NCBI RefSeq assembly: GCF_014779765.1
Contig: NZ_JACXZA010000001.1
Span: 1,240,001-1,304,000, forward strand
DNA from: Paenibacillus terricola
Lineage (GTDB): Bacteria > Bacillota > Bacilli > Paenibacillales > Paenibacillaceae
Length of the DNA: 64,000 bases
Direction: 5' to 3'
A program made the translations under genes and the position numbers. Positions 1 through 64,000 of this stretch are shown here, one piece after another. The notes beneath the pieces were generated by a model. The model worked only from the letters and a program-made list of their open reading frames with translations. It did no database searches and had not been told where the DNA came from. The stretch's first letter is position 1. Each line of letters starts with the position of its first letter.

Positions 1-315
1 CGTGAAGAAGCTGATCCTGTGGAGGCTGCGCTCGTGAGCGTGCCGACCGTAAAGCCGTTCCCGGCCGAAATCATCAACAAGTATGCGGGGCGAGGCATTC
101 CTCTCGTTACCGTCGAGGAGCACAGCGTGATCGGCGGACTAGGCTCGGCTTCGGCAGAGGTGCTGGCAGAGCTTGGCGGAGGCGTTCGGCTGCGGCGATT
201 CGGCCTGCCGGACGTATTTTGCCGGGAAGTGGGGAGTCATTCGTATTTGCTTGAGCGGTCGGGTTTTCATTATGAACGATTTCAGGACATCGTGAGAGGA
301 GCATGCGGGCAATGA
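1..315 (+). CDS. Transketolase C-terminal subunit/domain, 3' end only
   Basis: The reading frame is open from the first base, so the gene starts outside the window. The visible ~104 residues match the C-terminal domain of transketolase/DXP-synthase-like enzymes: an alternating alpha/beta segment with VSVPTVKPFP, then VTVEEHSVIGGLGSA, the usual 'EEH...GGLGSAV' signature of this domain. In polysaccharide clusters transketolases are often split into N and C subunits and supply unusual sugars; whether this one is split cannot be seen. The stop overlaps the start of the next gene (ATGA), so the two are probably translationally coupled. Family assignment is firm; the substrate is unknown. Confidence 0.8.
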   Translation, partial: REEADPVEAALVSVPTVKPFPAEIINKYAGRGIPLVTVEEHSVIGGLGSASAEVLAELGGGVRLRRFGLPDVFCREVGSHSYLLERSGFHYERFQDIVRGACGQ

Positions 316-1073
316 CAGATTCGTTCAAGCCGATGGGGATGATCGGCAAGCATCATCGGCCGTCCGATTTCGAGGCGTACCGATTAACGGAGGAGACGTT
401 CGAGCAGTCGCAGCTGTCCGTATTTAATAAGCTAGAGGCATTTCCGCGTTTTGCAACGAAGCGCAGTCTGGCCAAATTTCTGTGCCGCCACGAAATATTC
501 AAGCATGTGCTCGGCGTAACAGGGAGCATCGTCGAATGCGGCGTGTTCAATGGCGGCGGGCTGTTCACATGGGCGCAGCTGTCCAACATTTATGAGCCAT
601 CCAATCATACGCGCAAAATCATCGGCTTCGATACGTTCGCAGGTTTTCCGTCTGTATCCGAAGAGGATCAAGAGCCGGACGACGAATTCAAAGCCGGCGA
701 TTTGAAAGGCGAGACGATTGACCAGCTGCAGCGTTCCATCGAGAAATATACGGCGGAGCGCTATTTGTCGCATATCCCGAATATGGAACTCGTGCAAGGA
801 GATTTCATGGCGACAGCAGACGCGTATGTGGAACGGAATAAGCATCTGCTCGTCTCGCTGCTCTATCTGGATTTCGATCTATATGAGCCAACGAAGAAAG
901 CGCTGGAAGTGTTCCTCCCAAGGATGGGCAAAGGGGCTGTCATCTGCTTCGATGAGTTGAACTGCGCTTCTTTCCCTGGCGAGACTTCCGCGCTGCTTGA
1001 GATGCTGCCGATTCGTGATTCGGCGATCCGCCGTTTTCCGACAGACCCATGGGTGTCGTATGTCATTCTGTAA
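312..1073 (+). CDS. TylF/MycF-family O-methyltransferase
   Basis: A 253-residue protein resembling the TylF (macrocin O-methyltransferase) family, SAM-dependent enzymes that methylate sugar hydroxyls. Visible family features are VECGVFNGGG (SAM-binding start of the Rossmann fold), IIGFDTFAGFP, and the acidic LLYLDFDLYEPT segment that in this family carries metal-binding aspartates. The ATG at 312 is preferred over the ATG at 303 because AGAGGAG ends ten bases before it, whereas the earlier ATG lies directly on the ribosome site. It overlaps the upstream transketolase stop and is followed by a glycosyltransferase fusion, so it probably methylates a sugar of a surface glycan. The substrate is inferred only from context. 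Confidence 0.8.
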   Translation: MTDSFKPMGMIGKHHRPSDFEAYRLTEETFEQSQLSVFNKLEAFPRFATKRSLAKFLCRHEIFKHVLGVTGSIVECGVFNGGGLFTWAQLSNIYEPSNHTRKIIGFDTFAGFPSVSEEDQEPDDEFKAGDLKGETIDQLQRSIEKYTAERYLSHIPNMELVQGDFMATADAYVERNKHLLVSLLYLDFDLYEPTKKALEVFLPRMGKGAVICFDELNCASFPGETSALLEMLPIRDSAIRRFPTDPWVSYVIL

Positions 1074-1091
1074 GGAAACGGGGCCGGTCGG

Positions 1092-2660
1092 ATGAGCGAG
1101 GAGGAACGTAAAGAACCAGAGAGGTCAGAGGCAGAGTCAGTGGGAACGTCGTCAGAAACTTCTCAGGACAATAACAGCCCCTATCAAGGCTTCTACTTCC
1201 TTGGCGAGAACACGATCATTGAGGCAGGTTGTGCCACGCATGGACGCAAAGAAATGGCGATTGGCAGCGGTGTGTTTGTCAGGACTGGCGCATGGTTCAA
1301 TATTTGCACCGAAGTAACGGGTGATCGGCCCAAAATAATAATCGGCGACTACTGCCAGTTTAACAAAAACGTGTGTATGTCGGCGGCGAATCGGATTCTA
1401 ATCGAGCGTTTCGCGATGATTGGCCCCCAGTCCTTCATCATGGATACGCAGCATGAATACCGGCATATTGGTGTCCCGATCGCTTATCAGGGCATTACCG
1501 AAACAGAAGGCGAGACGATTATCGGCGAGAGTACGTGGGTTGGCGCGAACTGCGTAATAAGCGGTCCGGTTAAGATTGGCAGAGGCTCAGTCATCGGCGC
1601 GAACAGCGTTGTGACGCGTAATATTCCTGATTATTGTGTTGCAGCGGGAATGCCTGCCCGTGTCATCAAAATGTTCGACACTCACGCTGTCGATTGGATA
1701 TCGGTAAAAACGAAAGAGGACGTCGATGCGGTTATGCGCAGAAGGCGGGAGCGACCGGTGTTATCGATTTGCATTCCGACTTATAATCGTGCTGCTGACT
1801 TGAATCGATGTCTCCATTCGATCGTTCATCAGATTGGCGACTGTTCATTATTTGAGGTTGTCGTATCCGATAACGCATCGCCAGATGCTACCCAGCAGGT
1901 GCTGGACTCTTTTGCCAAAGCTTATCCGAATATGAATTTGCGTTATTGGCGCAATGACGACAACATCGGGGCAGAGCGAAACATTATCAAGCTGTTGGAT
2001 GATGCGCGGGGCGATTACGTGCTGCTGCACGGCGATGATGATTTTTTCACCGACCTGACGATCATGCCAATGTTGAATCTCATTCAGAATAATCGCGACT
2101 GTTCGGTCTATTTCTTGAATGTGCTTGGCGACGACGGTCAAGTCCATCGGCTGGAAGGGCTGGAAGCGTTCATTGAAACAGCCTCCATTCATTCGGGCTT
2201 TATCTCTTCGATTATGATTCAGCGTGAGGCTTATCGCCAGATTGAAGAAAAGTCGAAGTTTATCGGCTCGGGCTTCAATCATATCTATCTTCAGCTCGAG
2301 GCGCTGCGTCATAATCCGAACTTTGCCATTGTGAACAAAGCGATGTTCGGGTATGCGGGCAATAAGCCGACCGGGTACAATTATGGGAAGTATTTTATCG
2401 AAGGTTATTTGAGCATCTTGGACCATTACCGTTCATATGGGCTGTCGGATGAGGCGCTGTTGAAGGAGAAAAGGTCGATGCTGGCGACAACGGTGCTGCC
2501 ATGGTATAAGAGGATCGTTGAGGAGCAGCTTGGCACGGACGTAAGCGGATTTGAAGAAATCTATACGGCGCACTATAAAGATGAGCCCTATTACGAAACG
2601 ATACTAGCGTGGATACGGAGCATTCAGCCGCCTTCTGGTTCTGGGGATGCTAATGAATAG
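1092..2660 (+). CDS. Fused hexapeptide acyltransferase and GT2 glycosyltransferase
   Basis: A 522-residue two-domain protein. Residues ~30-195 form a left-handed beta-helix acyltransferase of the maltose/galactoside O-acetyltransferase type: repeated [IV]-G-x4 turns, the HEYRHIG segment, and the ending VVTRNIPDYCVAAGMPARVIK. Residues ~217-480 are a GT2 (GT-A fold) glycosyltransferase beginning LSICIPTYNRAADL, with VVVSDNASPD and a DxD-type motif in LHGDDDFF. The two catalytic units would acylate and transfer a sugar in one polypeptide. The N-terminal ~28 residues are Glu/Ser-rich and probably disordered. It lies 18 bases after the methyltransferase on the same strand. Domains are clear; the glycan product is unknown. 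Confidence 0.85.
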   Translation: MSEEERKEPERSEAESVGTSSETSQDNNSPYQGFYFLGENTIIEAGCATHGRKEMAIGSGVFVRTGAWFNICTEVTGDRPKIIIGDYCQFNKNVCMSAANRILIERFAMIGPQSFIMDTQHEYRHIGVPIAYQGITETEGETIIGESTWVGANCVISGPVKIGRGSVIGANSVVTRNIPDYCVAAGMPARVIKMFDTHAVDWISVKTKEDVDAVMRRRRERPVLSICIPTYNRAADLNRCLHSIVHQIGDCSLFEVVVSDNASPDATQQVLDSFAKAYPNMNLRYWRNDDNIGAERNIIKLLDDARGDYVLLHGDDDFFTDLTIMPMLNLIQNNRDCSVYFLNVLGDDGQVHRLEGLEAFIETASIHSGFISSIMIQREAYRQIEEKSKFIGSGFNHIYLQLEALRHNPNFAIVNKAMFGYAGNKPTGYNYGKYFIEGYLSILDHYRSYGLSDEALLKEKRSMLATTVLPWYKRIVEEQLGTDVSGFEEIYTAHYKDEPYYETILAWIRSIQPPSGSGDANE

Positions 2661-2661
2661 A

Positions 2662-2690
2662 GGCCTGCGACTTAACAGTCGGCAGGCTTC
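2662..2690 (+). terminator. Rho-independent terminator, convergent
   Basis: GCCTGC-GACT, loop TAAC, AGTC-GGCAGGC, followed by TTCTTGCTT on the plus strand, directly after the stop of the fusion gene. It overlaps the 3' end of the convergent minus-strand gene. Confidence 0.6.
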
Positions 2691-3724
2691 TTGCTTGTTG
2701 AACCAGTAGATTTGGGATAAACGAATTTGCGCTGCGACCAGAAGCTGAGAAGAAACAGTACGCCTTCGGTCACCAGCTTGGAGATGAGAAGCGGGACATG
2801 CGCCATCTCGTTCAGACCATACATTAGTCCGTAATTGAGCGTGAGGATGAGAACGACAAGCGCAAAATATTTGGGCATCGAGCGACGAACCTCCGAAGGT
2901 CCGTCTTCTGCGAATACGAACCGGCGATTCATCGTGTAATTCGCTAGCGAACTGCATATTCTTGCGCCGACGACTGCGAGCAGCAAGTTAGCCGTCAGCA
3001 TATGGATGAGCAGCAGCAGTCCGTAATCAAGCAGCGCACTGAGCAGCGAGGCTCCGCTGAACTTAATAATAGGCAAGTATACGGCAAATGAATCTGCGAG
3101 CGGACGGAAGTGCGATGACTTATTTTCTTCTAGATAGACGGTTTCGATCGGAATCTCGGTTAGGCTGTAGCCGGCAGAACGCGCTTGCAGCAGCATGTTC
3201 ATCTCATATTCGAAACGTTCGCCGGGAATCGAGCAGAGCCAGTCCAGCATATCGTTCGAAAATCCGCGAAGCCCCGTCTGCGTATCGTGAATGGCCGTGC
3301 CGGTTGTGAACTTGTAAATCTGGCGTGTCGCCGTGTTGCCGAAGCGGCTGCGCAGCGGCACCTCGCCAGTAAATTGGCGGCTGCCCAGTATGATATGGTG
3401 CGGCAGCCTGTCCACGACATCCGCGATACGCATAATGTCCGCCGGCAGATGCTGGCCGTCGCTGTCTGCGCATATAACGCCATCTTTGCTGCTTAGTTTC
3501 TTAATATAATGAAAGCCGGTTTTGAGCGCACGACCTTTGCCCATATTGCGTTCATGGGTCAGAATCGTACAGCCCAGCTGCTTCGCGCTTGCGAAGATAC
3601 GCTTATAGTTGTCTCCGCTGCCATCATCGACGATTACAATGTCTCGGTTGTCGGCAGCAACAAGCTGATGAATGAGCCCTATGAGCCGTTCATCCGGCTC
3701 ATAGGATGGGATGAGTACAGTCAT
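2672..3724 (-). CDS. GT2 glycosyltransferase with C-terminal GtrA-like membrane domain
   Basis: 350 residues. The N-terminal ~220 residues are a dolichyl-phosphate-mannose-synthase-like GT2 domain: VLIPSYEPDERL, IVIVDDGSGD, ERNMGKGRALKTGF and the DxD in ICADSDGQH. The C-terminal ~120 residues are a GtrA-like domain with about four hydrophobic helices ending in the typical LLSFWSQRKFVY. Such proteins transfer a sugar from a nucleotide donor to undecaprenyl phosphate and/or help flip it, for decoration of teichoic acids or surface polymers. AAGGAGGAG lies seven bases before the ATG. It follows the phosphodiester glycosidase gene on the same strand by 54 bases and is probably co-transcribed with it. 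Confidence 0.85.
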   Translation of the reverse strand: MTVLIPSYEPDERLIGLIHQLVAADNRDIVIVDDGSGDNYKRIFASAKQLGCTILTHERNMGKGRALKTGFHYIKKLSSKDGVICADSDGQHLPADIMRIADVVDRLPHHIILGSRQFTGEVPLRSRFGNTATRQIYKFTTGTAIHDTQTGLRGFSNDMLDWLCSIPGERFEYEMNMLLQARSAGYSLTEIPIETVYLEENKSSHFRPLADSFAVYLPIIKFSGASLLSALLDYGLLLLIHMLTANLLLAVVGARICSSLANYTMNRRFVFAEDGPSEVRRSMPKYFALVVLILTLNYGLMYGLNEMAHVPLLISKLVTEGVLFLLSFWSQRKFVYPKSTGSTSKKPADC

Positions 3725-3778
3725 GTTCTCTCCTCCTTACATGGACTCTAGGTGACGGACTGATGCGGTTTATGCGTT

Positions 3779-4699
3779 TTATGCCCCGACATAGATAATA
3801 TCGCTGACGCCCCGCTCCTGCTGTTTGCCTTGCGGATTGTTGATGACGTTGCCCATGAAGTACATCGTAGATGAGCCGCCGCCATCGAGGTTATAAGCAT
3901 CTGTGCAGCCGAGCTCCTGGAATAAGGAGGCGAATTCGTTCAATGTCATGCCGCGGCTGTAATTGCGGGAACGGCCGTCGACCACAACGAGTACATAATG
4001 GTTAGGTGCAATAATGCCGATACCAGTGCGCGGATTAGCGTCTTGAATGGAACGATTGCCGAAGTTGGTGTCGATCTCGACATGCTCGAAGTCGCTCGTT
4101 ACTTGCCCATCCTTCAGCAGAATAGGTCCGAACGAGAAGGTGTTCGTAACGCCTTGCGCAAGCAAGTCAGAGGAGGAGACCGTCTTCTCGTCATAGCTCT
4201 TCATCGTTCCGTCTTGGAACATGGCTAAGCCATCGCGTACCGGTTCGTCCCTGTAGAGCGTGCCATTCCGAATAATGACGCCGTCGTTGCGGAAGCCGTA
4301 GTAGTCGCCGTTAATCGCAAGAATGGCATTGTTGTTCTCGGCAATGGTCGATGTATTCTCCGTAATATTGCGGCCGAACTTGTTGTCGGCCAGTGCGGTC
4401 TGCAGCGTGGTCCCGTTCTTCAGCGTGACATCGGCAACGAAATACGTAATCATGTCGCTGCCCGAGCCGGTCTGTACCTTCTTAATGCTTATCGATTCGT
4501 TATCGCTGTTGTAATTCATATCGTCGTAAGTAGCGTGAGCGGATTCGACTGTCGTGCCTGCATTAGTCGTCGTAACGACTGCTTCTACATGTTCGATCAA
4601 ATATCGATCGGCCAGCTTATAAACAACTGTTCCGACAGTGAGGACGAGCACCAGCGAGGTGCCCACCCATATTTTTCGAGCGCGGCTCCATTCCTTCAA
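3779..4699 (-). CDS. Phosphodiester glycosidase (NAGPA domain) membrane-anchored protein
   Basis: 306 residues with one N-terminal membrane segment (residues ~10-28) and an extracellular NAGPA-type domain. Family marks are AILAINGDYYGF, NPRTGIGI, VVDGRSRNYSRGMTLNEFASLFQELGCTDA.. and the closing NLDGGGSSTMYF. The family contains phosphodiester N-acetylglucosaminidases that remove sugar-phosphate caps, and in Gram-positives is often near wall-polymer or exopolysaccharide genes, as here. Translation starts at TTG: AAGGAAA lies seven bases upstream and no upstream ATG gives a signal anchor. It is probably in one transcript with the downstream GT2-GtrA gene. Confidence 0.85.
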   Translation of the reverse strand: MKEWSRARKIWVGTSLVLVLTVGTVVYKLADRYLIEHVEAVVTTTNAGTTVESAHATYDDMNYNSDNESISIKKVQTGSGSDMITYFVADVTLKNGTTLQTALADNKFGRNITENTSTIAENNNAILAINGDYYGFRNDGVIIRNGTLYRDEPVRDGLAMFQDGTMKSYDEKTVSSSDLLAQGVTNTFSFGPILLKDGQVTSDFEHVEIDTNFGNRSIQDANPRTGIGIIAPNHYVLVVVDGRSRNYSRGMTLNEFASLFQELGCTDAYNLDGGGSSTMYFMGNVINNPQGKQQERGVSDIIYVGA

Positions 4700-4843
4700 G
4701 GCGATTTCCTTCTTTCATTAGCAAATTGTAAAGGTTATTGAGGTATCGCTATTGTCGCATCGTCTTCTGAATTGGTTATGAGTCGTGGCTGAACATGCGC
4801 TGAAAGAAAGCAGGAGTGAAACAAGTTGAACCGCTCTATATAT

Positions 4844-4895
4844 TGAAAAAAGCTCCCCTGCTAATGGAGTTGAACTCCGACTAGCAGAAGAGCTT
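4844..4895 (-). terminator. Terminator of the CBS-domain gene
   Basis: On the minus strand: AAGCTC-TT-CTGCTA-GTC-GGAGT, loop TCA, then the complementary arms and TTTTTTCAATA. It is a long, almost perfect stem with a U-run. The rest of the 4700-4960 gap shows no other signal. Confidence 0.75.
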
Positions 4896-4960
4896 ATATT
4901 TGCACTCGTTATTTAAGGTTGAAGACCGAAAATGACTCGAAATAGACGCTTAGTGCGTCG

Positions 4961-5416
4961 TTAGTGCACAGCGGGCGGCTCGCGATGTTCATGTTCGGAG
5001 ATACTGCTCAATGCATGCAGTGCCTTCTGATCATGTGCTTCGCGAAGCGCAAGATCGCCGATGGAGACCACGCCGATCAAATTGCCGTTCTCGACAACCG
5101 GCAGGCGCCGAATTTGATTAACGGCCATTCGCTGCGCCACGCCTTCTATCTGATCATTCGGCGAGATCGTCTCAACGTGAGTCGTCATAATCTGTGATAC
5201 AGCCGTGGAGTCGGGCAGCTTCGCTGCGCAGCCTCGTATGACAAGATCGCGGTCCGTGATGAGTCCAACAAGCTTCTGACCTTCCACGATCGGGATAATC
5301 CCGATGTCATGCTCCTTCATTTTTACAGCTACTTCATATAAGTTGTTTTGAGGTGTACACGTCAACACATCTGTCGACATGATATCGCGAATTGCGTTTG
5401 ACACGGGACCAGCCAT
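4961..5416 (-). CDS. Two-CBS-domain protein
   Basis: 151 residues forming a tandem CBS (Bateman) module and little else. The first CBS is at ~8-62 (DIMSTDVLTCTP... IGIIPIVEGQKLVGLITDRDLVIR), the second at ~72-128 (IMTTHVETISPND... RRLPVVENGNLIGVVSIGDLA). Such stand-alone modules bind adenine nucleotides and often act as stress or energy sensors. The C-terminal tail is His/Glu-rich. The only upstream AAGG lies directly against the ATG, so the start is not certain; a GTG four codons in has better spacing from GGAAGG. It has its own terminator and is not linked to the flanking genes. Confidence 0.8.
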   Translation of the reverse strand: MAGPVSNAIRDIMSTDVLTCTPQNNLYEVAVKMKEHDIGIIPIVEGQKLVGLITDRDLVIRGCAAKLPDSTAVSQIMTTHVETISPNDQIEGVAQRMAVNQIRRLPVVENGNLIGVVSIGDLALREAHDQKALHALSSISEHEHREPPAVH

Positions 5417-5512
5417 CCTTCCAATACATTCAATTTGGGTATCATAGGATACATCCTATTGTAGAATGTCCGAACGGAAGGAGGATATTCATATCTTCGG
5501 TCTCCGATTTGG

Positions 5513-6745
5513 CTAAAATGCCCAGTTGCCGTTCACAAGAATCGGCTCTCTAGTTCCATCGTTCATAACCCCGTAGATGTTCAGCTGTGCGGATCCGACC
5601 ATGAAATCGGTATGCGCCATGCTGCGGTTCAGGCCGCGCTCAAGGAGTTGTTCCTGCGAAAGATCTGCGCCGCCCTTGACGCAAGAGGCGTAGGCGCTGC
5701 CGACAGCTAGATGGCAGGATGCATTCTCGTCGAACAACGTTTTGTAGAACAAAATATTCGATTCCGAGATTGGCGAACGATGAGGTACGAGCGCGATCTC
5801 GCCAAGGTATTTGGCGCCTTCGTCGGTATCGAGCAGCCCCTGCAGCGCCTCATGGCCTTGCTCGGCCGATGCGCTTACGACGCGTCCGTTCTCGAAGGTG
5901 AACGAGAAGCGATCGATAATGTTGCCGTTGTAGCTGAGCGGCTTCGTGCTGGAGACGATGCCGTTGACGCCTGTGCGGAGCGGGGCAGAGTAGACTTCTT
6001 CTGTTGGCAGGTTCGGCACGAACCATACGCCTTGGCCGTTGGCCTTACTGCCGCCGAGCCATACATGATCAGCAGGCATCTCGATCGTAAGTTCGGTGCC
6101 TGGCGCTGAGTAGTGAAGGTATTTATATTGTTTCTTCGTTAGATAGTTCGCTTTCGAACGCAACTGCTGGATATGCGACTCCCAAGCCGCGATCGGATCA
6201 GGCTGATCCGCGCGAACCATTGTGAATATAGCATCCCACAGCTTGGCGACTTGCTCTTCCTGCGGAAGGTTCGGGAACACTTTGGCTGCCCATGCAGCGG
6301 AAGGAACCGTTGCGAGCGACCAGCTGAACTTGAACGCCTGCGACAGTTGGCGGTACTTCTCATTCGCTTGGCGCTGCACACGGTCGGCGTTTCGAATGCG
6401 TTCCTGCGGCACGCCTTTCAGCAGGTCAGGATCGGCGGAGCTGATCGTAACGGCTGCGGCACCCTTCTCCGCCATCTCCAGCTTCTCGCCGGCTGACCAA
6501 GTCGGCACTTCGAGGAACGATTGCTCAGGAGCCAGATCATAGCGGATGCGCGAGACAACGTCATCCATCCAAACGACTTTCACCTGATAAGCGCCAGCCT
6601 CATAGGCCTTCTTCACAACAAGCCGCGCCAGCTCCGGCGATTCAATCGATGCGTTCAGCATTAGCGATTGGCCAGGCCTAATGTTCGCACCGATTTTTAC
6701 AATGATGTCTGCATAGTTATTAAGCTTCTGTTCGAATGTCAGCAT
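5513..6745 (-). CDS. ampS: M29-family metallo-aminopeptidase
   Basis: 410 residues, the usual length of peptidase family M29 (AmpS, AmpT, aminopeptidase II), co-catalytic two-metal exopeptidases of the cytosol. Typical features are NIRPGQSLMLNASIESPELARLV near the N-terminus, an internal GGSKANGQGVWFVPNLPTEEV stretch, and C-terminal segments with metal ligands (the His of CHLAVGSAY, SMAHTDFMVG, and the G-x-E/IL-V-x-x-GxW end). The chosen ATG has AAAGGATG at proper distance; earlier in-frame codons add 25 residues without family similarity and run into the promoter. The gene symbol is by homology. Confidence 0.85.
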   Translation of the reverse strand: MLTFEQKLNNYADIIVKIGANIRPGQSLMLNASIESPELARLVVKKAYEAGAYQVKVVWMDDVVSRIRYDLAPEQSFLEVPTWSAGEKLEMAEKGAAAVTISSADPDLLKGVPQERIRNADRVQRQANEKYRQLSQAFKFSWSLATVPSAAWAAKVFPNLPQEEQVAKLWDAIFTMVRADQPDPIAAWESHIQQLRSKANYLTKKQYKYLHYSAPGTELTIEMPADHVWLGGSKANGQGVWFVPNLPTEEVYSAPLRTGVNGIVSSTKPLSYNGNIIDRFSFTFENGRVVSASAEQGHEALQGLLDTDEGAKYLGEIALVPHRSPISESNILFYKTLFDENASCHLAVGSAYASCVKGGADLSQEQLLERGLNRSMAHTDFMVGSAQLNIYGVMNDGTREPILVNGNWAF

Positions 6746-7070
6746 GGGAATCATCCTTTCTTGCCGTGCGGAATGGAATTGTACCTTTCTATTGTAGGGG
6801 ATTGGGGCGATCGGTTTCAAATAGGGATGCCGTTATTGGTAATTACGTTGTAAAATAAAGAAGTACCCCCTTTATTTCCCTATCGTGAACGAAAGGTATA
6901 CTGAAGCAGGGGCTATCGAAGTTTTCAAGCGGCAGCATTTATGGAGATTGCGAACGGATATCCAGCATAACTCAGCAGCATAGGCAGATTAAGCAGGCAT
7001 ATTATATCGATAATGATTGCTGCAAGGTTGGCACAGGGTCAATCATTCATTACATGGGGGAGATGAACTT
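6746..7070. other. Divergent intergenic region (325 nt)
   Basis: Holds the minus-strand promoter for the aminopeptidase. At 6854-6876 there is a short inverted repeat, AATAAAG/CTTTATT. A plus-strand TATACT at 6897-6902 lacks a good -35. The remaining ~150 bases before the stalk-protein gene show no recognisable signal apart from its GGGGGAGATG ribosome site. Confidence 0.4.
6791..6820 (-). promoter_or_regulatory. Sigma-A-type promoter for the aminopeptidase
   Basis: On the minus strand TTGAAA, 18 bases, TACAAT, placed about 45 bases before the aminopeptidase start codon. Confidence 0.6.
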
Positions 7071-7838
7071 ATGAAGAAGTTTATTATCGGATTTCTAGCA
7101 GGCGGTTTGATCTTCGGCACAGCGTCAGCCTATGCGGCGGTGAAGATCAGCGTTGATTATAATCGCGTGAATAATGTGTATGTGGATGGCGTGAGAATGA
7201 GCATTACATCGACGAATAAGCCTATTTATATCGATAATACGAACGATTCGAAGGATAACGGCGTTACATACTTCCCAAGCGCGCTCCTGCCAGAGCTCGG
7301 ATATACGTTTAAACGCAGCGGTGATTCGGTCTCATTGAACGCCGCAGGGGAAACGTATTACCCGACTCGCTTCAATGATCGTACGCCAAATTCAAATACG
7401 ATTGCGGTCGAACAGATTAATACGTCGGGTGCCACTGCAGATGTTGTGTTTGAGGGCACAGTGCTGACCAATAGTCAATCAGGTGCGACATATCGAAATT
7501 ACATGTCAACGACACTCGGCACGCTTCTCGACAAAACGAAATCGCAAAGTGAATTCACACTTAAACTCGATGAGAAATACCGCAGATTCCAAGGTACGCT
7601 GTATCTGGGCAAGAGCAAGGCTGGCAAGATTGCTTCCAAGCCTGTAAAGCTCGAGGTCTACTTAACGGATGACGGTGGTAAAATAAGTAAATATAAGACG
7701 TACTCCGTTAGTAAAGCGACACGCACACAAACGATAAACATTCCGCTTCGCTATATAACCAGCATTAGCTTCAAACTTTATAATGATGGCAGTGAAAGAG
7801 CAGAGGCTGCTATTCTTGAACCTGTGTTTATCAAGTAA
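7071..7838 (+). CDS. Secreted stalk-domain-like protein of unknown function
   Basis: 255 residues. A signal peptide is evident (MKKFIIGFLAGGLIFGTASAYA, cleavage after AYA). The mature N-terminus (VKISVDYNRVNNVYVDGVRM... YFPSALLPELGYTF) resembles the copper-amine-oxidase-N-like 'stalk' domains common in Paenibacillus surface proteins; the C-terminal half (~100-255) is beta-rich and not recognised. GGGGGAGATG fixes the start; an upstream ATG in frame adds only leader sequence. No sortase motif or S-layer homology domain is visible, so it is probably free or wall-associated. It is monocistronic and ends at a terminator. Confidence 0.65.
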   Translation: MKKFIIGFLAGGLIFGTASAYAAVKISVDYNRVNNVYVDGVRMSITSTNKPIYIDNTNDSKDNGVTYFPSALLPELGYTFKRSGDSVSLNAAGETYYPTRFNDRTPNSNTIAVEQINTSGATADVVFEGTVLTNSQSGATYRNYMSTTLGTLLDKTKSQSEFTLKLDEKYRRFQGTLYLGKSKAGKIASKPVKLEVYLTDDGGKISKYKTYSVSKATRTQTINIPLRYITSISFKLYNDGSERAEAAILEPVFIK

Positions 7839-7855
7839 TGTTCGTTAGTAATAGA

Positions 7856-7900
7856 GCCTCGATCGTTGACCAGACTGGTGCAGCGATCGCGGCCTTTTTT
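7856..7900 (+). terminator. Terminator after the stalk-like gene
   Basis: GCC-T-CGATCG, an 18-nt loop, CGATCG-C-GGC, then CTTTTTT. The stem has one mismatch. Confidence 0.6.
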
Positions 7901-8043
7901 GGTATTCGGCTTAATGATTTAGCAATGTCGCGCAGAACATCCTTTTGTGCAAACAGGAAGTTAGGAGATAGAGATCGAAACAATGGTACAGGTGTTATGA
8001 CGATAGAGACAATAAACCTTCAAAGGATGCGAACTTGTAGAAC

Positions 8044-8679
8044 ATGAGAATATGCATAGAAGGACCAAGCGCGGTCGGCAAGAGTACTTTGTGTAGGTCG
8101 CTAGGCGAACGTTGCGGCTTCATTATTCAAGACGAGATTATTGTGGAACCCATTCCGGGACTTTCGCCGGGTGATACAGCGATCTATTACTTAGAGCGAG
8201 AGGTAGAACGCTGGAATGCGATCGAGACCAAGGGGGATAACCTCATGTTGATCCTTGATACTGATCCTATGAAACCGTTGTGGTTCAATTGGTCGCAGGG
8301 ATACCGGGATTGCATGCCTTTGGACGAGTTAGAGGCGTTCTATAGTGGCAGGGTACAGAGCGGAGAGATCGGTTTTGCTGACCTCTACATCATTCTAGAT
8401 GCGGACATACAGCAATTATATCAACGCAAAGAAAACGATCCATTCCGAGATCGAGACAATTTCGAGTGGATTTCATCAGCGAATGAGCATAGACGTCGAT
8501 ATTATCAATACTTGCATGCCACTATGCCGAGTCGGGTTGTATTTATGGATGCAGTGGACAAAGAAGCGACACTTGAATTAGCGGTTAACAATATCCTCGC
8601 TTTACAGCATCGAAGCGGCAGTCCTATCCATCCTGTCAAGGTTTTCGACCTGATGATGGAGTGGTTGCGTAAAGGGTGA
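8044..8679 (+). CDS. P-loop nucleoside/small-molecule kinase-like protein
   Basis: 211 residues beginning almost directly with a Walker A motif (GPSAVGKST, residues 7-15). After it come IILDADIQQLYQRKENDPFRDRDNF and a lid-like RRRYYQYL segment, the layout of P-loop kinases such as thymidylate or chloramphenicol kinases. The substrate cannot be named. The ATG is the only start that keeps the P-loop intact, although the upstream ribosome site (AAAGGATGCG) is weak and distant. The local sequence is somewhat AT-richer than the core genes. It stands alone between a terminator and a convergent lipoprotein gene. Confidence 0.6.
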   Translation: MRICIEGPSAVGKSTLCRSLGERCGFIIQDEIIVEPIPGLSPGDTAIYYLEREVERWNAIETKGDNLMLILDTDPMKPLWFNWSQGYRDCMPLDELEAFYSGRVQSGEIGFADLYIILDADIQQLYQRKENDPFRDRDNFEWISSANEHRRRYYQYLHATMPSRVVFMDAVDKEATLELAVNNILALQHRSGSPIHPVKVFDLMMEWLRKG

Positions 8680-8785
8680 ATAAAAGGCCAATCCATCAAC
8701 AAAGAGTCCATCCTAGACTGCGGAGGTACTCCTTGATCAATTATAAAGTGGCCGTGGTCGTTACCCAGATCGATACTGTCGTGCC

Positions 8786-9643
8786 CTAACTATTCATATC
8801 AGGCGTCTCAGCGGATGGCTTCTGCAGGGTACCGAACAGTCCGACTATCGTTTCAGCCATCCCGCTTGCTGACTTCAGCTGCGCCTCCTCCACCCGGAAC
8901 ACTCCGCTGCTCTCGCCATGCTCCTGGAAGGCAATGCCGCGCCATTCATATTCGTTTGAGGCAGGTTTCTTCTTGAAAGCGATAAGATTCGGGTTGATCA
9001 ACGAACTCTCCGTTATCTCTGGCATGTCCTGCGCGGGGAACCCTTGTTCATCCGCCCAATCTTTAAGCGATGGGAAGTAGGTGCCGATATTGCCGATCAA
9101 GCAGCCCTGACAGCCCCCGTTGTCAAAATATTGGACGAACTCTTTGTCATCCTCCGGGTCTGCAAGCTGTACGCTCGTCGATCCGTTCGCTCCGACATCT
9201 GCCGATTGAACGATCCAATCCTTGGGAGCAAGCAGCAAGACATTTTGGTTTCCGTATCCTTGGTTCATCCAATATACAGCTAGCTCATCCTTCAAATCGG
9301 ATGGAATATCATAATCGAGATCAGCCAAAGGCTGCTCCGGAATGATCGAACGCGGATGCTCGGGATCATCGTCGATTGCGTATTGACCTTGTACACAGCG
9401 CAAGGGCATGGGCTGCTTCTGTTCGCCTGTCCCGACTTGAACAGTACCGCATTCTGTTATTCGACTGGCGTTTACGGCTGCGGGTTGATCTTCTTGTTTC
9501 TTCTGTTCGGCTTCACCTTGATCGTTCACTGAACCAGCTAGAGATAGGGTATCATCGATGACAGCCGCGGTCTTCGAGGCACATCCGGCAATCGTTAAAG
9601 AAATTAACGTTAACAGGACAACGAGTCCTTTAGTATATCGCAT
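8786..9643 (-). CDS. Lipoprotein of unknown function
   Basis: 285 residues. A type II signal peptide is clear: MRYTKG, a hydrophobic stretch, then the lipobox TIAGC, with Cys at ~21. A Gln/Glu/Asp-rich linker follows. The folded part (~95-270) contains NQGYGNQNVLLLAPKDW, a Cys pair in GGCQGCLIG, and a C-terminal segment ending in IVGLFGTLQKP. I recognise no catalytic motif; the repeated aromatic/Asp pattern suggests a beta-rich extracellular domain, possibly a DUF of Paenibacillus lipoproteins. AGGGAG precedes the chosen ATG, and only this start places the lipobox correctly. It is divergent from the carbonic anhydrase gene. Confidence 0.65.
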   Translation of the reverse strand: MRYTKGLVVLLTLISLTIAGCASKTAAVIDDTLSLAGSVNDQGEAEQKKQEDQPAAVNASRITECGTVQVGTGEQKQPMPLRCVQGQYAIDDDPEHPRSIIPEQPLADLDYDIPSDLKDELAVYWMNQGYGNQNVLLLAPKDWIVQSADVGANGSTSVQLADPEDDKEFVQYFDNGGCQGCLIGNIGTYFPSLKDWADEQGFPAQDMPEITESSLINPNLIAFKKKPASNEYEWRGIAFQEHGESSGVFRVEEAQLKSASGMAETIVGLFGTLQKPSAETPDMNS

Positions 9644-9780
9644 AACTACGCTCCCTAATGTTTGCTGATAGGTAGGTAATCTAACTACTTGGTCAATAAT
9701 AATGGACGTAACCATAACCATAAGGTTGCAGCGCATTTCAAAAGATAATTGTGTATTTAACGGTCAGGAATCTATCGATA

Positions 9781-9809
9781 TTGACAGTTCCATATTTTTC
9801 AATTACATT
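9781..9809 (+). promoter_or_regulatory. Sigma-A promoter for the carbonic anhydrase gene
   Basis: Perfect -35 TTGACA, 17-base spacer, -10 TACATT, about 45 bases before the start codon. Confidence 0.65.
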
Positions 9810-9857
9810 TATTCTTAGTAATTTCATTGGAATAATTTAATTAAGGGGATGAGAAGT

Positions 9858-10454
9858 GTGAGCGATGTATTGAAAGAGGTATTGGCCGCAAACGAAGCGT
9901 ATGCCGAATCTTTCGGTGAAAAGTCGGAATTGTCAATCCCGCCAGCTCGGCGATTTGCCGTTTTGACCTGTATGGATGCTAGATTGGATCCAGCGAAGTT
10001 TGCAGGGTTAGCCGAAGGTGACGCCCATGTAATCCGCAATGCAGGAGGACGCGCCAGTGACGATGCCATTCGCTCTCTTGTTATCTCCTATAAATTGCTT
10101 GGAACGAAAGAATGGTTCGTCATTCACCATACCAACTGCGGCATGGAAACTTTCACGAACGAAACGATTCGCGGCTTGCTCGAGAACAGTCTGGAGACGG
10201 CGCAATTGACGGAGCAAGGCTGGAAGGATGTTGGACAAGGTCCAGGATCCAAAGCGGCTCGTTATATCGAATTTTTGACATTTAATGATTTGGAACAGAG
10301 CGTTGTAGACGACGTGGAGCGCATCCGCAATCATTCGCTGGTACCGCAAGAGATTCCGATTTATGGCTATATTTATGATGTGAGAAGCGGCCGTTTGATC
10401 GAGGTGCCAGAGGCGACACGAATTGGGAGCGCGACTGCGACGGCTGCTGTATAA
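9858..10454 (+). CDS. Beta-class carbonic anhydrase
   Basis: 198 residues. It catalyses reversible CO2 hydration and needs zinc. The zinc ligands and catalytic dyad of the beta class are visible: CMDAR (Cys, Asp-Arg dyad) and HHTNCGM (His, Cys), with the IRNAGG loop between. It belongs to the short plant/prokaryote subgroup. AAGGGG sits nine bases before the GTG at 9858 but touches the ATG at 9849, so GTG is preferred; the two differ by three residues. It has a strong own promoter and a bidirectional terminator behind it, so it is monocistronic. Confidence 0.9.
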
Positions 10455-10489
10455 ATGAGGTTGAGATAGAGGTCGATCCTAACAATGAC

Positions 10490-10524
10490 GAAGCCCCGCC
10501 GGCGTATGCTGACGGGGCTTTCTT
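10490..10524. terminator. Bidirectional terminator
   Basis: AGCCCCG-CCGGCGTATGCTGA-CGGGGCT followed by TTCTTC on plus, serving the carbonic anhydrase gene and the convergent SASP gene. Confidence 0.7.
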
Positions 10525-10530
10525 CATTGT

Positions 10531-10737
10531 TTAAATTCGTCCACCCAAAGTTTGTTCGGCCATTTGAACTAGTCTTCTCGTAATATTGCCACCAATCGTA
10601 CCTGCATCGCGTGTCACCAGGTTACCGTTGTAGCCGTCAGGCGAAAAAGCGATTCCATGTTCTTGCGCGATTTCGACTTTCATTCTGTCCAGTGCTGCTT
10701 TAGCTTGTGGTACAACCAACTGATTGTTTCTAGCCAT
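10531..10737 (-). CDS. Alpha/beta-type small acid-soluble spore protein (SASP)
   Basis: 68 residues, typical size. SASPs coat and protect spore DNA and are degraded on germination. The family blocks are present: MKVEIAQEHG, which carries the E-I-A site cut by the germination protease Gpr, and the DNA-binding GGNITRRLVQMAEQTLGG. AGGGAG lies nine bases before the chosen ATG; an in-frame TTG three codons earlier overlaps the spacer. Expression from a forespore sigma-G promoter is expected for the family, but no clean consensus could be read. It is direct evidence that the organism sporulates. Confidence 0.93.
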   Translation of the reverse strand: MARNNQLVVPQAKAALDRMKVEIAQEHGIAFSPDGYNGNLVTRDAGTIGGNITRRLVQMAEQTLGGRI

Positions 10738-10875
10738 ATATGTCAACTCCCTAGAAGTGATCTTGCATTAATAATTTGTGGCATGTGTTGGATATATATG
10801 CATTGGTTTCAGAATTATTTTCTGTAAATGAAATGATACAATTGTATATCACCGATTATATACGGAGGATGTATC

Positions 10876-11727
10876 ATGACTTTCTACGAACCCATGCTGC
10901 TTGAACAAGCTGATCATCCATTTGATGATGAGCGATATGTATTTGAACCTTTAATAGATGGACATCGTTTACTCTTATCGTTGAATAAAGGGAAGGTGAC
11001 ACTGTATACGCGACATCATTACGAAGTCACAAGACAATACCCTGAATTACATAATATACCTGTGATTGAGGCGTGTGACGTTGTTCTGGATGGAGAGGTA
11101 GCAAGGTCAGACGAAGATGGAAAGTTCGATTTCGAATTGCTCATGGAGCGATTCAGGGCCGCGAAACCGGCTAGGATACGCGAGAATTCAAAGACTAAGC
11201 CCGTTCATTATTATGTTTTTGACATCCTTTATTACAACGGTGAAGATATGCGCCTCCGACCTTTGTGGGAACGGAAGCTGTTATTGCACAGGATATTGCA
11301 GCCTAACGCATTTTACAGCCTTATGTTGTGTGTAGAGGAGAACGGCAAGGCATTATTCGACCTCATGCAGCAGCGGAATCTCGGGGGGATTGTCGCTAAG
11401 AACAGGAATTCGAAATACGTAGGTAAGCGGAGCTCGGATTGGCTGAAGATCATTAACTACACTTACGTTAACGTTGATTTGGTGGGATACCGCAAGAACC
11501 AGTTTGGTTGGCTGGCTCACTATCAAGGCCATTCAGTTGGTGTAATCGAATTAGCTGTTCCTCCTGTTGCACGTAAGGCATTCTTTAGTATAGCCGAGCA
11601 GATTAAGTGTGCAGAAGATCGTGATTTTGTATACATTCAACCCCATCTTAAGGCTCAAGTTAGAACGCGACATTGGAGCAGAGATGGGATGCTTCGCGCA
11701 CCGGAGTTCGTTGATTTTGTGGTTTAG
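10876..11727 (+). CDS. ATP-dependent DNA ligase-fold protein with degenerate active site
   Basis: 283 residues with the two-domain core of LigD-type ATP-dependent DNA ligases: nucleotidyltransferase domain ~1-190, OB-fold ~195-283. Motif III (YYVFDILYYNG), the motif V region (SSDWLKI) and a motif VI-like WSRDGMLRAPEF are present. Motif I, normally E-x-K-x-D-G-x-R, reads EPLIDGHR, so leucine replaces the AMP-accepting lysine. Motif IV, normally EGxVxK, reads GGIVAK, without the metal-binding glutamate. Normal self-adenylation is therefore unlikely. The frame is otherwise undamaged, which argues for a selected non-catalytic role over decay. ACGGAGGATG precedes the ATG. No Ku or primase domain is seen nearby. 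Confidence 0.8.
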   Translation: MTFYEPMLLEQADHPFDDERYVFEPLIDGHRLLLSLNKGKVTLYTRHHYEVTRQYPELHNIPVIEACDVVLDGEVARSDEDGKFDFELLMERFRAAKPARIRENSKTKPVHYYVFDILYYNGEDMRLRPLWERKLLLHRILQPNAFYSLMLCVEENGKALFDLMQQRNLGGIVAKNRNSKYVGKRSSDWLKIINYTYVNVDLVGYRKNQFGWLAHYQGHSVGVIELAVPPVARKAFFSIAEQIKCAEDRDFVYIQPHLKAQVRTRHWSRDGMLRAPEFVDFVV

Positions 11728-11759
11728 ATCGACAACGGGAAGATTCCACAAAAAAAATC

Positions 11760-11787
11760 GACCCTCGCCTTTCAGCGAGGGTCTTTC
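11760..11787. terminator. Bidirectional terminator between convergent genes
   Basis: GACCCTCGC, loop CTTTCA, GCGAGGGTC. On the minus strand it is followed by GATTTTTTTT, on plus by TTTC. The rest of the 236-nt convergent gap (to 11963) holds nothing I recognise. Confidence 0.7.
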
Positions 11788-11963
11788 ATGGGAGAGGAGA
11801 AACCGGACGAAGAGCTTATGGGGAAACGTAAGTCTTCTCCGCGGTTGTCTACGGCATCTCTCGACGCCGATAATTGTAGGATTACCTTTCCGCACCTTTT
11901 TATACCTCAGCTTCCAAAAATGTTTGTGCCACTTCCTCAGCCAGCCCCGTGCTCATCCATCCG

Positions 11964-12890
11964 TTACAAAATCCGCTCGCCAAGCAAGGAAGCAATCAGC
12001 TCCACGGCAAGCCGCGCTGTGCGGTGGCCGTTATCGAGCTGAGGGTTCACTTCGACGACATCGGCGGAGGTGACGATGCCGGACTCCGCCAGCATCTCCA
12101 TCGCCAGATGCGTCTCGCGGTACATCAGCCCGCCGCGCACCTTCGTGCCGGTGCCTGGTGCTTCGCCGGGATCGACGGAGTCGATATCGAAGCTGAGATG
12201 CACCCCGTCCGTACCGTCCGAGACGATGGCGATCGCTTCATCCATCACCGCGGCCATGCCGCGGCGGTCAATGTCGTGCATCGTAAAGCAGTGGATGCCC
12301 TCCGACCGAATCAACTGCCGCTCGCCTTCATCCAACTCTCGCGCGCCAACAATCACCGTCCGATCGGCCTGTACCTTCGGATAGCTGCCGCCGATCGATG
12401 TTAGTCGGCTGTCGCCATGGCCGAGCGAGCATGCGAGCGACATGCCGTGAATGTTGCCCGACGGCGTCGTGCCCGGCGTATTCAGATCGCCATGCGCGTC
12501 GATCCAGAGCACGCCGAGCCGTCGGCGGCCTCTTGCAGCGCCGGCGACTGAGCCGATCGCGATGCTATGATCGCCGCCGAGCAGCAGCGGAAACTGCCCT
12601 GCAGCAGCTGCTTGTGCCGTTTTCTGCGCAATCGCTTCGTTCACCGCTGCGATTTTGCCCCAGTAGCGCAAGTGCTGCTCGCTTCGATGATCCAATGACA
12701 CATCCGGCAGATAGTCCGGCGACTCCACGACGTATGACAGTCCCAGATTCTGAAGCTTCCGTTCAAGGCCAGACAATAGGATAGCCTGAGGTCCATGTGA
12801 GGCACCGCGACGGCTCGCCCCCCAGTCGAATGGGGCAGGTATAATCGCGATATGAGGCAATTGGCCAGCGGATTGCGAAGCACGAGTCAT
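11964..12890 (-). CDS. rocF: Arginase
   Basis: 308 residues of the ureohydrolase family. Arginase splits L-arginine to ornithine and urea with a di-manganese centre. All metal-ligand motifs are visible: LLLGGDHSIAIG (His), WIDAHGDLNTP (Asp-x-His-x-Asp) and HLSFDIDSVDP (Asp-x-Asp). The ending DVVEVNPQLDNGHRTA and the GNIHGM substrate loop favour arginase over agmatinase. GAGGAGGTG precedes the ATG. It lies next to proline dehydrogenase on the same strand, with P5C dehydrogenase divergent, so ornithine would feed glutamate synthesis. An ornithine aminotransferase (rocD) is not in the window. Confidence 0.9.
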   Translation of the reverse strand: MTRASQSAGQLPHIAIIPAPFDWGASRRGASHGPQAILLSGLERKLQNLGLSYVVESPDYLPDVSLDHRSEQHLRYWGKIAAVNEAIAQKTAQAAAAGQFPLLLGGDHSIAIGSVAGAARGRRRLGVLWIDAHGDLNTPGTTPSGNIHGMSLACSLGHGDSRLTSIGGSYPKVQADRTVIVGARELDEGERQLIRSEGIHCFTMHDIDRRGMAAVMDEAIAIVSDGTDGVHLSFDIDSVDPGEAPGTGTKVRGGLMYRETHLAMEMLAESGIVTSADVVEVNPQLDNGHRTARLAVELIASLLGERIL

Positions 12891-12924
12891 CGATGCGCAC
12901 CTCCTCTTGGCAAGTAGAGTTGTG

Positions 12925-13857
12925 TTAGCGCCTTTTCAACAGACTGCGAACGACGAACCCGACATTGGCCGGCCGTTCAGCCAGCCGCCGGACAAAATAC
13001 GGATACCACATCGTCCCGTAAGGTACATAGCTGCGAACCGTGTAGCCCTGCTCGGCAAGCGATAATTGGAGCGGCGTTCGGATGCCGTACAGCATTTGAA
13101 ATTCAAAAGCCGAATTCGGGATGCAGCGCCGCTTAACGTAGGCTTTGACCCAATCAATGATCTTCTCGTCATGAGTAGCGATTGCAGTATAGACGCCGCT
13201 GTCCAGCCGCGAACGGATAAGCCGTTTGAAATTAGAATCCACGTCGCCGCGTTTCGGGTACGCAATCCGCGCAGGCTCTTTATATGCGCCTTTCACTAAC
13301 CGCACGTTAACTCGTGAAGAAGTCAGCGACTTCAGATCATGATCGCTTCGTCTCAGATAAGCTTGGATGACCGGTCCGACATTCGTCAGCCCTTCTGTGC
13401 GAAGCTTCGCAACGATGCGAAGCGTCTTATCGGTATACGGACTGTCCTCCATATCCAAGCGGACGAACATACCGCAGCCAGCCGCTGTCTTCACTATGGT
13501 CCGAATTCGTTCATATGTCCGTTCCTCATGGAGAGCTAAACCCATTTGAGTTGGCTTCAAAGAAACATTTCCTTGAATGCCGCGTTCCTTCATGGCAGCA
13601 ATGAGCGCGCAATATTCGGTTTTATATCCATCTGCCTCGTTATCAGTACGGACGCCTTCTCCCAGATGGTCCATCGTAACGACCAGCTGCTTAGCGTTCA
13701 ATTCCTGTGCTCGATTGAGCGCCTCATCCCGTGTTTGTCCGGCGACGAAGCGGGCTGCGCCCAGCTTCATTCCATATTTGCGCGAGAGGGCCGCCGCTGC
13801 AGGGTTGCCGGCCAGCCCGAGGATGACCGAGCGAAACAGACGAATGCCGATTTCCAT
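12925..13857 (-). CDS. putB: Proline dehydrogenase
   Basis: 310 residues, the usual size of the monofunctional Gram-positive enzyme. This FAD enzyme oxidises proline to 1-pyrroline-5-carboxylate. Family elements are VTMDHLGEGV, NVSLKPTQMGL, the RLDMEDS strand, NVRLVKGAYKEP and ATHDEKI, with EFQMLYGIR near the C-terminus. GGAAGGAG lies about ten bases before the chosen ATG; the longer frame upstream would begin inside a dispersed repeat. It is divergent from the P5C dehydrogenase gene, so the shared 246-bp region probably holds control signals for both. The gene name (putB/fadM in Bacillus) is by homology. Confidence 0.9.
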   Translation of the reverse strand: MEIGIRLFRSVILGLAGNPAAAALSRKYGMKLGAARFVAGQTRDEALNRAQELNAKQLVVTMDHLGEGVRTDNEADGYKTEYCALIAAMKERGIQGNVSLKPTQMGLALHEERTYERIRTIVKTAAGCGMFVRLDMEDSPYTDKTLRIVAKLRTEGLTNVGPVIQAYLRRSDHDLKSLTSSRVNVRLVKGAYKEPARIAYPKRGDVDSNFKRLIRSRLDSGVYTAIATHDEKIIDWVKAYVKRRCIPNSAFEFQMLYGIRTPLQLSLAEQGYTVRSYVPYGTMWYPYFVRRLAERPANVGFVVRSLLKRR

Positions 13858-13909
13858 CCTCGCCAGCTCCTTCCTGTATGCATTTGTCCTTTCATTGAAA
13901 GCTCTGATC

Positions 13910-13997
13910 CTTAAGTACGTGTTCGATTGTTCGATTTCGAGCACCTGATGCCGAATTCCCTTCCTGTGTTGCTTCGTGATCAAAAAGCGAACTTAAG
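13910..13997 (+). repeat. Dispersed repeat, copy A
   Basis: About 88 bp with inverted ends: CTTAAGTACG at the left and CGAACTTAAG at the right. It shares CTTAA-x5-CGTGTTC, AGCACCTGATG-CGAA, CTT-x-x-TGT-x4-GCTTCGT-ATCAAAA with copy B at 28501-28598. It sits in the divergent promoter region of the proline genes. Confidence 0.6.
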
Positions 13998-14103
13998 CAA
14001 GCTGTCATGAATTTAGAGGTGGTTGCTTATATATAGACAGGAACTTGTGCCGTCATTCCAGGTGTACAGGCGGCAACTTACGACAATTGGGAGGCGGCTA
14101 GTG

Positions 14104-15651
14104 ATGATGGGTCCATTTTGCAATGAGCCGATGACGGATTTCAGCTTGGCAGACAACCGCCGTCTGCTCGAGACAGCGCTGGATGATATCAAAAGAGGTT
14201 ACGGTCAGCTGTACCCGCTCCTAATCGGGGGAAGAGAGATTGTTCCAGAGAATATGAAGCATTCGATCAACCCTGCAAGGCACGGAGAGACATTAGGCAT
14301 TGTCGCACAGGCTGACCGCAAACGTGCGGCCGAGTCGGTTGATATCGCCGCGGCTGCTTTTGAACATTGGAAGCGAGTGGACCCGGCTGCTCGCGCGCGG
14401 ACACTGTATAAGGCGGCAGCGCTGCTGCGCCGAAGGAAACATGAGTTCTCGGCATGGCTTGTTGCAGAAGCAGGCAAGACATGGGTGGAGGCAGACGTCG
14501 ACACGGCGGAAGCTATCGATTTTCTCGAATATTACGGGAGAGAAGCAGAACGGCTATGCGCCCCTCAGCCGCTTGTTCGCATTCCAGGCGAAGATAATGA
14601 ATGGACCTATGTACCGCTTGGAGTCGGAATTGTAATTCCGCCGTGGAATTTCCCGCTTGCGATCATGGCAGGGATGACGGCATCAGCCGTTGTTGCGGGC
14701 AATACGGTCGTGCTCAAACCAGCATCGGCAACGCCTGTGATTGCGGCTCGTTTTGTACGGCTTATGCATGAAGCGGGGCTGCCTGAGGACGTCATTCAGT
14801 TCGTTCCGGGCTCCGGCAGTGAAATCGGCGATGTGCTGATTGATCACCCGCTTACGCGTTTCGTCAGCTTCACAGGGTCTATGGAAGTTGGACTTCGAAT
14901 TGTGGAGCGGGCTGCAAGGCTGCAGCCTGGACAACGGTGGATTAAGCGAGTTATCGCGGAGCTTGGCGGGAAGGACGCGATCGTCGTCGATCGGGACGCG
15001 GATCTGGCTGCTGCTTCGTTAGGCATCGTTCAGTCGGCATTCGGCTATGCGGGGCAAAAGTGTTCGGCTTGCTCACGAGCGATCATACATGCGGATGTAT
15101 ACGAGGAAGTGACGGAGCGTGTAACGGCGCTGACGAAACGGCTCACCATCGGCGATCCGGCGCTGTATGGCACCGATGTCGGGCCGGTAATCGACCGCGC
15201 CGCGTACAATAAGATTCGTCAATACGTAACAGCAGGGAAACTTCAAGGCCGCTTGCTTTCAGGCGGAGGAATGGACGACGGAGCGGGATACTTCGTAGAA
15301 CCAACGATTATTGCAGATGTAGACTCTCAAGCGTCACTTGCACAGGATGAAATATTCGGGCCAGTTCTGGCATGCATTCGTGCGGATGACTTCGGCCACG
15401 CGCTGGCGATCGCGAATGATACGCCATATGGCTTGACGGGTTCGGTCTACTCCAACCGCAGAGAGCGGCTTGAGCTCGCACGGGACCTGTTCCATGTAGG
15501 CAACTTGTATTTCAACCGGAAGTGTACAGGCGCATTGGTCGGCGTTCATCCATTCGGCGGCTTCAACTTGTCAGGAACAGACTCGAAAGCTGGCGGCCCT
15601 GACTATTTGATTCAATTCATGCAGGGCAAGGTCGTATCGGAACGTATGTAG
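14104..15651 (+). CDS. rocA: L-glutamate gamma-semialdehyde (P5C) dehydrogenase
   Basis: 515 residues, the length of Bacillus RocA. It oxidises glutamate semialdehyde to glutamate with NAD(P)+, finishing both proline and arginine breakdown. Aldehyde dehydrogenase marks: PPWNFPLAI, KPASATPV, SFTGSMEVG, the general-base Glu in IAELGGKDAI, and the nucleophile Cys at ~320 in AGQKCSACSR. GGGAGG lies nine bases before the ATG at 14104; in-frame codons further upstream overlap the region after the repeat and have no ribosome site. It pairs functionally with the divergent proline dehydrogenase. Ended by a very strong terminator. Confidence 0.92.
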   Translation: MMGPFCNEPMTDFSLADNRRLLETALDDIKRGYGQLYPLLIGGREIVPENMKHSINPARHGETLGIVAQADRKRAAESVDIAAAAFEHWKRVDPAARARTLYKAAALLRRRKHEFSAWLVAEAGKTWVEADVDTAEAIDFLEYYGREAERLCAPQPLVRIPGEDNEWTYVPLGVGIVIPPWNFPLAIMAGMTASAVVAGNTVVLKPASATPVIAARFVRLMHEAGLPEDVIQFVPGSGSEIGDVLIDHPLTRFVSFTGSMEVGLRIVERAARLQPGQRWIKRVIAELGGKDAIVVDRDADLAAASLGIVQSAFGYAGQKCSACSRAIIHADVYEEVTERVTALTKRLTIGDPALYGTDVGPVIDRAAYNKIRQYVTAGKLQGRLLSGGGMDDGAGYFVEPTIIADVDSQASLAQDEIFGPVLACIRADDFGHALAIANDTPYGLTGSVYSNRRERLELARDLFHVGNLYFNRKCTGALVGVHPFGGFNLSGTDSKAGGPDYLIQFMQGKVVSERM

Positions 15652-15658
15652 CGAAAAA

Positions 15659-15703
15659 ACAAACAACAGCCGTTCGAATCTGGTTCGAGCGGCTGTTGTT
15701 TGT
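15659..15703 (+). terminator. Strong terminator of rocA
   Basis: ACAAACAACAGCCG-T-TCGAA, loop TCTGG, TTCGA-G-CGGCTGTTGTTTGT: about 19 paired bases. The following ~160 bases before rsmD show only weak promoter-like hexamers. Confidence 0.8.
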
Positions 15704-15865
15704 ATGCAGTAGAGGTTTCAACATGTTTAGCGTGTAATATGCCTCCACCTGCGATAAATCACCGCATTGTCATCTTCCATTCAATCGCTTTATTACAAAC
15801 ATTCAAATGTGGTACGATATAGCCGATTGATTGATAGAGAGGTTTCATTGTAAGGGGGCAACAAC

Positions 15866-16444
15866 GTGAGAGTGATTGCAGGAACAGCCAAAGGGCGTCC
15901 GCTCAAAGCGGTGCCAGGCATGAATACGAGACCAACGACCGACAAGGTCAAAGAGGCGATCTTCAGTATGATCGGTCCTTATTTTGACGGAGGTCTCGCA
16001 CTTGATTTGTTCGCAGGTACAGGAGGGCTTGGCATTGAGGTGCTGAGCAGAGGGGCGGACAAGGCGATTTTCGTCGATCGGGAGAAAGTAAGCATCGATG
16101 TGATTCGGCAGAATGTGAATACTGCGAACTTAGCGGACCGAAGCGAAATTTACCGCAACGATGCAGATCGTGCAGTGAAAGCGATGGCGAAGCGGGGCGA
16201 GCAGTTCCGATACATATTCCTGGACCCGCCGTACAAGATGACGAACATGGACGAAATGCTGCAGAGCATCGCATCGCATAATCTGGTAGAACAAGATGCG
16301 ATCATTGTAGTAGAGCATGAATCTTCGCACTTGTATCCCGAGCAGTTCGGCGGTTTCATTCAACGGAAATATGCAAAGTACGGAGAGACGGCTGTTACGA
16401 TTTATTCCTATCAGCCTGAAGATGGGGGAAGTGCAGATGAGTAA
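15866..16444 (+). CDS. rsmD: 16S rRNA (guanine966-N2)-methyltransferase
   Basis: 192 residues. It methylates G966 of 16S rRNA in the small subunit. The SAM motif LDLFAGTGGLGIEVLSRGA and the catalytic DPPY (FLDPPYKM) typical of N2/N6 methylases are present, and the N-terminal RVIAGTAKGRPL is diagnostic. It starts at GTG with AAGGGGGC upstream. It overlaps coaD by eight bases, the order seen in Bacillus (ylbH-coaD), so the two are co-translated. Confidence 0.93.
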   Translation: MRVIAGTAKGRPLKAVPGMNTRPTTDKVKEAIFSMIGPYFDGGLALDLFAGTGGLGIEVLSRGADKAIFVDREKVSIDVIRQNVNTANLADRSEIYRNDADRAVKAMAKRGEQFRYIFLDPPYKMTNMDEMLQSIASHNLVEQDAIIVVEHESSHLYPEQFGGFIQRKYAKYGETAVTIYSYQPEDGGSADE

Positions 16445-16952
16445 CAGTCAACTAGAAACCAACAATCGCGTCGCCGTATACCCTGGCAGCTTCGATCCGG
16501 TCACGTACGGTCATCTGGACATTATCGCGCGCGCATCGAAACAATACGATACTTTGATCGTAGCTGTGTTGAACAATACGAGCAAGAGTCCGATGTTTTC
16601 CGTCGAAGAGCGTAAAGCGCTGCTGCAAGAAGTAACGCGCGAGTTTCCGAACGTTCAGATCGACAGCTTCCGTGATCTGCTCGTCCGCTTTATGAAGTCG
16701 AAGCAGGCGGGTACGATCGTTCGCGGCATTCGCTCCGTATCCGACTTCGAGTATGAACTGCAGATGGCGTCTACGAATCATTTGCTCGAGCCGGACATCG
16801 AGACGATCTTCATGATGACGAATCCCAAATGGTCGTACTTAAGCTCCAGCATTGTGAAAGAGATTGCACGGTTCAAAGGCAACGTGTCTGAGCTTGTTCC
16901 GCCGTTCGTGAGAACGAAACTCGAGGAGAAGGTGCACTCTATTCAAGGCTGA
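16437..16952 (+). CDS. coaD: Phosphopantetheine adenylyltransferase
   Basis: 171 residues. It transfers AMP from ATP to 4'-phosphopantetheine, the penultimate step of coenzyme A synthesis. Signature elements are VYPGSFDPVTYGHLDII (T/H-x-G-H nucleotidyltransferase motif), RGIRSVSDFEYE and the C-terminal YLSSSIVKEIARF. The ATG at 16437 is inside the end of rsmD and has GGGGGAAG upstream; earlier in-frame ATGs would extend far into rsmD without homology. Confidence 0.95.
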   Translation: MSNSQLETNNRVAVYPGSFDPVTYGHLDIIARASKQYDTLIVAVLNNTSKSPMFSVEERKALLQEVTREFPNVQIDSFRDLLVRFMKSKQAGTIVRGIRSVSDFEYELQMASTNHLLEPDIETIFMMTNPKWSYLSSSIVKEIARFKGNVSELVPPFVRTKLEEKVHSIQG

Positions 16953-16980
16953 TTATCCAGTTCAATAGAACAGTCTAAAG

Positions 16981-18231
16981 TCAACGTTTGATCTTGATTC
17001 GCAAGGGCAGTGACACTAGGGCAGCGGACACGATCAATAACGCGAATGCCAGGAGTGCGGCAGGGATGTAGTGCCAGAACGATGTGAGGTCCGAGGCGTG
17101 TATGAACACGTCGTTGATCCATCGGTTTGCGCTGTCCGGGATAAGGGCTGTTTGGTCAAAATTAGCCGCTGACATTGCGCCCCCGTGCTGTTTGATGAGT
17201 GAGCTGAATGGCCGCCATAGCAGCAGGACAAGCACGGCAGCAAGAATAGCATGAACGACGCGCGAGGCAATAAAGGGCAGCAGCCGCAGATCGGTTCCTT
17301 GAATCGCGGCGCTCGTCTGCGCGATTGCGCCAAGTCCGCTCCAGGCGAGACCAGCAGCCGTCGCGGCAATCGGAAGCGCGGCGCTCACATTCGCGCTGAA
17401 CGAACTGGAGGCTGAATAAGCGCCCAGGTGGCTTTCCATTAGTGCTGCCAGCACCCAGTGCGGAAGATGGAGCAGCAGGCTTGCTGCGTCCCAGAGCGGC
17501 TCCAGTAGTCGTACGACTACTGCACATATAATGATGATCCCGCCTGCGGCGAGCAGCTTCTGAACGGCACTGATCGTAGCATCTCCGAGTGCTTGACCGA
17601 ACGAGCGTCCATCGCGGTCATGCGCTGCCTGCATCGCAGAAGCCGCTCTCGATAGCAGTTTGCGCGGAGCGGCAGAAGGAACTGCACTTGTCGATTTCTT
17701 AGCCATATCGTGACGTGTTTGAGGCGTGAGGCGATCTTTGAACGATAGCACTAGGGCCGGGATAAGGCTGCTCGTCCATACCGCGATCGCAGCTAAGAAG
17801 CCGTACGCAGGCTGCTTCATGAACCCGACGCCGACGACGATGATCATGAATAACGGATTTGGCATATGTGCCAAAGCGAGAAGACGTTGGCCTTCTGATC
17901 GAGATACTTCGCCGCTGCGGCGAAGTGTTGCTGCCGCTTCAGAGCCAACAGCATAGCCGCCTGACCAGCCGGCAGCAATTGCAAGACCCGCTGGACCAGG
18001 CAGCCGCAGCAGCTTCCTCGTCAGCGGCTCCATCAAGTGTCCGGCGAGCGTGGTGACGCCGAATGCGCTCATCAGTTCGAACAGCACTAAGAATGGCATT
18101 AGGCCAGGAAATACGATCGTCCACCACAGCGTAAGTCCTTGCAGCGATGCCTGGAAGGTTGCGTCTGGCTGGCGAATGACAGCTGCTACGAGCAGGATGG
18201 AGACGATCGCAAGCACAATGGTGCGGCGCAT
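16981..18231 (-). CDS. ylbJ: Sporulation integral membrane protein YlbJ
   Basis: 416 residues with about eight hydrophobic segments and two nucleoside-recognition (Gate) domain halves, marked by WWTIVFPGLMPFLVLFELMSAFG and GWSGGYAVGSEAAA. In Bacillus YlbJ is a mother-cell sporulation membrane protein needed for heat-resistant spores. AAAGGAG fixes the ATG. In Bacillus it lies co-oriented between coaD and ylbM with ylbK and ylbL. Here it is convergent to coaD, and ylbK and ylbL are missing. Confidence 0.85.
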   Translation of the reverse strand: MRRTIVLAIVSILLVAAVIRQPDATFQASLQGLTLWWTIVFPGLMPFLVLFELMSAFGVTTLAGHLMEPLTRKLLRLPGPAGLAIAAGWSGGYAVGSEAAATLRRSGEVSRSEGQRLLALAHMPNPLFMIIVVGVGFMKQPAYGFLAAIAVWTSSLIPALVLSFKDRLTPQTRHDMAKKSTSAVPSAAPRKLLSRAASAMQAAHDRDGRSFGQALGDATISAVQKLLAAGGIIIICAVVVRLLEPLWDAASLLLHLPHWVLAALMESHLGAYSASSSFSANVSAALPIAATAAGLAWSGLGAIAQTSAAIQGTDLRLLPFIASRVVHAILAAVLVLLLWRPFSSLIKQHGGAMSAANFDQTALIPDSANRWINDVFIHASDLTSFWHYIPAALLAFALLIVSAALVSLPLRIKIKR

Positions 18232-18348
18232 GGGCAGTCTCCTTTCAATGACGGTCGGCTCCGACCCCAAACATGGGAGACGGGCAATCCGTACATTGTA
18301 CGTGCTATGGCGGCATGATAGACCATTTGATCTGTTAGTTAGCACAAA

Positions 18349-18382
18349 TAGCCATGACAACCGGCTAGGTTGTCATGGCTAT
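18349..18382 (-). terminator. Terminator of tmcAL
   Basis: Near-perfect inverted repeat AGCCATGACAACC/GGTTGTCATGGCT with a five-base loop, just after the tmcAL stop on the minus strand and before ylbJ. Confidence 0.7.
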
Positions 18383-18389
18383 CCTCGTG

Positions 18390-19652
18390 TTATTCGTTAA
18401 TTGGATCTGCATTCGATGTGATACGTATCGGCTGCTCGTAATAGTCACGCAGCAGGTCGCGTGATGCTGCATTCGCATTCCTTGCTAGTGCGTAGACGGC
18501 GGTTGCGCGGATGTCGAGCGGCAAGAAGGGCAATTGTTCAGGGGCGCCTGCGGCGCTCGTCAGTACCGGCCAACGTGACGCTGTGCGCATTTTCTTCAGC
18601 AGAGATTGGCCTTTAGACGTGAAACCAAGTACGCGAATGTAACCGGGTCCGTCTGCAAGCTTGTCGGGTGTCAGCTCGTTCTTCTTATGTCCAAGCAATA
18701 CGGCGAGCAGCGCACGCTGCAGCTTCGTTCGCGTATATCGTTTCGTCTTGAGCTGCTCCAGCAACGGCTCAAAACGAATCTCGTCCAGCTGTCTTAAAGT
18801 GTGAAGCAGTCGATGCTCCAGCCCTTCAGTCATTTCGTGAATGTCTCCGAGTTCTTCGATGGAGCGCGTTAAGATCGCATGAAACAGCTGTTTCTCGAAC
18901 AACCGCCAATCTGCGGCGATGAGGCCATTATCTCGTTCACGCTGCATAAGGGCAAGTGTTGTGCTCGGTACGAATGGTCGGGCAGCATCCAAATCGCCAG
19001 CTTCAAGCAGCAGCTTACGAATGGCGGTTGCACTCGCGATGGATTCATCGGAAGGCTTCTGATCATTATAGCCAGATTTCTCTCTGCGGATCGTATAAGG
19101 CGTAATGGCACTTCCCAATCGCTTAATGGCGAGTGTATAATGCAGTCCTAACGAATTGTTAGGCTGCGCCACTGCGAGAGGAGGAATTCCCTGCTCTGCT
19201 GCATGAGCAGACAATGCCCATTCGTAAGCGGCGGGGTAAGGCACGCCTTCCGCTAACCGGTCATGAAGTGCTTGCTTGAATGATACAGGTTCTTCACGCA
19301 AAATATCGGCTGCCGCACAGAACGAATCGATGTCGCCTGATTCGCTGCCGAAGCACAACGTGTCAACGACACCAGTCGCATCAAGAACGGCTACTGCGCC
19401 GCGCGCGAACCATTCTGCCGACTGTGTCGAATAGGCTACTGGCAGCTCCAGCACGAGATCGCAGCCACCACGGAGCGCCATCTCCGCGCGCGTCCATTTG
19501 TCTAACAGCGCAGGTTCGCCGCGCTGAAGGAAATGACCGCTCATGACGGCAACGACAGCGTCAGCGCCCGTTATTTTTCGAGATTGCTGTACATGATAGT
19601 AATGTCCATTATGAAAAGGGTTGTATTCGACTACAATACCGACCGTACGCAT
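18390..19652 (-). CDS. tmcAL: tRNA(Met) cytidine acetate ligase (YlbM)
   Basis: 420 residues. It makes N4-acetylcytidine at the wobble base of elongator tRNA-Met from acetate and ATP. The nucleotidyltransferase motif is at the very N-terminus (VGIVVEYNPFHNGHYYH), followed by GADAVVAVMSGHFLQRGEPAL and FGSESGD, all typical of the family. GGAGGATC lies before the ATG; in-frame codons upstream would extend across the divergent promoter. It is divergent from yceD-rpmF, as in other Paenibacillaceae. Confidence 0.9.
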   Translation of the reverse strand: MRTVGIVVEYNPFHNGHYYHVQQSRKITGADAVVAVMSGHFLQRGEPALLDKWTRAEMALRGGCDLVLELPVAYSTQSAEWFARGAVAVLDATGVVDTLCFGSESGDIDSFCAAADILREEPVSFKQALHDRLAEGVPYPAAYEWALSAHAAEQGIPPLAVAQPNNSLGLHYTLAIKRLGSAITPYTIRREKSGYNDQKPSDESIASATAIRKLLLEAGDLDAARPFVPSTTLALMQRERDNGLIAADWRLFEKQLFHAILTRSIEELGDIHEMTEGLEHRLLHTLRQLDEIRFEPLLEQLKTKRYTRTKLQRALLAVLLGHKKNELTPDKLADGPGYIRVLGFTSKGQSLLKKMRTASRWPVLTSAAGAPEQLPFLPLDIRATAVYALARNANAASRDLLRDYYEQPIRITSNADPINE

Positions 19653-19735
19653 GGAGATCCTCCGATTCGGATACTTATCATTGAAATTCAAGAAAGTACA
19701 AGTTTCTTGCACCATCATATCATGCGCTGAAAATG

Positions 19736-19765
19736 TTGACAAAACCATTGTCGAGTCGATATAAT
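19736..19765 (+). promoter_or_regulatory. Sigma-A promoter of yceD-rpmF
   Basis: TTGACA, 18 bases, TATAAT, 26 bases before the yceD start codon. Confidence 0.75.
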
Positions 19766-19791
19766 AATCTTTGTTTGTTTGGGGTGATCTC

Positions 19792-20313
19792 ATGCAATTT
19801 CGTATTCAAGAAGTGTTAACCAAAGGGAAGCTTCCTATTATCCAAGAGACGGTTCAGGTTGATTCGCTGTTGAAAGGTCGCAGAGATGTGCTGTCGGCAA
19901 GTCCGATGCAGGTCGAGCTTAACATTACAGCAGTAGACGGCTTGATTCACGTTGATGGACATTTGACTTCCGAGCTTGAGATGGCTTGTTCCCGCTGTTT
20001 GAACCCGGCCGCCGTTAAGGTGGACGTGCCGTTCCATGAACAGTTCAAACAGGTCGCTGAGCTGTCGCCTGAAGATGAAGAATCGGATGATGATACGATA
20101 GAAGTGATCGGTGATGCCATCGACCTGAAGCCGTACGTTGAAGATTTGTGGCTCCTAGAGCTGCCCTTCGTGCCGATGTGCAGCAGCGATTGCAAGGGAC
20201 TATGCTCTGAATGCGGGCAGAACTTGAATGAACATGAATGCGGCTGTAACCGTGGATCCATTGATCCTCGACTTGCTGCTCTTAAAGATTTGTTCATTGA
20301 CGACAACAAATAA
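19792..20313 (+). CDS. yceD: DUF177 (YceD) protein linked to 23S rRNA and L32
   Basis: 173 residues. The YceD/DUF177 family is almost always directly upstream of rpmF and is needed for 23S rRNA accumulation. Visible are [10 protein letters not shown] near the middle and a C-terminal run with five cysteines ([12 protein letters not shown]...ECGC) that may bind a metal. An acidic segment, PEDEESDDD, lies between. GGGGTGATCTC precedes the ATG. It shares one transcript with rpmF. Confidence 0.88.
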
Positions 20314-20357
20314 CGAGCTGCTTCTGCAGCTGTAATTCTGTGAAGGAGGTGGGAAAC

Positions 20358-20531
20358 ATGGCAGTACCACAACGAAGAACTTCCAAAACTCGCCGCGACA
20401 AACGTCGTACGCACTTTAAACTGGCGGTGCCAGGTATGGTGAAATGCGAGCAATGTGGAGAATTGAAACTTGCTCACCACGTATGCAAAGTGTGCGGGTA
20501 TTACAAAACGAAAGAGATCATTTCGCAATAA
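20358..20531 (+). CDS. rpmF: 50S ribosomal protein L32
   Basis: 57 residues. It starts [19 protein letters not shown], the invariant L32 N-terminus. Two Cys pairs (CEQCG...CKVCG) show the zinc-binding form. AGGAGGTG is in place. A terminator follows directly. Confidence 0.97.
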
Positions 20532-20547
20532 GCCGGTTTCCCACTCG

Positions 20548-20582
20548 TAGTGCTTCATCTCGCGATGAAGTGCTATTTTTTT
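20548..20582 (+). terminator. Terminator of rpmF
   Basis: TAGTGCTTCATC, loop TCGC, GATGAAGTGCTA, then TTTTTTT. Confidence 0.85.
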
Positions 20583-20623
20583 CAACACCGAGTGGACTTT
20601 GTGTTTAATGGTGTAGATGATCT

Positions 20624-20692
20624 GACGGCGCTTGCGAAGTTGATCGGTTCTGCTCATGAACTGAATCGGCATTGCATAGCGCCGTCTTTTTA
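20624..20692 (+). terminator. Second hairpin with U-run, possible end of a small RNA
   Basis: GACGGCGCT pairs with AGCGCCGTC around a 45-nt loop that itself pairs (GGTTC/GAAC with flanking GAT/ATC), followed by TTTTTATT. It lies after the rpmF terminator, so it is not needed for rpmF. It may end a short RNA from an unrecognised promoter. Confidence 0.4.
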
Positions 20693-20705
20693 TTAATCGG
20701 AAGTT

Positions 20706-20850
20706 AGATTCTTATTGGCGATAAATCTTACCTTATCCTTTCGAAGCTGTTTTGCTCCGCAAAACTGGAGGTCGCTCATCTCAGAGTTGCCTCGATAAAG
20801 GATTTCTCTCCACATAAGAATTGTAATTAACCGAATATTAAGGAGAATTA
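20706..20850 (+). repeat. Intergenic tandem repeat, copy 1
   Basis: First of three units starting AGATTCTTATTGG. It contains the common block GGTCGCTCATCTCAGAG..TTGCCTCGATAAAGG. It carries a ~28-bp extra piece with its own hairpin, GTTTTGC-TCC-GCAAAAC, absent from copies 2 and 3. The unit ends pair: ATTCTTAT with ATAAGAAT. Confidence 0.8.
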
Positions 20851-20967
20851 AGATTCTTATTGGCGATAAATCTTACCTTTAAACGCGGTCGCTCATCTCA
20901 GAGTTGCCTCGATAAAGGATTTCTCTCCACATAAGAATTGTAATGAACCGAATATCAAGGAAAAGTA
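20851..20967 (+). repeat. Intergenic tandem repeat, copy 2
   Basis: The 117-bp unit. Outer pairing is ATTCTTAT (20853-20860) with ATAAGAAT (20931-20938); inner pairing is AAATC..CCTTT (20868-20880) with AAAGGATTT (20914-20922). The transcript would fold into one imperfect hairpin. Confidence 0.8.
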
Positions 20968-21042
20968 AGATTCTTATTGGCGATAAAACCTTCCTCTAAA
21001 CGCGGTCGCTCATCTCAGAGTTGCCTCGATAAAGGATTTCTC
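20968..21042 (+). repeat. Intergenic tandem repeat, copy 3 (truncated)
   Basis: Matches copies 1 and 2 from AGATTCTTATTGG to AAAGGATTTCTC, then stops 11 bases before the fapR operator. It lacks the right arm ATAAGAAT. Confidence 0.75.
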
Positions 21043-21052
21043 ATATACTAAT

Positions 21053-21069
21053 TTAGTACCAGGTTATAA
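21053..21069 (+). promoter_or_regulatory. FapR operator overlapping a -10 element
   Basis: TTAGTACC-A-GGTTATAA is a 17-bp imperfect inverted repeat that matches the left half of the known FapR box (TTAGTACCT...). It overlaps a TATAAT at 21065-21070, so bound FapR would block RNA polymerase. This predicts feedback control of fapR-plsX-fab by malonyl-CoA, as in Bacillus. Confidence 0.7.
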
Positions 21070-21118
21070 TAGCTGATTTCATTTTTGCGATTTCGCGAAT
21101 AATTTATAATGAACAACC

Positions 21119-21757
21119 ATGCACGATTACAGAGTAAAGGAGGTGCCAGCCATCGAACGTTTACCCAAACGTCAGCGTCATCAGCAGCTTTCGAAGCTGA
21201 TCGAAGAGAATCCGTTCATCACGGACCGTGAATTGACACGTCTGCTGAAGGTCAGCATCCAGACGATCAGACTTGACCGGCTAGAACTCGCCATCCCAGA
21301 GCTGAGAGAAAGGCTGAAGCTGATGGCTGAGCGATCCTATGATTCGGTCCGCTCGCTGCCGCTGCATGAAGTAATCGGCGATATTGTTGATTTGCAGCTT
21401 GATCGAAGCGGGATTTCGATGTTCGAAATTATGCACGAGCATGTCTTTTCCCGGACGGGTATAGCGAGGGGGCACCATGTGTTCGCACAAGCCAATTCGC
21501 TGGCAGTTGCAGTTATTGATGATGAAATTGCGCTCACAGCAACGGCCGATATCCGGTTTATCCGATCGGTCAAGCTTGGTGAGAAATGTATAGCGAAAGC
21601 CTATGTACGCTCTATCTCTGGGGAGAAAAGCAAAGCAAAGGTTGAAGTGTTCACATACGTTGGAGAAGAGATGGTGTTTCAAGGGAACTTTGTCATCTAT
21701 CGGTCCGCGGGAGAGCACATCGGTGAGGGAGGAATAGAACGTGCGGATCGTTATTGA
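21119..21757 (+). CDS. fapR: Transcription factor FapR, regulator of fatty-acid synthesis
   Basis: A DeoR-type HTH at the N-terminus ([24 protein letters not shown]) joined to a hotdog domain ([34 protein letters not shown]) that binds malonyl-CoA. It represses fatty-acid and phospholipid genes until malonyl-CoA rises. Coordinates use the first standard start (ATG, 212 residues), but this ATG has no ribosome site. A full AAAGGAGGTG at 21136-21145 points eight bases on to an ATC codon (21152). Counting from there the protein aligns with Bacillus FapR at its first residue (201 residues). AUC initiation is therefore likely. It overlaps plsX by 17 bases. Confidence 0.92.
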
Positions 21758-22730
21758 TGCGATGGGTGGAGACCACGCGCCAGGACTTATTGTTCAAGGC
21801 GCATTGAATGCCGCAGCCGAATGGTCAGACATTCAGCTAGTTCTCGTTGGTGATACAGCTGCCATTGAGGCGTGCATACAAGGTAATAAACCGTCCAACG
21901 TAACAATTGAACATGCGGAAGAAGTGATCGGCCCGGATGAAGAGCCTGTAAGGGCTGTTCGCCGCAAAAAGCAATCGTCCATGGTTATCGCAGGCCAGCT
22001 GGTGCGTGAAGGCAAAGCTGATGCAATGATCTCTGCTGGCAACACGGGCGCGCTTATGACAACAGGCTTGCTCGTAGTTGGCCGGATGGAGGGAATCGAG
22101 CGTCCAGCGCTGGCGCAGCTGATGCCTACGATGGATGACATTGGCGTCCTCGCAATGGACCTTGGCGCGAACATGGATGCTAAGCCAGAGCATCTGCTGC
22201 AATATGCAACGATTGGCAGCATCTATCGGAAACAAGTGGACGGTCTCAGCCAGCCGCGTGTAGGCCTGCTTAACGTTGGTACGGAAGAGCGTAAAGGCAA
22301 TGAGCTGACGAAGGCTGCGTTCGATCTGCTGGAGGCGTCCCCGCTTAATTTTATCGGCAATGTTGAGGCTCGTGACGTACTCCATCACAATTGTGATGTT
22401 CTTGTATGCGACGGTTTCGCAGGGAACATTATGCTCAAGGCAATGGAAGGCACGGCGAGTACGATCATGGGAACGCTCAAGACGGAGTTCAAGCGATCCA
22501 TGCTGACGAAGCTGGCCGCAGCCATTATGATGCCGGGCTTGCGTTCGCTGGGTAAGAAAATGGACTACAAAGAGCATGGCGGCGCGCTGCTGCTCGGAGT
22601 TAACGGATTGGTCGTGAAGGCGCATGGCTCTTCCGATGCCAAAGCGGTTAAGAATGCTATACGTCAGACGCGCAATGCGCTGATTAGCGACGTTACTACA
22701 TGCATGGCTAACGAAATTAGCGGGAAGTGA
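21741..22730 (+). CDS. plsX: Phosphate acyltransferase PlsX
   Basis: 329 residues. It converts acyl-ACP to acyl phosphate, the first step of phosphatidic acid synthesis with PlsY. Characteristic segments: [10 protein letters not shown] at the start, [21 protein letters not shown] and [14 protein letters not shown]. It starts at GTG inside the fapR end, with GTGAGGGAGG upstream. Part of the FapR-controlled transcript. Confidence 0.95.
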
Positions 22731-22741
22731 GAGGGACTACC

Positions 22742-23731
22742 ATGTTGAATACGCCATCGGTCGGTATTATCGGAACAGGCAAATACGTGCCGGAGCGCGT
22801 ATTAACGAATGCTGAGCTCGAACAAATGGTCGAAACGAATGACGAGTGGATCGTCACGCGTACCGGCATTCGGGAGCGTCGTATTGCTGCGCCAAACCAA
22901 GCTACTTCGGATTTGGCATTTCGTGCATCGCAGGAAGCGCTGCGTGCAGCTGGGCTGACAGCAGAAGATATCGATCTTATTATTGTTGCAACGATTACGC
23001 CAGATATGTTCTTCCCATCGACGGCATGCTTGCTGCAGGATAAACTCGGTGCGAAGAAAGCTGCTGCGTTTGACTTGTCGGCAGCTTGCTCAGGATTTAT
23101 TTACAGCCTGGCAACTGCTTCGAGCATGATTGCTACGGGTATGTACAAACATGCACTGGTTGTAGGTGCAGAGTGCCTGTCGCGTATTACGGATTATACG
23201 GATCGCAACACATGCATCTTGTTCGGCGATGGCGCTGGCGCTGTTGTTCTTGGTCCAGTTGAAGAAGGACGGGGCTTCAAATCGTTCGAGCTTGGCGCGG
23301 ACGGAAGCGGCGGCGAGCTGCTCTGCATCAGCGGCGGCGGATCTCGACTGCCGGCAACAGCAGCATCAATTGATGAGAAGAAGCACTTCATCCATATGGC
23401 AGGCAACGACGTATTCAAATTCGCCGTTCGCATTATGGGCAGTGCGGCCGAAGAGGCGCTCCGCAAAGCGGGCCTCGAGAAGAGCGACATCGACCTCCTC
23501 GTTCCTCACCAGGCGAACATTCGCATCATCAACTCGGCGATCAACCGCCTTGATCTGCCAGAAGACAAGTGCATGGTCAACCTTGACAAATACGGCAACA
23601 TGTCCGCTGCATCGATCCCAGTCGCACTGGCCGAAGCAGTCGAACAAGGCCGAGTCAACAAAGGCGACACGCTTGTCCTCGTAGGTTTCGGCGGCGGCCT
23701 CACTTGGGGAGCTTCCGTGCTGAACTGGTAA
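22742..23731 (+). CDS. fabH: Beta-ketoacyl-ACP synthase III
   Basis: 329 residues. It condenses acyl-CoA starter with malonyl-ACP; in Bacillales it selects branched primers. The catalytic triad is visible: Cys in DLSAACSGF (~116), His in VPHQANIRI (~256), Asn in KYGNMSAASIP (~286). GAGAGGG precedes the ATG; a GTG five codons earlier overlaps that site. Bacillus has plsX followed directly by fabD; here fabH is inserted, and a 501-nt non-coding gap follows it. Confidence 0.95.
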   Translation: MLNTPSVGIIGTGKYVPERVLTNAELEQMVETNDEWIVTRTGIRERRIAAPNQATSDLAFRASQEALRAAGLTAEDIDLIIVATITPDMFFPSTACLLQDKLGAKKAAAFDLSAACSGFIYSLATASSMIATGMYKHALVVGAECLSRITDYTDRNTCILFGDGAGAVVLGPVEEGRGFKSFELGADGSGGELLCISGGGSRLPATAASIDEKKHFIHMAGNDVFKFAVRIMGSAAEEALRKAGLEKSDIDLLVPHQANIRIINSAINRLDLPEDKCMVNLDKYGNMSAASIPVALAEAVEQGRVNKGDTLVLVGFGGGLTWGASVLNW

Positions 23732-24232
23732 CACAGTAGGTCTTGGGATTGCTTTTATGATTTAGGTTTTTGTTTTTATCTATTTTTACTGTTGTTTCGC
23801 CCTTAGTTCTCAAGCATATGGTTGATCCCGCAGGGATCCATATGCCTCACTCCCACGGTCCCGAAGGGGCCTACATAGTCTTTTAACTAACGGAGCGGCC
23901 GCTTAGGCCATCGCGTCAACATAGGCAGGAGCACCTAAGGTAGAGCGTGTCCCGACAGGGACGACAAGCGGCTTGCAGCAGGAAGTCGCCACAGGTGCGC
24001 CGAATCAAGGTGAGCAGACGTTCTAACGGCAATAGGTATGAACCAATGGAGCTTGATGTGGTTGTTGGTTGTCCCGATCAGGGACGAACATCAACAACCA
24101 CATCAAGCGGGCTTACGCACCAACCCAATCAAGACCAGTCCTGCGGGAGTCCAGAGGGCAGCTGTCCTCTGGGGCCCTCCCTTTGAAGGGAGGGTTTGGG
24201 CGGGTAGAAGATATTTAAAAGGAGGTTTTAGT
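23732..24232 (+). other. Hairpin-rich non-coding region between fabH and fabD
   Basis: 501 nt without a plausible gene. At least seven hairpins: 23815-23844 (CATATGG..CCATATG enclosing GATCCC/GGGATC), 23857-23871 (GGTCCC-GAA-GGGGCC), 23897-23909 (GGCC/GGCC), 23949-23962 (GTCCC-GACA-GGGAC), 24052-24107 (16 perfect pairs CTTGATGTGGTTGTTG around an inner GTCCC-GATCA-GGGAC), 24151-24172 (CCAGAGG/CCTCTGG) and 24175-24194 (CCCTCCCTT/AAGGGAGGG). Four stem-loops share the form CCC-GN(N)(N)A-GGG, and two share TGTCCCGA..CAGGGACGA. No U-run follows any of them. The left ~80 bases are T-rich and unstructured. It could be a structured RNA, a processing leader for fabD, or a degenerate mobile element. Confidence 0.6.
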
Positions 24233-25168
24233 TTGTCCCAAATTGCATTCGTTTTTCCAGGCCAAGGCGCTCAAGCCGTCGGCATGGGCAAGGACGCATT
24301 CGAATCGTTCGAAGGCTCGCGCAGCGTTTTTGAACAAGCGGACGAAGCGCTCGGCTTCGCTTTGACGGATATTATTTTCAACGGACCAGATGATGCGCTG
24401 AAACAGACGGCAAACACGCAGCCAGCCTTGCTAACAGTCAGTGTGGCACTGCTCGAAGCACTCAAAGGCCGCGGCCTGACGCCTGATTATGTAGCGGGCC
24501 ACAGCCTTGGCGAGTACAGTGCGCTCGTAGCAGCAGGTGTTCTGTCGTTCTCCGATGCTGTACGTACCGTACGAGCTCGCGGTGAATATATGGAACAAGC
24601 TGTGCCGGGCGGCACTGGTGCAATGGCAGCGGTTCTTGGCGCTGAACGTGATGCGCTAGCTGCATTGTGCAGCACCGTGTCAGCAGATGCAGGCGCTGTG
24701 GAATTGGCTAACGTCAACTGCCCGGGCCAAATCGTTGTATCCGGCACGGCAGCAGGCGTACAAGCTGTTGTTGAACGCGGCAAGGAAGCTGGCGCGAAAC
24801 GCGTAATTCCGCTAGAAGTAAGCGGTCCATTCCACTCTTCGCTTATGAAGCCAGCGGCAGCGAAGCTTGCGGATACGCTTGAGACGGTATCTTTTGCAGA
24901 TGCATCGGTACCCGTAATTGCGAACGTAACGGCTGAACCTGTCACCGAAGGCGCTGCTATTCGCCAATTGCTCATTGAGCAGGTTTACTCGCCGGTACTG
25001 TGGGAAGACAGTGTACAGAAGCTGATCGCGCTTGGCGTTGATACATTTGTAGAGATTGGCTCTGGCAATGTGCTTGCAGGCTTGATCAAAAAAATCGACC
25101 GCAATGTAAAGATTATTTCTATCAACAGTGTTCAGTCACTTGAAGCTGCAGTAAATCCGGTTGCGTAA
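24233..25168 (+). CDS. fabD: Malonyl-CoA:ACP transacylase
   Basis: 311 residues. It loads malonyl groups onto ACP. The start is TTG: AAAAGGAGG lies seven bases before it, and the encoded MSQIAFVFPGQGAQAVGMG is the standard FabD N-terminus. The active Ser is in GHSLGEYSAL (~91), and the His in GPFHSSLM. A longer frame upstream runs through the hairpin-rich region and has no homology. Part of the fab operon. Confidence 0.95.
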   Translation: MSQIAFVFPGQGAQAVGMGKDAFESFEGSRSVFEQADEALGFALTDIIFNGPDDALKQTANTQPALLTVSVALLEALKGRGLTPDYVAGHSLGEYSALVAAGVLSFSDAVRTVRARGEYMEQAVPGGTGAMAAVLGAERDALAALCSTVSADAGAVELANVNCPGQIVVSGTAAGVQAVVERGKEAGAKRVIPLEVSGPFHSSLMKPAAAKLADTLETVSFADASVPVIANVTAEPVTEGAAIRQLLIEQVYSPVLWEDSVQKLIALGVDTFVEIGSGNVLAGLIKKIDRNVKIISINSVQSLEAAVNPVA

Positions 25169-25185
25169 GACTGGCGTATATACTG

Positions 25186-25222
25186 GCAAGGCGTATGCTT
25201 ACGATATAAGCATACGCCTTGC
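25186..25222 (+). promoter_or_regulatory. Perfect 16-bp hairpin between fabD and fabG
   Basis: GCAAGGCGTATGCTTA, loop CGATA, TAAGCATACGCCTTGC, without a following U-run. It probably protects or separates the fabD and fabG parts of the message, and is not a clear terminator. Confidence 0.6.
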
Positions 25223-25253
25223 AGGTAGTGATTCGTAGAAGGAGGGTCTGAAC

Positions 25254-26003
25254 ATGTTTGCAGGTCTGGAAGGTAAGGCGGCGCTCGTCACGGGCGCATC
25301 TCGTGGTCTTGGCCGCGCAATCGCCATTGCACTCGCAGAAGCAGGCGCTGATGTTGCAGTTAACTATGCAGGCAGTGAAGCCGCTGCAGTCGAGACAGCT
25401 AATGCGATCGAGGCGCTTGGCCGCCGTGCGATTCTCGTGCAAGGAAATGTAGGTAAGTCCGAGGAATTCGAAGCAATCGTGAAAAAGACGATCGAAGAGT
25501 TCGGAAAACTGGATATTCTGGTGAATAATGCCGGCATTACTAGAGATAATTTAATCATGCGCATGAAGGAAGAAGAGTTCGATCAAGTCATTGAGACGAA
25601 TCTTAAAGGTGTGTTCAATGGGATTAAATCCGTTTCGCGCCAAATGATGAAGCAGCGTTCAGGCCGCATCATTAACATTTCTTCTGTTGTAGGCTCGCTC
25701 GGTAACCCGGGTCAAGCAAACTATGTTGCTGCGAAGGCTGGCGTCATCGGCCTGACGAAGTCGGCAGCGCGCGAGCTTGCTTCCCGCGGCATTACTGTGA
25801 ACTGCATCGCGCCAGGCTTCATCGAGACGGAAATGACGGATAAATTGTCCGATGAGGCGAAAGCCCATCATACTGGACAAATTCCGCTTGCTCGCATGGG
25901 TCAACCGAACGATATCGCACAAGCTGTTCGTTTCTTGGCTTCTGATGCTGCGTCCTACATGACAGGACAAACCATTCACATTGATGGTGGCATGTACATG
26001 TAA
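25254..26003 (+). CDS. fabG: 3-oxoacyl-ACP reductase
   Basis: 249 residues, a short-chain dehydrogenase that reduces beta-ketoacyl-ACP with NADPH. Visible: cofactor motif [11 protein letters not shown] (TGxxxGxG), LVNNAGI, and the catalytic Ser/Tyr/Lys in [21 protein letters not shown]. The C-terminal [15 protein letters not shown] is standard for FabG. AGAAGGAGGG precedes the ATG. Confidence 0.95.
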
Positions 26004-26070
26004 CATTTGTAAACCTTTCATTACGGGTACAAATGAAACGGTTACGCTGGCATTTTGTCCGCAATTCTCG

Positions 26071-26076
26071 TATAAT
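26071..26076 (+). promoter_or_regulatory. Probable -10 element of acpP
   Basis: CTCGTATAAT, 23 bases before the acpP start. The -35 is not clear. Confidence 0.4.
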
Positions 26077-26098
26077 ACCAAAGAGGAGGTGAACCGGA

Positions 26099-26332
26099 AT
26101 GTCCGAAGTACTGGATCGCGTTAAACGCATCGTCGTTGACCGCCTCGGCGCAGAAGAATCAGAAGTTACGCTAGAAGCGAGCTTCAAGGATGACCTCGGC
26201 GCAGACTCGCTCGACGTCGTTGAGCTGGTTATGGAGCTGGAAGACGAGTTTGACTTGGAGATTTCTGATGAAGACGCAGAAAAGATCACCACTGTGGGAG
26301 AAGTAGTAAATTACATACAATCTCATACGTAA
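26099..26332 (+). CDS. acpP: Acyl carrier protein
   Basis: 77 residues, strongly acidic. The phosphopantetheine-bearing serine is in the invariant [15 protein letters not shown] motif (~38). AGAGGAGGTG precedes the ATG. A terminator follows, so acpP can be expressed apart from fabF; high levels are expected for an abundant carrier. Confidence 0.97.
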
Positions 26333-26339
26333 GGTTCGT

Positions 26340-26364
26340 AAGTCCCGTTATTGCAACGGGACTT
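26340..26364 (+). terminator. Terminator or attenuator after acpP
   Basis: AAGTCCCGTT, loop ATTGC, AACGGGACTT, followed by TCTC; a U-run appears only ~18 bases later (26381-26389). Confidence 0.6.
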
Positions 26365-26507
26365 CTCTCCATCATATAGTCTTTTTTTTGAGAGTCCAAG
26401 CATAGGGAATAGTCACGAAGATAAAGCTTTTCGTTATATATACATTCGCACAACGGTGGCAGCGTCTAGCGCTGCTATCAATATCGCTGTCCGTAGAGGT
26501 GAACACA

Positions 26508-27746
26508 ATGAAACAGAGAGTTGTCGTCACAGGCATGGGGGTCATGACCTCGCTCGGTAACGATTTGGAACAATTCTGGGGTAATTTGATGGAAGGGAAG
26601 TCGGGCGTATCGCTTGTTGAAGCGTTCGATGTATCCGAATATCCGACGCGTATCGCAGCGGAGATCAAAGGATTCAACCCTGAGCTATATGCTGATAAGA
26701 AAGAAGCGCGCAAGATGGATCGTTTCGTGCAGTTCGCAGTAGCTGCATCGAAGAAAGCGGTCGAGGATGCAGGTCTTGCTATCGGCGAGAATGCTGATCC
26801 TGAGCGTGTTGGTGTTATGATCGGTTCCGGTATCGGTGGTCTAGGTACTTGGGAAGATCAGCATAACATCCTGCTTGAGAAAGGTCCGAAACGCGTCAGC
26901 CCATTCTTTATTCCGATGATGATCGCGAATATGGCGTCCGGACAAGTGTCGATGGCAACAGGGGCGAAAGGTCCGAACAGCACGGCAGTTACGGCATGTG
27001 CAACGGGAACCCACTCCATTGGCGACTCGTACAAAATGATTCAACGCGGCGATGCCGAAGTTATGATTTGCGGCGGTGCTGAAGCGACAATCAGACCAAC
27101 GGGGATGGCTGGATTTTGCGCCATGCGCGCGATGAGCGTACGGAACGACGAACCAGAGAAAGCAAGCCGGCCGTTTGATATCGACCGCGACGGTTTCGTC
27201 ATGGGCGAAGGCTCTGGCGTACTCGTACTTGAGTCGCTTGAGCATGCACAGAAGCGGGGCGCACGCATTTATGCCGAAGTGATCGGCTATGGCATGAGCG
27301 GTGACGCTCACCATATGACTGAGCCGGATCCAGACGGCGCAGCACGCTGCATGACGCGCGCGCTGAAGGATGCTGCGATCGCTCCAGAAGAAATTGATTA
27401 CATTAATGCGCATGGTACGTCGACGCCAGTCGGCGACCGTTCCGAGACGCTTGCTGTTAAGAAAGCGTTCGGCGACTATGCCTATAAAGTTGCGATCAGC
27501 TCGACGAAGTCGATGACGGGTCACCTGCTCGGCGCTGCCGGCGGTGTTGAAGCTGTCATACTCGGCCTGACGATCAAGAACGGCATCATTGCACCAACGA
27601 TTAACCTGGACAATCCGGATCCAGAATGCGACCTCGATTATGTACCGAATACGCCGCGTAAAGCGAACGTGCGGACGGCGTTGTCCAACTCCTTCGGCTT
27701 CGGCGGTCACAATGCGACGATTGTGATGAGAGCGTATGAGGCATGA
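26508..27746 (+). CDS. fabF: Beta-ketoacyl-ACP synthase II
   Basis: 412 residues. The chain-elongating condensing enzyme. Active site: Cys in [10 protein letters not shown] (~164), His in [11 protein letters not shown] (~302) and His in GHLLGAAGG (~339). The ATG is preceded by AGAGGTGAACACA; the GTG three codons earlier is part of that ribosome site. It overlaps rnc by eleven bases. Confidence 0.95.
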
Positions 27747-28434
27747 TGCACTAGATCAACTGCAGAACCGGCTTCAGATTCGTTTTCGTCAGCCACGGCT
27801 GTTGAAGCAAGCGTTCACGCATACCTCGTATGTGAACGAGCATCGTGGCAAGCCCATTGAGGATAACGAGCGGCTCGAGTTTCTCGGCGATGCCGTACTC
27901 CAATTGCTCGTTTCCGAGCATTTGTTCCTTACGTATCCGAACCGACCCGAAGGCGAGCTTACGCGGATGCGCGCTTCGATCGTGTGTGAGCCTTCGCTTG
28001 CACGCTTCGCGGAATTGCTCGGGCTTGGCGCGTGCGTCATGCTCGGACGCGGCGAGGAGCAGCTTGGCGGCCGTCATCGGCCGGCACTTCTAGCCGATCT
28101 GTTCGAATCATTCATCGGCGCGATATATCTAGATCAGGGGTTCGAACGAGTACGGACGTTTCTCTCGGAGCAGGTTTTCCCGCATATCGAAGAGAACGGT
28201 TCACTGCTCGTGAAAGACTTCAAGTCGAAGCTGCAGGAGAAAGCGCAGCATGGCGCGCTTGGTCCTGTTGAATATCGCATCGCGGAAGAACGCGGACCTG
28301 CGCATGATCGCGAGTTTGTCGTTGAGGTTCGTATCGGCGAGCAGACATATGGAGTAGGCGTTGGACGAACGAAGAAGGAAGCTGAGCAGCGTTCCGCGGA
28401 AGCGGCCTGCACGCAGCTTGAGCAGCAAAAGTAA
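27736..28434 (+). CDS. rnc: Ribonuclease III
   Basis: 232 residues. It cleaves double-stranded RNA in rRNA processing and mRNA decay. The signature [21 protein letters not shown] is at ~38-58, the second acidic cluster in [16 protein letters not shown], and a double-stranded RNA-binding domain ([12 protein letters not shown]... [17 protein letters not shown]) forms the C-terminus. It overlaps the fabF end, as in many Paenibacillaceae. Confidence 0.95.
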
Positions 28435-28445
28435 ATGAAGGATAG

Positions 28446-28498
28446 GCGCTGCACAGCGGAAATGATTGATGCTGTTGCAGCGCTTTGTTGTGTTTTTT
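28446..28498 (+). terminator. Terminator-like hairpin after rnc
   Basis: GCGCTGCA pairs with TGCAGCGC around a 22-nt loop; TTTGTTGTGTTTTTT follows. Confidence 0.5.
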
Positions 28499-28500
28499 AC

Positions 28501-28598
28501 CTTAAATGCGTGTTCAAAAAGTTCGGTTTTCAGCACCTGATGTCGAAATCACTTCTTGTGAAGCTTCGTAATCAAAAGCGGTCTTTTTGAACTACCTC
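28501..28598 (+). repeat. Dispersed repeat, copy B (most complete)
   Basis: CTTAAATGCGT..GTTCAAAAAG (28512-28521) pairs with CTTTTTGAAC (28583-28592) near the right end. The middle carries AGCACCTGATGTCGAAATC and GCTTCGTAATCAAAAGCGG. About 98 bp with inverted ends and no coding capacity, like a miniature or REP-type element. See copies A (13910) and C (35900). Confidence 0.7.
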
Positions 28599-28622
28599 AG
28601 AAAGGCGTAGCACAGCTCACTC

Positions 28623-28651
28623 CTGACCTTTCCACTGCATTATGGTACAAT
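28623..28651 (+). promoter_or_regulatory. Probable sigma-A promoter of smc
   Basis: CTGACC, 17 bases, TACAAT, 24 bases before the start codon of smc. Confidence 0.5.
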
Positions 28652-28675
28652 AGTCGATGAGGTGAATCCGAGAAC

Positions 28676-31600
28676 ATGTTCCTGAAACGGATCGAACTAT
28701 CAGGTTTTAAGTCGTTTGCCGATAAAACAGAACTGGAATTCGTACGCGGCATTACAGCCGTCGTTGGTCCTAACGGCAGCGGCAAGAGCAACATTTCGGA
28801 CAGCATACGCTGGGTGCTTGGCGAACAAAGCGCGAAGAGCCTGCGCGGCGGCAAGATGGAAGATATTATTTTCGCCGGATCAGATGCTCGTAAGGCGGTT
28901 AACATCGGTGAGGTATCGTTGACGCTAGATAATGGCGACAATGCACTGCCGCTCGAATACGAAGAGGTTACCGTTACTAGACGTGTACATCGAAGCGGTG
29001 ACAGCGAATATTTGATCAATAAGCAGCCATGCCGGCTGAAAGATATAACCGAGCTGTTCATGGATACCGGTATCGGCAAAGAAGCCTACTCGATTATCGG
29101 ACAAGGTCGGATTGAAGAAATATTAAGTACGAAGTCGGAAGATCGCCGCGGCATTTTCGAGGAAGCTTCCGGCATTGTAAAGTTTAAGTCACGCAAACGT
29201 GATGCGCAGCGGAAGTTGGATGAGACGGAGCAGAACTTGCTGCGTATTCATGACTTGGTATCCGAGCTGGAAGATCAGGTTGAGCCGCTGCGGAAGCAGT
29301 CGGAGAAAGCGATTCGTTTCAAAGAATTGCGCGAACAACTGAAAACCCAAGAGATTTCGATGTATGTTCATCAGATCGAGACCGTGCATGCGTCATGGAA
29401 TACGTCTACAGCAAAGCTCGCCGATCTCGAACGTGAGCGGCTTTCGTATGCCTCCGTGGTCAGCAGACATGATGCGCTTCTCGAGAAGGATCGGATGCGA
29501 TTGCGCGAGATCGAGCAGGAGCTTGATCAGCTTCACGAGCAGATGCTCCAACTTAGCGAAGATTACGAGAAATGCGAAGGTTATGGCGAAGTATTGAAGG
29601 AACGCAAGCGCAACTTGGAGCAGAACAAGCGCCAGTTGGAAGAATCGATGACAGCGCTTGATGAACGGATTGCATCTTTAATGAAGGAAGAGGCTGATTT
29701 CCGTGCGAAGTCGGCGTCGCTCGAAGAAGAGATTGCAAGACTGCATCGTCAACTTCTAGAGGAAGAATCGCAGTTGGCTGGCACGGTCGGAGAAGCGGGC
29801 ACTGAGGCTGAAGAGTCGCTGAAGACGGAATTGCTTGATGTACTCAGTGCAATGGCGCAAGCTCGTAACGAGATTCGATATACGGAGCAGCAGAAGGATA
29901 ACGTCCAGCGCAGAATCGAGCGAATCGGTGATGAGGAAGCGAAGTGGCAGCAGCAGCAGGAAGAACTCAAGGAAAGACGGAATGAGCTCTCGGCTCGTCT
30001 GAAGTCCACGCTGGAAGCACTGCAGGAAGCGAAACAAAAGTACACAGATGAAAGCGAGCAATCGCAATCACTGTATCAAATTTATGAAGAAACGCAGCAG
30101 ACAGTACGCAAGTGGGAGCAGCGTCTCGATGCGCTCGTATCCCGTCGCGATACGATGAAAGAAATGCAGGATGCGCTTGATGGCTTTATGCACGGCGTCA
30201 AGGAAGTGCTGAAGGCATCCCGCAAGCAGCAGGGCGGCTTGAATGGCGTTCATGGTGCGGTTGCGGAACTCGTTCGTGTACCTGAGAAGTACGAGACGGC
30301 GATTGAAACCGTACTCGGCGGCGCGTTGCAGCATGTTGTGATGGAGAATGAGAGCACCGCACGTGCAGCGATCAGCTTCCTGAAGTCCCGGCAGCTTGGC
30401 CGTGCTACATTCCTGCCACTCGATGTTATTCGCGGCCGTAATGTGCCGGAATCCGATCGTCGCAATGCTGCCTCGATTAACGGTTTTGTTGGCATTGCCG
30501 CTGACCTTGTTTCGACTGATCGCCAATATGAGAGCATTGTCTCGAGTTTGCTCGGCAATGTCATTATCGCGGAAAATCTCGAACAGGCGAATAAAATCGC
30601 TTCGCAATGTCAATATCGTTACCGTGTCGTTACGCTTGATGGCGACGTTGTTAACGCCGGCGGTTCGATGACAGGGGGCAGCCTTCAGAAGAAGGGGGCG
30701 AGCTTGCTCGGCCGTCAGCGTCAGATTGAGCAGATGGATGACGAGATTGCTGAATGCAGAACGCAGTCCGAAAAGCTCCGGCAGAAGATGCAAGATCTGC
30801 GCAAGGAACAGTCGATCCGCAGCCAGAATATCGAGGAACTGCGTGAGCGAGGCGAACAGCTGCGTATTGAGGAGCAGCAGTTGAAGGCAGAACTATTGCA
30901 GCTAGACAAGCAGCTGCAGCAGTTGACGGAACAGCTTCAGCTCTACAGCGCAGACCGTTCGGGACAAGCGGAGGAACAGCGCGATCTCGCAGCAACTGCA
31001 GATGCCGCTCGTGTGCGGCTCGAAGAGTTATCCGTGCGGGAAGCGAAGCTGCAGGTCGATATTCAAGCGGCTGAATCACGCCGCAAAGCTTCCGAGTCAG
31101 CGCGTGAAGAGCTGCAAGGACAGCTAACCGACTTGAAAATCGCGGTGGCGAAAGCCGAGCAGGAGAAATTCTCGTTCGAAGATCAAGCGGCGAGATTACG
31201 TTCAGATGTGAATCGCGCGAAGCAGGAGATGTCCTCGCTGCGAAGCATGCATCAACAGCTTAACGAAGATGATGAGCGCCATGCTGCCGAGTCGGTCAGC
31301 CAGATCGAACAGCTTAACTCGCTGAAGCTGAAGAAGGATAATTGTTCAGAGCGTACCGATCTCATGCGTGCCCAACGCGCAGATATGATTAAAGGTCTTG
31401 AGGACGGCGAGAGCGAGACGAAGGAGCAGCGTGCCTTGCTGCGGGAAACCGAAGACAAGATGCGGCAGACGGAGATCGCAGTTAACCGTCTCGACGTCGA
31501 ACTTGACAACTTGCTGCGCAAGCTGAGTGAAGAATATGAGCTCAGCTACGAGCTGGCGAAGGAACGCTATCCGATACCTGAGGATGTTGCCGCAACACAG

Positions 31601-32266
31601 AACGCAGTTCGCGATTTGAAGCGGCAGATAACATCGCTCGGCGATGTTAACCTAGGCGCAATCGAAGAGTATCAGCGTGTGAAGGAACGGTTTGAATTCC
31701 TTGATGCGCAGCGCATCGACTTGATTGATGCCAAGACGACGCTGTACCAGGTTATCAAAGAGATGGACGACGAGATGGCGAAGCGATTCCGCTCCACCTT
31801 TGAGGCGATCCGCGGTCACTTCGTTGTTGTATTCGGCAAGCTGTTCGGCGGCGGACGCGCAGATCTTATTCTTGCTGAGCCAGACCGTGTGCTCGATACC
31901 GGTATCGATATCGTGGCACAGCCGCCAGGGAAGAAGCTGCAGAACTTGCAACTGCTCTCCGGCGGTGAACGTGCCCTTACGGCTATCGCGCTGTTGTTCG
32001 CTATCTTGCAGGTGAAGCCGGTTCCGTTCTGCGTGCTTGACGAAGTTGAAGCAGCGCTTGATGAAGCGAACGTTGCACGTTTTGCCCAATATTTGCGCGA
32101 GTTCTCAGACTTGACGCAGTTTATCGTCGTAACGCACCGCAAAGGTACGATGGAAGAAGCAGATGTGCTGTACGGGGTTACAATGGAAGAAGGCGGCGTA
32201 TCGAAGCTAGTATCCGTTCGGCTTGAGGATGAGTCGTTCATGGAGGACGGATCTGCGACTGCTTAA
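28676..32266 (+). CDS. smc: Chromosome segregation ATPase SMC
   Basis: 1196 residues, full length. It forms the ring-shaped condensin with ScpA and ScpB. Walker A GPNGSGKSN at 31-39; coiled coils (Gln/Glu/Lys heptads) to ~500; hinge at ~520-660, ending with the conserved GGSMTGGS; a second coiled coil; then the signature LSGGERALTAIALLFAI (~1095) and Walker B FCVLDEVEAALDEAN (~1117). GAGGTG precedes the ATG. It heads the smc-ftsY part of the region. Confidence 0.97.
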   Translation: MFLKRIELSGFKSFADKTELEFVRGITAVVGPNGSGKSNISDSIRWVLGEQSAKSLRGGKMEDIIFAGSDARKAVNIGEVSLTLDNGDNALPLEYEEVTVTRRVHRSGDSEYLINKQPCRLKDITELFMDTGIGKEAYSIIGQGRIEEILSTKSEDRRGIFEEASGIVKFKSRKRDAQRKLDETEQNLLRIHDLVSELEDQVEPLRKQSEKAIRFKELREQLKTQEISMYVHQIETVHASWNTSTAKLADLERERLSYASVVSRHDALLEKDRMRLREIEQELDQLHEQMLQLSEDYEKCEGYGEVLKERKRNLEQNKRQLEESMTALDERIASLMKEEADFRAKSASLEEEIARLHRQLLEEESQLAGTVGEAGTEAEESLKTELLDVLSAMAQARNEIRYTEQQKDNVQRRIERIGDEEAKWQQQQEELKERRNELSARLKSTLEALQEAKQKYTDESEQSQSLYQIYEETQQTVRKWEQRLDALVSRRDTMKEMQDALDGFMHGVKEVLKASRKQQGGLNGVHGAVAELVRVPEKYETAIETVLGGALQHVVMENESTARAAISFLKSRQLGRATFLPLDVIRGRNVPESDRRNAASINGFVGIAADLVSTDRQYESIVSSLLGNVIIAENLEQANKIASQCQYRYRVVTLDGDVVNAGGSMTGGSLQKKGASLLGRQRQIEQMDDEIAECRTQSEKLRQKMQDLRKEQSIRSQNIEELRERGEQLRIEEQQLKAELLQLDKQLQQLTEQLQLYSADRSGQAEEQRDLAATADAARVRLEELSVREAKLQVDIQAAESRRKASESAREELQGQLTDLKIAVAKAEQEKFSFEDQAARLRSDVNRAKQEMSSLRSMHQQLNEDDERHAAESVSQIEQLNSLKLKKDNCSERTDLMRAQRADMIKGLEDGESETKEQRALLRETEDKMRQTEIAVNRLDVELDNLLRKLSEEYELSYELAKERYPIPEDVAATQNAVRDLKRQITSLGDVNLGAIEEYQRVKERFEFLDAQRIDLIDAKTTLYQVIKEMDDEMAKRFRSTFEAIRGHFVVVFGKLFGGGRADLILAEPDRVLDTGIDIVAQPPGKKLQNLQLLSGGERALTAIALLFAILQVKPVPFCVLDEVEAALDEANVARFAQYLREFSDLTQFIVVTHRKGTMEEADVLYGVTMEEGGVSKLVSVRLEDESFMEDGSATA

Positions 32267-32304
32267 CGATTACCGATATGTGAATAGGAAAGGAACGGCA
32301 TAAT

Positions 32305-33312
32305 ATGAGTTTCTTTAAACGGTTGAAGGAATCGATTGCTTCCAAGACTGAAGCAGTCACGAATATTTTTAAAGAGGGTCTAGTCAAGACGAGTAAGGCC
32401 ATCGTCGAGCGTGTGGAAGAGCTGATTACGCGCCGCAAGAAGATCGATGAAGAGTTTTTCGAAGAGCTCGAAGAAATTCTAATCAGTGCTGACGTTGGCG
32501 TGAACACGGTCGTGGGCCTGATCGACAGCCTGCGTGCTGAAGTGAAAGCCCGCAAGATCGAAGATGCTTCCGAACTTCAGCCTATTCTATCCGAGAAACT
32601 GGTTGAAATCTTGAAGGGCAAAGACGATCCAGAGCTGCACATGGCAGAGAGCGGTCTGACAATCATTCTATTCGTTGGCGTTAATGGCGTCGGCAAAACG
32701 ACGACGATCGGTAAGCTGGCTCATAAGTTCAAGTCCGAAGGAAAAAGCGTCCTTATGGCTGCAGGCGATACGTTCCGTGCAGGGGCGATCGAGCAGCTGG
32801 AAGTATGGGGACAACGTGTAGGCGTTGATGTCATCAAGCAAAGCGCGGGTTCCGACCCGGCCGCAGTTATGTATGATGCCGTGCAAGCCGCTAAGCAGCG
32901 TGGTGTCGATGTACTGCTCTGCGATACCGCTGGACGCCTGCAGAACAAGAGTAACCTGATGGACGAGTTGAACAAAATCTTCCGCGTTATTCAGCGTGAA
33001 GTGCCTAGCGCGCCGCATGAAGTACTGCTCGTGCTTGATGCGACGACTGGTCAGAACGCACTTAGTCAAGCGAAGTTGTTCGGCGAGAAGAGCGGCGTAA
33101 CAGGCCTGGTGCTTACGAAGCTTGATGGAACGGCGAAGGGTGGGATTATCATCGCAATCCGCAATGAGCTGAACCTGCCTGTGAAGCTTGTTGGCCTAGG
33201 TGAGAAGATGAACGACCTTCAAGTGTTCGATTCCGAACAATTCGTTCATGCGTTGTTCGCTGGTTTGATTCAAAGCAAAGACGTTCAGGGTGACGAAGAA
33301 GAACAGCAATAA
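32305..33312 (+). CDS. ftsY: Signal recognition particle receptor FtsY
   Basis: 335 residues. An SRP GTPase that docks ribosome-SRP complexes at the membrane. N domain with a short basic/amphipathic start (FFKRLKESIASK). G motifs: GVNGVGKTTTIGKLA (~124), DTAGRLQNKSNLMDEL (~206), TKLDGTAKGG (~270). It lacks the long acidic A domain of Enterobacteria, normal for this group. The acidic C-tail is DEEEQQ. Confidence 0.96.
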   Translation: MSFFKRLKESIASKTEAVTNIFKEGLVKTSKAIVERVEELITRRKKIDEEFFEELEEILISADVGVNTVVGLIDSLRAEVKARKIEDASELQPILSEKLVEILKGKDDPELHMAESGLTIILFVGVNGVGKTTTIGKLAHKFKSEGKSVLMAAGDTFRAGAIEQLEVWGQRVGVDVIKQSAGSDPAAVMYDAVQAAKQRGVDVLLCDTAGRLQNKSNLMDELNKIFRVIQREVPSAPHEVLLVLDATTGQNALSQAKLFGEKSGVTGLVLTKLDGTAKGGIIIAIRNELNLPVKLVGLGEKMNDLQVFDSEQFVHALFAGLIQSKDVQGDEEEQQ

Positions 33313-33352
33313 AGGTAGTTAAGAGGTTATCCGAAATATTAGACTGCACTGA

Positions 33353-33430
33353 CAAGTATAAAAGCTTGACACCTGTACTTCCGCCTTGTATGATAGGAGA
33401 AGTTAAGTGAGTGTCAAGTGATTATACTTG
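33353..33430. promoter_or_regulatory. Long inverted repeat around the ylxM promoter
   Basis: Left arm CAAGTATA-AAAG-CTTGACAC (33353-33372), right arm GTGTCAAG-TGAT-TATACTTG (33411-33430): 16 complementary pairs with a 4x4 mismatch. A sigma-A promoter (TTGACA 33366-33371, 17 bases, TATGAT 33389-33394) lies inside; the left arm covers its -35. The right arm ends beside the ylxM ribosome site. It could be an operator, or a hairpin in read-through ftsY message. Confidence 0.65.
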
Positions 33431-33448
33431 ACGGAAGGGGACGTACTC

Positions 33449-33826
33449 GTGACCAGCGCCAACACGGATGCGCTCGAGAAGACGAATCGCATGAATATGC
33501 TGTTTGATTTCTACGAGCCGCTGCTGACGGATAAGCAACGAACGTTTCTAATGCAATATTTTATTGAGGATTTCACCCTTGGCGAGATTGCTGCTGAAGT
33601 CGGCATTAGCCGCCAAGCGGTTTACGAACATATAAAGCGTGCAGAAACCGTCCTTGAGAATTACGAAGCGAAGCTTGGTCTGCTCAGCCGGCATCAAGCG
33701 CTGCAAGGCGCGCTGGATGAGCTTGAAGCGCATATCGAGACGATGCCTCAGGACGGAACGCATACCGACACACTGAAGCAGATTGCAGAAGCGCTTCGGC
33801 AGGCGGAGCAAGCGAGAAACAAATAG
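33449..33826 (+). CDS. ylxM: SRP-associated DNA-binding-like protein YlxM
   Basis: 125 residues, UPF0122/YlxM family, normally encoded just before ffh. A sigma-70 region-4-like helix-turn-helix is visible: TDKQRTFLMQYFIEDFTLGEIAAEVGISRQAVYEHIKRAE. The C-terminal ~45 residues are helical and charged. In Streptococcus YlxM stimulates SRP GTPase activity. It starts at GTG with GGAAGGGG upstream; the in-frame TTG at 33428 lies within the inverted repeat and has no ribosome site. It has its own promoter and is followed by ffh after 19 bases. Confidence 0.9.
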   Translation: MTSANTDALEKTNRMNMLFDFYEPLLTDKQRTFLMQYFIEDFTLGEIAAEVGISRQAVYEHIKRAETVLENYEAKLGLLSRHQALQGALDELEAHIETMPQDGTHTDTLKQIAEALRQAEQARNK

Positions 33827-33845
33827 TGAAGGCAGGTGAATCATC

Positions 33846-35213
33846 ATGGCGTTTGAAAGCTTGACGAACAGGCTTCAGAATGTGTTCGGCAAATTGCGGG
33901 GCAAAGGGAAGCTGTCGGAGGACGACGTAAACGAAGCAATGCGCGAAGTCCGGCTGGCTCTGCTCGAAGCGGACGTAAACTTCAAGGTCGTCAAAGATTT
34001 TGTCGCCAAGGTGAAGGAGCAGGCTGTTGGCGTTGAAGTTCAGAAGAGCTTCACACCAGGCATGGTCGTCGTTGACATCGTTCATAAAGAGCTCATCGAG
34101 CTCATGGGCGGATCGGCAACGAAGATTGCGAAAGCTAGCAAACCGCCGACTGTCATTCTGATGGCGGGTCTGCAAGGTGCCGGTAAGACGACAACCACAG
34201 CTAAGCTGGCGATGATGCTCATGAAGGGCAATCATAAGCCGCTGCTCATCGCTGGTGATATTTATCGCCCGGCTGCAATTAAGCAGCTTCAAGTGTTGGG
34301 CGAGCAGATCAAGGCTCCGGTATTCACGCTCGGTAACGATGTGTCTCCGGTAGAGATTGCACGTCAAGGTCTTCAGTACGCGAAAGCGAACAGTCATGAC
34401 TATGTCATTGTCGATACAGCAGGCCGACTGCAGATCGACGAAGCGCTCATGGAAGAGCTCAAGCAAATCCATGCCGAAGTGAAGCCGGATGAAGTGCTTC
34501 TCGTCGTTGACGCTATGACAGGTCAAGAAGCGGTCAACGTCGCGAAGAGTTTCCATGACCAGCTTGAGTTGACAGGCGTCGTATTGACGAAGATGGACGG
34601 CGATACGCGTGGCGGTGCAGCGTTGTCGGTCAAGGCCGTTACAGGCTGTCCGATCAAGTTTGTCTCGATGGGCGAGAAGATTGAGCCGCTTGAACCGTTC
34701 CACCCGGAGCGTATGGCATCTCGTATTCTCGGCATGGGCGACATGCTCTCGCTGATCGAGAAAGCGCAATCGAGCATTGACGCTGATAAAGCAGCGGAGA
34801 TGGAACGGAAGATGCGCAACGCCGAGTTCACCTTCGAGGATTTCCTCGAACAGATGGAGCAGGTTCGTAAGCTCGGACCACTGGATCAGCTGCTCGATAT
34901 GCTTCCAGGTATGAACAAGGTCAAGGGCATGAAAGACATGAAAGTTGATGATAAGCAGATCAACCGCGTTGAAGCGATCGTTCGCTCGATGACGACGGAT
35001 GAGAAGCGGAATCCAGACCTCTTGAATTACAGCCGTCGCAGACGGATTGCTGCCGGCAGCGGCACGAACATTGCAGAAGTCAATCGTCTCATCAAGCAGT
35101 TTGAAGAGATGCGCAAGATGATGAAGCAATTTTCCGGCATGATGGGCAAAGGCGGCAAAGGTATGAAAGGCTTGAAAGGGCTCATGGGCAAAGGGATGAA
35201 ATTCCCTCGCTAA
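33846..35213 (+). CDS. ffh: Signal recognition particle protein Ffh
   Basis: 455 residues. The SRP54 GTPase that binds 4.5S/6S RNA and signal peptides. N domain 1-90, G domain with GLQGAGKTTTTAKLA (~106), DTAGRLQIDEALMEEL (~190), TKMDGDTRGGAALS (~247), and a methionine-rich M domain from ~330 with SRRRRIAAGSG (RNA-binding) and a Gly/Lys/Met-rich tail. Same transcript as ylxM. Confidence 0.97.
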   Translation: MAFESLTNRLQNVFGKLRGKGKLSEDDVNEAMREVRLALLEADVNFKVVKDFVAKVKEQAVGVEVQKSFTPGMVVVDIVHKELIELMGGSATKIAKASKPPTVILMAGLQGAGKTTTTAKLAMMLMKGNHKPLLIAGDIYRPAAIKQLQVLGEQIKAPVFTLGNDVSPVEIARQGLQYAKANSHDYVIVDTAGRLQIDEALMEELKQIHAEVKPDEVLLVVDAMTGQEAVNVAKSFHDQLELTGVVLTKMDGDTRGGAALSVKAVTGCPIKFVSMGEKIEPLEPFHPERMASRILGMGDMLSLIEKAQSSIDADKAAEMERKMRNAEFTFEDFLEQMEQVRKLGPLDQLLDMLPGMNKVKGMKDMKVDDKQINRVEAIVRSMTTDEKRNPDLLNYSRRRRIAAGSGTNIAEVNRLIKQFEEMRKMMKQFSGMMGKGGKGMKGLKGLMGKGMKFPR

Positions 35214-35252
35214 TGGTCTAAGCAGTTGATTCTTGTAAGGAGGTGAAACAAA

Positions 35253-35525
35253 ATGGCAGTTCGTATTCGTCTGAAACGTATGGGTGCTCACAAAAACCCT
35301 TTCTATCGTGTAGTCGTATCTGATTCCCGTTCCCCGCGTGACGGCCGCTTCATCGAAGAAATCGGCACGTACAATCCGGTTGCACAACCGGCACAAGTGA
35401 ACATCGATGAAGAGAAAGCACTGAAATGGCTGCAGAACGGTGCGCAAGCATCTGACACGGCTCGCAACTTGCTTTCGCAAGTAGGCGTCATGAAGAAATT
35501 CCATGAACTCAAGCAACAGAAATAA
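35253..35525 (+). CDS. rpsP: 30S ribosomal protein S16
   Basis: 90 residues starting [19 protein letters not shown], invariant for S16. AAGGAGGTG is in place. It is followed by khpA after 25 bases, a standard order. Confidence 0.98.
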
Positions 35526-35550
35526 CTGTTGAATGGTGGAGGGCCTGAAG

Positions 35551-35784
35551 ATGAAAGAATTAATTCTTGTCATAGCTAAGGCTTTAGTGGATCATCCGAA
35601 TGACGTTCGCGTCAGTGAGAAGGAAGACGCGCGAGGTAATCTCGTATTCGGCTTGTCCGTCAATCCTTCCGATGTCGGTAAAGTAATCGGCAAACAGGGC
35701 AAAATCGCAAAAGCGTTGCGCACTGTCGTGTCGTCTGCTGCGGTGAAGTCCGGTCGCCGGATTACGATCGACATCGACTCATAA
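35551..35784 (+). CDS. khpA: KH-domain RNA-binding protein KhpA
   Basis: 77 residues (YlqC in Bacillus). A single type II KH domain with the GxxG loop in VGKVIGKQGKIAKALRTVV. In Gram-positives KhpA pairs with KhpB (Jag) and binds RNA in cell division and elongation control. GGTGGAGG precedes the ATG. In Bacillus ylqD lies between this gene and rimM; here only a non-coding gap is found. Confidence 0.92.
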   Translation: MKELILVIAKALVDHPNDVRVSEKEDARGNLVFGLSVNPSDVGKVIGKQGKIAKALRTVVSSAAVKSGRRITIDIDS

Positions 35785-35798
35785 TTGTACAAGCCACC

Positions 35799-35834
35799 TT
35801 AAGGGGTTAGGATGAATGTCCTAATCCTTTTTTA
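35799..35834 (+). terminator. Terminator after khpA
   Basis: AAGGGGTTAGGA, loop TGAATG, TCCTAATCCTTTTTT. Confidence 0.8.
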
Positions 35835-35862
35835 ATACATAGCCATTTAAGGGTTTACAAGT

Positions 35863-35880
35863 TTCCCATCGCGATGGGAA
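35863..35880. promoter_or_regulatory. Perfect 18-bp palindrome
   Basis: TTCCCATCGCGATGGGAA, without spacer, in the khpA-rimM gap. It has the look of a protein-binding site; no known operator was recognised. Confidence 0.45.
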
Positions 35881-35899
35881 CAATAAAGACGAATTTTTT

Positions 35900-35940
35900 C
35901 TTAAAGTGCGTGATGACAAGCGTGCTTTTTGAACGACCTC
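35900..35940 (+). repeat. Dispersed repeat, copy C (internally deleted)
   Basis: Left end CTTAAAGTGCGTG and right end GCTTTTTGAACGACCTC of the element, compare copy B (CTTAAATGCGTG ... CTTTTTGAACTACCTC). The middle ~55 bp are missing. Confidence 0.6.
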
Positions 35941-35942
35941 TT

Positions 35943-35997
35943 AAAAAGTCGACTATTGAACATGAGTTCATCTCTTGTGCTGAATAGCCGCCTTTTT
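35943..35997 (+). repeat. Inverted repeat before rimM
   Basis: AAAAAG-T-CG-A-CTATT pairs with AATAG-C-CG-C-CTTTTT across a 25-nt loop, with two mismatches. It may be a weak terminator or an attenuator between the khpA and rimM transcripts. Confidence 0.5.
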
Positions 35998-36043
35998 AGG
36001 TAGAAGCAGATAACGTTATTGTTTAGAAAGGAACGAATGGATA

Positions 36044-36577
36044 ATGGCAGACAAATGGTACACAGTAGGCAAGCTGGTCAATTCGCACGGCATTCGCGGT
36101 GAAGTGAAGGTATGGCCGCAGACGGATTTTCCAGAGGTGCGTTTCGCTAAGGGAAGCATTTTGACGCTTGTTGATGAGGAGAAAGGCGCTCCAAGTATTA
36201 AAGTAGAGGTTGTAAGCGCCAGATTGCAGAAGAATGTATATATTGTAAAGCTGAAGGGCTATGACAATATTAATGATATTGAGAAATATAAAGGCTGGGC
36301 GCTGAAGGTCTCGGAGAACGATCTGGTGGAGCTGCCGGAGGATGAATACTATTACCACCAAATTATTGGTTGTACCGTTGTGACAGACGAGGATGTAGAG
36401 CTTGGCAAGGTTACTGAAATCCTGACGCCAGGCGCCAACGATGTATGGGTTGTTAAAGGCAAGGATGAGCGTGGCAAAGCCCGTGAAGTGCTGCTGCCGG
36501 TCATTGACGATGTACTGATCAATGTGGACGTAGCCTCTAAGGTGATTAAGGTGAAACTGCTGGAAGGGCTGATTTAA
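36044..36577 (+). CDS. rimM: 16S rRNA processing/maturation protein RimM
   Basis: 177 residues. It binds S19 and helps assemble the 30S head. N-terminal beta-barrel ([26 protein letters not shown]) and C-terminal PRC-barrel ([12 protein letters not shown]... [23 protein letters not shown]). AAAGGAACG lies upstream of the ATG. Followed by trmD after 4 bases. Confidence 0.95.
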
Positions 36578-36581
36578 CGCC

Positions 36582-37370
36582 GTGCGTATCGATGTATTGA
36601 CATTGTTCCCAGAAATGTTCGACGGCGTGTTTAACTCCAGCATTCTGGGTAAAGCGCGAGAGAAGGGCATTGTGTCGCTGCAAGCCGTCAACTTCAGACA
36701 GTTCTCAACGGACAAACACAGCACAGTCGATGATTACCCGTATGGCGGGGGCGGCGGGATGGTGCTCAAGCCGGAGCCGATGTTTGCAGCAGTTGAAAGC
36801 CTCGTTCCTGCTGATGGCCCACGTCCGCGCATTATTCTCATGTGTCCGCAGGGTGAGACGTTCACGCAGCAGAAGGCAGAGCAGCTGTCGAGCGAAGAAC
36901 ATCTGATCTTCGTGTGCGGCCATTATGAAGGTTACGACGAGCGAATTCGCGAGCATCTAGTTACAGACGAACTGTCCATTGGTGATTATGTGCTGACAGG
37001 CGGCGAGCTGCCAGCAATGGTCGTCATCGATAGCGTGGCCCGTTTGCTGCCAGGCGTGTTGGGGAATGAGAATTCGGCAGTAACCGATTCGTTCAGCACA
37101 GGCCTGTTGGAATACCCGCATTACACGCGTCCTGCTGTGTTCCGTGATTGGGAAGTGCCGGAGATACTCCTATCAGGCCATCATGGCAAGATCGAGGCTT
37201 GGCGGCGTGAGCAATCGCTTCTAAGAACGTTCAAGCGACGTCCGGATTTGCTTGAGCAGGCGGATTTGACGAATAAGGAGCGCTCCTGGCTGCAGGGCGT
37301 TCGCGAACGTGAAGAGCGCCTCATGGAACGAGCGGCTCAACCAGATGTTGATGGTGCCCACAAAGATTAG
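36582..37370 (+). CDS. trmD: tRNA (guanine37-N1)-methyltransferase
   Basis: 262 residues, SPOUT family. It methylates G37 of tRNAs and so prevents frameshifting. [13 protein letters not shown], the [11 protein letters not shown] loop, [11 protein letters not shown] and the trefoil-knot region [29 protein letters not shown] are all standard. Start GTG, ribosome site GGAAGGGC within the rimM end. Confidence 0.96.
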
Positions 37371-37378
37371 ATATATTG

Positions 37379-37407
37379 TTGTGTTATAGCACATACTGTG
37401 GTATAAT
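37379..37407 (+). promoter_or_regulatory. Sigma-A promoter of rplS
   Basis: TTGTGT, 17 bases, TATAAT; start of transcription expected near 37414. Confidence 0.6.
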
Positions 37408-37413
37408 TTTAAA

Positions 37414-37500
37414 TGTTGTGCGAAAGTCGGACGGTCCGCTATAAGCCATGACCTGACTTGCATTACGGAGTCGGTGAGTTTATAAGAACGTCTGTGGGGA
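37414..37500 (+). promoter_or_regulatory. Structured 5' leader of rplS
   Basis: About 100 nt of leader between the promoter and the L19 gene. AAGTC (37424-37428) pairs with GACTT (37455-37459), and inside it GGTC with GACC. Firmicutes often have an L19 autoregulatory leader at this place; identity with that family is inferred from position, not from a consensus match. Confidence 0.4.
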
Positions 37501-37515
37501 AGGAGTGAATACAAG

Positions 37516-37857
37516 ATGAATATTGTACAAGCGATTACGCAAGAGCAACTGCGCAAAGACATCCCTAGCTTCCGTCCAGGCGACACGCTGAAGGTATACG
37601 TTAAAGTCATCGAGGGTTCGCGCGAGCGTATCCAGCTTTTCGAAGGCGTCGTTATCAAGCGTCGTGGTGGCGGTATCAGCGAAACGTTCACGGTTCGTAA
37701 GATTTCTTACGGCGTAGGCGTGGAAAGAACGTTCCCGGTGAACTCGCCGAAGATCGATAAAATCGATGTGGCTCGCCGTGGTAAAGTTCGTCGTGCGAAA
37801 CTTTACTACCTGCGCGAACTGCGCGGTAAAGCAGCAAGAATTAAAGAAATCCGTTAA
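37516..37857 (+). CDS. rplS: 50S ribosomal protein L19
   Basis: 113 residues. [34 protein letters not shown] and [27 protein letters not shown] are invariant L19 blocks. GGGGAAGGAG precedes the ATG. It has its own promoter and terminator. Confidence 0.98.
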
Positions 37858-37867
37858 TCGGATGGTT

Positions 37868-37907
37868 GAAGAGGGGCTTGCCAATAACAAGCTCCTCTTC
37901 GCGTTTC
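37868..37907 (+). terminator. Terminator of rplS
   Basis: GAAGAGGGGCTTG, loop CCAATAA, CAAGCTCCTCTTC, then GCGTTTC (short U-run). Confidence 0.65.
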
Positions 37908-37987
37908 ATGGGTATAATTATGATGTCAGTTGCGGCAGGTCATGTTCGCAAGCGATATAAATAAGATTGAGCGAAGAAGGTGAGCAT

Positions 37988-38689
37988 ATGGACAACAATC
38001 GAATCGAAGGCCAAGAAGAACAGCATCATGCTTCGTCAGAAGCTACGGAAACAACGCACGATTTTGAGGATGGCGGTGTACAAGCTGGTCAGGCGACAGC
38101 AGTTGCTGCTGGGAGCAAGTTCGGCAAAGAGATTTTTGAATGGGTTAAAGCGATTGCAATCGCGGTCATACTCGTGCTCATCATTCGCTGGTTGCTGTTT
38201 ATGCCCTTCATTGTCGATGGACCGTCCATGCAGCCGAATTTCCAGACTGGTGAACGCGTGATCGTCAATAAAATTTTGTACAAAATCCGTGAGCCTAAGC
38301 GTGGTGAAGTTATCGTATTCCACGTTCCAGAGGAAGGTCGCAATTTCATTAAACGTGTTATCGGTGTAGAAGGCGACACGATCCGTTATGAGGGCGACGA
38401 TTTGTATGTGAATGGCGAGAAAGTGGATGAGACATACATAAAGGAAGCGATCGATCAAGCTCACGCGGAAGGCCATGACTATAATAACAGCCAGTTTTCG
38501 CAGAACTTCCCGAATGAAAGCTTTACGGAGTCGGTAGTTCCGAAAGGTCATATTTTCGTCCTAGGCGATAACCGTCCTGAAAGTAAAGACAGCCGAATGA
38601 TCGGCTTCGTCTCGCTTGATGAAGTAATTGGCCGGAGTGACGTTATTTTCTGGCCGATGGATAAAGCGAAGATTGTTAAACATCATTAA
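37988..38689 (+). CDS. lepB: Type I signal peptidase
   Basis: 233 residues. It cuts signal peptides of secreted proteins at the outer membrane face. An acidic ~45-residue cytoplasmic head precedes one membrane helix (WVKAIAIAVILVLIIRWLLF). The catalytic Ser is in VDGPSMQPN (~80), the Lys in FIKRVIGVEGD (~122), and box E is in GDNRPESKDSR. The long charged head is a Paenibacillus-like trait. AGAAGGTGAG sits before the ATG; the TTG seven codons upstream overlaps it. The rplS-lepB-rbgA-rnhB order is as in relatives. Confidence 0.93.
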   Translation: MDNNRIEGQEEQHHASSEATETTHDFEDGGVQAGQATAVAAGSKFGKEIFEWVKAIAIAVILVLIIRWLLFMPFIVDGPSMQPNFQTGERVIVNKILYKIREPKRGEVIVFHVPEEGRNFIKRVIGVEGDTIRYEGDDLYVNGEKVDETYIKEAIDQAHAEGHDYNNSQFSQNFPNESFTESVVPKGHIFVLGDNRPESKDSRMIGFVSLDEVIGRSDVIFWPMDKAKIVKHH

Positions 38690-38727
38690 GATTCGAACGT
38701 GATACAATCGTATCAGATAATGAATGA

Positions 38728-38770
38728 CATGCCTCGTGGACGCTGCGATTGCAGAGGTCTGCGAGGCATG
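38728..38770 (+). promoter_or_regulatory. Hairpin between lepB and rbgA
   Basis: CATGCCTCG pairs perfectly with CGAGGCATG around 25 bases. A smaller GATAC-AATC-GTATC hairpin lies at 38701-38714. No U-run; function unknown. Confidence 0.4.
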
Positions 38771-38789
38771 TTGGCTATGAGGTGACATA

Positions 38790-39662
38790 ATGAGTATTCA
38801 ATGGTTCCCGGGGCATATGACGAGAGCCCGGAGACAAATTCAAGATAAGCTGAAGCTGATCGATCTTGCCGTTGAGCTGCTGGATGCACGAATTCCGCTG
38901 TCCAGCCGTAATCCGATGATCGATGATATTTTACTGAATAAACCTCGATTGATCGTGCTTGGCAAGAGTGATCTTGCAGATCCGCGAGAAACGGAAGCGT
39001 GGATTGAGCGTTTCAAATATGAAGGCCACGAGTGTATTGCGGTTGACGCATCGACGGGAACGCGTGTTGGGGAAATTCCTGATCTTGCTAGAAAATTGAT
39101 GCAGGAGAAGATCGACCGACAGATCGCGAAAGGGATAAACCCTCGCGCAGTACGAGCGCTTATCGTCGGTATCCCGAACGTAGGGAAATCAACGCTGATT
39201 AACCGTCTTGCTGGTCGTAACATTGCCATTACAGGTGACCGCCCAGGCGTTACGAAAGGTCAGCAATGGATTAAGGTCGGTAAAGAGATGGAGCTGCTGG
39301 ATACGCCAGGTATTCTATGGCCGAAGTTCGAAGATCCAATCGTTGGCTACCGGCTCGCGATGACAGGTGCAATTAAAGAGCAGATTCTTGATATCGAAGA
39401 TATTGCTTTTTATGCCACGCGCGAGCTCATTAATCGATACTGGGATACGCTCGTTGAACGATATGGCATTGAGGAAGAGCGTCCAACAGATACCGAAGAA
39501 GCCGAAAATATCGTTCGCATTATGGAGGCGATTGGACGCAAGCGCGGCTGTCTCATTAGCGGCGGTCGTGTCGATCTAGAGAAGACATCCGGTATTATTT
39601 TGCGCGAGCTGCGTGCAGGTAAGCTTGGTCGATTGACGCTTGAGTCGGCTTCTACTTACTAG
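38790..39662 (+). CDS. rbgA: Ribosome biogenesis GTPase RbgA (YlqF)
   Basis: 290 residues. A circularly permuted GTPase needed late in 50S assembly. The N-terminal [13 protein letters not shown] is diagnostic. The G4 motif (VLGKSDLAD) comes before G1 ([16 protein letters not shown]) and G3 ([10 protein letters not shown]), the permuted order. C-terminal ANTAR-like domain. GAGGTGAC precedes the ATG. Confidence 0.95.
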
Positions 39663-39708
39663 GGGATTAAGAACTACGGCAGAAATAACCGTCATGGGAG
39701 ATGCGGGT

Positions 39709-40326
39709 ATGCTGGAATATGAGAAGCAGTTGTGGGAGCAAGGGTGCACACTCATTGCAGGAATTGATGAGGTTGGACGCGGCTGCTTATTTGGTGACGT
39801 CGTCGCTGCAGCCGTCGTGCTGCCTCCTGGATTAATTCTAGAAGGCATTAATGATTCGAAGAAGCTCTCGGAGAAAAAGCGGGAAGAACTGTACGATGTT
39901 ATCGTTGAACATGCGCTATATTGGTCTGTAGCTCGAATTGATGCGGCTGAAATTGACCGAATCAATATTAAGCAGGCTTCCAGACTTGCAATGAAACGTG
40001 CTGTGCAGACGCTGGGAGCAGATCCCGAACATTTGCTGGTGGATGCGGAGAAAGTTGATCTGGACATTCCTCAGCAGGCGATTATTAAAGGCGATGCGAC
40101 GAGTCAGTCTATCGCAGCGGCTTCGATTATGGCGAAAGTGACTCGGGACCGATTGTGTAAGACAGAATGGGAAATGCTCTACCCAGGCTATGGAATTGCC
40201 ATACATAAAGGGTATGCGACGAAGGTTCATCGGGAAAGCTTGCTAACGCTTGGCCCTACGCCGTTGCATCGGAGATCGTTCTTGGGCAACATTATGGCGG
40301 AGATGGAGCAGCAGGTTCTATTCTAA
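39709..40326 (+). CDS. rnhB: Ribonuclease HII
   Basis: 205 residues. It removes ribonucleotides from DNA and primers. IAGIDEVGRGCLFGDVVAAAVV holds the first two acidic ligands (DE), DSKKLSEKKREEL follows, and the remaining acidic residues are in LLVDAEKVDL and IAAASIMAKVTRD. GGGAG eight bases before the ATG at 39709 decides the start; the ATG at 39694 has none. Confidence 0.94.
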   Translation: MLEYEKQLWEQGCTLIAGIDEVGRGCLFGDVVAAAVVLPPGLILEGINDSKKLSEKKREELYDVIVEHALYWSVARIDAAEIDRINIKQASRLAMKRAVQTLGADPEHLLVDAEKVDLDIPQQAIIKGDATSQSIAAASIMAKVTRDRLCKTEWEMLYPGYGIAIHKGYATKVHRESLLTLGPTPLHRRSFLGNIMAEMEQQVLF

Positions 40327-40409
40327 TGTACAAACGAATAATTAAGCGATCGTCTCGAATGGCATACTTCGAATGAAGTAAATGTCAATCGGGGCGATTT
40401 TTTTATCCA

Positions 40410-40437
40410 TAAACTCTTGCACATCGTATGCCGATAT
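40410..40437 (+). promoter_or_regulatory. Sigma-D (flagellar) promoter of ylqG-ylqH
   Basis: TAAA, 16 bases, GCCGATAT: an exact match to both conserved boxes of the sigma-D/sigma-28 promoter, ~43 bases before the start codon of ylqG. No other such match was found in the intergenic regions of this window. Confidence 0.75.
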
Positions 40438-40479
40438 ATCGTTCATATAGATACGTGAAGATTGAGGGGAATTGACACC

Positions 40480-42501
40480 TTGAACAACAACATTACACAA
40501 ATGATGAGAGGCCTGCTAGGTGATGTGAAGAGCGGCGATACCCGGAAGGTGGAGCTGAAACCAGGTCAAGTCGTACGAGGCGTCGTCATGAAGGTGGAGA
40601 GCGATAGCAAGGATGCTATTGTTCAAATTAACGGGGTTCAGGTGCGTGCGAAGCTGGAGACACCACTCGCTCCGGGACAGACGGCGATGCTGAAGGTACA
40701 GCCTGAGTCGACATCGGAGTCCATTGTGCTGAAGCCAGTTGAAACAGCGGCTGACCAAGCAACAGATGAAACGATTCGTCAGCTTGTGAAGGCAGCTGGG
40801 ATGCCGGAGACGAAGTGGGCGATGGATCTCGTTCGGGATCTCAAACGGGATGGCATACCGCTGACGCGAGATGTGATAGAGGCGCTGAAGAAGGCTGTCG
40901 AGTCGGTGCCGAAGGGGGTTGACCCTGAGGAATGGATGCGTGCAGCAGCTGTTGCGCTGAGGCGGGGCATGCCGGTTACGGAGCAAACGGTTGCAGGAAT
41001 GCGACAAATCATGTATGGCAAGCCAGTGCATCAGCTGTTGGCAGACCTGGAGATGCAGCTGGAGAGCATACCATCTCAGCAGGCGGTCACAAGTGGTGCA
41101 CATGAGCATGAGAATGCTGTAGGCGATACATTGGCACGATTAAAGGTTATTCTAGCGGACATGAAATCAACAGCTAATGGATCAACGAATACTGCTGCGG
41201 CAGATGCGGAATCCAATCATGCAGGTGACGTATCAGGTGCGAAGAACGCATTGACTGCGCAAGCGTCGAGACCGTCTGCGAATCTGATTGCCTTACAGAA
41301 GGCGGCAGCATATGAAGCGATGGAGCTGCCTGGCGATACCATTGAGATGCCAATGAATAGAACGGCTGTAAGCGGATCCGCAGGCCAAACGGATAGCATA
41401 TTGGCGAAAGCATCTGCCGAGACCACGATTGCGACTGGACAAGGTCAAGCAGCCCCTTCCAGCATAGGAAGCGACACTAACGGATGGATTGGTAAAATGC
41501 TGCAGCTGCTCGGGGTTAACCATGAGCAGGAGCTGCTGCATGAGACCGCTAAGCAGCTAGCGTCTAGTACGAATGATAATAAGACTGCGGCAGCTCCTGT
41601 AGCACGTTCTAATCAAGAACCAGCGGATCAACAAGTCTCGATGATGAAGCAGCCGAGTGCATTAGATTTAGGAGCAGCCCCTGCACGTCCCACAGGCATA
41701 CCAACAGCGACAGTGACCGTCGGTGCAGATGAGGTTGAAGCAACTGTTGAAGGCGGAACAGCTGATCATGCTGCTGAGCGTAGCAATAATGGCCAGCAGC
41801 AAGCCCAGGCACAAGCTGCATCTGCACAGGGACGAACAACATCTACACCACATGTTCACTCGCCTCAGCTAACTGATGATGGAATGCCAGCGCCATTGCA
41901 GAACGGCATTCGGCCGACGGAGAACGCCGTTTCCGAAACGTTAAAGAGTACGCTGTTGTCGCTTGCCGCGATGGATGACGCGCCACCTCAGTTGCGTGAA
42001 ACTGCCCAACAGCTCATTCATCATATAACCGGTCAGCAACTGATGCTTGCGCCAGAACGGAACGGCTCTGTACTGACACATGTTACGTTGTTCATCCCGA
42101 TCCAGGATGAGAATGGCAGCCAGACAGCTTCTGTCCATGTGCAGACACGAAGAGGAGCTAAAAATGAACTGGATGCCGCGAACTGCCGACTTTTGTTTGA
42201 CCTGCATCTGAAGGTGCTTGGCGATACGGTTGTTGATGTTCATGTGGTCGATAAGATCGTGAACTTGAATATTTGGAATGATCACCCTGTCATGAATCTC
42301 ATTGCGGATGGCGAACGTGGGGCAGTGGCGAATGCTTTGAATAACGCAGGTTATCAGCTGCTTACCTTTAATGTAAGGCCGACAATGCGTCATGCAACTG
42401 CTAGCGGTGATCAATCCGATGAGTTAATTAGCGATCTGCTTATGCCGGACATCCCCTCTTATGGCGGCACACCTTATAAAGGAGTCGATATCAAGATATG
42501 A
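40480..42501 (+). CDS. ylqG: YlqG-type protein with FliK-like C-terminal domain
   Basis: 673 residues. N-terminal ~80 residues form a small beta-domain (VELKPGQVVRGVVMKVESDSKDAIVQINGVQVRAKL); residues ~85-190 are helical. A long low-complexity Ala/Gln/Thr/Ser region runs to ~500. The C-terminal ~120 residues resemble the FliK hook-length domain: a beta-strand pattern around LFDLHLKVLGDTVVDVHVVDKIVNLNIW, then VANALNNAGYQLLTFNV. FliK senses hook length and switches FlhB. GAGGGGA lies nine bases before the TTG start. It overlaps ylqH (ATGA), has a sigma-D promoter, and is therefore probably a motility gene. Similarity was judged by eye. Confidence 0.65.
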   Translation: MNNNITQMMRGLLGDVKSGDTRKVELKPGQVVRGVVMKVESDSKDAIVQINGVQVRAKLETPLAPGQTAMLKVQPESTSESIVLKPVETAADQATDETIRQLVKAAGMPETKWAMDLVRDLKRDGIPLTRDVIEALKKAVESVPKGVDPEEWMRAAAVALRRGMPVTEQTVAGMRQIMYGKPVHQLLADLEMQLESIPSQQAVTSGAHEHENAVGDTLARLKVILADMKSTANGSTNTAAADAESNHAGDVSGAKNALTAQASRPSANLIALQKAAAYEAMELPGDTIEMPMNRTAVSGSAGQTDSILAKASAETTIATGQGQAAPSSIGSDTNGWIGKMLQLLGVNHEQELLHETAKQLASSTNDNKTAAAPVARSNQEPADQQVSMMKQPSALDLGAAPARPTGIPTATVTVGADEVEATVEGGTADHAAERSNNGQQQAQAQAASAQGRTTSTPHVHSPQLTDDGMPAPLQNGIRPTENAVSETLKSTLLSLAAMDDAPPQLRETAQQLIHHITGQQLMLAPERNGSVLTHVTLFIPIQDENGSQTASVHVQTRRGAKNELDAANCRLLFDLHLKVLGDTVVDVHVVDKIVNLNIWNDHPVMNLIADGERGAVANALNNAGYQLLTFNVRPTMRHATASGDQSDELISDLLMPDIPSYGGTPYKGVDIKI

Positions 42502-42830
42502 AAGACAAGCCAAGATCGACTCCAACTGCATCTGCGTCCGCAGAAGAACAGACAACGGAATCGGTGCGCAGAGCGGTTGCTCTCAAATACGAGCCAGGTG
42601 AGCGTTCGGCGCCTGTCGTTGTGGCGAAAGGCAAAGGATATCTGGCTAATGCGATTGTGGAGAAGGCAGCGGAGAACGGCGTTCCCGTCCAGGAGGACGC
42701 ATCGCTCGTTGAAGTGCTCTCCAAGATCGATCTTAATCAGGAAATTCCGCCGGAATTATATGCGCTTGTTGCTGAAATATTAAGCTTCATCTATCGTTCG
42801 GATAAGCGGGCAGGAGGATGGGATGATTAA
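42498..42830 (+). CDS. ylqH: FlhB C-terminal-domain homologue (YlqH/FlhX type)
   Basis: 110 residues that match only the cytoplasmic domain of FlhB/YscU, without membrane helices: AVALKYEPGERSAPVVVAKGKGYLANAIVEKAAENGVPV, then IPPELYALVAEILSFIY. In FlhB an NPTH self-cleavage site directly precedes YAVALKY; here the residues are SVRR, so no cleavage is expected. It might stand in for the FlhB C-fragment or compete with it in export switching. It overlaps ylqG by 4 bases and yraN by 8, so the three are co-translated. Confidence 0.88.
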   Translation: MKDKPRSTPTASASAEEQTTESVRRAVALKYEPGERSAPVVVAKGKGYLANAIVEKAAENGVPVQEDASLVEVLSKIDLNQEIPPELYALVAEILSFIYRSDKRAGGWDD

Positions 42831-43203
42831 TCGGAAACGAAGCCGAGTGGAGATAGGACGGCTTGGTGAGGAAGCGGCAGCCGCCTATTTGGCGGCTGCC
42901 GGTTATCGGATTCATGCGCGTAATTGGCGATGCAAAGCCGGCGAGCTGGATATAGCAGCCGAACATAACGGAACGCTAGTGATTGTAGAAGTGCGGACTA
43001 GGACCCTAGGCTCGTCAATGGCTTATGGAACTGCGGCGGAATCGATTGATGCGCGTAAAGCGTACAAAGTCAGAATTGCAGCAGAAGCGTACATTCAAGC
43101 CCACAAGCTATATAACATGCCTGTGCGCGTAGACGCCATGACGATAACATTAGCGGCAGACGGAACTGCATCTGATATTACGCACCTGAAAGCCGTGTTC
43201 TAG
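42823..43203 (+). CDS. yraN: UPF0102 (YraN) predicted endonuclease-like protein
   Basis: 126 residues, YraN family, distantly related to Holliday-junction resolvases. Family blocks: IGRLGEEAAAAYLAAAGYRIHARNWRCKAGELDIAAE and VIVEVRTR. The second catalytic motif is normally E-V-K; here it is E-V-R. The biochemical role is unproven. GGAGGATGG precedes the ATG. Convergent with yifB, whose stop is 2 bases away. Confidence 0.88.
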   Translation: MINRKRSRVEIGRLGEEAAAAYLAAAGYRIHARNWRCKAGELDIAAEHNGTLVIVEVRTRTLGSSMAYGTAAESIDARKAYKVRIAAEAYIQAHKLYNMPVRVDAMTITLAADGTASDITHLKAVF

Positions 43204-43205
43204 AT

Positions 43206-44762
43206 TTACTCTCCAATGGTTTCTCCCGCGCGTCGGTATTGGATTGCCTCCGACATATGAATCTCCTTGATCTCCGCACTTCCATCGACATCTGCAATCG
43301 TTCGTGCAAGCCGAAGAAGTCGATCATGCGCACGAAAGCTAATGCCTAGGGCATCGAAAGCATGACGCAATAAGGTTGAAGCTTCAATCGACAGCTTAGC
43401 TGCTTGATGAAGAGAAGCGCCGGCTAATTCTCCGTTGCTTTTTACCCCGATTTCCTTCGCGCGATATGCCTGTCGTTCAACTGCAGCCATAACGCTATTC
43501 CGCATTTCTGTACTGGACATACCTGCTTTGGCTGCTTGAATTGAAGCAGGGCGAGGCACCTCAAGAAGCAGATCGATACGGTCGATAAGCGGTCCTGAAA
43601 TTTTGCTCCGATAACGCAGAACTGCTGTATCTGAGCAAGTGCATCGTCGATCTCCTGTTTCATTCCCCCAATATCCGCATGGGCATGGATTCATCGAAGC
43701 TGCAAGCATGAAGCGGGCTGGGAAGCGGGTAACGGCACGTGTACGCGCAATAGTGACCTCTCGATCTTCAAGCGGCTGGCGCAGCACTTCTAGTGCTGGC
43801 CGTGAAAACTCAGGCAATTCATCTAGAAATAAAACACCTCGGTGAGCGAGTGTTGCTTCACCAGGACGTGGGATAGTGCCACCGCCAATAAGTCCGCCGG
43901 TCGATATGGTGTGATGCGGAGCGCGGAAGGGACGCATGCGAATGAGCGAGGAAGGACTGCTGCCTAGCTTGCCGGCAACGCTGTATATCTTCGTAACTTC
44001 AAGCGCTTCCTCATCGGATAATGGCGGAAGAATCGTTGGCAGCCGTTTGGCCAGCATGGTCTTTCCAGTTCCGGGAGGGCCACTTAGCATGAAGTTGTGA
44101 TTTCCTGCAGCCGCGATCAGCAAAGCTCGCTTCGCGCCATGCAAACCAAGCACATCTGCGTAGTCCAGGATTGCTTGTCCACTGCCATCCGCGCCGACAG
44201 TTGAATGGCTGCTGGAGCATTGTGCCACATTAAACAAGAAGTCCTTCCAGCTGTCACCTTGACCCCATGCCCCTAGTTCATTGAGATGACTGATGGCATA
44301 CACTTCAAGCCCATGAATTAACACGGCTTCAGCTGCATTGCCTAGCGGCAATACGACTCGTCGAATACCGCTGCGCATCGCTTGCTCCACCATCGGGAGA
44401 ACACCAGTGACAGCTCTAAGCTCGCCGTTAAGTGATAGCTCCCCAATCAACATCATTCCTTGAAAAGCTTCAGCTGGAAGTTGTTCGCTTGCAACTAATA
44501 TAGCGCCAGCAATGGTGAGGTCGAAGGCGGTGCCTTCCTTGCGTAAATCAGCGGGAGCCAGATTAACGGTAATTCGGCTCATCGGAAACTGAAATCCACA
44601 GTTGCGGATTGCGGCGCGGACGCGTTCTGACGATTCCCGAATTGCGCTATCAGGCAGCCCGACCAAATTAAGCTGGGGTAAACCGCCTGAAATATCAGCC
44701 TCGACAGTAATCATAATTCCTTCGACACCGCTTACGCTTGCTCCCAACATTTGTGCATACAT
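43206..44762 (-). CDS. yifB: YifB/ComM-family Mg-chelatase-like AAA+ ATPase
   Basis: 518 residues. The ComM helicase in other bacteria drives branch migration during natural transformation; in Bacillota the role is less known. N-terminal Lon-protease-like (ChlI) domain with LNLVGLPDSAIRESSERVRAAI, then AAA+ with GPPGTGKTMLAKRLP (~226), Walker B VLFLDELPEF, and a Cys cluster (CPCGYWG.ETGDRRCTCSD) typical of YifB. GGAGGTG decides the start at 44762; upstream in-frame codons are not family-like. Its position near dprA is suggestive of DNA uptake. Confidence 0.9.
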   Translation of the reverse strand: MYAQMLGASVSGVEGIMITVEADISGGLPQLNLVGLPDSAIRESSERVRAAIRNCGFQFPMSRITVNLAPADLRKEGTAFDLTIAGAILVASEQLPAEAFQGMMLIGELSLNGELRAVTGVLPMVEQAMRSGIRRVVLPLGNAAEAVLIHGLEVYAISHLNELGAWGQGDSWKDFLFNVAQCSSSHSTVGADGSGQAILDYADVLGLHGAKRALLIAAAGNHNFMLSGPPGTGKTMLAKRLPTILPPLSDEEALEVTKIYSVAGKLGSSPSSLIRMRPFRAPHHTISTGGLIGGGTIPRPGEATLAHRGVLFLDELPEFSRPALEVLRQPLEDREVTIARTRAVTRFPARFMLAASMNPCPCGYWGNETGDRRCTCSDTAVLRYRSKISGPLIDRIDLLLEVPRPASIQAAKAGMSSTEMRNSVMAAVERQAYRAKEIGVKSNGELAGASLHQAAKLSIEASTLLRHAFDALGISFRAHDRLLRLARTIADVDGSAEIKEIHMSEAIQYRRAGETIGE

Positions 44763-45110
44763 AATAAAAAACACCTCCGCCATATTCGGACGAAGGTGCT
44801 TCCTTACTGTTCCGTACCATTTGTATCCATTTATAATCATCATAATAGGAGAATAATTACATGTCAACGACTGGGTGCTGCATCTCCTCAAAATAGAGGC
44901 TAAACCCGCGTCGATTCAGACATTTTGGGATACACTACGGTAGGGTTGGATAATGGCTATCATCTCAAAACTAGATTGATTCCATATCAAAAGAGTAGAT
45001 TTTATTTTTATTAAAATAGAGGTAAGAATTAACGTTTAGTGATAAACTATAATTGTTTGTTTTCACATTAACATTGCTTGATTCAGTTTGCGGATTGGAG
45101 GATTTCGTTA
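44763..45110. other. Divergent intergenic region yifB-sucC (348 nt)
   Basis: AT-rich in its right half. A TATAAT (45048-45053) is the likely -10 of sucC, with no clear -35. TTTTA-x7-TAAAA at 45003-45016 is a small inverted repeat. No gene or known riboswitch is visible; a catabolite-control cre site was not recognised. Confidence 0.4.
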
Positions 45111-46271
45111 ATGAATATCCATGAGTACCAAGGCAAAGAAGTCCTGAAGCAATATGGGGTTTCTGTGCCGGAAGGCAAAGTAGCCTTTACCGTTGACGAG
45201 GCAGTTGAAGCGGCTAAGTCGCTCGGCACTTCTGTCGTCGTAGTTAAAGCGCAAATCCACGCAGGTGGTCGCGGTAAAGCAGGCGGCGTTAAAGTCGCTA
45301 AAAACCTGGATGAAGTGAAAGCTTACGCGAGTGAAATTCTCGGCAAAACGCTTGTCACGCACCAAACAGGTCCAGAAGGCAAAGAAGTAAAGCGCCTGCT
45401 CATCGAGCAAGGCTGCGACATTAAGAAAGAGTACTACGTCGGCGTTGTCGTTGACCGTGGTACAGGCCGCGTCGTTCTGATGGCTTCCGAAGAAGGCGGC
45501 ACGGAGATCGAAGAAGTGGCGGCTCATTCGCCAGAGAAAATCTTCAAAGAAGTTGTTGACCCTGCAATTGGTCTTCAACCGTTCCAAGCGAAGCGTCTGG
45601 CATTCAACATCAACATTCCTAAAGAGCTCGTGAACAAAGCAGCTAGCTTCATGATCGCTCTCTACACGGCATTCGTTGACAAAGATTGCTCGATCGCTGA
45701 GATCAACCCGCTCGTCGTAACTGGCGACGGCAACGTTATGGCACTGGATGCCAAGTTGAACTTCGATTCCAACGCACTGTTCCGTCACCCTGATATCGTG
45801 GCGCTGCGCGACCTGGAAGAAGAAGACGAGAAAGAAATCGAAGCGTCCAAGTATGACTTGAGCTACATCGCACTCGACGGCAACATCGGCTGCATGGTTA
45901 ACGGTGCGGGTCTGGCTATGGCAACGATGGACATTATCAAATATTATGGCGGCGACCCTGCCAACTTCCTCGACGTAGGCGGCGGTGCTACGAAAGAGAA
46001 AGTAACGGAAGCATTCAAAATCATTTTGTCCGACGAGCAAGTGAAAGGTATCTTCGTTAACATCTTCGGCGGCATTATGCGTTGTGACGTTATTGCTGAA
46101 GGCGTAATCGCAGCTGCGAAAGAGCTCGGACTGAATCGTCCGCTCGTCGTACGTCTGGAAGGCACGAACGTAGAGATCGGCAAAAAGATGCTGGGCGAAT
46201 CCGGCCTGAACATTGTTGCGGCTGATTCGATGGCGGATGGCGCTCAGAAGATCGTTGCGCTCGTGAAATAA
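45111..46271 (+). CDS. sucC: Succinyl-CoA ligase, beta subunit
   Basis: 386 residues. ATP-grasp subunit of the TCA-cycle enzyme that makes ATP/GTP from succinyl-CoA. [33 protein letters not shown] and [19 protein letters not shown] are standard. TTGGAGG precedes the ATG. Followed by sucD after 52 bases. Confidence 0.97.
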
Positions 46272-46323
46272 GGACTAACAAGCGACTAATTCCGAATTTT
46301 TTCTCAGGGGATGTGAAATTTCG

Positions 46324-47256
46324 ATGAGCATTTTGATCAATAAAGATACAAAAGTCATCACGCAGGGCATCACGGGTAAAACCGCGCTGTTCCACGCGAA
46401 AGGCGCGCTCGATTACGGCACGCAGATGGTCGGCGGCACGTCGCCGGGCAAAGGCGGCACGACGGTTGATATCGCGCTCGAGAACGGAACGACGGCATCG
46501 CTGCCTGTATTCAATACCGTTTCTGAAGCGGTAGCAGCTACAGGTGCAACGGCTTCGGTTATCTACGTTCCGCCAGCATTCGCTGCGGACGCGATTCTTG
46601 AAGCAGTAGACGCACAACTGGACCTCGTTATCTGCATTACGGAAGGTATTCCGGTGCTCGATATGGTTAAAGTTTCGCGTTATATGGAAGGCAAGAAAAC
46701 ACGTCTGATCGGACCGAACTGCCCAGGTGTTATTACGCCTGACGAGTGCAAAATCGGTATCATGCCTGGTTACATTCATACGAAAGGTCATGTCGGCGTT
46801 GTATCGCGCTCCGGCACGCTTACGTATGAGGCTGTTCACCAGCTGTCGACGCGCGGCATTGGCCAATCGTCCGCAGTAGGTATCGGCGGCGACCCGGTTA
46901 AAGGTACGGAATTCATCGACGTGCTCAGCATGTTTAATGAAGATCCAGAAACGTATGCTGTTATCATGATCGGTGAGATCGGCGGTACGGCAGAGGAAGA
47001 AGCTGCTGAATGGATCAAAGCGAACATGAAGAAGCCAGTTGTTGGCTTCATCGGCGGCGCAACGGCTCCAGAAGGCAAGCGCATGGGACATGCTGGTGCT
47101 ATTATTTCCGGCGGCAAAGGTACGGCTGCTGAGAAAATCAAGACGTTGGAAGCGTGCGGCATCAAAGTTGCGCCTACGCCGTCTGAGATGGGCTCTACGC
47201 TCGTATCCGTACTCGAAGAGCAAGGTCTGCTCGAGAAATGCATTACGCGTAAATAA
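46324..47256 (+). CDS. sucD: Succinyl-CoA ligase, alpha subunit
   Basis: 310 residues. CoA-binding Rossmann domain ([24 protein letters not shown]) and the ligase domain with the phosphorylated His in [20 protein letters not shown]. Partner of SucC. Start ATG, with AGGGGATG upstream. Confidence 0.97.
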
Positions 47257-47274
47257 TGAAGTGAATATGGTTAA

Positions 47275-47306
47275 GAAACACGTCTATGCTTCGGCAAGCG
47301 TGTTTC
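47275..47306 (+). terminator. First hairpin after sucD
   Basis: GAAACACG pairs with CGTGTTTC around 16 bases; no good U-run. Confidence 0.45.
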
Positions 47307-47318
47307 TAACGATAAGGC

Positions 47319-47362
47319 AAGCAGCCTTTCGGCCCTTTTTGGGCACGAATGGCTGCTTTTTT
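47319..47362 (+). terminator. Terminator of sucCD
   Basis: AAGCAGCC pairs with GGCTGCTT, inner GGCCC/GGGC; TTTTTT follows. Confidence 0.7.
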
Positions 47363-47437
47363 GCATTTAAGTCGATTAGGCGGCTTGCATTCTCGTTCCG
47401 GCTAGAGCACAATAGGAAAGGAATGTAGGCCTCCATT

Positions 47438-48574
47438 ATGGGGGTTATTGGAATGTGCGATGAGAAGAAGCGCAAGTTGTTGATTATGCTGCATCAAATG
47501 CCGGGGGTTGGTTGGAGATCGATTAAGCGCGCGATGGATGCAGAGCTGTGGAACCGTACCATGCTTGACAGCGTAGATGTATGGTTGACGGCAGGATTTC
47601 GTCCTGAGGCTGCCGCTGAAGCAGCTCGACGTTTCTCGGACTTCGAATCGGGGTATGATTCTATCATGTCGGGCTATTCGAAGCATAAGGCGATAATCCT
47701 CACCATGGATGATGCCGATTACCCTGACCAGCTTCGTAATATCGATGAGCCGCCCTGGGTGTTGTACGCGATTGGCAAGATCGAGTTGATGCATCGGCAT
47801 TCGGTCTCTATCGTTGGTACACGCACGCCTACAGCTTATGGCAGACATATGACCAAGGAATTGGCGCAAGGCTTCGCTGCGCGCGGTCTGACGGTCGTAA
47901 GCGGCCTGGCAAGAGGAATCGACGGGGTAGCGCACGAAGCGTCTGTAAAGCTAGCAGGAAGCACGATAGCTGTGCTCGGAACACCGCTTGACCGCATCTA
48001 TCCGCCACAACATGCCTCATTATTCAGGCAAATTGCCGTAGATGGACTGCTGCTGACGGAAGTGCCGTTAGGTATGGCGTTCCATCCTGGCCTATTTCCT
48101 CTGCGTAATCGCATTATTGCGGGGTTGTCTGCTGGAACAGTAGTCATTGAGGCAGCAGCTAGAAGCGGCTCCCTCATCACTGCAGAGCAGGCATTCGCAT
48201 TTGATCGCGAGCTGTTCGCACTTCCTGGGCCAGTTACATCGCCTAAGAGTGCCGGAACGAATCAACTGCTTGCCGATCGTAAGGCAAATGCGATATTATC
48301 TGTCGAGGATTGGTTTAAGCAATTACCGTATACCAGTTATCCGAGTGAAAGTTTGCAGCATCTGTCTGAGCCAGTTTCAACGTTGAAATCAACCGACGAA
48401 CTGACAGGAGATGCCAAGCTCGTATACGATCTGCTGCTCGATCATCCATGTTCAGCAGACGAGCTGCATGAGGCTACTGGAATACCGCTTGGACTTTTGC
48501 ACGCCGTTCTGATAAATTTATGTATAACTCGCAGGATACATCTACAGAACGGCTCTACATATTCCATTATTTAA
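47438..48574 (+). CDS. dprA: DNA-processing protein DprA
   Basis: 378 residues. It loads RecA onto incoming single-stranded DNA in transformation. Rossmann-like core with SIVGTRTPTAYGRHM, VVSGLARGIDGVAHEASV, VLGTPLDRIYPPQH and RNRIIAGLSAGTVVIEAAARSGSLITA; C-terminal winged-helix-like end. Two starts are possible: ATG at 47438 (ribosome site too far) or ATG at 47453 (GGGGG nine bases before); the difference is 5 residues. Followed by topA after 24 bases, standard order. Confidence 0.93.
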   Translation: MGVIGMCDEKKRKLLIMLHQMPGVGWRSIKRAMDAELWNRTMLDSVDVWLTAGFRPEAAAEAARRFSDFESGYDSIMSGYSKHKAIILTMDDADYPDQLRNIDEPPWVLYAIGKIELMHRHSVSIVGTRTPTAYGRHMTKELAQGFAARGLTVVSGLARGIDGVAHEASVKLAGSTIAVLGTPLDRIYPPQHASLFRQIAVDGLLLTEVPLGMAFHPGLFPLRNRIIAGLSAGTVVIEAAARSGSLITAEQAFAFDRELFALPGPVTSPKSAGTNQLLADRKANAILSVEDWFKQLPYTSYPSESLQHLSEPVSTLKSTDELTGDAKLVYDLLLDHPCSADELHEATGIPLGLLHAVLINLCITRRIHLQNGSTYSII

Positions 48575-48598
48575 ACTGCTGGGAGAGGAGGACGCTTA

Positions 48599-50713
48599 AT
48601 GGCGGATTCGCTCGTTATTGTCGAGTCGCCTGCTAAGGCGAAGACGATCGGCAAATATTTGGGCAGCAAATATATCGTGAAAGCGTCCATGGGGCACATT
48701 CGTGATTTGCCGAAAAGCCAGACTGGTGTAGAAGTCGAGAACGACTTCCAACCGAAATATATAACGATTCGCGGTAAAGGCAACGTCCTGAAGGAATTGA
48801 AGGATGCGAGCAAAAAAGTGAAAACTGTCTATCTCGCAGCCGACCCCGATCGCGAAGGAGAAGCGATCGCTTGGCATCTAGCCCACTACTTGGAGCTGGA
48901 TGAAGCGAAGAGCTGCCGTGTCGTTTTCAACGAAATTACGAAACAGGCTGTTAAGGATGCTTTCAAGACGCCGAGACCAATCAATATGGATTTGGTCAAT
49001 GCACAGCAAGCTCGCCGTATTTTGGACCGATTGGTAGGTTACAAAATCAGCCCGCTGTTGTGGAAGAAAGTAAAGAAAGGGCTCTCCGCTGGCCGCGTTC
49101 AGTCGGTAACGGTGAAGCTTATTATCGATCGCGAGAATGAGATTGAAGCATTCGTGCCGGAAGAGTACTGGACGATCACAGCCCGTTTGAACAAAAATGG
49201 GGCACCGTTCGAAGCTAAATTCTATTCGGTCGCTGGCGAGAAGCGTGAACTCGGCAACGAAGCTGATATGCAGGCCGTTTTTGATGCGATGAACGGTGCA
49301 CCGTTCACGGTCACCGATGTGCGAGAGAAGGAACGGCTTCGTAATCCGGCGCCGCCTTTCATTACAAGCTCCCTTCAACAGGAAGCGGCAAGGAAGCTTG
49401 GCTTCCGCGCATCCAAGACGATGTCCGTAGCACAGCAATTGTACGAGGGCGTTGATCTTGGCAAAGAAGGTACGGTCGGTTTAATTACGTATATGCGTAC
49501 GGATTCGACGCGTATCTCGCCTGTCGCACAGGAAGAAGCAAAAGGTTTTATTGAAGGGAAGTACGGGCCGTCTTATTTTCCGGATGAGCCGCGTATTTAT
49601 TTGAAGAAGAACAGCAACGCACAAGATGCGCATGAAGCGATTCGTCCGACATCCGTGCTGCGCGAGCCGGATCAAATGAAGGAATTCCTCACCCGCGATC
49701 AGCTGCGTCTCTACAAGCTGGTCTGGGAGCGATTCGTTGCAAGTCAAATGTCTTCGGCTATCCTGGATACGATGACGGTCGATCTTACAGCTAATGAAAC
49801 GGTATTCCGTGCAGTTGGCTCCAAAGTAAAGTTCGCCGGCTTCATGAAGGTATATGTCGAGGGCAATGACGACGGCACAACGAACGATGATGATAAATTC
49901 TTGCCGGCACTTGCAGTTGGTGATCTCATCACGACAGATTCGATTGAGCCGAAGCAGCATTTTACACAGCCACCGCCTCGCTATACAGAAGCGCGTCTCG
50001 TCAAGACGCTGGAAGAGCTCGGTATTGGCCGCCCAAGTACTTATGCGCCAACGCTGGAAACCGTTCAGAAGCGTGGTTATGTAGCGATTGAAGAGAAGAA
50101 ATTCATCCCGACCGAGCTTGGCGGACTTGTGAGCCAGCTGATGGAGGAGTTCTTCCCAGAAATTCTTGACGTCGAGTTCACTGCACAGATGGAAGGCGAT
50201 CTCGACCAAGTCGAAGAAGGCACGGAGAACTGGGTGAAGGTACTATCCGAGTTCTACAAATCGTTCGAGAAGCGGCTTGAATTCGCAGAGAACGAGATGA
50301 AGGAAGTCGAGCTTCAAGACGAAGTGTCCGATGAGTTGTGCGAAAAGTGCGGCAAACCGATGGTTTACAAAATGGGGCGTTTCGGCAAGTTCCTAGCGTG
50401 CTCTGGTTTCCCGGACTGCCGCAACACGAAGCCAATCGTCAAAGACATCGGCGTCACATGTCCGAAATGCGCCAAGGGCAGCATTATCGAGCGCCGCAGC
50501 AAGAAAGGGCGCGTATTCTACGGATGCAACTTGTATCCGGAATGCGACTTTGTATCATGGGATAAGCCAGCCGGGGTGCCATGCCCTTCGTGCGGCGGCC
50601 TAATGGTCGAGAAGCGCAGCAAGGCAGGCGTAAAGTTGCAGTGTACGGTTTGCGATCATAGCGAACAGGTTGCGGAAGATACCGATGAGGATCACGAACA
50701 AGAACAAGCGTAA
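48599..50713 (+). CDS. topA: DNA topoisomerase I
   Basis: 704 residues. Type IA enzyme that relaxes negative supercoils. Toprim domain at the N-terminus ([30 protein letters not shown]), the active-site Tyr in [12 protein letters not shown] (~298), and three C-terminal zinc-ribbon modules ([30 protein letters not shown]). AGAGGAGGAC precedes the ATG. Confidence 0.97.
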
Positions 50714-50740
50714 AGCTTGTACGCATGCATGATTACAACG

Positions 50741-50775
50741 TGCTGTCCGTCTATTAGAGGCGGCAGCCGTTTTCA
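50741..50775 (+). terminator. Weak terminator-like hairpin after topA
   Basis: GCTG-T-CCG pairs imperfectly with CGG-CAGC, followed by CGTTTTC. Confidence 0.35.
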
Positions 50776-50797
50776 TTCCGAAAGGTAGGTTTGTACA

Positions 50798-52117
50798 TTG
50801 TCTTCAGTTAACAAAGTAACGGTCGTCGGCGCTGGATTGGCCGGCAGCGAAGCTGCTTGGCAAATCGCGTCGCAGGGCGTTCCTGTCACCTTATACGAAA
50901 TGCGTCCCGTCACACGGACGCCAGCCCATCATACAGATAAATTCGCAGAGCTTGTGTGCAGCAACAGCTTGCGTGCGAACGGACTGACGAATGCAGTTGG
51001 CGTACTTAAAGAAGAAATGCGCCGTATTGGCTCCCTTATTCTTGACAGCGCTGACCGCAATGCTGTTCCAGCAGGCGGTGCACTCGCGGTTGACCGCGAT
51101 GGCTTCTCCGGCGATGTGACGCGATCGCTTCGCGAGCATCCGCTTATTGAGGTGCGCAATGAAGAGCTGACTGCGATTCCTGAGGACGGAATCGTCGTCA
51201 TAGCAACGGGCCCATTGACAGCACCTTCCTTGTCCCAAAGCATTCAATCGCTGCTGGGTGAAGAATATTTCTACTTCTATGATGCTGCTGCTCCGATCAT
51301 CGAGAAGGATTCGATCGATATGAGCAAAGTATATCTGGCTTCGCGTTACGATAAAGGGGAAGCAGCGTACTTGAACTGCCCGATGACCGAAGAAGAATTC
51401 AATACGTTCCATGATGCGCTCATTACAGCCGAGAAAGCGGAGCTCAAAGAGTTCGAGAAAGAGGTGTACTTCGAAGGCTGCATGCCGATTGAAGTCATGG
51501 CTTCTCGCGGCAAGCAGACTGTATTGTTCGGACCAATGAAGCCAGTAGGCCTAATTAACCCGCATACAGGCAAACTTCCATACGCAGTCATTCAGCTTCG
51601 TCAGGATAATGCCGCAGGGACGTTGTATAATATGGTTGGCTTCCAGACCCATCTGAAGTGGGGCGAGCAGAAACGCGTCTTCTCCTTGATTCCAGGGCTT
51701 GAGAATGCTGAATTCGTACGTTATGGTGTCATGCACCGTAATACATTCATCAACTCCCCAAGATTGCTTGAAGCGACTTATCAATTCAAAGGACGCAATT
51801 CGTTGTTCTTCGCTGGTCAAATGACAGGCGTTGAGGGATACGTGGAGTCTGCTGCATCCGGTATGATCGCTGGTTTGAACGCAGGGCGTGTTGCTCGCGG
51901 TCTGGATCCGCTTGTATTGCCTGCAGATACAACGCTTGGCAGTATGGCGCAATATATTACGACGGCTGACTTCAAGCACTTCCAGCCGATGAACGCGAAC
52001 TTCGGTTTGTTCCCTCCACTGGAGAAACGGATGAAGAGCAAACGGGACAAGAACGATGCGATTGCCAATCGTGCTCTTGAATCGATCGAGCAATTCAAAC
52101 GCGAGCATTTGTCTTAA
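50798..52117 (+). CDS. trmFO: Folate/FAD-dependent tRNA (uracil54-C5)-methyltransferase
   Basis: 439 residues. It makes m5U54 in the T-loop using methylenetetrahydrofolate. The FAD motif [16 protein letters not shown] is at ~9-24; ETRxxC-like [10 protein letters not shown] and [20 protein letters not shown] are family blocks. It starts at TTG: AAAGGTAGG is eight bases upstream. In Bacillus xerC (codV) follows; here it does not. Confidence 0.95.
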
Positions 52118-52228
52118 TTGTTTGACTCCTGCGATGTAAGGTTATTAAGGGTTAATAATCATAGAAGATTGATAACTCTGACAAAACGAAGTCATTACTC
52201 TCGAAGTAGGTTTTCATGCTTACGATGT

Positions 52229-52280
52229 AGGTTATTTGCAGCGTGATTTCACCACCAAAACCATCTAAAGCAAATAACCT
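52229..52280 (+). promoter_or_regulatory. Hairpin directly before the hslV ribosome site
   Basis: AGGTTATTTGC (52229-52239) pairs perfectly with GCAAATAACCT (52270-52280); the AAAGGAGG begins three bases later. The 183-nt leader also contains a near-repeat, CGATGTA(A)GGTTATT at about 52135 and 52223. It may affect message stability or hslV translation. Confidence 0.5.
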
Positions 52281-52300
52281 TTAAAGGAGGTCGTCCATTC

Positions 52301-52843
52301 ATGGAGATGCAATTTCACGCGACGACAATATGCGCAGTGCGACATAATGGTCAAGGCGCTATTGCAGGCGACGGACAGGTAACGTTCGGTAACAGCATGG
52401 TAATGAAGAGCACCGCAAAGAAGGTGCGCAGGCTGTATCGCGGTCAAGTCGTTGCTGGGTTTGCCGGATCGGTTGCGGATGCAATTACGTTGTTCGAGAA
52501 ATTTGAAGGCAAGCTGGAGGAGCATCACGGCAATTTGCAGCGTGCAGCTGTGGAACTTGCTAAGGAATGGCGATCTGACCGCGTGCTAAGACGTCTGGAA
52601 GCAATGATGATCGTAATGGATAATACGGGACTTTTGCTTATTTCGGGTAACGGTGAAATTATTGAGCCGGATGATGGGATTCTTGCGATCGGATCTGGCG
52701 GCAGCTTCGCACTTGCTGCGGCAAGAGTGCTGAAGCAGCATGCGACGCATCTGGAAGCGAAAGATATGGCAAGAGCAGCGCTGGAAACAGCAGCAGATAT
52801 TTGTGTGTTCACGAACCGCAACATTATTGTTGAAGAAGTCTAA
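52301..52843 (+). CDS. hslV: ATP-dependent protease subunit HslV (ClpQ/CodW)
   Basis: 180 residues. Proteolytic partner of HslU. Proteasome beta-type fold with [42 protein letters not shown] and [17 protein letters not shown]. The N-terminus reads [10 protein letters not shown]. Thr8 aligns with the Thr1 nucleophile of E. coli HslV, so a seven-residue leader would have to be removed. Bacillus CodW instead begins MSSFHATT with Ser. AAAGGAGG is in place. Confidence 0.94.
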
Positions 52844-52882
52844 CTGTATCTACCAATCAATAACCGGCGGAGGGATGCTAGT

Positions 52883-54283
52883 ATGAGCAACGAGTCATTG
52901 ACACCAAGGCAAATTGTTTCGGAACTGGATAAGTACATTGTTGGTCAGAAGCAAGCCAAACGTTCCGTTGCGATCGCTCTGCGGAATCGTTACCGGAGAA
53001 GCCGGCTCGCTGAAGAGCTGCGCGATGAAATCGTTCCAAAGAACATTCTAATGATTGGTCCAACCGGTGTAGGTAAAACCGAGATTGCCCGCCGTCTCGC
53101 GAAGCTGGTGCAGGCGCCGTTCGTTAAAGTAGAAGCGACGAAATTTACCGAGGTTGGATACGTTGGACGTGACGTTGAATCGATGGTACGGGATCTTGTT
53201 GAAACAGCGATTCGAATTGTGAAGGCTGAACGTACTGAAGCGGTTAAAGACCGTGCAGAGGTGCTTGCGAATGAGCGCATCGTCTCTTTGCTCGTTCCAT
53301 CGCCTAAGAGCGCCAAGACGCAAAAGAATCCGTTTGAGATGCTCTTCGGAGGTCAACAAACGAAAGAAGAAGACAATGAACCTGTACATGATGCTTCCAC
53401 TGCTGAACAACGTAAGGCAATTAAAGAAAAACTTGCAGCCGGTCTCCTGGAGAACGAGCTGATCGAGATTGAAGTTGAAGACAATTCGCCGAATATGCTC
53501 GATATGTTGTCGGGTCAGAATGGGGAAGGCATGGGCGGCATGAACATGCAAGAGCTGTTCGGTCAGTTTATGCCGAAGCGTTCGAAGAAGCGTAAGCTGC
53601 GGATTAAAGAAGCGCGCAAGGCACTTACCCAAGAGGAAGCTAATAAACTCATCGATATGGATGACGTTATTTCCGAATCCGTTGCGCGTGCTGAGCAATC
53701 TGGTATTATTTTCATAGATGAAATCGACAAAATTGCAAGTCCGTCAAGGGGCGCAGGTCCTGATGTTTCCCGTGAAGGGGTGCAGCGTGATATTCTGCCA
53801 ATTGTTGAGGGCTCGATTGTCATGACCAAATATGGTCCCGTGAAAACGGACTATGTGCTGTTCGTTGCTGCTGGTGCATTTCATGTTGCGAAACCATCGG
53901 ATCTCATTCCCGAGCTGCAAGGTCGTTTCCCGATTCGGGTTGAACTGACATCCTTAAGCCTTGAAGACTTCGTCAATATATTGAAGGAACCGAAGAATGC
54001 ACTGATTAAGCAATATGCAGCGCTGCTCGAGACGGAAGGCATTGCGATCGAATTCTCGGATGAAGCGATTCGCGAGCTGGCGTCGATTGCAGCAGATGTG
54101 AATAAGAACACGGAGAACATCGGCGCAAGACGTCTCCACACTATTCTGGAGAAGCTGCTTGAGGATCTGTCGTTCGAAGCGCCAGAACTTCAATTAGAGC
54201 AAATTACGATCACTCCTGAGTATGTGCGGGAGAAACTGGGAAGCATCGCGCAAAACCGCGATTTGAGCCAGTATATTTTGTAG
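52883..54283 (+). CDS. hslU: HslU (ClpY) unfoldase ATPase
   Basis: 466 residues. AAA+ ring that feeds proteins to HslV. Opening [33 protein letters not shown], Walker [18 protein letters not shown] (~59), pore loop [14 protein letters not shown], an I-domain (~110-240, Met/Gly-rich [16 protein letters not shown]) and Walker [12 protein letters not shown] (~274). CGGAGGGATG precedes the ATG. Confidence 0.96.
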
Positions 54284-54310
54284 CGGCTGTTGGTTCGGGA
54301 GGATACAACA

Positions 54311-55081
54311 ATGACTCTTCTGTCAAAAACAAGAACGTTGAACAGGCTGCTCCAGCGGGCAGCCGGCAAAGCACTCAATTTCCGCGAAATGGCGGAGGTG
54401 CTGAGCGCAACGATGCAAGGCAATGTATTTGTAGTTAGCCGTAAGGGAAAGATTCTCGGCTGTGCGGCCATTGGCGCTTATGAGCATGATCATATGCGCA
54501 TGATGTCGCTCGGCGAGATTCGCTTCTCGAACGAGAGCAATGAACGATTTCTGCAGCTGCAGGAGACGGTAACGAATGCGGAACCGGACCCTGGCGTAGT
54601 TGAAGTATTCCCGTTATTGTCCGGACAGAGGACGATGACCGTTGTTCCGATCATCGGCGGCGGAGATCGGCTCGGTACGCTCGTACTGACGCGCGATGCG
54701 GAGATGTTCGGTGACGAGGACCTTATTCTTGCTGAATACGGCTCGACAATTGTCGGTATGGAAATTTTGCGTGAACGAGCAGAAGAGGTGGAGCTGGAAG
54801 CGAGAAGCCGTGCTGTTGTTGCGGTTGCCGTCGGTTCACTCTCGTTTAGCGAAATGGAAGCTGTGGAGCATATTTTCGAAGAGCTAGAAGGGAAAGAAGG
54901 ACTACTCGTAGCTTCGAAAATTGCGGACAGAGTCGGCATTACGAGATCGGTAATTGTAAACGCGCTGCGCAAGCTGGAGAGCGCGGGAGTTATAGAGACG
55001 CGGTCTCTCGGGATGAAGGGTACGTATATCAAAATACTGAATCCTCAACTACTTGTAGAATTAGACAAATTAAAGACGTAA
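54311..55081 (+). CDS. codY: Global regulator CodY
   Basis: 256 residues. GTP- and branched-chain-amino-acid-sensing repressor of stationary-phase genes. GAF domain (NREMAEVL... [13 protein letters not shown]) for isoleucine/valine, and a C-terminal winged HTH ([42 protein letters not shown], ~199-240). GGGAGGATAC decides the ATG. It lies between hslU and flgB, as in Bacillus. Confidence 0.96.
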
Positions 55082-55107
55082 ATTGAATAAATAAGCTGTT
55101 AGTAGGA

Positions 55108-55147
55108 AAGCCCCGTCTTTTGTATTCAAAAGATAGGGCTTTTTTCT
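55108..55147 (+). terminator. Terminator of codY
   Basis: AAAGCCC-CG-TCTTTTG, loop TATT, CAAAAGA-TA-GGGCTTTTTT. Confidence 0.8.
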
Positions 55148-55196
55148 TATTGTACAAAAATAGGAATTTGTTGAAGATAATCTTGTCGGCAAAACT

Positions 55197-55235
55197 CGAC
55201 ACTTTCCCATATTATTTTTAATATTTTGGTGTCGA
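55197..55235. promoter_or_regulatory. Inverted repeat in the flgB upstream region
   Basis: TCGACAC and GTGTCGA, 25 AT-rich bases between. The codY-flgB gap should hold the fla/che promoter; no sigma-D or clear sigma-A consensus was found in it. Confidence 0.35.
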
Positions 55236-55309
55236 AGAAAGAAGGAATACATCAATTCAGGTTGAATAGTGTTAAGAGATCATGAACAAGAAAGCGGGGG
55301 GGACAATCG

Positions 55310-55720
55310 GTGAAATTGTTAAATGGCGCTGAATTTCGAGTGTTGGAATCAGCGGTACATTCGGCTGAGCTGAGACAGCAGGTCATTTCGGATAACGTCG
55401 CTAACGTCGACACTCCGAATTTCAAACGCTCCGAAGTATTGTTTGAGGATCTGCTGACAGAGGCTATGGGAACTAATCAGAAGTCGATATCGGGCTTCAG
55501 AACAAATGCTAAGCATATTCCAATAGGGCAATCGTCGGAAGTGCCTGCTCCTATCGTCGCAACAGACGAGAACAGCTCGATAAACAATAACGGCAACAAC
55601 GTTGATATTGATCGAGAGATGTCGCTGCTAGCAAAGAACCAGCTCGTGTACAATTTGTACATTCAGCAAGTGAACCATGATGTTTCGATGATGCGAACCG
55701 CAATTGATGGGAGGGCTTAA
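55310..55720 (+). CDS. flgB: Flagellar basal-body rod protein FlgB
   Basis: 136 residues. Proximal rod subunit exported by the flagellar machine. LRQQVISDNVANVDTPNFKRSEVLFE is the rod-protein signature; the C-terminal helix is VYNLYIQQVNHDVSMMRTAIDGR. Start GTG with a GGGGGGG tract upstream. First gene of the fla/che operon. Confidence 0.95.
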   Translation: MKLLNGAEFRVLESAVHSAELRQQVISDNVANVDTPNFKRSEVLFEDLLTEAMGTNQKSISGFRTNAKHIPIGQSSEVPAPIVATDENSSINNNGNNVDIDREMSLLAKNQLVYNLYIQQVNHDVSMMRTAIDGRA

Positions 55721-55724
55721 TTAA

Positions 55725-56204
55725 GTGAAGCTTAGCGGCGGTTTTGACGCGAATGCATCGGCACTATCGGCACAACGACTTCGGATGGATGTTATCTCCT
55801 CCAATATTGCCAATGCAGAAACAACTCGCGCCAAATATATTAATGGCAAATTTGTCCCTTATTCACGGAAGATGGTTGTAATGGAGCCGACTAGTCCAAA
55901 TTTCTCAGAAGCATTGAAGAACCAGCTCAATGGTACTAGCGGAAGTTCAAGCGGAAGTACTAGTGGAGCAGCATCCCCTGGTGTAAAAGTAACCCAAATC
56001 GTTGAGGATAAAACACCTTTCAAACTTGTTTATAATCCAAGTCATCCAGATGCAGATGAGAATGGATACGTACAGATGCCTAACGTTGACATTGCAAAAG
56101 AAATGATTGATATGATTTCTGCTAGCAGAGCATATGAAGCGAACGTTACGGCGTTGAACTCCAACAAAGCCATGTTTGCCAAAGCGCTTGAAATCGGAAA
56201 GTAA
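55725..56204 (+). CDS. flgC: Flagellar basal-body rod protein FlgC
   Basis: 159 residues. FDANASALSAQRLRMDVISSNIANAETTRA at the start and YVQMPNVDIAKEMIDMISASRAYEANVTALNSNKAM at the end are standard. A Ser/Gly/Thr linker (TSGSSSGSTSG) lies between. GTG start, five bases after flgB. Confidence 0.96.
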   Translation: MKLSGGFDANASALSAQRLRMDVISSNIANAETTRAKYINGKFVPYSRKMVVMEPTSPNFSEALKNQLNGTSGSSSGSTSGAASPGVKVTQIVEDKTPFKLVYNPSHPDADENGYVQMPNVDIAKEMIDMISASRAYEANVTALNSNKAMFAKALEIGK

Positions 56205-56224
56205 ACATGACGGAGGGATAAACC

Positions 56225-56533
56225 TTGATTCAGCAAATCACATCAATCCCGATTCAATCGGTTCAGTCTGGTAAAACGATTACATCCAATGTCCAAGCGA
56301 CTCCAGCTGAAGTAACACAATCGTTCGGCGATTTCCTGCAGCAAGCAATCGATGAGGTTAGCGCACAGGAGAAGAACGCACAAGTACAGACGGTTAAGTT
56401 TATGGCAGGACAGGCTGACGTGTCGCAAGTCATGATTGCCTCGCAGCAAGCAGAATTAAGCCTTCAGCTCACCACACAAATTCGCAATCGCGTAGTTGAA
56501 GCTTATCAAGAGATTATGCGAACGCAAGTTTAG
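56225..56533 (+). CDS. fliE: Hook-basal body complex protein FliE
   Basis: 102 residues. Adapter between the MS ring and the rod. SFGDFLQQAIDEVSAQEKNAQ and ASQQAELSLQLTTQIRNRVVEAYQEIMRTQV are the family blocks. Start TTG, GGAGGGATAA upstream. Confidence 0.93.
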   Translation: MIQQITSIPIQSVQSGKTITSNVQATPAEVTQSFGDFLQQAIDEVSAQEKNAQVQTVKFMAGQADVSQVMIASQQAELSLQLTTQIRNRVVEAYQEIMRTQV

Positions 56534-56575
56534 ACGGAGAGATTGAGCGGCTACAGCAATGGGTGAGGTGACATT

Positions 56576-58144
56576 GTGAACGAGACATTCGCCCGGTATC
56601 GCGAAGGAGTTTCGCGATGGTGGGGACAGACAGGGAAAAAGCAACGAATTTGGTTAGGCGCTAGTTTAGCATTAATTATCTTATCGATCATTATATTAAC
56701 TTACATATTTTCAAGAACCCAATATGAGGTTGCATTCAATAACTTAGATTCTACAGATTCGGCAGCCGTTATGAACTACTTGGATAGCAGCGGGGTCAGC
56801 TATAAGCTTTCAAGCGATGGCAAAAGCATTTCCGTACCAAGCGCAGCAGCATCACGAGTGAAAATCGAAGTTGGCTCGCAAGGTCTTGTTCGCAACGGTT
56901 CGCTCGGTTTTGATTCGATTGCGGAAAACTCCTCTGCTTGGGGAGAAACGGACAACATGTTCGACGTGAAGTACCGGAACGCGCTTAACGGCGAGGTACA
57001 GCAGCTTCTGAACAACATGAAGGGTGTCGAATGGTCGAAGGTGCTCGTTACATTGCCAGAAGAAAGCGTATTCGCGAACGATGAAGGCGATAAGGCAATT
57101 GCTTCGATCTCGATGAGATTTACGAACGGTTATCGTCCGACTCAGAAAGAAATCGACGGATATTTCAATCTGGTAAAGACAGCGGTACCAAAACTAGCTA
57201 TCGATGACATTACGATTGCTAGCCCGGAAGGCCAACTGCTTTCCTCTGAACAGAGTGGCGGAGTCGCAAGCACGGACTCGGCAGATCAACTGTTCACGAT
57301 CCAACGCAAGTATGAGAGCGAACTGAAGAAAAACATTCAGCAATACTTGAGCACAATGATCGGCGAAGGCAATGTAACGGTATATATCGCAAGCAGTCTT
57401 AATTTTGATAAGACGCATTCGGAGCAGAATTTGTTGCAGCCACTTGCAAATAACAACAACAATGGCGCACTGATCAGCTCTCAAGATACGAACAAATCGT
57501 CGACGAACAACAGCGGCGCTGCAGGCGGCGTACCTGGTACGGGTGAGACGGATGTGCCAGGATATACGGCAACGGATTCGGGCAATGCTTCTTCCGAAGA
57601 ATCGTCCAGCATCCGTAACTACGAATACAGCACGATCAGAAACATTGTGGAGTCCAGTCCTTTCATGATCAAAGACTTGACGATCAGTGTCGGCGTGAAC
57701 TCAGCTTCGCTGAAAGGCGATGCGCAATCGCAAATTACGAATTACGTCAAACAAATTCTTCGCACGCAGCTCGCGCAATCGGGCCTTGATGTTTCGAGCG
57801 ATGCGGTTGTAAGCCAACGTGTAACGGTTATGGCGCAAGACTTTGCAGTTGATGGTGGGGTATCGCAAACATCTAAGCTGAGCAATGCATGGATGGCGGG
57901 TATCGGAGCAGCGGCAGTAGCATTGATCGCTGGCCTTGTGTTCTTCGTAAGACGCAAACGTAAGCAGAACGAACAATTGATGGCAGCTGCAGCAGCGGCT
58001 GAGCCGGTTCGAGTCGAGTATCCTACAATTGATCTGGAGAATGTGACGAACGACCATCAGGTGAGAAAAAATCTTGAGACGCTGGCCAAGCGCAAGCCGG
58101 AAGAATTCGTTAATCTCCTTCGGACTTGGCTTGTGGATGAATAG
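56576..58144 (+). CDS. fliF: Flagellar MS-ring protein FliF
   Basis: 522 residues. First TM helix ~30-48, ring-building motifs YEVAFNNLDSTDSAAVMNYLDSSGVSYKL and NALNGEVQQLL..MKGVEWSKVLVTLP, a Ser/Asn-rich linker (~300-345), second TM helix ~440-460 (AGIGAAAVALIAGLVFFVRRKRK), and a C-terminal FliG-binding tail ending NLLRTWLVDE. Start GTG with GGGTGAGGTG upstream. Confidence 0.95.
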   Translation: MNETFARYREGVSRWWGQTGKKQRIWLGASLALIILSIIILTYIFSRTQYEVAFNNLDSTDSAAVMNYLDSSGVSYKLSSDGKSISVPSAAASRVKIEVGSQGLVRNGSLGFDSIAENSSAWGETDNMFDVKYRNALNGEVQQLLNNMKGVEWSKVLVTLPEESVFANDEGDKAIASISMRFTNGYRPTQKEIDGYFNLVKTAVPKLAIDDITIASPEGQLLSSEQSGGVASTDSADQLFTIQRKYESELKKNIQQYLSTMIGEGNVTVYIASSLNFDKTHSEQNLLQPLANNNNNGALISSQDTNKSSTNNSGAAGGVPGTGETDVPGYTATDSGNASSEESSSIRNYEYSTIRNIVESSPFMIKDLTISVGVNSASLKGDAQSQITNYVKQILRTQLAQSGLDVSSDAVVSQRVTVMAQDFAVDGGVSQTSKLSNAWMAGIGAAAVALIAGLVFFVRRKRKQNEQLMAAAAAAEPVRVEYPTIDLENVTNDHQVRKNLETLAKRKPEEFVNLLRTWLVDE

Positions 58145-58155
58145 AGGTGGTCGGC

Positions 58156-59169
58156 ATGGCGCGAGCATATGGGGGTTTGACCGGAAGACAGAAAGCAGCA
58201 ATCTTGCTGATTACGTTAGGACCTGAAGTATCGGCTGAAATATTCAAGCAGCTGCGAGAAGAAGAGATCGAACAGCTGACACTCGAAATTGCAAATGTTC
58301 GCAAAGTCGACAGCGCAGAGCGCGAACTGATTCTAACCGAGTTCCATCAGATCTGCCTTGCGCAGGAATACATTCAACAGGGCGGTATTGCTTACGCCAA
58401 AGATATTCTCGAGAAAGCGCTCGGCGAGCAGAAGGCTGTCGAAGTGATTAGCCGACTGACCGCGACATTGCAAGTAAGACCGTTCGACTTCGCCCGCAAA
58501 GCGGAGCCAACTCAAATTTTGAACTTTATCCAGAACGAGAACCCGCAAACCATTGCATTGGTACTCTCGTATTTGCAAGCAGAGCAAGCTTCCAGCATTT
58601 TGTCGTCGCTGCCGCAAGAGAAGCAGGCTGAGGTGGCAAGAAGAATCGCACTCATGGATAGCACATCGCCGGAAGTCATCTCGCAAGTAGAACGAGTTCT
58701 TGAACAAAAGCTGTCTTCAACCGTTACGCAGGACTACTCGACAGCAGGCGGTATCGAATCGATCGTTCATATCCTCAACGGCGTAGACCGCGGTACGGAA
58801 CGTACAATTCTCGATGCGCTCGAAATTCAAGATCCGGAACTTGCTGAAGAGATCAAGAAACGCATGTTTGTATTCGAAGATATCGTCAATATCGACAACC
58901 GTTCCATTCAGCGGATTATCCGCGACCTGGAGAACGCCGATCTGCAACTTGCGCTCAAAGTGGCAAGCGAAGAGGTTCGCGATGCGATCTTCCGCAATAT
59001 GTCCAAGCGTATGGCGGACACCTTCAAGGAAGAAATGGAATACATGGGGCCTGTCCGGCTGCGTGATGTCGAGGAAGCACAAACTCGCATCGTAGCAACG
59101 ATCCGCAGGCTGGAAGAAGCCGGCGAGATCATCATCGCTCGCGGTGGAGGAGATGATATCATTGTCTAA
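58156..59169 (+). CDS. fliG: Flagellar motor switch protein FliG
   Basis: 337 residues. Switch-complex protein that transmits torque from the stator. LTGRQKAAILLITLGPEVSAEIFKQLREEEIEQLTLEIA at the start; middle-domain EHPQ-like NPQTIALVLSYL; C-terminal charged helix GPVRLRDVEEAQTRIVATIRRLEEAGEI. AGAGGTGG decides the ATG. Confidence 0.97.
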   Translation: MARAYGGLTGRQKAAILLITLGPEVSAEIFKQLREEEIEQLTLEIANVRKVDSAERELILTEFHQICLAQEYIQQGGIAYAKDILEKALGEQKAVEVISRLTATLQVRPFDFARKAEPTQILNFIQNENPQTIALVLSYLQAEQASSILSSLPQEKQAEVARRIALMDSTSPEVISQVERVLEQKLSSTVTQDYSTAGGIESIVHILNGVDRGTERTILDALEIQDPELAEEIKKRMFVFEDIVNIDNRSIQRIIRDLENADLQLALKVASEEVRDAIFRNMSKRMADTFKEEMEYMGPVRLRDVEEAQTRIVATIRRLEEAGEIIIARGGGDDIIV

Positions 59170-60001
59170 TTTGATTAAGTCTTCGCATGTTGTATCGGTT
59201 GAAGACTTGCGCAAATTGGAATGGCTCAATCGCTATGTGCCATCAGCACCGGTGAATGAACATTTTCAACAAGAGATTCCGCAGCCAGATGCCGAAACGA
59301 TATCGCTTCGTGATGAAATATTGCTAGATGCCCAGCAGTTCGCTGAAGAGCGTGTGCAAGAGGCGACGACGCAAAGCAATACGATGTTGGCAGAAGCCCA
59401 GCAGCAGATTGAACAATGGTGGCAATCACGCCGCGAAGAAGACGAGAACGTAATCCGCCGTGCACAAGACGAAGGATTCAGCCTTGGTTACGAGGATGGA
59501 CGCGCTCAAGCGATTGGCGATCTGCAGCGTGAATGGCAGCATCGGATCGAAGATGCCCAGCAGCTGCTAAGCTCATCCTATAAGATGAGAGATCAAATCA
59601 TTCAAGAAGCGGAACCGTTCCTAGTCGAGCTTAGCTGTGCGATCGCTGAGAAAATTATCGGCCATCAGCTCTCGATGAGTCCGGAGCTTGCGATTGATTT
59701 GGTTCGAAAGTCTCTGGCAAGACGCAAAGAGCAAGGTGTCATCACATTATGTGTTGCTCCGCAGCATCTAGCATTCATGCAAGCTGCTAGAGAAGAACTT
59801 GCTTTAGCAATCGATTCTCAAGCTGAGCTTCATATTCTTCCAGATGTAACCGTACAAGATCATGGATGCGTTATCCGTTCCAGTTTCGGCAGCATTGATG
59901 CTCGAATTGATACGCAGCTTACCGAGATCAAACGCGAGCTGACTCAGCTGGCGCTCGAAAGCGACGAGTGGGGGAGCGCCAATGACCGTTCCGAAGCTTA
60001 A
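59162..60001 (+). CDS. fliH: Flagellar assembly protein FliH
   Basis: 279 residues. It holds the FliI ATPase at the export gate. Long Glu/Gln-rich coiled coil (~50-150) with EAQQQIEQWWQSRREED, then a C-terminal domain with EKIIGHQLSMSPELAIDLVRKSLARR. GGAGGAG is 9 bases before the TTG at 59162 and directly against the ATG at 59153, so TTG is preferred; it overlaps fliG by 8 bases. Confidence 0.88.
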   Translation: MSNLIKSSHVVSVEDLRKLEWLNRYVPSAPVNEHFQQEIPQPDAETISLRDEILLDAQQFAEERVQEATTQSNTMLAEAQQQIEQWWQSRREEDENVIRRAQDEGFSLGYEDGRAQAIGDLQREWQHRIEDAQQLLSSSYKMRDQIIQEAEPFLVELSCAIAEKIIGHQLSMSPELAIDLVRKSLARRKEQGVITLCVAPQHLAFMQAAREELALAIDSQAELHILPDVTVQDHGCVIRSSFGSIDARIDTQLTEIKRELTQLALESDEWGSANDRSEA

Positions 60002-61307
60002 TACGGCGAAGTATCTCGAACATTTGAGACGGATTGATCCTGTTCGTGTTAACGGTAAAGTAACACAAGTTATCGGCCTGACAGTTGAATCGGAAGGGCC
60101 GGATGCGAGTATCGGCGATGTATGCCATATCTATCCGACCAAAGGCGCGAAGCCATTGAAAGCCGAAGTCGTCGGATTTCGCGATAATAAAGTGATTCTG
60201 ATGCCGCTTGGCGAACTGGATGCCATTGGTCCAGGCTGCGACGTTGTTGGGACTGGCAAGCCGCTGACGGTTCAAGTTGGTTCTGAACTGCTTGGTAAAG
60301 TGCTCGACGGGTTAGGTCAACCGCTTGATGGTTCCTTTATCCCAAGCCGTATGCCGCACAGCTCTACGAACAATACACCTAGCAATCCACTCATGCGACC
60401 ACGCGTGAAGGAACCGCTTGGTATCGGTGTTCGCGCGATTGACGGATTACTCACAGTAGGACAAGGTCAGCGTGTTGGTATATTCGCAGGCTCCGGCGTT
60501 GGTAAGAGTACGCTGCTTGGGATGATTGCTCGCAATACATCCGCTGATGTGAACGTCATCGCACTGATCGGCGAACGCGGACGCGAGGTGCTCGAATTTA
60601 TTGAGAAGGACCTCGGACCCGAAGGGCTTGCACGTTCTGTTGTTATCGTAGCAACATCGGATCAACCAGCGCTTGTTCGGATGAAAGGCGCATTGATTGC
60701 AACGACGATTGCTGAATATTTTCGCGATCGCGGCTTGAATGTCATGCTCATGATGGACTCGGTTACGCGATATGCGATGGCGCTGCGCGAGGTTGGCCTC
60801 GCGATCGGTGAACCGCCTGCAACGAGAGGTTATACGCCATCCGTGTTCGCGGCTCTGCCGAAGCTTCTTGAGCGAGCGGGTACTGGTCAGAACGGTTCGA
60901 TTACGGCGTTCTACACCGTGCTTGTCGACGGCGATGATATGAATGAGCCGATCGCAGATGCCGTTCGGGGCATCTTGGACGGTCATATCGTATTGAGCCG
61001 CGAGCTTGCGCATCAAGGGCATTTTCCAGCGATTGATGTGCTTGCTTCGATCAGCCGCGTCATGAAGGAAATCGTGACGGAAGAGCAGCAGGATGCGGCC
61101 AATTCGCTCAAAAGTTTGCTAGCTACTTATAAGAGTTCGGAAGACTTGATCAATATTGGGGCGTATCAAATAGGTTCTAACGAAAAAATTGATCAAGCCA
61201 TCCATGCAATTGATGATATACGTGCATTTACTAGGCAGAAAACAAACGAGAAGGTAGGTTTGGAGGAAGCGCAACAGCTGCTCATTCAACAATTTCTCGG
61301 GAGATGA
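59982..61307 (+). CDS. fliI: Flagellum-specific ATPase FliI
   Basis: 441 residues. F1-beta-like ATPase that energises export. P-loop GIFAGSGVGKSTLLGMIARN (~169), ALIGERGREVLEFIEKDLG, MMDSVTRYAMALREVGLAIGEPPATRGYTPSVFA. Overlaps fliH by 20 bases, so translation is coupled. Confidence 0.97.
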   Translation: MTVPKLNTAKYLEHLRRIDPVRVNGKVTQVIGLTVESEGPDASIGDVCHIYPTKGAKPLKAEVVGFRDNKVILMPLGELDAIGPGCDVVGTGKPLTVQVGSELLGKVLDGLGQPLDGSFIPSRMPHSSTNNTPSNPLMRPRVKEPLGIGVRAIDGLLTVGQGQRVGIFAGSGVGKSTLLGMIARNTSADVNVIALIGERGREVLEFIEKDLGPEGLARSVVIVATSDQPALVRMKGALIATTIAEYFRDRGLNVMLMMDSVTRYAMALREVGLAIGEPPATRGYTPSVFAALPKLLERAGTGQNGSITAFYTVLVDGDDMNEPIADAVRGILDGHIVLSRELAHQGHFPAIDVLASISRVMKEIVTEEQQDAANSLKSLLATYKSSEDLINIGAYQIGSNEKIDQAIHAIDDIRAFTRQKTNEKVGLEEAQQLLIQQFLGR

Positions 61308-61314
61308 ACGATAA

Positions 61315-61761
61315 GTGGCAAAGTTTCTATACACCTATGAGAAGATAGTAGGTTTAAAGGAAAGCGAGAAGCGTCAAGCGGAATGGATGTTGTCGGATGC
61401 GCTAGGTAAGCTGCAGCTTGAGCAGCTGTCGCTCGATCAATTATTGGAAGAGCGGAAGCTGTGGGAGGAGAGGCAGATGGAGATGGCTCAATCCGCAGTA
61501 CCGCTGGGTGAGCTGGCAGCTGTTCAGCAGTACTTGAACTATTTGGACAGCAGCATTCAGACCAAAAACGCACAGGTTCGCCTGGCGAATGGAGTCGTAG
61601 AGCAAAGCCGCAGCCATCTGACAGTCAAAATGAAAGACGAGAAAGTGTGGCTGCAAGCGAAGGAACGAGCATTCAATCGATTCCGGCAAGCATCGATGCT
61701 CCAAGAGCAGAACGAGCTAGATGAAATGGCGACCGTCCGTTTCATGATCGCAGCCCCTTAA
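61315..61761 (+). CDS. fliJ: Flagellar export chaperone FliJ
   Basis: 148 residues, almost wholly alpha-helical coiled coil: KFLYTYEKIVGLKESEKRQAEWMLSDALGKLQLEQ. It stabilises the FliI ring in other bacteria. GGGAG precedes the GTG start. Confidence 0.9.
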   Translation: MAKFLYTYEKIVGLKESEKRQAEWMLSDALGKLQLEQLSLDQLLEERKLWEERQMEMAQSAVPLGELAAVQQYLNYLDSSIQTKNAQVRLANGVVEQSRSHLTVKMKDEKVWLQAKERAFNRFRQASMLQEQNELDEMATVRFMIAAP

Positions 61762-61807
61762 CCGATGCTAGAAGCTTGCGTAAACCGTGACTTCGGGAGG
61801 GATGAAA

Positions 61808-62719
61808 TTGGCGGAAATGGATTTGGACAATGAGCGCTACAGCGGATTTGAACGATTTATGTTCTTCTTGACGCCGATTTTGTTCACGATCATATTGCTT
61901 GGCGTGTTTTTAATGCTTTTCAACGAGAATATGAGGAACAAAATGCTAGAAGCAGGCAACTCGATTCCATACTTGGCAGATGTGCTTCCTGATCCAAAAG
62001 CGAAGGAAGCGCCTACCGACCAACAGGTGGCAGCTGAGAAGTCGACGGCGAAGATTGATGAGCTGCGTAAGCAGTTGAATGACAAGACGAGCGAGCTGAC
62101 AGCAGCACAAGACAAAGCAACGCTCGCAGATGACCAGATCAAACAGCTGCAGAGCGAGATTGAATCGCTTACGAAAGCGAACGAACAGAAGCAGCTGGAT
62201 GATGAACAGTATCAAGCTAAGGTTACAGAACTGGCTAACATGTATGCACTTATGACACCTAGTAAAGCAGCTCCGATTCTGCAGAGTATGTCCACAGATG
62301 AAGCTGTGCTCGTACTCGAATCGATGGCTGCGGATAAACAGTCCAAAATTCTTGAAAAGATGAATGCGCAAAAAGCGGCTGACATCTCGATGGGGCTGAA
62401 AGATGTCGTATCGACGAAAGATCGCCAGATCGCTGCCCTTCAAGCGCAGTTGGATCGTCAAGCGAAATCGAACGGATCCAGCACGCAGACGTCGACGACG
62501 GTTCTGGATAATGCTCAGCTGCAGAAAACATTCGCAAGTATGACGCCAAAGAATGCGGCGGATCTGCTCATCAAGATGGCAGACTTGAGTCCTAGCAAAG
62601 TACTACGCATCTTGAATGCTGTAGATGACAGCACTCGCGCTAGTATTTTGCAAGAAATGTCGGCTCTTAACAATGGCGTAACTGCACAGCTCGTTTCGAA
62701 GCTGATGACGGGCAAATAA
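61808..62719 (+). CDS. ylxF: YlxF/MotE-like flagellar membrane protein
   Basis: 303 residues. One TM helix (~18-40, FFLTPILFTIILLGVFLMLF), a coiled coil (~75-145, AKIDELRKQLNDKTSELTAAQ), and two MgtE-N-like repeats (YALMTPSKAAPILQSMSTDEAVLVLESM... FASMTPKNAADLLIKMADLSPSKVLRIL). The position before fliK equals Bacillus ylxF. The role is unproven; perhaps assembly scaffold. GGGAGGG to TTG at 61808 is the best spacing. Confidence 0.85.
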   Translation: MAEMDLDNERYSGFERFMFFLTPILFTIILLGVFLMLFNENMRNKMLEAGNSIPYLADVLPDPKAKEAPTDQQVAAEKSTAKIDELRKQLNDKTSELTAAQDKATLADDQIKQLQSEIESLTKANEQKQLDDEQYQAKVTELANMYALMTPSKAAPILQSMSTDEAVLVLESMAADKQSKILEKMNAQKAADISMGLKDVVSTKDRQIAALQAQLDRQAKSNGSSTQTSTTVLDNAQLQKTFASMTPKNAADLLIKMADLSPSKVLRILNAVDDSTRASILQEMSALNNGVTAQLVSKLMTGK

Positions 62720-62760
62720 TCTCTTCGCTTGCTTTCGTTGGATGGAAGGAGGTGAAACAA

Positions 62761-64000
62761 ATGGATATGGCAATTGCATCAACGCCAGCAGTGCCAGCGG
62801 CACAGTCGAAGTCTCCAGCCAATGCAGCTGATTCTTCCAATACAGCCGTAACAGGTAAAGGTCAATTCAGACAGAAGCTTGCGGGTAGTATGAAAGATTC
62901 CTCCGGTACGAACACAGCATCGGGCAAGACGGAAGCAGCTTCGACTGCGACAGCAGATCTGACCAATGCGGCGAAGTCCGAAGCAGCTGTTCCGATGACA
63001 GCTGAGCAGCTTGTTGCAGCGATCGGTGAACTGCTGCAAGGGTTGCAGGATAATGCAGACCAGCAGCAGGCGAACGATACGAATGCACAGGACACGCTTC
63101 AACAAATGTTAGACCAGTTGAATGCGATGCTGACGCTTCTCGGTCAACAGCCTGTTCAGCCCTTGCCGCAAGTTCCGGGATTTGAAGTTGAAGACTTGAA
63201 GGCAGATGTTGCTCAAGCGCTTGTACAGCTTCAACAGACGATTGAAAGCGGCCAATTAGGCGCTGCGAAACTTGGAAACGCAACGGAATGGCTGAGCTCG
63301 CAGCTTCAAGTGCTGCAGCAAACGATGCAGCAGGTGAAAGCGCCATCGACAGAGCAAGCAGCTCCACAAGAGGATGAAACGGTACTGAACACAGTTCCTC
63401 AATCATCCAGTAAGAACGAGCAGGTCACTGCACCCGCTCAGTCCCAAACGACAGTAACGGTCAAAGCTGTGTCGCTGCTAGATCAATTGAATCGCAATAC
63501 GGTAAGTCCGAATCTGCTGCAAGTCGTTGCTGGACAACAGCAAATGAATGAGCAGTCATCTGACGAAACGGTATCCGTAGAAGAAACGCCTGTTGCCATC
63601 AACTTAAGTGCACAAGCTCCTGAGACTGCACAAACGCTCACAATGACACGAACGGTTCAAGTGACACAGCAAGTTCCTGTTCAACAATTTGCTGAAACGA
63701 TGGCGAACTTGATGGTTAACAAATTCGAAGTGAAGACCGCCGTTGGTATGTCGGAAGCTAGACTCACGTTGACGCCAGAGCACCTAGGTCAAGTCGATGT
63801 ACGAATCTCGATGCAGAACGGTCAATTAACCGCACTATTCTTGACCGACTCTAGCGCAGCCAAAGATATGCTGGACAACCAGTTGGCCATGCTTCGTGCG
63901 AATCTTCAGTCGCAAGGCTTGAATGTCGAGAAGCTGGAAGTATCCCAGCAATCGGTTGACAGCCAAATGGCTCAACAGCAAAATAACGGATCCGGCAAAC
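62761..64000 (+). CDS. fliK: Flagellar hook-length control protein FliK (3' end outside window)
   Basis: 413 codons are visible without stop. Gln/Ala/Thr-rich secreted ruler N-terminus; the FliK C-domain is at ~330-400: SEARLTLTPEHLGQVDVRISMQNGQLTALF, with LQSQGLNVEKLEV. FliK measures the hook and switches export at FlhB. GGAAGGAGGTG precedes the ATG. It is the canonical fliK, to be compared with ylqG. Confidence 0.93.
   Translation, partial: MDMAIASTPAVPAAQSKSPANAADSSNTAVTGKGQFRQKLAGSMKDSSGTNTASGKTEAASTATADLTNAAKSEAAVPMTAEQLVAAIGELLQGLQDNADQQQANDTNAQDTLQQMLDQLNAMLTLLGQQPVQPLPQVPGFEVEDLKADVAQALVQLQQTIESGQLGAAKLGNATEWLSSQLQVLQQTMQQVKAPSTEQAAPQEDETVLNTVPQSSSKNEQVTAPAQSQTTVTVKAVSLLDQLNRNTVSPNLLQVVAGQQQMNEQSSDETVSVEETPVAINLSAQAPETAQTLTMTRTVQVTQQVPVQQFAETMANLMVNKFEVKTAVGMSEARLTLTPEHLGQVDVRISMQNGQLTALFLTDSSAAKDMLDNQLAMLRANLQSQGLNVEKLEVSQQSVDSQMAQQQNNGSGK

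Follow-up and report, generated by a model that had tools for sequence, protein, structure and literature searches.

The genes ylqG and ylqH adjoin each other on the forward strand of the window (the whole 64,000-nucleotide stretch of Paenibacillus terricola DNA analysed here), between genes which we take to be rnhB and yraN. ylqG (40480..42501) encodes a FliK-type protein of 673 amino acids, with a FliK C-domain match over residues 569-634 and a C-terminal tail, ...YKGVDIKI, whose codons (KGVDIKI) are at 42478..42498 and which is comparable to the tail of E. coli FliK. ylqH (42498..42830) encodes a free-standing FlhB C-domain of the FlhX type, recognised by profile matches, and the two reading frames overlap by ATGA. 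The start of ylqG is most likely the TTG at 40480 rather than the first TTG at 40462, because a putative ribosome-binding site, GAGGGG, lies ahead of it on the same strand (40464..40469) and several relatives start with [MV]NIxxxMRGxL. Further upstream, at 40410..40437 on the forward strand, is a sigma-D-type promoter, TAAA-N16-GCCGATAT, identified by a motif scan and by its conservation in the family. The canonical fliK of this genome starts at 62752 and extends beyond the end of the window. The closest named relative is P. cellulosilyticus (85% identity in YlqH), and the genome is of Paenibacillaceae type.

The initial annotation had described YlqH as an FlhB cytoplasmic domain without the NPTH cleavage motif, and this was borne out. 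The protein, of 110 amino acids, matched Pfam Bac_export_2 (FlhB) with an E value of 2.3e-21 over profile positions 261-335 of 335 only, the N-terminal membrane domain of FlhB being absent, and an NPTH-type autocleavage motif was found neither in the window YlqH nor in its relatives (0/90); the genome's own FlhB has its NPTH site (...KADVVITN|PTH). The relatives are from a locus set from which 7 of 97 loci were dropped as having no short YlqH frame (L043, L049, L052, L058, L068, L069 and L070, four of them Paenibacillus) and from which L072-L083 were omitted, their matches being read as FlhB (NPTH). The top NCBIfam match of YlqH was TIGR00789 (flhB_rel, FlhB-like; E 1.5e-28), but, unlike the formal members, the window protein falls under the cut-off (98.8 vs 117.35 bits) and so does not formally belong to that family, for which matches above the cut-off were present in 0 of 5 genomes searched and in 2 of 14 control genomes. 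Like FlhX, HP1575 and the TIGR00789 proteins, YlqH is a stand-alone FlhB C-domain, and it is probably the known FlhX. The accessible parts of two papers count FlhX among the flagellar secretion proteins (PMC9321776, PMC10746217), and we infer that their FlhX is a YlqH-type protein; the accessible part of a third counts ylqH among the type III secretion genes of Aliarcobacter (PMC9235176).

The substrate pocket of FlhB_CCD is given as residues A286, P287, A341 and L344 in the accessible part of PMC13344023. The equivalents in the window YlqH, located by residue counts on the FlhB chain, are A38, P39, A92 and L95, which are kept in 89, 91, 91 and 84, respectively, of 91 sequences (the relatives and the window protein), and they may be kept for reasons of fold. 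The retained docking pocket would also fit YlqH being a spare FlhB_CC for gates with a lost or damaged FlhB C-domain, with YlqG only a chaperone or delivery factor that has no switch action, and H. pylori HP1575 is said, in the title of a paper by Wand et al. (2006), to be an FlhB_CC spare part. We hold this explanation to be possible, if somewhat unlikely, as a plain chaperone would have no need of a FliK C-domain and a FliK-type tail together, and the late promoter described below would be odd for a repair part.

Taken alone, the window YlqG matched Flg_hook (PF02120) with an E value of 0.042, which is under the Pfam cut-off; across its family, 47 of 57 selected members matched at E <= 0.1 (best 4e-13), and of ten that were rescanned, 8 matched at E <= 0.01, 5 were over the Pfam cut-off and 2 gave no match. 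The top PDB match of the YlqG family profile was FliK (2RRL, E 2.4e-5), the remainder being chance-like, from 0.0017, and including ACE2 matches that were taken as chance. Alignment by hhalign of 13 YlqG from Bacilli with 30 canonical FliK gave a probability of 89.6 and an E value of 1.9e-6 over 70 columns, compared to a probability of 0.4 for the control of YlqG against YlqH. The proposal that the end of YlqG follows the FliK C-domain pattern has thus withstood a check by sequence, and so has the proposal that YlqG is distinct from canonical fliK, since 62 YlqG rows and 41 canonical FliK rows were separated in a tree by one 100/100 branch (L229 and L144 were left out; the tree is built on a short domain, contains some long branches and has a bootstrap that had yet to converge). 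Judged by this tree, the YlqG clade is distinct from the FliK clade and both are old, which makes YlqG a paralogue and not an orthologue of canonical FliK, and it is named FliK-type here for that reason. Within the same limits of a short domain, some long branches and an unsettled bootstrap, the tree ruled out that YlqG is a recent copy of FliK. A canonical FliK was also present in 18 of 18 YlqH genomes searched and in the genomes of loci L064, L066 and L071 (and probably in that of L065, from strand and match position only), so that YlqG is a second FliK there.

The N-terminal part of YlqG gave weak matches to TOBE, S1-like, MSSS and Sm/Hfq (small beta-barrel) and to DUF6240. Residues ~20-170 (window ~40540-41000) possibly form a small barrel followed by helices. 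With its long variable middle and FliK-type C-domain, YlqG might be taken for a second secreted ruler of flagellar length that has YlqH as its target, but the length of the ylqG frame differs widely between relatives (187 to 763 aa), the supposed target is a soluble protein in its own right, and the late promoter would act after hook measurement; the N-terminal matches also count against a ruler, although this is a weak point as the FliK N-domain may lack a model. Nothing examined points to length measurement, and we regard the ruler role put forward in the initial annotation as highly improbable.

The tail of YlqG follows the pattern phi-D-phi-[KR]-phi, with D at position -4 in 84 of 87 tails and K or R at -2 in 79 of 87, and a hand count of those from outside Paenibacillaceae gave 39/42 and 35/42 for the same two positions. 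Among 42 canonical FliK sequences, 37 fit phi-[DN]-phi-x-[LIVAM] at the C-terminus and 9 have a basic -2 residue (L067, L157 and L163 were left out of the tail counts, as of the promoter counts below, while L229 and L144 were kept). The window YlqG ends in GVDIKI, the FliK of E. coli K-12 in GVDIFA and the FliK of the window genome in GINVRA. YlqG therefore has the C-domain and C-terminal tail in common with FliK (PF02120), but differs from it in its separate clade, in the mostly D residue at -4 and basic residue at -2, in the position of its gene next to ylqH and in the presence of a canonical FliK alongside it.

According to the accessible part of a 2026 paper (PMC13344023), Salmonella FliK ejects the cleaved FlhB_CCD, and the last five residues of FliK together with the fold of residues 301-350 are proposed to act on FlhB_CCD. 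A FliK C-domain with its tail thus likewise faces an FlhB_CCD in that system (PMC13344023, accessible part), but there FlhB_CCD comes from cleavage of the FlhB that sits at the gate, whereas YlqH is a separate protein co-encoded with a FliK-type partner. In the accessible part of PMC6972891, FlhB binds the FliK core (268-352) and residues 353-405 form a disordered tail with control over switching, which makes binding by the tail uncertain even for FliK. An AlphaFold prediction for a read-through of the YlqG tail into YlqH had a mean pLDDT of 44. It is conceivable, though we think it unlikely, that the FliK-type tail (phi-D-phi-x-phi-COOH) mimics the part of FlhB leading up to the NPTH cleavage and that FliK ejects FlhB_CCD by exchange; YlqG-YlqH would then be a deliberate exchange product, in which a FliK tail takes the place of FlhB_CN and holds a soluble FlhB_CCD, and the late-made pair could re-arm or lock switched gates. 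No mention of FlhX, a strand or a mimic was found in the text of PMC13344023.

Among 398 genomes of the phylum, 328 matched the YlqH profile, which also picks up FlhB, and 235 had two or more matches (the 93 one-match genomes were counted by eye). FlhA was present in 327 of the 398, and two or more FlhB-C-type stretches, found in 235/398, occurred in none of the 71 genomes lacking FlhA. When the lists were compared by eye, only G139 and G435 had a YlqH-profile match without FlhA and only G333 had FlhA without a match. In both G139 and G435 a single YlqH-type match is accompanied by flagellin genes, so that a gap in the assembly probably accounts for the lack of FlhA. YlqH was thus seen only in flagellated genomes, and none of the genomes without signs of flagella among the 398 was found to carry it; a wide presence of YlqH in non-flagellated genomes, which would have told against the initial annotation, was not found in this sample. 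The link to flagella does not point to any one step, and we found no phenotype in print, and so the pair could serve another process tied to flagella, such as late-substrate export or the turnover of ejected FlhB domains, and not the switch; we think this decidedly unlikely, as the two proteins match both of the parts that make the switch.

A YlqG-type frame, recognised by position and C-terminal sequence, adjoins ylqH in 55 of 57 loci that were picked around YlqH from the best matches (17 of them Paenibacillaceae), and the two others (L157 and L163) have no YlqG-type gene directly upstream of YlqH. A second FliK domain was found in 12 of 18 YlqH genomes but in none of 24 flagellated genomes with a single FlhB-C-type match (Fisher P = 1.7e-6, a value which treats genomes as independent, the 24 having been hand-picked from the 93). 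Five of the six YlqH genomes without a second FliK match have a low-scoring YlqG beside YlqH, and the sixth, G196, is the exception at L163; the count misses 5 of 17 known YlqG, so the lack of a second domain in the 24 does not by itself establish a loss. In G207 and G174, whose genera include other species with two YlqH-profile matches, each of the two domains matched once. YlqG and YlqH seem to have been lost together. The overlapping or adjacent genes and this apparent joint loss would also fit a chaperone and its client, as the spare-part explanation has it.

The consensus for sigma-D (FliA) in Gram-positive bacteria is TAAA, 14-16 bp and GCCGATAT. Only one match to TAAA-gap-GCCGATAT with a 14-17 bp gap was found in the window, the site at 40410-40437 (+) to which the initial annotation had drawn attention, compared to 0.06 expected from shuffled sequence (at least one match in 6 of 100 shuffles). 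Conservation was scanned for with [AG]CCGATA[TA] from -200 to +30 bp around the first start codon of the ylqG frame, a full promoter having in addition a T..A box 14-17 bp upstream of the -10 box. In the Paenibacillus group (28 loci, 26 titled Paenibacillus and 2 titled Bacillus sp., and the window), the -10 box lies ahead of ylqG in 25 of 29 (0.52 expected from shuffles), all 25 also with the upstream box (0.18 expected); across 17 other Paenibacillaceae genera, the -10 box was present in 13 (0.20 expected) and the upstream box as well in 11 (0.04 expected), these counts covering related species whose loci are not independent of one another. Neither the -10 box nor the full promoter was found ahead of ylqG in 7 other Bacilli (0/7 for each), and among 35 loci from other classes the -10 box was present in 3 and the upstream box as well in 2. 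The promoter is thus conserved as far as Paenibacillaceae is concerned and absent from the other Bacilli (7/7); as the latter have no sigma-D motif and 32/35 other-class loci have no -10 box, late expression is not general, and the view that the pair is made late does not hold as a property of ylqGH at large. Motifs resembling sigma-D sites at two of the other-class loci, L158 and L166 (2/35, 0.10 expected), may reflect late control arisen more than once, or chance.

When 37 family sites were aligned on the -10 box, whose CCGATA core is set by selection of the sites, a TTNA box, which is free of that selection, stood 16 bp upstream (first T in 36/37, last A in 31/37) and the spacer between the two was nearly random. 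Promoter sites were 88- and 74-fold denser ahead of ylqG than in the rest of the same loci, and both this enrichment and the shuffles speak against a chance match, which was rejected. A looser motif, TNMA-N16-GCCGATAW, had 55 matches in the genome against 9 for a reversed control, and the majority of 13 inspected sites lay within reading frames, which calls for caution over the weight of the motif alone. The genome has a sigD/FliA gene (254.6 bits, cut-off 189.6), and its flagellin gene has, by eye, TAAA-N16-GCCGATGA, which is two letters off GCCGATAT and would fail the pattern of the conservation scan; no such site was found in the inspected stretch of a second flagellin-type gene. From these sites, sigma-D would be expected to transcribe ylqG-ylqH in Paenibacillaceae. 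A conserved TATA lies ~7 bp 3' of the -10 box in the 37 Paenibacillaceae sites (second-position A in 34/37), in the window at ~40444-40447, close to the expected transcription start. Elsewhere in the window, TTAA-N16-GCCGATAT occurs at 9063-9090, within a minus-strand frame and ~700 bp ahead of a gene which we take to be carbonic-anhydrase-like, and is probably due to chance.

Searches of the literature (ylqG/ylqH, FlhX/HP1575, the sigD regulon, a second FliK) found no functional study of ylqGH and, for ylqG/ylqH, no expression data, and a term search of the accessible part of PMC3430611 found nothing. YlqG as a second FliK, its tail, the joint loss and the sigma-D-type promoter were unreported in the literature covered, most subscription papers being outside that coverage. 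In the accessible part of PMC11523185, a ylqG substitution was one of several mutations found in evolved clones, most of which were swarming-deficient, and is uninformative alone. In Nitratiruptor, fliK is named with flhX, away from the main flagellar cluster and in passing, in the accessible part of PMC9321776, where function, tail and promoter are not given, and this pair resembles that of ylqG and ylqH. FlhX and the Nitratiruptor flhX-fliK pair are thus already in print, going by the accessible parts of these papers, while the second FliK of the pair and the conservation of its promoter appear to be new.

On balance we lean towards reading YlqG-YlqH as the switch pair of flagellar export specificity in a free-standing copy whose two parts are encoded together, in which YlqG would control YlqH as a stand-in for FlhB_CCD, acting in Paenibacillaceae on switched gates. 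The support is sequence-based and consists of both homologies, the tail, the pocket residues, the absence of NPTH, the adjacency, the link to flagella and the conserved promoter; that YlqG binds YlqH directly, that the pair acts on the gate and depends on sigma-D, and which way the effect goes are what we infer from it. YlqG, with its FliK-type C-domain and tail, would bind YlqH, an FlhB_CCD-type domain with no membrane anchor or autocleavage site, through that domain and its last residues, in the way proposed for FliK and FlhB_CCD. Where canonical FliK has ejected FlhB_CCD, YlqH, its docking pocket kept, could take the place of that domain, and YlqG would control this step. In Paenibacillaceae the pair would be transcribed by sigma-D mainly after the gate has switched, and so would act on switched gates, either holding them in the late mode or re-arming them.

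ylqG-ylqH would then be a natural two-gene switch pair without the membrane part, for a mechanism that was published in 2026 (PMC13344023, accessible part). YlqH is present in up to 235 of 398 genomes and the late-type promoter in one family. If this reading is true, the pair would offer a simple system for binding and structural work, and it would follow that an export switch can still be restocked or controlled once it has flipped.
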